Source of the DNA: a virus
Virus record (IMG/VR): IMGVR_UViG_3300032562_000204
Coordinates: 1-20,764 of that record
Direction: 5' to 3' (one strand)
DNA: 20,764 nucleotides
Shown here: positions 1 to 20,764 of the stretch, piece by piece
How positions within the stretch are numbered: position 1 is the first letter of the stretch
How the letters are laid out: each line of letters opens with the position of its first letter
Translations under genes and position numbers: made by a program
Notes under the pieces: generated by a model
Seen by the model: only the letters and a program-made list of their open reading frames with translations
Databases searched by the model: none
What the model was told of the DNA's origin: nothing

Positions 1-1
1 T

Positions 2-1045
2 CCATACCTTTTTGTATATGGGAACAATGGCCTGATTCAGAACTGTGCTGCTGGTGACTTTACTAACTGGGTATCAGCCGACTCAAATGCTAACAACATA
101 TCAGGCACAAAAGTAGTTAAAGGTCTACCTCTTCGTGGAGGAACAACATCACCATCTGGATTGTTCTGGTCACTTGATCAGCTAACTCGTGTGTCTTACA
201 ACCCTACGACCGTTGGTTCATCAACGTTGTACTGGCGGTATGACATTATCAGTTCACAAACATCTATATTGTCATCTAATTCACCTATTGAATATGATGG
301 TATATACTACTGGATAGGCGTTGATAGATTCTTAATGTATAACGGGGTTGTTCAAGAAATCCCGAACAACACCAATATTAACTACTTCTTTGACAATGTT
401 AACTATGTGCAGCGACAAAAAGTATGGGCTGCTAAAATACCTCGTTGGGGTGAGATCTGGTGGTTTTTCCCAAGTGGTAGTTCTACAGAGTGCAATGATG
501 CAATTATCTATAATATCCGTGAGAATACTTGGTATGATGCAGGCCAAGCACTAGGCGCACAAAGGTCTGCAGGAGTGTTTTCAGAGGTATTTAGGTTTCC
601 TATTTGGGCTGGCAATGCAACTAATACGCTAAATCAGTGTACAATTTGGCAGCATGAAGTAGGGACAGATCAGATTTATCTGACACAAGTTGATGCCATC
701 AATTCATACTTTGAGACTAACTCTATTGGCTGGAACACAGGCGGCCCTGGTCAGAAGTCATTATCCGGGTTGAATAACTGGATTAGATTAGAAAGAATTG
801 AGCCTGACTTTAACATGAATGGTCAGATGTCAGTAACAGTCTTAGGTAAGGGTTATGCTGATGATATTGATGTTGCATCAGAGCCATATTACTTTGACAA
901 TACTACACTTAAAATCGACATGAGAGAACAGAGGCGTGAGATGCGCTTAAGATTCACTAGCAACACTTTTAACGGTACATATGAATGTGGTTCGAACATT
1001 CTAAGCGCTGATATTGGTGATGTAAGAAGCACAGGTAACCCATAA
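2..1045 (+). CDS. Tail hub/nozzle-like virion protein, N-terminally truncated by window edge
   Basis: The frame is open from base 2, so the start lies outside the window; a TTG at 161 is an internal codon, not a convincing start. The visible part is about 347 residues of beta-rich sequence with many Trp/Tyr/Gly residues and repeated blade-like stretches such as IEYDGIYYWIGVDRFLMYNG and WAAKIPRWGEIWWFFPSGSS, which recall beta-propeller tail proteins (T7 gp12 nozzle, P22 gp10). That family link is from memory and is an inference. It would form part of the tail tube or the connection to the head. It sits directly upstream of small conserved virion genes and ejection-like proteins, the order expected for a podovirus. 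Its stop overlaps the next start (TAATG). I am confident it is a virion protein, less so of the exact role. Confidence 0.7.
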   Translation, partial: PYLFVYGNNGLIQNCAAGDFTNWVSADSNANNISGTKVVKGLPLRGGTTSPSGLFWSLDQLTRVSYNPTTVGSSTLYWRYDIISSQTSILSSNSPIEYDGIYYWIGVDRFLMYNGVVQEIPNNTNINYFFDNVNYVQRQKVWAAKIPRWGEIWWFFPSGSSTECNDAIIYNIRENTWYDAGQALGAQRSAGVFSEVFRFPIWAGNATNTLNQCTIWQHEVGTDQIYLTQVDAINSYFETNSIGWNTGGPGQKSLSGLNNWIRLERIEPDFNMNGQMSVTVLGKGYADDIDVASEPYYFDNTTLKIDMREQRREMRLRFTSNTFNGTYECGSNILSADIGDVRSTGNP

Positions 1046-1278
1046 TGGTTGTATATGATCCACGTGGGCATACATGGGATACTTGGTGCAAAAGAATGTG
1101 TGACTTATTTGCTTCTAATCAACTAGGCTTTGTAAATGAGGACAAGTGGCGATCATGGGCTGATGGGGTACAAGGTATTGGTTACTTTGTTAACTCGGCA
1201 GTTCCTGATCAAAGAGTGTTTAAAGACTGGCAATCATGGGCAAAAGCCTTTGTAGGTGCTATGTCTATTGACGGATAA
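1045..1278 (+). CDS. Small conserved phage virion-cluster protein (77 aa)
   Basis: A 77-residue Trp-rich protein beginning MVVYDPRGHTWDTWCKRMCD and containing the phrases EDKWRSWADGVQGIGYF and VFKDWQSWAKAF. I recall similar 'YDPRG.tWd.w...GIGYFVN...P.....kdWq.Wa' proteins next to podoviral tail genes, but no function is known to me. There is no signal peptide or membrane segment. The start codon shares one base with the stop of the upstream tail gene (TAATG), so translation is probably coupled. It is most likely a minor virion component or an assembly factor. Confidence 0.75.
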   Translation: MVVYDPRGHTWDTWCKRMCDLFASNQLGFVNEDKWRSWADGVQGIGYFVNSAVPDQRVFKDWQSWAKAFVGAMSIDG

Positions 1279-1281
1279 ACT

Positions 1282-1644
1282 ATGAAACCTTCTGAAATTA
1301 TTAAGCATGTAGCAATGCAAGTGGGTATTGACCCTAATGTTGCAATTATAGAAGCGCATAAGCGGTTGCAACAGCCTGGTGAAATTATGATCCAGCATGA
1401 TGATAGTCTGATGTACTATAAGAAAATTGGAAACATGTCAGCTGCTGTGTACTTTATATCTGCTGACTCAGCGCTAAGCATGTTTAGTGCTATTTCTTAT
1501 TTTAAAAAGAAACTAAAACAAGTCGGTGTTCAAATGATTTATATGAACACTCAAAATAAGCAAATGATTGAAGCATTAAAGACAGCAGGTATTAAAATGG
1601 TTCATTCAAATATTCAGCAATACCATTTAATGGCAAGAATATGA
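1282..1644 (+). CDS. GNAT-like small protein, probably non-catalytic
   Basis: 120 residues. The second half has the alternating strand/helix pattern of a GNAT C-terminal half: a helix with FKKKLKQVG, a strand VQMIYMNT, a helix MIEALKTAGIK and a last strand (QQYHLMARI). No acetyl-CoA pyrophosphate loop (R/Q-x-x-G-x-G/A) is visible, so it is probably an inactive relative. Podoviral genomes often carry GNAT-fold proteins in the T7 gp13 (internal virion protein A) position, which fits this site between tail and ejection-like genes. The start follows GGATAAACT, and the gene ends in an ATGA overlap with the cupin gene. The fold call is by eye only. Confidence 0.55.
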   Translation: MKPSEIIKHVAMQVGIDPNVAIIEAHKRLQQPGEIMIQHDDSLMYYKKIGNMSAAVYFISADSALSMFSAISYFKKKLKQVGVQMIYMNTQNKQMIEALKTAGIKMVHSNIQQYHLMARI

Positions 1645-2141
1645 ACTTAGATACAAATTGGTCAGTTAAAGAATTCATGGAGTGGTGGGTTAAAGAGAAG
1701 ATCATTAGGCCCCCTTTTCTAGACGGCATCTTTTTTACAGACATTGCCGCATCTATTGTCTTATTTAGGAATGGCCCATTTCAAGTTGAAATGTATATTT
1801 CTAAGCCAGACACAGAATCACCTTACCATAGTCACCCGGGTGTAGATTCTCTGTTAATGTATTTGACAGGCAACTTAGTGTTTGGTAAAGATAATCAGCA
1901 AATGGATTTGTCTGAGTTTCAAAGGCCTAGAGATAATGAACCTGATGTTCACTTTTTACTAGGTAAGTTTGACATTCTTGAGCCTAATCAGTTGCACAAT
2001 TTAAAGACTATGAGTGAAGGTGGTGCATTCTTTTCATTTGAGAAATGGAATGATCGTATACCGAACTCTGTAACAGTTAACTGGGAAGGTGAGCCTTCTG
2101 GCAGTCTGCATAAACAAGTGATTGAGAAAAGTACAGCATGA
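1641..2141 (+). CDS. Cupin-fold protein in the virion gene cluster
   Basis: 166 residues. Residues about 62-82 match cupin motif 1: YHSHPGVDSLLMYLTGNL gives the metal-ligand pair H63/H65 followed by the Gly turn. Residues 113-121 match motif 2: LEPNQLHNL supplies a third histidine, H119. Asp69 stands near where the motif 1 glutamate is usual, so metal binding is plausible but not certain. Cupins range from metal-dependent oxygenases to pure binding or structural domains, and the substrate cannot be read from sequence. It lies between two GNAT-like genes with ATGA overlaps on both sides, so all three are probably made together. It may be a small virion or assembly protein rather than a metabolic enzyme. 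Confidence 0.65.
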   Translation: MNLDTNWSVKEFMEWWVKEKIIRPPFLDGIFFTDIAASIVLFRNGPFQVEMYISKPDTESPYHSHPGVDSLLMYLTGNLVFGKDNQQMDLSEFQRPRDNEPDVHFLLGKFDILEPNQLHNLKTMSEGGAFFSFEKWNDRIPNSVTVNWEGEPSGSLHKQVIEKSTA

Positions 2142-2590
2142 TCTCATTTCAGAAAGAAGCACCTCAACCATTTGCTCAAGAAGCAATGGATTTGTTTAAT
2201 GCTCACTTTCATGAAATTGCTGAGAGAACAGACATAATTGAGCTTGACCCTGATGTAGAAGCATATCAACGATTGTATGCGCAAAACAAGCTAGAGATTC
2301 ATACGATTAGAGAAGATGATAAGTTAATTGGCTATAGCATTTGGTTTGTAATGAACCATTTACACTACAAAAAGAGTTTAACTGCAAATTCTGATGTGTT
2401 GTTTATTCATCCTGACTTTAGAAAAGGAATGACAGGCGTAAAGTTTATTACATGGTCATTGAATGAGATTAAGAAGAGAAAGCCTCAACGAATTGCATTC
2501 CATATGAAGCCATTTTTAGACTATAGCCCTATCATTGAAAGGCTAGGTGCTAAGTATTTTGAGAAAACGTATACCATTGTAATGGAGTGA
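2138..2590 (+). CDS. GNAT-family protein, T7 gp13-like position
   Basis: 150 residues with the GNAT layout: N-terminal helices, central strands (KLEIHTIRE, KLIGYSIWFVMN), then motif A around residues 86-103 (VLFIHPDFRKGMTG), a helix, and strands near the C-terminus (RIAFHM, YTIVME). The pyrophosphate-loop segment reads RKGMTG rather than R-x-x-G-x-G/A, so acetyl-CoA binding may be weakened or lost. Such proteins occupy the place of T7 internal virion protein gp13 in many podoviruses; from that I infer a virion-assembly role rather than metabolism. It overlaps the cupin gene by ATGA and ends just before a GGAG ribosome site for the next gene. Confidence 0.6.
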   Translation: MISFQKEAPQPFAQEAMDLFNAHFHEIAERTDIIELDPDVEAYQRLYAQNKLEIHTIREDDKLIGYSIWFVMNHLHYKKSLTANSDVLFIHPDFRKGMTGVKFITWSLNEIKKRKPQRIAFHMKPFLDYSPIIERLGAKYFEKTYTIVME

Positions 2591-2594
2591 TATT

Positions 2595-3968
2595 ATGGGT
2601 TTTACAGCGGCAGCAGTAGATTTAAGCGCAGGGGCAGCAGCGGCAGTTGATGTCGGTGCGGCAGCAATTGATGCAGGTGCTGCAGCGGCGGCTACAGATG
2701 CAACAGTTGCGGCGGCTACAGATGCAACGACAGTAGGGACTGTTGATGCGGCGGCTACAGATGCGGCAGCAACTACTACAGATGCAACGGTTACAGATGC
2801 GGCAGCAACAGATACAGCTGCAACAACTACAGATGCAGCAGCAACTACTACAGATGCACAAGCTGCAGCTGATGAAGCAGCTCAAACTGCACAATATAAT
2901 GCGAACCCATTTAATGCTAATAATCCTGCACCAGGCGTACAATTAGACCCTTATAGCCCTTCAGGCTGGTCTGATGCATCAGGAAATCCTATCAATCCTG
3001 ATGGTTCTGCATATACGCCTGCGCCTGTTGATCAGCAAGTCATTGATCAAGCATCTCAATCAACTGCTACGCCTACAAACCCTCTTAACCCTGCAAACAT
3101 GGCGGCAAACCAAGTTGCAAGCAAGGTTGTTAACAGCTTATTAACACCTACACAAGTTAAGCAAGCTGCTTTAAATGGTCAAATAGCCAATCCACAGACA
3201 ACAACTTCAACTAGCTCTGGTTCAGGCTCAGTTTCTTCAAGTGGTTCTATTCCTGGTACTTTGTCAGGTACAGGCTTAGCAGGTGCGCCTGTATATGGGT
3301 CAAATTCTAAGATTATTTCACAATTAAAACAAATGTATCCACAATTAAACAATGTGGATCCAAGAATCTTAAACTCTGTTGTAGGTGGTTCATCAGATTC
3401 ACAAGCAAACTCAATGATGCAGTCAGGTATGGGTGCATTAGGTAGTTCAGCTCAAAACCCTTATTCTTCAATGGTTCAGTCATTGTTAGGTGATAGTGGC
3501 GGTTCTAATCCTTCAGCTGGTTTGCCTATTGCTAAAGAAGGTGGCGGAACTAATGACATTCTAAGTAAATGGGCACAAAAGCAAAATGAGCAAGAAGGTA
3601 CTCAGATGATGAACTCTGGGTTAAAGATGCTAGGCGCTACTAATTACAACCTTCCAGGTAATAAAGACGGAGGTCACCAGCATAAGCCAGAATTCATTAC
3701 AGGAGCCACTGGCCATTACGTTAAAGGTAAAGGTGATGGACAATCTGACGACATTCCTGCAATGCTGGCGGATGGCGAATATGTGTTCGATGCCGATACT
3801 GTAGCAGCTTTAGGCAATGGCAGTTCTGATGCCGGTGCTAAGCTCTTAGATCATTTTAGAGAATCACTTAGAGAACATAAGAGATCTGCACCAGTTGATA
3901 AAATACCACCAGCAGCATCGCCTCTTGCTTACATGAAAGAAGCTTTGAAAAGGCATAAACAAGGATAA
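2595..3968 (+). CDS. Large low-complexity virion/ejection-type protein with SDDIPAML motif
   Basis: 457 residues. Residues 5-88 are almost only Ala, Thr and Asp in irregular repeats; the middle is Ser/Gly/Asn/Pro-rich; the C-terminal 100 residues are compact and better conserved in type, with SDDIPAMLADGEYVF at about 383-398 followed by AGAKLLDHFRESLREHKRS. That 'SD.IPAmL..GE.V' phrase is one I know from many phage virion proteins at or near tape-measure or ejection proteins, so I assign a virion role. No catalytic motif is seen. The start is fixed by GGAGTGATATT just upstream. Its position after the GNAT-like trio suggests a T7 gp14/15-like slot, but sequence similarity to those is not visible. 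Confidence 0.65.
   Translation: MGFTAAAVDLSAGAAAAVDVGAAAIDAGAAAAATDATVAAATDATTVGTVDAAATDAAATTTDATVTDAAATDTAATTTDAAATTTDAQAAADEAAQTAQYNANPFNANNPAPGVQLDPYSPSGWSDASGNPINPDGSAYTPAPVDQQVIDQASQSTATPTNPLNPANMAANQVASKVVNSLLTPTQVKQAALNGQIANPQTTTSTSSGSGSVSSSGSIPGTLSGTGLAGAPVYGSNSKIISQLKQMYPQLNNVDPRILNSVVGGSSDSQANSMMQSGMGALGSSAQNPYSSMVQSLLGDSGGSNPSAGLPIAKEGGGTNDILSKWAQKQNEQEGTQMMNSGLKMLGATNYNLPGNKDGGHQHKPEFITGATGHYVKGKGDGQSDDIPAMLADGEYVFDADTVAALGNGSSDAGAKLLDHFRESLREHKRSAPVDKIPPAASPLAYMKEALKRHKQG
2607..2858 (+). repeat. In-frame Ala/Thr/Asp-coding tandem repeat
   Basis: Degenerate short repeats of GCGGCTACAGATGC and GCAACTACTACAGATGC type encode AATDA and AATTTDA units in the N-terminal fifth of the 2595-3968 gene. 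The units vary in length but keep the reading frame. The region probably gains and loses units by slippage. It also creates a spurious Cys-rich open frame on the other strand. Confidence 0.8.
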
Positions 3969-3971
3969 TCT

Positions 3972-5036
3972 ATGGCACTTTCATCTACTTACGCCACACC
4001 AGTTAACTTAGGGACTGCTGGCTCATCGTCAAGTGGTAGCATAACGCAAGGTGCACCACTTCCTAATATTACGACGACACAACAGCAAGCAACAGCTGCA
4101 CCTAGTTTCTATACAGATTATCTTAATAATCTTGCAACACAGGGTTCTAATGCGGCATCAAATGCTCAATATGTGGGGGCACAACCTTTACAACAGCAAG
4201 CATTTAATCAAGTAGCTCAGAATGTAGGCAATTATCAGCCTGCATTAGATATGTCGACCATGCTAGCGGCTAATGTAGGCCAATCAAACTTAGCGCAAGC
4301 TTTAGGCAATCTTAACCAACAAAATATTGCTACGAACTTAGCACCTCAAGCAACTGCTGGCATAGTAGGCACAGGTCAGTTTGGCTCATCACGAGGTGCT
4401 GGAGCTCTTGGACAAGTAATCTCAAATGCTGACATTGCTACGCAAGCTCAGCAAGCTCAAGCTATGCAGCAAGACACTGCTAATCAATTAGCGGCTAGTC
4501 AGCAACTTGGTAATTTAGCAACAAGCACACAAAACTTAGGTCTTGGTGATGTTAATGCACTAGCCACATTAGGCGGTCAACAGCAAACAATTGCACAAAA
4601 TCAGCAGTTGTTCCCGATGCAGCAGTTAACTAATGAGTCTGCACTCTTAAGAGGTTATACAGTACCTACAAGCACATCAAGTACGTACACCGGACCTATT
4701 CCTGGGGCATACCAAGCATCGCCATTACAACAAGTGGCTGGTCTTGGTGCATTGGCTGCAGGTATTAGTAATACAAACCTTGGTCAACAATTATTTGGTA
4801 CGTCTGCATCAGGTACACCTGGTAGTGCTAATTATGTGGCTGCAACTCCTGGCATGTTTGGTAGTTTATTTGGGTCTAATAGTTCAAATGGCTCTTCAAC
4901 TAGCGGTACCGACACATCTAATAATGCTATTAACTATGCAGGTGTAAATTCTAATGGCGTACCTATTTGGTACTCACCTTCTGGTGGCTATGTAGATGCT
5001 AATGGAAACCCTGTAGCTGTAACTAGCGATGAATAG
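3972..5036 (+). CDS. Gln/Ala-rich virion protein (putative internal/ejection protein)
   Basis: 354 residues. N-terminal Ser/Gly/Thr-rich lead, then a helical Gln/Ala-rich region (about residues 45-220) containing GTGQFGSSRG near 133-142, a phrase I associate with phage virion proteins that also carry long QQ-rich helices. The C-terminus is Gly/Ser/Asn-rich and ends with VDANGNPVAVTSDE. No enzymatic motif, signal peptide or strong membrane segment is visible, although LQQVAGLGALAAGISN is mildly hydrophobic. The start follows AAGGATAATCT, nearly the same ribosome site as the next gene. I infer an internal or ejection protein of the virion from context and composition; the exact role is unknown. 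Confidence 0.65.
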   Translation: MALSSTYATPVNLGTAGSSSSGSITQGAPLPNITTTQQQATAAPSFYTDYLNNLATQGSNAASNAQYVGAQPLQQQAFNQVAQNVGNYQPALDMSTMLAANVGQSNLAQALGNLNQQNIATNLAPQATAGIVGTGQFGSSRGAGALGQVISNADIATQAQQAQAMQQDTANQLAASQQLGNLATSTQNLGLGDVNALATLGGQQQTIAQNQQLFPMQQLTNESALLRGYTVPTSTSSTYTGPIPGAYQASPLQQVAGLGALAAGISNTNLGQQLFGTSASGTPGSANYVAATPGMFGSLFGSNSSNGSSTSGTDTSNNAINYAGVNSNGVPIWYSPSGGYVDANGNPVAVTSDE

Positions 5037-5052
5037 AGATTAAAGGATAATT

Positions 5053-6699
5053 ATGGCACTACCAACGGTACTTCCGACACTACCTACAGGGCTTGCAGGT
5101 GACCCTGATGCTCAAAGAGAGTACACAACAGCGCTACAAAAAGTACTGTCGTCATTAGACAATAGAAATAAGACTAATTGGTTTTCAATTGCTGGTCAAT
5201 TATTTGACCCAGGTAGAACAGGCAATGCCGGTGAAGCTATTGGTAGAACAGCTACTGAAGTAGGCAAACAGCAAGAAAAGCAAGAAGAACAAGAGCCTAC
5301 TATTGCAATGATGAGAGCACAGCTTGCAGGTCAAACCTATCAGATTAAAAATGAGGGTAAAGCGCTTGAAGTGCTTGCAGGTGCTATAGGAACAGACCCT
5401 AAGACATTATCAACTCAACTGTCTAATGGCACATTACCACCTGGCGCTATATCTAGAATTACACCAGAGATTATGGCAACAGCTGAGTACTTATCGCCTA
5501 AGGTTGGCTCAATTGCTAAAAACGTGTTTGATATGGAGCTTAAGACTAATCAGGCAGTAACTGAAGATCGTAAAGCTGGCGCAAGCATTGCAGACTTGAT
5601 GGGTAAATACGGTAAAGATAGAGTACTGTCCGTCATAAACCCCTCATCATTACCTAATTCTATGCAGCCTCAAAGTACTGCACCTGCTGCTAATCCACCT
5701 GTTGCTAATACAGCTCCTGCACCTTTAACTAATAATGATGTTGCGCCTGCTAAGAGCCCTATGTCAGGTCGTAACCCACAATTACAGCCTGATCAAGAAG
5801 CACCTGTTAAACGAGTAGGCGGTAGAACTTTAGAAGAAGCCCTTGCTTTAACTAAACAAAACAATCTGAGCCATGGCGTTCCTTTTACAAAAGACGATGC
5901 TGCTATCTTTACACGTAGGTTTAATGGTGCGCCTGCTGACCCTGTAGCGCCTACACCTGCACCTGTTGCACAAGCTGTTCAACCAACGGCAGCACCTGCA
6001 GCTACTGTTGTTGCGCAAAACCCTGATGAAAATTTACCATGGGCAGCGCAAAGTGAAGTTGCAAAGTCAAGGATTGAAAAAGCAGATAAGCTGTGGCAAG
6101 AAAAGAAAGATGCAATTAATGAGTGGGACCCTGAAAAGATTCAAGGCTCAAATAATCGTATTAGAGAAATTCACGATATTGTTAAAGAGAAGCCACAAGT
6201 TGCAGGCTTACTTAAGAAGCAAGGTTTGTTATCTGCATTTGCAAATGCTGCACAAGAAGGCGTTACACTTGGTCAGTTTGGAAACATTAGTGTTCCAACC
6301 GAGAAGTTTATTTCATCGCTAAATCTTAAAGATACAGATCAAAGAGACGCTGCCAGATTAGCAACGCTTCTAAACCAAGAATTCTTAGAGCGGTTTAAGG
6401 CATACAAGTCAACTTTAGGCCCTAGCATATCTAATGCCGATATGATGCTTGGTAAGTCAAGCTTAGTAACACCTCAAGATACTGCAGATGCTATTAAGTA
6501 CTGGTCACAGCATGGACTGGTTGTTAATCATCAACGTGAAGCCTTGTACAACAAAGCATTGCAATATGATACACAATACGGACAGTCTTCAGGTCCACAA
6601 AAGTTCTTTAGCTCACCGTACTATACTGAGACTATCAAGCAGTACCAACCGCTGTATGATCAGTTGATAAAGCAGTCACCACTTTATAAGAGACCATAA
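5053..6699 (+). CDS. Putative internal virion protein (548 aa, two domains with Pro/Ala linker)
   Basis: 548 residues: an N-terminal helical region (about 1-190, charged, with EVGKQQEKQEEQEPTIAMM), a long Pro/Ala/Asn/Gln linker (about 195-330, for example APTPAPVAQAVQPTAAPAA) and a C-terminal helical domain (about 335-548) rich in Lys, Glu, Tyr and Trp. I recognise no named domain. Two folded helical parts joined by a flexible linker, inside a virion cluster, fit a podoviral ejection protein such as those in the T7 gp15/gp16 positions, but this is inference. The ribosome site is AAAGGATAATT before the ATG. Its stop overlaps the next start (TAATG). Confidence 0.6.
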   Translation: MALPTVLPTLPTGLAGDPDAQREYTTALQKVLSSLDNRNKTNWFSIAGQLFDPGRTGNAGEAIGRTATEVGKQQEKQEEQEPTIAMMRAQLAGQTYQIKNEGKALEVLAGAIGTDPKTLSTQLSNGTLPPGAISRITPEIMATAEYLSPKVGSIAKNVFDMELKTNQAVTEDRKAGASIADLMGKYGKDRVLSVINPSSLPNSMQPQSTAPAANPPVANTAPAPLTNNDVAPAKSPMSGRNPQLQPDQEAPVKRVGGRTLEEALALTKQNNLSHGVPFTKDDAAIFTRRFNGAPADPVAPTPAPVAQAVQPTAAPAATVVAQNPDENLPWAAQSEVAKSRIEKADKLWQEKKDAINEWDPEKIQGSNNRIREIHDIVKEKPQVAGLLKKQGLLSAFANAAQEGVTLGQFGNISVPTEKFISSLNLKDTDQRDAARLATLLNQEFLERFKAYKSTLGPSISNADMMLGKSSLVTPQDTADAIKYWSQHGLVVNHQREALYNKALQYDTQYGQSSGPQKFFSSPYYTETIKQYQPLYDQLIKQSPLYKRP

Positions 6700-7910
6700 T
6701 GACTACATTATCATTCTCAGACATTGATCCACGCCTTAACAGTGGGACACCTGCTAACCCACCACAAGCTCCAGCATCTTCAATTTTAAGTGATCATCCT
6801 GCAGTTGCTAATGAGACAAGTACACAACTAAGACTAGAAGATATTGACCCTAGATTAGCCGGTGCTTCTGAGAATGCTGATAATACTGCAACGTCTTCTG
6901 TTGAAAAGTCTACTGAGCAAGGCGTTATTCAGCCACAAAATGAAGCAGCCGTTGCAGGTGCAGCTGCTGGTTATGGCATGTCTAAATTGCCTATTCCACA
7001 GCCTAGAACATTAGACTTTACAAGAGCACAAGTCCAAGCAGACGTTAAGTCTAAAGCTGCAAACAGACTTCAAGACCAAATCTTTAATGAAGTTAAGCAG
7101 CATGGTGCAACAGTTGATAAGCTAACTAATGAACTAAGCCAGGCAAAGTCATTGCATAGCAATACCAAAGATGCTCTTACTCAAGCAGAAGAAAATTTAA
7201 GGTCTACAGGCATTGAGCCTAATCCACCACCTAAAGCAGCTGTTGAAGCTGAACCTGAGCCTCCTAAGTTATCGGCTGGAGCCGAGAGACATACTAATAA
7301 GATGTCTGAAATACGAACAGGTAACAAGGTACAACGTGGTCTTGAAGGTGTTAAAGAGTTTGAAGGTATGGGTAGTCTTCCTGGCTACTCTAGAAATAGT
7401 CGTTTGATTGTTCCGTCTGAATATGCTGAAGCTCCTGTATTAACACCGGCACAACTTGAAGCACATGATGCTCTTGCCAAAGCTAAATCTGCTCATGCTG
7501 AGTCTGTGACTCGTCTTAACAAAGCACAAATGGCTCTTGAAAAGCATGTTGCTAAATCACCTATTGCACAGACAACAAAGACAGCAGCTACAAGAGCCAC
7601 TGAAAAAGCAGCAGAAGCAGCCGACCTTCTTGAAGGTCTTAAATCGTCGTCACCATTCCTTGCAAAAGTGGGTACAGCAATTGGAAAAATTCCTGCACTT
7701 GGTATAGCAGGTGGTGCACTTGCTGGGCATGATCTTTATCAAGCATACCAAGACTATGAGAAACAAGACTATCCAGAAATGGCAGCACATCTGTCAACTG
7801 GTGTAGGCGGTGCATTGTTATCTATTCCTCATCCTTATGCACGAGTTGCAGGTGCACTGGTTTCTGCCCCTGGCTTGGCTTATCAAGGATATAAGGCACT
7901 AAACCCCTAG
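6699..7910 (+). CDS. Putative virion protein with duplicated DIDPRL motif and coiled coil
   Basis: 403 residues. The N-terminus carries two copies of one short motif: LSFSDIDPRL at residues 4-13 and LRLEDIDPRL at 44-53, separated by a disordered Pro/Ser/Ala spacer. A coiled-coil region follows (about 115-170, QLQD/NELSQAKSL type heptads) and a second one at about 255-310. Near the C-terminus there is a Gly/Ala-rich weakly hydrophobic stretch (IGKIPALGIAGGALAGHDLYQAYQDY). It is the last gene of the + strand virion cluster, and its 3' end overlaps the oppositely oriented gene at 7822-8049 by 89 bases. No family is recognised; ejection or internal protein is the best guess from context. Confidence 0.6.
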   Translation: MTTLSFSDIDPRLNSGTPANPPQAPASSILSDHPAVANETSTQLRLEDIDPRLAGASENADNTATSSVEKSTEQGVIQPQNEAAVAGAAAGYGMSKLPIPQPRTLDFTRAQVQADVKSKAANRLQDQIFNEVKQHGATVDKLTNELSQAKSLHSNTKDALTQAEENLRSTGIEPNPPPKAAVEAEPEPPKLSAGAERHTNKMSEIRTGNKVQRGLEGVKEFEGMGSLPGYSRNSRLIVPSEYAEAPVLTPAQLEAHDALAKAKSAHAESVTRLNKAQMALEKHVAKSPIAQTTKTAATRATEKAAEAADLLEGLKSSSPFLAKVGTAIGKIPALGIAGGALAGHDLYQAYQDYEKQDYPEMAAHLSTGVGGALLSIPHPYARVAGALVSAPGLAYQGYKALNP

Positions 7911-8049
7911 GATTCTGTGCTAGGATAGTCCCTACGTGAAATGCTTCAATCCAGATATTGTAAGGGTCCTTTAATAGATCCTCATTATTAGTTTTCTTAA
8001 GCAAATCAAGCCACTCTTGGTATGTTTGCTGAACCATTGGGTTGATCAT
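7822..8049 (-). CDS. Small unknown protein, last gene of the minus-strand operon
   Basis: 75 residues, beginning MINPMVQQTYQEWLDLLKKT. The first 50 residues look like a genuine folded protein (acidic/basic helix, then YNIWIEAFHVGTILAQ); the last 25 lie antisense to the end of the + strand virion gene. The start overlaps the upstream stop by ATGA, as at most junctions of this operon, which supports it being translated. There is no signal peptide, metal motif or recognised family. Function unknown. Confidence 0.6.
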   Translation of the reverse strand: MINPMVQQTYQEWLDLLKKTNNEDLLKDPYNIWIEAFHVGTILAQNPRGLVPYILDKPSQGQKPVHLQLVHKDEE

Positions 8050-8288
8050 AGTACGTCTTTCAAATATAGTTTATAGTATCTAACCGCTCGGTTAAGTGCT
8101 TGCTTTTTAACCTTGTACTCTTCACACACGTCAACTTGACGGTGTAAGTAAACAACAACTAAGGATAGCATCTTAATTGTTTCAGAGTGCCAATTAGGGT
8201 TGTATGACACAAACTCCTTAAAAAGGAACTTACGCTCCTTCAGTGTAAGCTCCTTTAGTTGTTTATAGGTTTCTTTCCAATGGTTCAT
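8046..8288 (-). CDS. Small unknown helical protein (80 aa)
   Basis: 80 residues, Lys/Glu/Tyr-rich and predicted largely helical (KQLKELTLKERKFLFKEF, then VDVCEEYKVKKQALNRAVRYYKLYL). The internal stretch MLSLVVVYL is hydrophobic but too short for a confident membrane helix. It is joined by ATGA overlaps to the ThyX-like gene upstream and the 75-residue gene downstream. No family is recognised. Confidence 0.6.
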   Translation of the reverse strand: MNHWKETYKQLKELTLKERKFLFKEFVSYNPNWHSETIKMLSLVVVYLHRQVDVCEEYKVKKQALNRAVRYYKLYLKDVL

Positions 8289-9208
8289 CGGTGTTTCTTC
8301 TCTATTGCATCAATTTGGTTAAGCAGGTCTTCCCTAATTTTTAAGTAGGTTTCACTGCCAGCATATTCATCTCTGCCTTTGTTGTGGTAGAACTGCTCTT
8401 CACACCAGTCAAAATTATCATTCTTTGCATTTGGTGGGAAAATGTTTGTCTTGCCTTTGGCAGATTGACGTTGATAAAAAGCATCAGGCTTTCTAAAGTC
8501 AACCAATCCCTTCAAGAACGGATATTTCTTAAGAACCTCTAGCCATAGCTTCATAGCAATAATGTTGTCTACGGTTGTTTGAATTTGTTCATCACCTCGC
8601 ATAATACAGTACCCGATAAGGTCTTTAATTGTGCAACGAACCATGTAAAAATGCTCAAAATTCCTAGGCATGATAGTACGAGTATCAAGCCCATGAACGC
8701 AACCACTGTCAAGCATGTCAACATACAAGTCTCTAGCCATTGTAGTAATTGTCTTATATCGTTCATAGAACTCCGGGTTTGCCATTATTGAGGGTTTAAC
8801 CATTACACGGTCGTCACGCATATCACGATCACCATGTACTTGAGCTGCAAAGCTAAATAGTCTATGTCTGATCAGATGTGTTGTATCTATCATGTCGATG
8901 CCATTCACGGACCATGTCAGATTGATCGTCTCCATCGCCGTGGGTAGTAATTCATACCTGAATAGTTCATCAATGGTTTGGTCAATGTCATCCTCAGGGA
9001 ACTCCCATTGGATCTTATCATTCCATGTGTTCATTAAGAAGACTGATATGGTCTTCCTAAACTCTGGAATAGTCGGTGCATGGACTATTTGTACATCAAT
9101 GTTTTCTAGCTGGTTTACGAACTGAACTGGTCCGGGTTTGTTTCCGAACTTTAGTTGCGTATGCATCTTTTGTAGGTGCGGCATCTGATTCTTGTTCACT
9201 TTTGGCAT
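8285..9208 (-). CDS. Divergent ThyX (flavin-dependent thymidylate synthase) family protein
   Basis: 307 residues. ThyX enzymes convert dUMP to dTMP with FAD, NADPH and methylene-tetrahydrofolate. The signature begins at about residue 113: HLIRHRLFSFAAQ followed, 15 residues after RHR, by DDRVMVKP, which aligns without gaps to the RHR...DSRVVVPP layout I recall from mycobacterial ThyX. A later segment, MPRNFEHFYMVR, matches the N-x-R-x-x-x-HF-x-x-x-R helix. However, the usual Ser-Gln-Arg after RHR-x7 reads Val-His-Gly, and the final x-x-E-I-R reads CIMR, so dUMP-contacting positions are altered. The family assignment is solid by motif order; the activity is uncertain. The start is fixed by AAGGAG seven bases upstream, although this lies inside the preceding gene. 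dCMP deaminase elsewhere in the operon could supply dUMP. Confidence 0.75.
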   Translation of the reverse strand: MPKVNKNQMPHLQKMHTQLKFGNKPGPVQFVNQLENIDVQIVHAPTIPEFRKTISVFLMNTWNDKIQWEFPEDDIDQTIDELFRYELLPTAMETINLTWSVNGIDMIDTTHLIRHRLFSFAAQVHGDRDMRDDRVMVKPSIMANPEFYERYKTITTMARDLYVDMLDSGCVHGLDTRTIMPRNFEHFYMVRCTIKDLIGYCIMRGDEQIQTTVDNIIAMKLWLEVLKKYPFLKGLVDFRKPDAFYQRQSAKGKTNIFPPNAKNDNFDWCEEQFYHNKGRDEYAGSETYLKIREDLLNQIDAIEKKHR

Positions 9209-9491
9209 ATCTAACTCCTTGTTTAACTTTGTTTAAATGTAACTCTACTAACCTGGCATAACCTGCAATGTCTGTCCAACTATCCACATGGTCGGGTGAA
9301 ACCGCCAATCTAGATAATTTCATAACAATCTTTGAAAAGAATAAATAGTAGATAGGTGGTAATGGCAGTTTGTACTGATCAAAATACCTACCTTTTATTA
9401 TTTCAAGGATTTGTGCTTCACATGTTATACCCTCAAAAAAATCACCGTAGACCTCTTGGCGGTCTTGCAGAACTTCGTCTATCATTTTCAT
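9096..9491 (-). CDS. DUF6378-like phage protein with overprinted C-terminal tail
   Basis: 131 residues. RQEVYGDFFE at 11-20 and KLSRLAVSPDHVDSWTDIAGYARL at about 58-81 match the pattern 'R...YGd...f' and 'K.aRl...p.h.DsW.DiaGYa' that I associate with the phage family DUF6378; the function is unknown, although an all-alpha MazG-like fold is conceivable. The domain ends by about residue 90. Residues 95-131, basic and Ser/Thr-rich, are encoded in the 113 bases that also encode the start of the ThyX-like protein in another frame. The start has AGGTGAAGCC upstream and overlaps the preceding stop by ATGA. Confidence 0.75.
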   Translation of the reverse strand: MKMIDEVLQDRQEVYGDFFEGITCEAQILEIIKGRYFDQYKLPLPPIYYLFFSKIVMKLSRLAVSPDHVDSWTDIAGYARLVELHLNKVKQGVRYAKSEQESDAAPTKDAYATKVRKQTRTSSVRKPARKH

Positions 9492-10000
9492 GGCTTCACC
9501 TTATACGGTTTAAGTTTTTCCTCAAGTTCAAGTAGACGTCTACCACTGTTGATGTAAACGTCCTCCATATAACCACCATTACCCATGTTAAGCTCGTTCT
9601 TAGAATACTGGCGGCATTGGAGAGCGTCTGCATAATGTACGACCATAGACTCAACTGAGCCATCATGGTACATGTTGCAATAATCGGCAACCTCTAAAGG
9701 AAACCTCTTTACTATTTGTTCTTCAGCTTCTTTTAAAGCTTGTGCAACCATAGGAAAGTTCTTTTTAACCAAATGGTTTACATCAGATATTTCCATCTCT
9801 GCAAGATCATGGCAAATAGCAATCTTAATAGCTCGGTCTACGTCAAACCTATAGTCATTAGCCATGAGCAATACACCAAGAGCCACAAAGAAGCTATGAC
9901 TAGCTACGCTCTCTTGATGAATTACAGGCTTCATGCTGTAACGTTTGGTATGCTCCAATGAGTAACTATTAAGAAAAAATTGTTGAAGTTGTTTATTCAT
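9488..10000 (-). CDS. HD-domain 5'-deoxynucleotidase (YfbR-like)
   Basis: 170 residues. The family hydrolyses deoxynucleoside 5'-monophosphates to deoxynucleosides with a divalent metal. HD-superfamily ligands are in order: H35 in ESVASHSFFVA, H64-D65 in AICHDLAEMEISDV (with E68 and D73 as in YfbR), and a distal Asp in VVHYADALQ. The frame extends upstream to 10072, but the added 24 residues overlap the preceding gene and lack sense. The ATG at 10000 follows GGAGAAAACGC and forms an 8-base ATGAATAA overlap with the upstream stop, so I choose it. It lies in a run with deoxyribosyltransferase, DUF6378-like and ThyX-like genes, consistent with nucleotide-pool remodelling. Confidence 0.8.
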   Translation of the reverse strand: MNKQLQQFFLNSYSLEHTKRYSMKPVIHQESVASHSFFVALGVLLMANDYRFDVDRAIKIAICHDLAEMEISDVNHLVKKNFPMVAQALKEAEEQIVKRFPLEVADYCNMYHDGSVESMVVHYADALQCRQYSKNELNMGNGGYMEDVYINSGRRLLELEEKLKPYKVKP

Positions 10001-10229
10001 GCGTTTTCTCCAAATGTTTCTTAATCCAATCATCCAACTTTTCATGCAACCATTCAATATTACGCTCACCAACTGATTTGCCGTTATCCGTTATTCTAGG
10101 GTCAGTCAAAATATCTTTGATGATATCTCCTGAAGTGAACGTGATGGTGCTTCCGTCATGTGTCGTGTTTACATTTAATCCGACTCCTTTATGAGAAACG
10201 CCAAATCCAGATATTAAAACTTCATTCAT
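9993..10229 (-). CDS. Small unknown protein (78 aa)
   Basis: 78 residues starting MNEVLISGFGVSHKGVGL. It reads as beta strands (GVGLNVNTTHDGSTITFTSGD) followed by a C-terminal amphipathic helix (ERNIEWLHEKLDDWIKKHLEK). A longer frame opens at 10313, but the ATG at 10229 has AAAGGAAAGAACAC directly upstream and overlaps the preceding stop by eight bases, the same junction type seen around it. No family is recognised. Confidence 0.6.
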   Translation of the reverse strand: MNEVLISGFGVSHKGVGLNVNTTHDGSTITFTSGDIIKDILTDPRITDNGKSVGERNIEWLHEKLDDWIKKHLEKTHE

Positions 10230-10404
10230 GTGTTCTTTCCTTTTTACAAACATAATTTGGGTACTCTTGCATATAACCAATTCCTTTGGATGCATCAATT
10301 GGTTGCCAAACATAATAGTACCCTTGTTGAATTAATACCCCTCCTTGCTCCTCACAGCTTGGCCCACAACCTGATAAAAGCAAACAAAGCATTAATACTT
10401 TCAT
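10222..10404 (-). CDS. Small predicted lipoprotein (60 aa)
   Basis: 60 residues beginning MKVLMLCLLLSGCGPSC: a short basic n-region, a hydrophobic core and the lipobox LSGC with C13 as lipidation site. Residue +2 is Gly, which in enterobacteria favours the outer membrane. The mature part is about 48 residues with two more cysteines (C17, C53) that could form a disulfide, and is rich in Tyr and Gly. The function is unknown; small phage lipoproteins can block receptors (T5 Llp, phi80 Cor) or act in lysis (Rz1). There is no overlapping Rz-like gene, so exclusion or host modification is more likely than a spanin. The ribosome site is AAAGGAAAAACAC. Confidence 0.65.
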   Translation of the reverse strand: MKVLMLCLLLSGCGPSCEEQGGVLIQQGYYYVWQPIDASKGIGYMQEYPNYVCKKERTHE

Positions 10405-10415
10405 GTGTTTTTCCT

Positions 10416-10883
10416 TTATTCATAGTCAATAGTCTCCTCGGACCAGTTTTTACGCTTAAACACACCGGACTTTGTAATATCCTCTAATGCTTGGTCAAGT
10501 TGTCCAAAGCTACGGACTATGGACCCTGTGGATGCAAGCACTAAATTAAACTTCTGGCCTGGCTTACCATCCAACCACATATAAATAATTGGCAAATTAT
10601 TGGCGTATGACCAACCAGCTTCAAATAATGTGCCTGGATCTTTACCGTCAGTCACTACAACAACTAAGTCAGTGTTATACAAAGCCTGTATATTCACTGC
10701 CAATACATGCTCAGGTATCATTGTCTTTGGGTCAAACATACAATCATCCTTAGGACTAAAGTATGTTAAATCATGAAGCTTCAAATGATGCTTAATAGTC
10801 TCAACAACTTCAATCTGTGCAGGATTAAAGAATGGTGAAGCTATATACACATGGGGTTTGTTGTTAATTGTTTGCATGATCAT
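10416..10883 (-). CDS. Nucleoside 2-deoxyribosyltransferase family protein
   Basis: 155 residues. The family transfers 2-deoxyribose between bases, or hydrolyses (deoxy)nucleotide glycosidic bonds. Signature parts in order: VYIASPFFN at 12-20 (Rossmann-like first strand and loop), NTDLVVVVTDG at 70-80 with D72, and GTLFEAGWSYANNLPII at 84-100, where E88 matches the catalytic glutamate. Length is typical. Two starts are possible six bases apart (10883 and 10877); AAGGAAAGGAA suits both. Just upstream lies a promoter-like gap with a 13-base sequence also found near 18380. With the HD nucleotidase and ThyX-like genes downstream it forms a salvage or base-exchange group; the base specificity cannot be read. 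Confidence 0.8.
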   Translation of the reverse strand: MIMQTINNKPHVYIASPFFNPAQIEVVETIKHHLKLHDLTYFSPKDDCMFDPKTMIPEHVLAVNIQALYNTDLVVVVTDGKDPGTLFEAGWSYANNLPIIYMWLDGKPGQKFNLVLASTGSIVRSFGQLDQALEDITKSGVFKRKNWSEETIDYE

Positions 10884-10899
10884 TTCCTTTCCTTTTGTT

Positions 10900-10921
10900 A
10901 TTTACTAAAGTACACATTATA
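10900..10921 (-). promoter_or_regulatory. Promoter-like gap with shared operator-like 13-mer
   Basis: On the minus strand a TATAAT (10921-10916) covers the stop of the helicase gene and is followed by TACTTTAGTAAAT (10912-10900). The same 13 bases occur in the gap near 18377-18389, which also has a TATAAT. The -35 region is poor (TAAAGA at 17-base spacing). It is a reasonable internal promoter for the deoxyribosyltransferase and downstream genes, possibly controlled by a protein binding the shared sequence. Confidence 0.4.
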
Positions 10922-12290
10922 CATATCTATTTGCATAATCTTTAATTGCATTCATTAAAGATTGTTGAGTTTTGTCTTTACTCTCTACAGCTGCCACAAT
11001 GGCCTCATCGATCGTGTCTTTTGCAATGATCTGATGAACCACGATATTATTCTTTTGACCTTGTCTCCAAAGCCGACGAATAAACTGATCATAGATCTCG
11101 AGAGACCACGTATTGCTAAACCAAATGACTGCATGCCCTGAACCTTGTAAGTTCAACCCATGCCCTGCCGACTGTGGGTGAGCCAGCAACACCGGTGTTA
11201 ACCCTTTATTCCAATCATCTATGATGTCATTCATAGCATCACCAGACACACCAGAACCAATCACAGGGGCATCTGGAAATTTCTTTTTAAGCCTTATTAG
11301 ATCATGCTTAAAATGATAGCCTATGAGGCACGGTTTGCCATTAAGCCCCTCCACAATTTCCTCAACCGCAGATATTTTCTCATCATGTAGATTTTTAGTT
11401 TCTTTTTCAGTGCCATCGACATAGATTGCCCCATTTGCTATTTGTTGACATTTACCAATAGAGACTGCAGCTGTTGATGCTGTAACTCTGCCATCTTCAA
11501 GATCAATTAACAATTTACTCTCAAATTCTCGATAAATCATATTAATTGCTTTAGGCAGCTCTATATACACTTTATTGACTATTAACTCAGGCATGTCTAA
11601 ATAGTCTTCAGCCTTCATTCGTAGTACTTTATCTGCAAGAGCCTCGTGAATTCTCTCTTCAGCCCCTGTCTTTAAAGCCCATGTATAGCCGCCATAGCCG
11701 GTTTGATAAAAATAATTTGTTCTAAAATGAGTAATGTACTTACCAAAAGTTGCACCACGGTCAATTACTAACTGTGGTCCAAACACATCCAACAAACTAT
11801 TTGGTGCAGGTGACCCTGTTAACCCAAAGCGTCGTTTAAATTTATCCAACATCGTAGCTAATGCTTTAAACCGCTCGGTTCTTGTATTTTTTAAATAGCT
11901 AATCTCATCCACAATCAACACATCATAAGGAAAACCCTTTTTATGGTTTGCTAATTGCTTTGAGATCCAACCAAGCGTCTCAAAATTAGTTACATGAATA
12001 AAGTCATTGTTGGCAAACCTATGTTCTTTCTTAGGCCCATGAATAATACTAATAGTGAGCTCATTAAAGTTATCCCACTTTTTAATCTCTTCAGTCCAAA
12101 CTGCATAAGCAGGTCTTAAAGGCGCAACAATTAAAACTTTATTCGCTGCCCCGGCTTTCTTCAGAATCTTCAAAGACTCCAATGTGATACTTGTTTTCCC
12201 TAGACCCGGATCCAACCATAACTGTCCCGAGCCGTTTTCTATTAGGAACTTCACGGCGTTTTGTTGATATTGATGCGGATTCCAATGCAT
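10917..12290 (-). CDS. SNF2/DEAD-type superfamily 2 helicase
   Basis: 457 residues with both RecA-like domains. Q-motif-like PHQYQQNAVKFL at 5-16; Walker A DPGLGKT at 27-33; motif Ia IVAPLRP at 54-60; Walker B DEIS at 128-131; motif III LTGSPAPN at 157-164; and in the second domain SAGHGLNLQG and QFIRRLWRQGQ (402-412, motifs V/VI), the typical SNF2-like form. It should be an ATP-driven DNA translocase or helicase for phage replication or recombination. It lies next to VRR-NUC and RecB-like nucleases, a frequent phage combination. The start at 12290 has GAGG nine bases upstream and is needed for the N-terminal motif, so the 152-base overlap with the VRR-NUC gene appears real. Confidence 0.9.
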   Translation of the reverse strand: MHWNPHQYQQNAVKFLIENGSGQLWLDPGLGKTSITLESLKILKKAGAANKVLIVAPLRPAYAVWTEEIKKWDNFNELTISIIHGPKKEHRFANNDFIHVTNFETLGWISKQLANHKKGFPYDVLIVDEISYLKNTRTERFKALATMLDKFKRRFGLTGSPAPNSLLDVFGPQLVIDRGATFGKYITHFRTNYFYQTGYGGYTWALKTGAEERIHEALADKVLRMKAEDYLDMPELIVNKVYIELPKAINMIYREFESKLLIDLEDGRVTASTAAVSIGKCQQIANGAIYVDGTEKETKNLHDEKISAVEEIVEGLNGKPCLIGYHFKHDLIRLKKKFPDAPVIGSGVSGDAMNDIIDDWNKGLTPVLLAHPQSAGHGLNLQGSGHAVIWFSNTWSLEIYDQFIRRLWRQGQKNNIVVHQIIAKDTIDEAIVAAVESKDKTQQSLMNAIKDYANRYV

Positions 12291-12552
12291 TTGTTATTTC
12301 CTCTTTTGTTCTTAGTACTAAGATAATATGTTTTAAGTCTTTTAATGTCTGATGCACAACCTCTTGTCTAGCCGATAGCTTTCCAGTCGGTGTCTTAAGC
12401 TCTACCCAAATCACTTTACGGTTAATAATCACAATCCGATCAGGCCAACCGGTTGAGAACTTTAAATGTAATTTGATATTGGCTAAGCCTAGTCGTTTAC
12501 ACTCTTTACTAAAGAATGTTTCAAGATGCCGTTCAAGAACTTTAGTTACCAT
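12139..12552 (-). CDS. VRR-NUC domain nuclease with overprinted C-terminal tail
   Basis: 137 residues. VRR-NUC is a small PD-(D/E)xK fold found alone in phages and in FAN1; it cleaves branched DNA. Active-site pattern: GWPDRIVI at 35-42 (D38), WVELKTPTGKLSARQ at 49-63 (E51 and K53, with the conserved Q63). The domain ends near residue 88-90. The remaining 50 residues are low-complexity and charged (STKRREVPNRKR, then EDSEESRGSE) and are encoded within the start of the helicase gene in another frame. The gene overlaps the upstream RecB-like gene by seven bases (ATGGTAA). It probably works with the helicase and polymerase on replication or recombination intermediates. Confidence 0.85.
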   Translation of the reverse strand: MVTKVLERHLETFFSKECKRLGLANIKLHLKFSTGWPDRIVIINRKVIWVELKTPTGKLSARQEVVHQTLKDLKHIILVLRTKEEITNALESASISTKRREVPNRKRLGTVMVGSGSRENKYHIGVFEDSEESRGSE

Positions 12553-13181
12553 TTACAAGGCCCTCCATTAGCTTTCCTAAAATAACAAAACTTACACAAG
12601 CCGGATGGATTAGGTATGTAAAGTGTGTCATTAGCAATTTGCTCAATTCTAAAATCTAGCTCTGCGCATAATTGTGTAAGTTGACTTCTTGTGTATGTTT
12701 TATCCGGTGCATGCTTGTTATGGTCTATGTAGTCAATTTGTGTAACCACATTGTCAACATGCGGAAAAATAAGAAATACAACAGTTGCATAGACTTTAAG
12801 TTGGTCAGAGTAATCACGCTCTTTACCTGTTTTCCAGTCCGATACAAATGCTGTCTTATCATTAATGCATAGCACATCAATAATGCCTCTAAACACTGCT
12901 TCATCAGAGCTATAGTCACAAGCTGTGCCATTCTTAGTAATACCAAATTTGTATTCCGGCATTGCTCGTTTAGCTTTAAGCTCGTTAATATAGTCTAACC
13001 ACCATGTACGTGACTCATCAAGCAAAGGTAGTTCAAGAATTGCTTTCTCAAACTCACTATGTATAGTTGTACCACGCTCAGCGGCTGGACCGGACGGCTC
13101 TTTAAGCTTGTCTATTCTAGTTAGCTTATACTTATAAGCGCATTGATCATATGTTTTAAGGCCTGAGTATGAATATTTCAT
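12546..13181 (-). CDS. RecB/Cas4-like PD-(D/E)xK nuclease with Fe-S cysteines
   Basis: 211 residues. N-terminal YSGLKTYDQCAYKYKL supplies C14; H41 lies in GTTIHSEFE; the catalytic core is FRGIIDVL (D102) and VSDWKTGK (D115, K117); QLKVYA at 127-132 is the QhxxY motif; and the C-terminus has C196, C199 and C209 in GLCKFCYFRK...PCKW. With C14 this is the four-cysteine [4Fe-4S] arrangement of Cas4/AddB-type exonucleases. In phages such proteins process DNA ends for recombination or degrade host DNA. There is no CRISPR array or cas1 nearby, so a Cas4 role in adaptation is not indicated. ATGA coupled to the microprotein upstream. Confidence 0.88.
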   Translation of the reverse strand: MKYSYSGLKTYDQCAYKYKLTRIDKLKEPSGPAAERGTTIHSEFEKAILELPLLDESRTWWLDYINELKAKRAMPEYKFGITKNGTACDYSSDEAVFRGIIDVLCINDKTAFVSDWKTGKERDYSDQLKVYATVVFLIFPHVDNVVTQIDYIDHNKHAPDKTYTRSQLTQLCAELDFRIEQIANDTLYIPNPSGLCKFCYFRKANGGPCKW

Positions 13182-13309
13182 TCTTGGTTGACTTTAACTT
13201 GTACTGATTTAGCAGTGTTAATGAGATGATCTACCTCTTTTGCAATAGCAACTACTCCGTAGTTTGCTACAAATAGACCGAGAATAAACCCAACTATTAA
13301 ATTAATCAT
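13178..13309 (-). CDS. 43-residue membrane microprotein
   Basis: Too short for usual gene callers. It reads MINLIVGFILGLFVANYGVV... : one hydrophobic helix at residues 3-23, then a polar tail with KEVDHLINTAKSVQVKVNQE. A strong GGAGGTGCTGAA precedes the ATG. The start overlaps the upstream stop by ATGA and its own stop overlaps the nuclease start by ATGA, so it sits exactly in the coupled chain and removing it would leave a hole. It is likely an inner-membrane peptide with the C-terminus in the cytoplasm or periplasm. A holin-like or host-takeover role is possible, but nothing specific is recognised. Confidence 0.7.
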   Translation of the reverse strand: MINLIVGFILGLFVANYGVVAIAKEVDHLINTAKSVQVKVNQE

Positions 13310-13590
13310 TTCAGCACCTCCGATGATTTCAACTCACCTGTTTCGCCATCAAATACAACTTTCATATTTGATTCTGGTCTTCTTTCAACATAACCCCAAA
13401 ACATAGGCATTTCAAGATACCTAACAATATCTGGCTTAGGTTCTGGTTTTATTCTGTAAAAAAAATGTTCACCCCATGCAGGAGTTCTAACATCTTCCCA
13501 TTTGTCATTTTCATGTGATTTACATTGAATCTGAGCCCCATCTGCCCAAGCGTGAATTAAATCTGCGTGTTTATGTCTCATTTGTCTCAT
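13306..13590 (-). CDS. Conserved phage protein, KHADLIHAWADGA type (94 aa)
   Basis: 94 residues. KHADLIHAWADGAQIQ near the N-terminus, then W-x-D-V and HFFYRIKPEPKP, is a pattern I know from many phage genomes ('h.dlI.aWadGa.iq.r....W.d......w....eyRikp'); it has no established function. It has no membrane segment. Two in-frame ATGs nine bases apart lie in a direct repeat of ATGAGACA; the first overlaps the upstream stop by ATGA and has GGAGG well placed, so I choose it. The C-terminus SSEVLK encodes the ribosome site of the next gene. Confidence 0.7.
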   Translation of the reverse strand: MRQMRHKHADLIHAWADGAQIQCKSHENDKWEDVRTPAWGEHFFYRIKPEPKPDIVRYLEMPMFWGYVERRPESNMKVVFDGETGELKSSEVLK

Positions 13591-13922
13591 TTAAGTACCT
13601 CCACTTTAGTTGCAAATCTTCCTTGAGTACAAAAAGCAAATCTTTGTTGGTCATAAGTGATCTTAACCAACTGCCCTTCTTCATTTGCTTTTTTAAGTAT
13701 TTCAGCATCAGGTCTGCTGACAACAATCCATATGTCTTCATTAGATACTGAACCAACACCATTGCGTATAACGCCTAAAGACAAATCAACATCTATAAAG
13801 TCAGAACAAAGTATAGGTGTGTTATTCATCACACGCTTAACTTGTCCAACTGCTTCTGTATCTCTTGAAGCATACCCACAAGATGTTAAAACTAATGCTA
13901 ATAAAATTGTTGCTACTTTCAT
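13587..13922 (-). CDS. Predicted lipoprotein (111 aa)
   Basis: 111 residues beginning MKVATILLALVLTSCGYAS: signal peptide with lipobox LTSC (C15) and Gly at +2, suggesting outer-membrane sorting by the enterobacterial rule. The mature part (about 96 residues) has two cysteines (C39, C98) and reads as mixed alpha/beta with strands IWIVVS and QLVKITYD. It may be a small beta-barrel-like or OB-like periplasmic domain, but no family is recognised. It is located between DNA polymerase and a conserved phage gene with ATGA overlaps on both sides, so it is expressed with replication genes. Function unknown; envelope modification or superinfection exclusion is conceivable. Confidence 0.65.
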   Translation of the reverse strand: MKVATILLALVLTSCGYASRDTEAVGQVKRVMNNTPILCSDFIDVDLSLGVIRNGVGSVSNEDIWIVVSRPDAEILKKANEEGQLVKITYDQQRFAFCTQGRFATKVEVLK

Positions 13923-15733
13923 TTGACCTCCGAAAAATTGTTACCTACTTTAGCCTCTGCAATTAAAGGCACGTCTAACTTAAATGCATTGACCATGCAC
14001 GCTGCCAGTTTATCAGCTTCACGTTGAACCACATCAGCTTTAGCCGATATGATCAACTCATCATGAAGTGACATCAATAATCGACTATCCTCAGCTTGTA
14101 GCCAATAGTCTATCATTGCCTGCTTAGCCATATCTGCACCAGATCCTTGGATCAATGTGTTCAATGACTTAAATGCAAACTCCATCTTCTTGCCATTAAT
14201 GATCTTAGGTGGCTCACCTTTAACTAACCTGCCACCAATGGTAGAAAACGGTGCTCTTACTGTGTATCTACGGCTTAAATCTTGATTAATATGATCAAGC
14301 CCTGGAGCCACTTCAGTCTTATACAAGCCGATCAACTGCTTGGCTTCTACATACGGTATGCCTAGCATTTCACTAATCTTCTTTGGTCCTGCGCCATACA
14401 AAATACCAAATGACATAGTCTTTGCATAATCCCTAATGATTGGTCTACCAGCCTTCTCACTCATCAGGTTAGCTGCAAATGTATGTAGGTCAGCATTTGG
14501 ATCCTTCCTATACTGCTCAGCTAACTTACCACCTTCAAAGTGTGCAAACAATCTCAGCTCTTGTGCCTGAAAGTCGGCAGCTGCCATCAAATGACCCTCA
14601 TCAGGCAAAATATAGGTTCTGACTTTTGGTATGATTAAACCTTGAAGCTCTGTAGGCAGTGGTGTCTTTGGGCCTCGGGTCGGCATAGTCTGTAATGTCG
14701 GCTTAGCAGATAATCTACCTGTTCTAGTACCACCGGCTTCACCTCGTACAGTGTTCCACTCAGTGTAAATCCTACCTGTAGACGCCGATTGCTCTAACCA
14801 CGGCTCTATGTACGTACCATTTAGCTTTACAAGCACATCCCTATGACGTAAGACTGATGACAATGTATCATCGGTTACCATCTCTTTAAGCGTATCTTTA
14901 TCCGATAGTGGAGTGCCTTTGTCACTAGTTGGCCATGGCTTAGTCTTATCATAGCAGCCATTCAGTTGAATTGCAGTGACCAACTGTGTACCTGAATTAA
15001 AGTTGATATTACCATCACCAAAGTATTCATACAACCATTTCTCACAAAGTGCTATGTCTGCTAATGCCTTATGCGAGCTTTGTTGTAACCCTTCACGGTC
15101 AACTCTAACACCTAGCTTACTATTCTCCAATAACAAAGGCATAAGCAAGATTTCACGCCTATAAGCCTTGTGCATGGTCTGTCTAACTTCATGAGTAAAG
15201 TCATATAACCTGGCTGTTAAACGTACGTCAGCAAGAGCATACTTTCCCACAAGATCAGCGGGCCCGCGTGCAATGTAAGCACCTGCAGTCTTTGGCTTTC
15301 GTTTAACTTCAGGTATGTGCATTGTAAGCCAATCGAATAGCTCATCCCTCTCTTCTGGTATGACATTGAGCCACTCCTTGCAAAGCTCTTTTAATGATAA
15401 GCTTCTAGCATACGGATCATGCAAGAATGCAAGCACTAATGTATCATGAACACATTGATGCTTAAATGACAAACCAAATACTTCGGTAATGATTGCCATA
15501 TCAAACATTGCATTATGAAAACATACAGACCTGCCTGATTCCCAAACTCTTATCAAGAATCTTTTCGTATCTTCATAAGTGTCTTGGTTGTTATAGTCAT
15601 GGCCAAATGACCAATACTTAGTCTCAAATTGTCCTGTACGATCTAAGACCGCAAGACCAACTGGTTGTGGTGGATACTTTGGTCTGGCTTCAATAGCCTC
15701 GGACTCAAAGTCTAAAAATACCGGATCAGTCAT
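13919..15733 (-). CDS. Family A DNA polymerase with 3'-5' exonuclease domain
   Basis: 604 residues; T7-like in size, with no 5' nuclease domain. Exonuclease motifs: Exo I LDFESE (D8, E10), Exo II FHNAMFD (D78), Exo III YALAD (Y165, D169), all complete, so proofreading is expected. Polymerase motifs: A DFQAQELR (D387), B RDYAKTMSFGILYG at 434-447 (R434, K438, F442, Y446) and C LHDE (H557, D558, E559). The residue matching E. coli Pol I position 762 is Phe. It replicates the phage genome. The start at 15733 follows AAAGGAATATT and overlaps the upstream microprotein by eight bases; its last codons (SEVK) contain the GGAGGT site for the next gene. Confidence 0.95.
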   Translation of the reverse strand: MTDPVFLDFESEAIEARPKYPPQPVGLAVLDRTGQFETKYWSFGHDYNNQDTYEDTKRFLIRVWESGRSVCFHNAMFDMAIITEVFGLSFKHQCVHDTLVLAFLHDPYARSLSLKELCKEWLNVIPEERDELFDWLTMHIPEVKRKPKTAGAYIARGPADLVGKYALADVRLTARLYDFTHEVRQTMHKAYRREILLMPLLLENSKLGVRVDREGLQQSSHKALADIALCEKWLYEYFGDGNINFNSGTQLVTAIQLNGCYDKTKPWPTSDKGTPLSDKDTLKEMVTDDTLSSVLRHRDVLVKLNGTYIEPWLEQSASTGRIYTEWNTVRGEAGGTRTGRLSAKPTLQTMPTRGPKTPLPTELQGLIIPKVRTYILPDEGHLMAAADFQAQELRLFAHFEGGKLAEQYRKDPNADLHTFAANLMSEKAGRPIIRDYAKTMSFGILYGAGPKKISEMLGIPYVEAKQLIGLYKTEVAPGLDHINQDLSRRYTVRAPFSTIGGRLVKGEPPKIINGKKMEFAFKSLNTLIQGSGADMAKQAMIDYWLQAEDSRLLMSLHDELIISAKADVVQREADKLAACMVNAFKLDVPLIAEAKVGNNFSEVK

Positions 15734-15869
15734 AATATTCCTTTACATAGTGTTCATACCAACCCCACACAAATAGCCATCTCCACATCTTTTCATCGCC
15801 TAGCTTATTTTCATAATAATACCTAGCTATTTGTAGTGCGGTTTCTTTAGGTGGTTGTTCTTTTCTCAT
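15726..15869 (-). CDS. 47-residue Trp/Tyr-rich microprotein
   Basis: Reads MRKEQPPKETALQIARYYYE..., with DEKMWRWLFVWGWYEHYVKE in the second half: four Trp and seven Tyr in 47 residues. It begins at a TAATG overlap with the lipoprotein gene and ends in an eight-base overlap with the polymerase start, so it fills the gap exactly. The start has no strong ribosome site and probably depends on translation of the upstream gene. It might form one or two amphipathic aromatic helices. No family is recognised; because it directly precedes DNA polymerase, a replication accessory or host-inhibitor role is possible. Confidence 0.65.
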   Translation of the reverse strand: MRKEQPPKETALQIARYYYENKLGDEKMWRWLFVWGWYEHYVKEYYD

Positions 15870-16144
15870 TAGAATAATCTATACTTTGGCATGCATTGCA
15901 CATCAATGATGATATCGCTCATCATACCGCTGATCATACGCTTGGTCATGATCGGAACTGCTCTCATGTTATTGCCTTCACACTCCATAGTGGCTTGTAT
16001 GACTTCATTCCTACTCATTTGCTGAGCACGTGAATCAACTACAAGCTGTACGGTCGGAGGGCTTGCATAAACCGAGGGCTGCATAGTTTGTGGTGGTTGT
16101 GCACAGCCTGCAATAGCTACAATAAACACGACAATATATTTCAT
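15869..16144 (-). CDS. Predicted lipoprotein (91 aa)
   Basis: 91 residues beginning MKYIVVFIVAIAGCAQPPQ: lipobox IAGC (C14) with Ala at +2. A Pro/Gln/Ser-rich linker follows, then a Met-rich segment (NMRAVPIMTKRMISGMMSD) and a C-terminal strand. Two further cysteines (C55, C84) could pair. The start has a strong AAAGGAGACTTT site, and it is the first gene after the structured 128-base gap, so its expression may be set by that element. No family is recognised; an outer-membrane-anchored phage lipoprotein is the best description. Confidence 0.65.
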   Translation of the reverse strand: MKYIVVFIVAIAGCAQPPQTMQPSVYASPPTVQLVVDSRAQQMSRNEVIQATMECEGNNMRAVPIMTKRMISGMMSDIIIDVQCMPKYRLF

Positions 16145-16272
16145 AAAGTCTCCTTAAAGGTGGGGCGGTTCACATAAAGCAGTGTTTTGTACAATTTCAC
16201 CGTCAACTTACATAAAAAACGTTTGCTGATAATGATATACGGCGCTAACCCGTATGACCGCCCCGTAAACTA
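16145..16272 (-). ncRNA. Structured gap: candidate three-way-junction RNA or regulatory element
   Basis: This is the longest non-coding gap in the minus operon. It contains nested inverted repeats: an outer arm GGGGCGGTTCA (16162-16172) against TGACCGCCCC (16255-16264); a hairpin ATACGG-CGCTAAC-CCGTAT (16237-16255); and a second arm AGCAGTGTTTT (16178-16188) against AAAACGTTTGCT (16216-16227) with a small internal loop. The three can coexist apart from one shared base at 16255. A TTGTACAA palindrome lies at 16188-16195. No T-run follows any hairpin, so a simple intrinsic terminator is unlikely. It could be a leader RNA of the lipoprotein-polymerase segment, a processing site or a replication origin. 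Confidence 0.45.
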
Positions 16273-17016
16273 TCAATACTTACTAGATTGTGCAGGAATT
16301 GCAGATGCCTCATCTTCTACAGCACCGGCTGAGTCAATAGCATTTTGCAACTCTTTCTCACCACGTGCAATTAAAGCTTTAATCACATCCATGTCATCAA
16401 TTGTGCGCACAAAGTCAAAGTTAAGCTTAAACTGTGTTTTTGCATCAGGTGTAAGACTAATCTTAGTCACTACGGCTGATAAAGGACGCTTAGTAGCATT
16501 GGCAACCTTTTGTAAATAGACTGCAAATGGTTTAACCGATGTAACGGGTGTTCTTAAAGCCGCAACCTCTGCCATAGCAATGCTATCAACCGATGTGATT
16601 GAATCAGCTGTCATAATCAACAGTCTACGCTTCTCACTACAGGCTTTACCTTTACCACCGTTTGTGGCGCTACCCCATTGGTCTTTAGGGCAACCTTGGC
16701 AAGTATCACATTGCTTTTCAGGCGCCAATGGATTAGGCTTAAGGCTTGTCATTGTCGGACCTAAGGCAAAGCATGCAGGTGGTGCAGGATTAGTTGGGTC
16801 GTATCTGCTTGTGTAGTACAACCGCTCAACAGGGCTGGAAATGATCACTACATCTATGGCATTCCCTGCAATAGGGTTATCCTTATATGTAAGTGTTCCG
16901 CCCTTTGTACTAAGGAAGGATGTACCAACAGAGTTCTTCTCTGCCTGCAAACCAGCATTAGCCAGCTTTTCCATTTCTGATTCGAATACCGTAAGTGAAT
17001 TTTGTGTTTTAGCCAT
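16273..17016 (-). CDS. Four-cysteine phage protein, probable ssDNA-binding protein
   Basis: 247 residues. A beta-rich N-terminal half (AIDVVIISSPVERLYYTSR) contains an inserted cysteine cluster, CDTCQGCP at 103-110 plus C126 in GKACSEKRRLL, able to bind zinc or an Fe-S cluster; a helical/beta C-terminal half ends in a loosely acidic tail (GAVEDEASAIP). I recall 'C..C..CP...wGs...GkgkaC...R.L' proteins in phage replication modules, where they are suspected single-stranded DNA-binding proteins with an OB-like fold. That role fits its place upstream of DNA polymerase but is inference. The ribosome site is AGGAGTTTCTAA. Its stop is followed by the structured gap. Confidence 0.55.
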   Translation of the reverse strand: MAKTQNSLTVFESEMEKLANAGLQAEKNSVGTSFLSTKGGTLTYKDNPIAGNAIDVVIISSPVERLYYTSRYDPTNPAPPACFALGPTMTSLKPNPLAPEKQCDTCQGCPKDQWGSATNGGKGKACSEKRRLLIMTADSITSVDSIAMAEVAALRTPVTSVKPFAVYLQKVANATKRPLSAVVTKISLTPDAKTQFKLNFDFVRTIDDMDVIKALIARGEKELQNAIDSAGAVEDEASAIPAQSSKY

Positions 17017-17026
17017 TTAGAAACTC

Positions 17027-17401
17027 CTATTTTCGTGACTTAGTTAACGTTAACCCCCAAACCTCAGCAGTGGTAGCCCCGGGGATGGACTCACCTTCTT
17101 TCCAACGGTCCTGGAAAGCAGTACTGCTAAGTCTTCTATGCAATAGGTCAAAGCTTTTTGTGCTACTGACATAAGCATAAAACTGATCCCAATCCACTAT
17201 GGTTGGGTGTACCTTCTTAGCCATGGTGACACTATGACCAGCCTCGGACATTGCTTTAAATGTACCAGCCTCGTTCATAGCATGCATAATGTCGCCTTCT
17301 ATGGCTGCAATCTTTTCATTAATTATTTTTTCTTGCTTACCAAGATCCTCTTTTTGTTGTTTAAGGTCTCTTAGTCCGTCAATGAGTTGTGAAATGTTCA
17401 T
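17027..17401 (-). CDS. Coiled-coil phage protein of unknown function (124 aa)
   Basis: 124 residues. The first 45 form a coiled coil (LRDLKQQKEDLGKQEKIINEKIAAIE). The remainder contains KKVHPTIVDWDQFYAYVSST, FDLLHRRLSSTAFQDRW and GESIPGATT, a layout I have seen in small phage proteins adjacent to single-stranded DNA-binding candidates; no function is established. It lies between dCMP deaminase and the four-cysteine protein, with AAAGGATTTCAAT as its ribosome site and an ATGA overlap upstream. Confidence 0.65.
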   Translation of the reverse strand: MNISQLIDGLRDLKQQKEDLGKQEKIINEKIAAIEGDIMHAMNEAGTFKAMSEAGHSVTMAKKVHPTIVDWDQFYAYVSSTKSFDLLHRRLSSTAFQDRWKEGESIPGATTAEVWGLTLTKSRK

Positions 17402-17826
17402 ATTGAAATCCTTTTAAGTTCTACACCTGCTTCTATTATCATTTTATTTGCTAGATCAAAATTCTCTTGCCACCTAGCTGGCACTTGATATGTAGTCACA
17501 TGGTAAGCAATCCCTTTTTGAATGGCCATAGCTGTACAATGACTACACATTTGGTAAGGGTACGTATAAATCGTACAACCTGATAAGTCTCTATTAGCAA
17601 ATAGTAAAGCATTTTGCTCAGCGTGTAGTATCATCTGTAGCTTAATGTCTCTATCTTTTAATAGTTCATAGTCATCCTTAATTTGTTGTGGAAAACCATT
17701 AAACCCCATGCTAATAACTCTTTTTCTCATATCAACAATTACTGCACCACACTGAGTGGATGGATCTTTGGACCAAGTACTAACTAACTTAGCCATTTCC
17801 ATGAACCTGTAATCCCAATTAGACAT
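17398..17826 (-). CDS. dCMP deaminase
   Basis: 142 residues. It deaminates dCMP to dUMP, the substrate of thymidylate synthase. Zinc and catalytic residues: ILHAEQNALL gives H68-A69-E70, and YQMCSHC gives C94 and C97; the usual Pro before the first Cys is replaced by Met. An upstream segment STWSKDPSTQCGAVIVD is the typical N-terminal strand. The frame extends to 17856, but the ATG at 17826 is preceded by AAGGAGTTTGATT and forms an eight-base overlap with the upstream stop, so the shorter form is chosen. It could feed the ThyX-like enzyme encoded 9 kb further along the operon. Confidence 0.9.
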   Translation of the reverse strand: MSNWDYRFMEMAKLVSTWSKDPSTQCGAVIVDMRKRVISMGFNGFPQQIKDDYELLKDRDIKLQMILHAEQNALLFANRDLSGCTIYTYPYQMCSHCTAMAIQKGIAYHVTTYQVPARWQENFDLANKMIIEAGVELKRISI

Positions 17827-18319
17827 AATCAAACTCCTTAAACCAAGCAGGTGCACCTGCAGCTGTTTTATACCACTTCATATCCATAATGGATTGCTTG
17901 TATTTGTAGTAGGCTCTGTAGGCTTGTACAGTATCATCACACTTATACTCATCAGGCATGCATTGTGGTGGTACTCTCCATGTCATTGGTAATTTTCTCA
18001 TAGCAGGTGGTGCATACATAAGCTCACCGGAGAATAATGCATGGCACTTATGCTCTTTACCATAACGCCTTTTAAACTCTTTGCATAATGTACGACCAAG
18101 GTCAGTGAGGTACATATAGTGTGATACTGATTCACGTGCCCATATGGCTGATGGATGATTTTTGTGTGTTGGCTTGTAAGTCACATTGTGACCATTGCCA
18201 TGCTCATGATGAGCAGTTGCTAATAGTTGTGCGGTCTCAACTATCATTTTAACTACATGCTTATCACAATGATAAGATGCTGCTATTTGTGGTACATGGT
18301 GCAAGAAGAAAATGTTCAT
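17819..18319 (-). CDS. Conserved phage protein, DKHVVKMIVETAQ type
   Basis: 166 residues starting MNIFFLHHVPQIAASYHCDKHVVKMIVETAQLL. I know this sequence type from many aquatic phages (pattern 'aA.yhcDKHvvKMilEtaQlL..ah', 'NHP.aiWar', 'RYgk.HK'), where it has no firm function. It is strikingly rich in His (13 or more) and contains several Cys and Trp, which suggests metal binding or an enzyme active site. It is the first gene after the promoter-like gap near 18365 and directly precedes dCMP deaminase, with which it overlaps by eight bases. A link to nucleotide metabolism or DNA modification is a guess from context. Confidence 0.7.
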   Translation of the reverse strand: MNIFFLHHVPQIAASYHCDKHVVKMIVETAQLLATAHHEHGNGHNVTYKPTHKNHPSAIWARESVSHYMYLTDLGRTLCKEFKRRYGKEHKCHALFSGELMYAPPAMRKLPMTWRVPPQCMPDEYKCDDTVQAYRAYYKYKQSIMDMKWYKTAAGAPAWFKEFDYV

Positions 18320-18357
18320 AGTATTTAGCCTTTAGAATTAAGAATTTAGGGAGTAAA

Positions 18358-18393
18358 CAGTTGCATTATACACACAATTTACTAAAGTAAACA
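18358..18393 (-). promoter_or_regulatory. Promoter with palindromic operator-like site
   Basis: On the minus strand: TGTTTA (18393-18388), 17 bases, TATAAT (18370-18365). The spacer and -35 contain the palindrome TTTACTTTAGTAAA (18391-18378). Part of it, TACTTTAGTAAAT, recurs at 10912-10900 next to another TATAAT. GTTTACT is repeated downstream at 18358-18352. The gap 18320-18394 is one of only two clear promoter-sized gaps in the upstream half of the operon. A repressor or activator site overlapping a sigma70-type promoter is the likely reading. Confidence 0.55.
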
Positions 18394-18394
18394 C

Positions 18395-18787
18395 CTATCT
18401 GCAATTTTGTTTAAATAAAATTAAAGCAATATGATCCTCTGGTCCGTGCCAGTCAGATGGCTTTTGAGCATCCTGATGTACCCCACGACTTGTCGATCCT
18501 GGCACCTTTTGCATATTGGCATCATGCACAACACCTAGAATTTCAGGTAATGGAAGACCCATATGATGGGCACAACCCATAGTGACATAGGCAAGATCGG
18601 CAATTGCATCAGCAGCGTCTACCAGACTACCCTTCTCATGTGCTTTCATCAGCTCACTAAGCTCCTCCATCAAGAACCTGGCGTAAAAGCTGATGTCCTC
18701 AGGCTTTAAAAGCTGTGGTCGTACTGAGTATGGCAAATTAAGCTTCTTACGAAACTCTAAAACTTTGTCAAAAATGTCTTGGTTCAT
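18395..18787 (-). CDS. MazG-like nucleotide pyrophosphohydrolase
   Basis: 130 residues. MazG/HisE-type all-alpha NTP-PPases cleave (d)NTPs to NMP and pyrophosphate. Metal-binding acidic residues are MEELSEL (E41, E42, E45) and DAADAIADL (D57, D60, D64), the E-x(2-3)-E ... D-x(2)-D-x(3)-D pattern of the family; a helix HHMGLPLPEILGVVHDANMQKV follows, as in phage MazG-like proteins. A single MazG domain is present. The start has AAGGAGAAAAACAC upstream and overlaps the microprotein stop by ATGA. In phages it may clear non-canonical nucleotides or lower (p)ppGpp; the substrate cannot be read here. Confidence 0.82.
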   Translation of the reverse strand: MNQDIFDKVLEFRKKLNLPYSVRPQLLKPEDISFYARFLMEELSELMKAHEKGSLVDAADAIADLAYVTMGCAHHMGLPLPEILGVVHDANMQKVPGSTSRGVHQDAQKPSDWHGPEDHIALILFKQNCR

Positions 18788-18957
18788 GTGTTTTTCTCCT
18801 TAAAAAAGTCATTGAAAACTTTTGCAGATATTTCATCTCGCTTGTCTTGCCAGTATTTTTTATTCGTAGTATTTTCATCTTCAGTTATAGGTACCCAATT
18901 GTCATTCTCATATTTGTACCACCAAGGTTTACCGTCTTTATTTCCCAGAAACCACAT
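18784..18957 (-). CDS. 57-residue Trp-rich microprotein
   Basis: Below the length most callers report. It reads MWFLGNKDGKPWWYKYEND..., with five Trp (2, 12, 13, 21, 36) and a charged C-terminal helix ending FFKEKNT. AAGGAGAAAAATC precedes the ATG, which lies 20 bases inside the upstream gene, and its stop overlaps the MazG start by ATGA. The phrase G-K-P-W-W-Y-K-Y resembles small beta hairpins such as SH3- or WW-like folds, but this is only an impression. Function unknown. Confidence 0.65.
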   Translation of the reverse strand: MWFLGNKDGKPWWYKYENDNWVPITEDENTTNKKYWQDKRDEISAKVFNDFFKEKNT

Positions 18958-19375
18958 GATTTTTCTCCTTAATCTTAGCTTCTATACGCCTTGCATCAAG
19001 TAATAACTGGTCGTGGTTACAGTCAGGATCGCCTCTGTATGTACCGAAGATGCCAAAGATATCTTCGTCAGTCAAACCTGCCCATTCTTTAGTTTGTGGT
19101 GCGGTGTAAAGGGGTTCTGCTCCCCTCTCTCTGGTCTGCCAGTCACTTCCACTGCCTGAGTCTATGTATTTATATCCGTATCCATCAAAGTCATAACGCA
19201 TAGCCACAGGCCCAGGCTCATCCTGCTCTTGCTTTAATGCTTCTTCTAGGGCTTTGATGGCGTCTTCCGTACCCTCTAGCCAATGGAATTGTCCTTCAAT
19301 GATATGTGCGTTATCAATAAAATCTCGATAGGTTATCAAGGCATCTAGCACTTGTTTCATTACTTCTTTAGTCAT
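18938..19375 (-). CDS. Modular phage protein (MTKE / LEEALKQEQDEP / PLYTAP / GLTDE)
   Basis: 145 residues in modules: MTKEVMKQVLDAL helix (1-13), AIKALEEALKQEQDEP (39-54), a beta domain RYDFDGYGYKYIDSGSGSDW with AEPLYTAP (60-93), KEWAGLTDEDI (97-106) and a last helix RRIEAKIKEKN. I recall this chain of modules in many phage early proteins ('aL..AL.qpeqePVAw ... PLYTAPp ... eW.GLtdeEi'), with no defined function. The first two modules are shared with the two genes upstream, indicating duplication. Its start overlaps the previous stop by ATGA, with AAGGAG as ribosome site. Confidence 0.7.
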   Translation of the reverse strand: MTKEVMKQVLDALITYRDFIDNAHIIEGQFHWLEGTEDAIKALEEALKQEQDEPGPVAMRYDFDGYGYKYIDSGSGSDWQTRERGAEPLYTAPQTKEWAGLTDEDIFGIFGTYRGDPDCNHDQLLLDARRIEAKIKEKNHVVSGK

Positions 19376-19928
19376 TTGTTGCGCTCCTTAAGAATTGCTT
19401 CTATTTTTTCTGCTAATGTCAAATCTGCCTTGCCACCAGAAATTTCAATGTGTTCTTTTTCATCATCCAATAGTCCAATCCATGTGCGTTTTTGTGGCGG
19501 GGGATAATCAACTTCTAAGTCATACTTTTCGTGCGAACCGCATCGTTTGCATTCAACGCTAACCGTGTAGTTCAAGGTTTCAGGCTCATCCTGCTCTTGT
19601 TTTAGCGCTTTTTCTAGTGATTTGATGGCATCAAGGCAATACCCTTTAACCATGTGCGGATATTGTTTGCCATGCAACTTCAACGCCTCAAGTGCTTCTT
19701 TCATTGCTTCTTTAGTCATTCTTGTCCCCTTGCTTTAATTGTGTGCCTTTTAATGCTTTGCAATACTTCCCATTCTTGCGTTAATTTATTTTGCATATTT
19801 CTAACTGCTTTATCCACGCTAGATTGCATTTGTTTTTGCATACCATCAATAAAACCACGTTCGTATTCAGAGTTATTCGGCTCACCCTGCTCTTGCTTTA
19901 GTGCTTCTTCTAGGGCTTTGATAACGTC
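19215..19928 (-). repeat. 50-base coding repeat (LEEALKQEQDEP module), three copies
   Basis: Copies at 19215-19264, 19583-19632 and 19879-19928 are about 80-90 per cent identical by eye and encode AIKALEEALKQEQDEP, AIKSLEKALKQEQDEP and VIKALEEALKQEQGEP in three successive genes. With the start repeats they show the genes arose by duplication of an N-terminal block with replaced C-terminal parts. Confidence 0.8.
19372..19719 (-). CDS. Modular phage protein with CxxC (115 aa)
   Basis: 115 residues: MTKEAMKEALEAL (1-13), AIKSLEKALKQEQDEP (31-46), then a strand-rich part with VECKRCGSHEKYDLEV (C57, C60), KRTWIGLLDDEKEHI (78-91) and a C-terminal helix AEKIEAILKERNK. The N-terminal half is clearly paralogous to its two neighbours, while the middle is different, as if a new domain had been inserted between fixed ends. 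The CxxC could bind half a zinc site or act as a dimeric zinc hook. The start lies in the 25-base junction repeat. Function unknown. Confidence 0.7.
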   Translation of the reverse strand: MTKEAMKEALEALKLHGKQYPHMVKGYCLDAIKSLEKALKQEQDEPETLNYTVSVECKRCGSHEKYDLEVDYPPPQKRTWIGLLDDEKEHIEISGGKADLTLAEKIEAILKERNK

Positions 19929-20012
19929 CTCTTTTGCTTCACGAATAGATGAACCACAAGTGTCTTTTGATTTCAATACCTCTAAAGCTTGTTTCATTAC
20001 TTCTTTAGTCAT
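19716..20012 (-). CDS. Modular phage protein (98 aa)
   Basis: 98 residues: MTKEVMKQALEVL (1-13), VIKALEEALKQEQGEP (30-45), then a helical basic region (ERGFIDGMQKQMQSSVDKAVRNMQNKL) ending KARGQE. A longer frame reaches 20096, but the ATG at 20012 lies in the 25-base junction repeat with its AAGGGGACAAG ribosome site and overlaps the upstream stop by eight bases, and it aligns with the starts of its paralogues, so it is chosen. No function is known. Confidence 0.7.
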   Translation of the reverse strand: MTKEVMKQALEVLKSKDTCGSSIREAKEDVIKALEEALKQEQGEPNNSEYERGFIDGMQKQMQSSVDKAVRNMQNKLTQEWEVLQSIKRHTIKARGQE

Positions 20013-20226
20013 TCTTGTCCCCTTGCTTTTTAAGGCGTGCATCAAATGCTCGTTCCATTGTTTCAATATGTTGTTTATACGGCAAGTATGGCTCAATAGC
20101 TTTTTCTGCTACCAGTTTGGCAAAACGTACTAAATCGTCATCATCCAAACGCCATTCATCAGGATATTTTTTAGAATAGTAACCACCAGCCTCTCTAGCC
20201 ATTTCAATTATTTCTTCTTTAGTCAT
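20005..20226 (-). CDS. Small phage protein, MTKEEIIEMAREAG type (73 aa)
   Basis: 73 residues: MTKEEIIEMAREAGGYY, then DDDDLVRFAKLVAEKAIE and a basic helix at the end. The 'eeIi.mAreaG ... l.rFa.lVa..e' pattern is one I know from many phage early regions, where it has no assigned function. It shares the MTKE start and the junction repeat with its downstream neighbours but lacks the LKQEQDEP module, and resembles the 119-residue gene upstream more closely. Confidence 0.68.
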   Translation of the reverse strand: MTKEEIIEMAREAGGYYSKKYPDEWRLDDDDLVRFAKLVAEKAIEPYLPYKQHIETMERAFDARLKKQGDKND

Positions 20227-20582
20227 TCTTGTCCCCTTCCATCTGGATGTTCATTAAATTCATCTACGGCCTGTTGGTGCGCTTGCGGTACGTTGCGTTT
20301 TAAATAACGCATGGCAGTTCTTTTCCAATGTGGCAAATTGACGCAACTCTTAAAAATTATTTCGTTCGCCTCTCTAAGTTTAAGCATCATTTCTTTTTGT
20401 TGTGCCATTACCTCATCTCTTTGTTTACACGCCTGTTCATATAAAGAATATAAAGTTTCAATATCGTTTTGCTTTTTAGCCTCAACTAATCTAGCAAATG
20501 TTTCAAAAGCATCGGTGTAATTCCAAAGGTCTGGGTCAAGTCCAGCCTGTCTAGCCACCTCAATAATTTCATCTTGTGTCAT
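20223..20582 (-). CDS. Small phage protein, MTQDEIIEVARQAG type (119 aa)
   Basis: 119 residues: MTQDEIIEVARQAGLD and AFETFARLVEAKKQND match the same 'IIe.ArqAG...FarLVea' pattern as the next gene. A coiled-coil helix follows (YEQACKQRDEVMAQQKEMMLKLREANEI) and then a basic segment (HWKRTAMRYLKRNVPQAH) that could touch nucleic acid. The C-terminus GRGQE is made by the ribosome site of the next gene read in frame. Function unknown. Confidence 0.68.
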   Translation of the reverse strand: MTQDEIIEVARQAGLDPDLWNYTDAFETFARLVEAKKQNDIETLYSLYEQACKQRDEVMAQQKEMMLKLREANEIIFKSCVNLPHWKRTAMRYLKRNVPQAHQQAVDEFNEHPDGRGQE

Positions 20583-20758
20583 GCTTGTCCCCTTGCACGA
20601 ATTAAATAAGCCAAGTCAATTCCATCAGGGTACTCAGATTCATCACACAACTTTGCACATTCTTCACGCTCATCTTCAACTAAGGCATCAACTATTGTGC
20701 GTACCATACCCTCACTAAAGTGTTCCAAGAGTATTTGTACCGCTGTATCTTTAATCAT
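20579..20758 (-). CDS. Small unknown protein (59 aa), first gene seen of the operon
   Basis: 59 residues beginning MIKDTAVQILLEHFSEGMVRT, acidic and helical in the middle (VDALVEDEREECAKLCDESEY) and ending IRARGQA. It sits six bases from the window edge, so its ribosome site is not fully visible and an earlier start cannot be excluded. It joins the next gene by ATGA, and its last codons (GCAAGGGGACAAGC) hold the ribosome site, as at the following junctions. No family is recognised. Confidence 0.6.
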   Translation of the reverse strand: MIKDTAVQILLEHFSEGMVRTIVDALVEDEREECAKLCDESEYPDGIDLAYLIRARGQA

Positions 20759-20764
20759 TGTTGT

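Follow-up and report, generated by a model that had tools for sequence, protein, structure and literature searches.

A predicted kissing-loop RNA family carried between gene contexts by mostly uncultured phages and Burkholderia-type prophages

The locus and the fold of its RNA

The window, the whole 20.8 kb stretch of DNA analysed here, is IMG/VR virus record IMGVR_UViG_3300032562_000204. It contains a gap between two genes of a replication operon (Table 1). Since the genes near this gap (16145-16272) are all encoded by the minus strand, it is the minus-strand RNA that matters. No minus-strand open reading frame of at least 40 amino acids overlaps the gap. In the order of transcription, the RNA is followed by a 91-aa lipoprotein-like gene, a 47-aa ORF and a DNA polymerase gene. 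The 91-aa protein has no Pfam or PHROG match. Lipoprotein-like proteins of about 85-95 aa are common in these phages (window 15869-16144; L014-L094), with the invariant core QQMSRNEV..., SGM.SDII.DVQCMP. Two further genes of the window deserve mention. Homologues of the 17027-17401 product (Xp15 gp41) are annotated as a 'minor head protein' (PHROG 13900); this label is doubtful, since the protein also matches the Mu Gam-like family and DUF7307 and its gene sits among replication genes. In the structural gene region, the 457-aa product of 2595-3968 has, close to its N-terminus, a long low-complexity stretch of Ala/Thr/Asp repeats.

When both strands of the gap were folded against shuffled sequence, as an earlier note on this DNA had suggested, the minus strand reached -37.2 kcal/mol (z = -2.73; 3 of 200 shuffles equally good), better than shuffled sequence and than the weaker plus-strand fold (-30.3, z = -1.74). 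The minus-strand MFE structure combines P1 (8 bp), P2 (6 bp), an interrupted helix P2b and a small P3. The family model, CM R1, matches at 16149-16275 on the minus strand with 65.6 bits (E 5.6e-20), which, together with the very strong covariation described below, bears out the earlier proposal of a structured RNA at 16162-16264. The perfect 6-bp hairpin with a 7-base loop was recovered as P2; the outer helix, given as 10 bp, has 8 contiguous pairs in the window. The proposed three-way junction exists, but its invariant arms are P1, P2 and P3, joined by a loop-loop contact. The second, interrupted arm of that proposal, P2b, is present in the MFE fold; it belongs to the variable joiner J2/3 (folded alone, z = -2.5) as a local addition, confined to the window phage and its near-identical copy and with no consistent counterpart in the family. 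The P3 hairpin and the P2-P3 contact had been overlooked; in the latter, A16246 pairs with U16178, G16245 with C16179, C16244 with G16180 and G16243 with U16181. With the local P2b insertion in the joiner added to the invariant junction of P1, P2 and P3, the RNA of the window has four helices. Between 16000 and 16500, no T-run, intrinsic terminator (GC hairpin plus T-run) or sigma-70-like promoter was found, in agreement with the earlier remark that a terminator T-run is lacking.

Table 1. Features of the RNA and its surroundings in the window
Feature	Position	Strand	Remarks
Intergenic gap	16145-16272 (128 nt)	minus-strand RNA considered	between the 247-aa and 91-aa genes
247-aa gene	16273-17016	minus	PHROG 27714, function unknown; upstream of the RNA in transcription
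91-aa gene	15869..16144	minus	ORF; lipoprotein-like; accompanies the RNA, downstream of it
Extra segment	15734..16272	minus	RNA + 91-aa gene + 47-aa ORF; absent from L002-L012 relative to the window
Whole RNA module, P1 to P1'	16162..16264 (103 nt)	minus	CM R1 match and MFE fold
P1 5' strand, GGGGCGGU	16257..16264	minus	pairs with 16162-16169; 8 contiguous pairs
P1 3' strand, ACCGCCCC	16162..16169	minus	pairs with 16257-16264
P2 hairpin, AUACGG-GUUAGCG-CCGUAU	16237..16255	minus	perfect 6 bp; 7-nt loop GUUAGCG
P2b interrupted helix	16197..16235	minus	in variable joiner J2/3; MFE
P3 hairpin, CAC-UGCUUUAU-GUG	16171..16184	minus	MFE; family comparison
Kissing strand in P2 loop, 5'-AGCG	16243..16246	minus	co-changes with partner at 16178
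Kissing strand in P3 loop, 5'-UGCU	16178..16181	minus	pairs with AGCG of P2 loop; GGC:GCC co-variants
Shine-Dalgarno AAGGAG of the 91-aa gene	16150..16155	minus	6 nt past P1'; from sequence

A covarying RNA family in phages and prophages

Members of the family are about 85-125 nt long. The pattern GGGTTAGCNCC...ACCT...AAGGAG recovered 21 loci, for the most part clear homologues, and GGGTTAGCNCC-N15-45-CACTGCTTNATGTG recovered at least 120 viral stretches in IMG/VR and six bacterial contigs. Eight candidates (L096, L098, L101, L104, L107, L111, L289 and L291) were judged by eye to be chance pattern matches and rejected. The window carries P1, P2 with loop GUURGC, P3 with loop NGCY, the near-invariant letters and the kissing strands.

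Compensatory changes in homologues, the other check that had been proposed, are abundant. In an alignment of 53 sequences (A2, the first, made without structure), covariation was 0.456 compared with 0.160 in the control; in the CM-aligned set of 104, which unlike A2 is biased towards the structure, it was 0.581 compared with 0.145 after shuffling (0 of 500 shuffles; slid controls at most 0.146), with 92.3% of cells paired. Double-sided changes are seen at 19 of the 24 pairs in these 104 members (P1 10/10, P2 6/7, P3 2/3, kissing 1/4). In 94 of 96 dereplicated members the two P1 strands pair in runs of 6-19, whereas swapped partners mostly give 2-4. G-U pairs outnumber A-C mismatches by 91 to 4 in P1, with the register set from Watson-Crick pairs alone, and by 40 to 11 in P2. 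This asymmetry shows that the strand given here, minus in the window, is the transcribed one and that the element acts as sense-strand RNA.

The P2 stem co-varies under a near-invariant loop, GUUAGC. P3 is invariant in the pattern-selected set; its stem changes from CAC/GUG to CGC/GCG in seven members and to CAU/AUG in one. At the loop-loop pair corresponding to 16246/16178, six aligned members replace A-U with G-C, and L275 and L276 combine loop 1 GGC with loop 2 GCC in place of AGC with GCU. When loop 1 was fixed as GGC and loop 2 left free, the true members recovered all had GCC (L284=L288, L285, L286, L287, L290). A scan for AGC opposite any letter but U gave a single match, L291, which lacks matching stems and was judged chance. 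With AGC:GCU present in more than 120 members, these counts give clean two-by-two support, at the level of sequence, for a predicted contact between the P2 and P3 loops; the two inner kissing pairs are invariant across the family and are assigned from geometry only. Comparison across the family shows one fold, in which P1 encloses side-by-side P2 and P3 with kissing loops (AGC:GCU) and a variable joiner between them. The P3 of L276 (CACUGCCGUAU) resembles a type I-F CRISPR repeat, a likeness dismissed as chance since the common form UGCUUUAU lacks it.

The length of J2/3 varies between about 15 and 56 nt, and folding is not a general property of this joiner (mean z -0.4). CUCCU is enriched in it, occurring in 13 members compared with 1.2 expected, though the window lacks the motif; AGGAG is found in none, compared with 2.8 expected. 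UCCU/CUCCU, frequent in the joiner, could pair with ribosome-binding sites. Pairing in cis with the downstream Shine-Dalgarno (SD) sequence (CUCCUAA/UUAGGAG in L124 and L153) did not exceed partner-swapped controls, and an antisense match to the phage's own locus was unconvincing (longest match 7.6 versus 6.9 nt).

The six bacterial contigs belong to Curvibacter, Achromobacter, Variovorax, two beta-proteobacterial/Burkholderiales MAGs and one Armatimonadetes MAG. Sampled genomes with the RNA numbered 8 of 401 in one Burkholderiales family and 4 of 399 in Pseudomonadota, three of these four being weak. Phage-type genes (CI repressor, primase/helicase, terminase, portal) lie near the bacterial copies, which suggests that most of these are prophage copies. 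The copy of Curvibacter sp. CHRR-16 (L300, near 6274-6341) adjoins a gyrase A gene and may lie outside any prophage. Achromobacter dolens (G039 C12:67701-67906) has two tandem copies about 100 bases apart. A search of 40 whole records found a single copy in 36 and two copies in three.

Searches against known RNAs and DNA were largely empty. None of the 4227 families of Rfam 15 matched the window or 11 further loci at the curated gathering thresholds, relaxed E values gave chance-level hits to Clostridiales-3 and SAH only, and the purine riboswitch model (RF00167) matched neither the window nor other loci. Neither tRNA nor tmRNA turned up in the window or at 12 loci. Cultured phages and plasmids held no convincingly similar DNA, a weak match in a Rhizobium plasmid (E 0.07) included, and R1 had no match in 40-kb stretches of Xp15 and Rollin. 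In the literature searched, which covered a minority of subscription papers and preprints, the core sequences matched twice, both times in papers on unrelated topics. The structured-RNA family, found in well over 100 mostly uncultured phages and in Burkholderia-type prophages, is absent from Rfam.

Genomic contexts and exchange of modules

Comparison with relatives indicates that the RNA is an insertion in the window. In eleven records whose 247-aa proteins are 69-76% identical, the 247-aa gene abuts the DNA polymerase gene directly; the gap, the RNA, the 91-aa gene and the 47-aa ORF are all missing at the site, and no copy of the RNA was found in the whole contigs. Where the 91-aa gene occurs at other places (L016-L022, L032-L034, L040, L085), the RNA lies upstream there too, and in L014/L015 the gene is preceded by a diverged but recognisable RNA (19.3 bits). 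These empty sites and relocated pairs indicate that RNA and gene travel together.

Contexts were counted over 93 non-redundant viral members. In 25 of them P1 is preceded, at a distance of 5-8 nt, by the end of a -10 hexamer, which places P1 at the inferred sigma-70 transcription start; about 0.7 were expected (control 0.8%). An SD sequence with a start codon follows within 45 nt of the RNA in 41 (control 15%). The start codon commonly lies 15-25 nt past P1', before genes that are unrelated: downstream products include Gam-like, DNA-binding, terminase-like, ACP-like and glutaredoxin-like proteins, several of these names coming from sequence reading. Six prophage copies (L292-L294, L296-L298) have a GC-rich hairpin and U-run after P1, although the viral set shows no excess of terminators after the RNA (8 of 93; background 6%). 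P1 was rejected as a family-wide terminator, with U-runs directly past it in just 7 of 127 members. Some copies sit inside noncoding clusters with further structured elements. The placement in such unrelated contexts shows the RNA to be context-independent and mobile.

Other RNA folds occupy the same or an equivalent operon position. In L078 and L084, a different RNA (RNA-2: GAAAGCGGAUG...GCAGCGAGUA) takes the site between the 247-aa and 91-aa genes, and these contigs have no copy of the present family (RNA-1). RNA-2 also precedes an SD-ATG in L063 and occurs in the clusters of L136 and L144. It forms a second structured-RNA family (GAAAGCGGATG...GCAGCGAGTA), closed by GGGG/CCCC or GTTGG/CCAAC, with loci at L078:1223-1355, L084:283-395 and L136:793-910, and further ones in L063 (minus, near 2519), L144 (minus, near 9431) and L091 (near 1878). 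A third fold occurs in the cultured Xanthomonas phage Xp15 (L303:19845-19935), where a leader between the helicase and Gam-like genes has a -10-like TACAAT and a long helix, ATGGTTGAGTGCAGCCC/GGGCTGCGCTCAACCACCAT, at about the likely +1; its interior is unlike the window RNA.

Long noncoding clusters were noted at L145:4900-5900, L136:570-1400, L225:13000-13699, L188:2650-3800, L205:9300-10300 and on the minus strand of L151. Among the several more structured elements in them are a hairpin, ACACGCATGGGGATTG...CAGTCCCCAGCCGTGT, others whose sequence recalls the T-arm of a tRNA (GGGTTCGAAACC and similar) but which ARAGORN does not call, and some with terminators at their ends.

Possible roles and relation to known systems

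Copies that precede unrelated genes, lie within noncoding clusters or stand free argue for an autonomous noncoding RNA over an operon-specific control element. The reading we favour, with moderate confidence, is that of a mobile, phage-borne structured RNA whose likeliest role would be that of an accessory acting in trans on host or phage gene expression. Its single copy, the empty sites in relatives, the cluster copies and the prophage copies with terminators favour a trans-acting RNA, and its absence from the contigs of the eleven relatives with an empty site points to its accessory nature. On the other side, J2/3 is no more complementary than controls to the leader downstream of it or to the locus of its own phage, and the CUCCU enrichment is confined to a minority that excludes the window.

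Such an RNA would be a self-contained functional domain made in one of two ways. In the first, it would have its own transcription start, its 5' end being sealed by P1, and P1 or a subsequent terminator would close the RNA; in the second, it would be carried in, or cut from, a longer transcript, as in the window, where the 247-aa and 91-aa genes flank it. A host factor shared by Burkholderiales would most likely dock at P2 and P3, which form a rigid pair with near-invariant loop letters, leaving the joiner free to vary, often with UCCU/CUCCU. More speculatively, and with low confidence, this would be a new class of mobile phage RNA whose rigid kissing-loop scaffold might recruit an RNA-binding protein of the host, or a component of its ribosome, and display a variable single-stranded segment, often mimicking an anti-SD sequence, to reprogram host translation or block defence; it would then be one of several interchangeable modules (RNA-1, RNA-2, cluster RNAs) serving as RNA accessory genes of freshwater phages.

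The main rival, which we hold to be possible though doubtful, is a cis-acting 5' leader that caps phage mRNAs: P1, starting at +1, would deprive RppH/RNase E of a single-stranded 5' end, and the compact kissing fold would stabilise the message or control how the next gene is translated. In its favour are the position at +1 and the distance to the SD sequence; the frequency of an SD sequence and start codon closely after the RNA suits it, and E. coli mRNAs are stabilised by 5'-terminal stem-loops (Emory 1992, Bouvet and Belasco 1992, listed among the references of PMC3997798). Other folds at equivalent places, namely RNA-2 in L078/L084 and the Xp15 helix before a homologous gene, are also in its favour. 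However, there is generally one copy per phage rather than per operon, free-standing and cluster copies exist, and near-invariant loops would be superfluous for a plain stabiliser. A leader RNA, as suggested by the earlier note, fits the promoter-bearing part of the family; in the window no promoter is detectable. Both the trans and the cis reading could hold together, if the leader were released as a small RNA.

Two rivals appear very unlikely. A ligand-controlled leader of purine-riboswitch-like architecture would share the global layout (three helices, P2 and P3 loops kissing) and, in part of the family, the 5'-leader position; yet the junction letters are not conserved, J2/3 varies greatly in length, the downstream genes share no pathway, and there is no terminator, SD-masking switch or Rfam purine match. 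SD-masking as such found no support. An equally improbable proposal, a signal for RNA processing or replication (nuclease site, antitermination element or RNA-primed origin), was raised by the earlier note and draws on the position of the window copy among replication genes, but copies also adjoin terminase, portal, repressor and other genes and occur in noncoding clusters, and relatives with the same operon have no copy; the antitermination-like element, RNase III site and replication origin are left without support. A self-cleaving ribozyme was rejected for lack of any supporting sign; in the promoter cases P1 starts at +1 and leaves nothing upstream to cleave. Least credible of all is that the feature is a chance fold or acts at the level of DNA, as an inverted repeat serving as a cruciform or protein site. 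Such repeats may generally have roles in DNA, but no result here points there, and the G-U excess and loop-loop covariation contradict it.

A folded RNA with strong covariation in its helices and loop-loop pair, present in at least 120 phage stretches and in none of the Rfam families, marks a sizeable gap in the phage RNA catalogue. Its exchange with other folds at one operon position suggests swappable RNA accessory modules of phages, similar to protein morons. The copies in Burkholderiales genomes (Curvibacter, Variovorax and Achromobacter among the named contigs) allow expression, structure and partners to be tested directly in culturable strains.

Among known systems, the purine riboswitch (RF00167) and its 2'-deoxyguanosine relatives come close in architecture, with three helices, side-by-side P2 and P3, a loop-loop contact and often a 5'-leader position. 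The phage RNA has the loop-loop contact, as its change from AGC:GCU to GGC:GCC indicates, in architecture alone; it differs in lacking the conserved ligand pocket in the junction, in its long variable J2/3 and other loop letters, and in its unrelated downstream genes, with no purine-gene link and no Rfam match. The 5'-terminal stabilisers of the ompA and papA leaders place a helix on, or only a few bases from, the start of transcription. Part of the family may do so too, with a promoter-inferred start at P1 in 25 of 93 members, the window having no detected promoter. Those stabilisers are single operon-specific hairpins, whereas the phage RNA is a conserved kissing-loop fold that appears to move between genes and phages. 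GOLLD and ROOL are likewise structured noncoding RNAs of uncultured, often lake-derived phages. They are multidomain and many hundreds of nucleotides long; the present family is far shorter and has no Rfam match. Phage- and prophage-encoded small RNAs, reviewed in PMC12197685, resemble it as short phage RNAs, some of its copies having their own promoter or terminator. The family described here differs from them by a widespread conserved tertiary fold outside any Rfam family.
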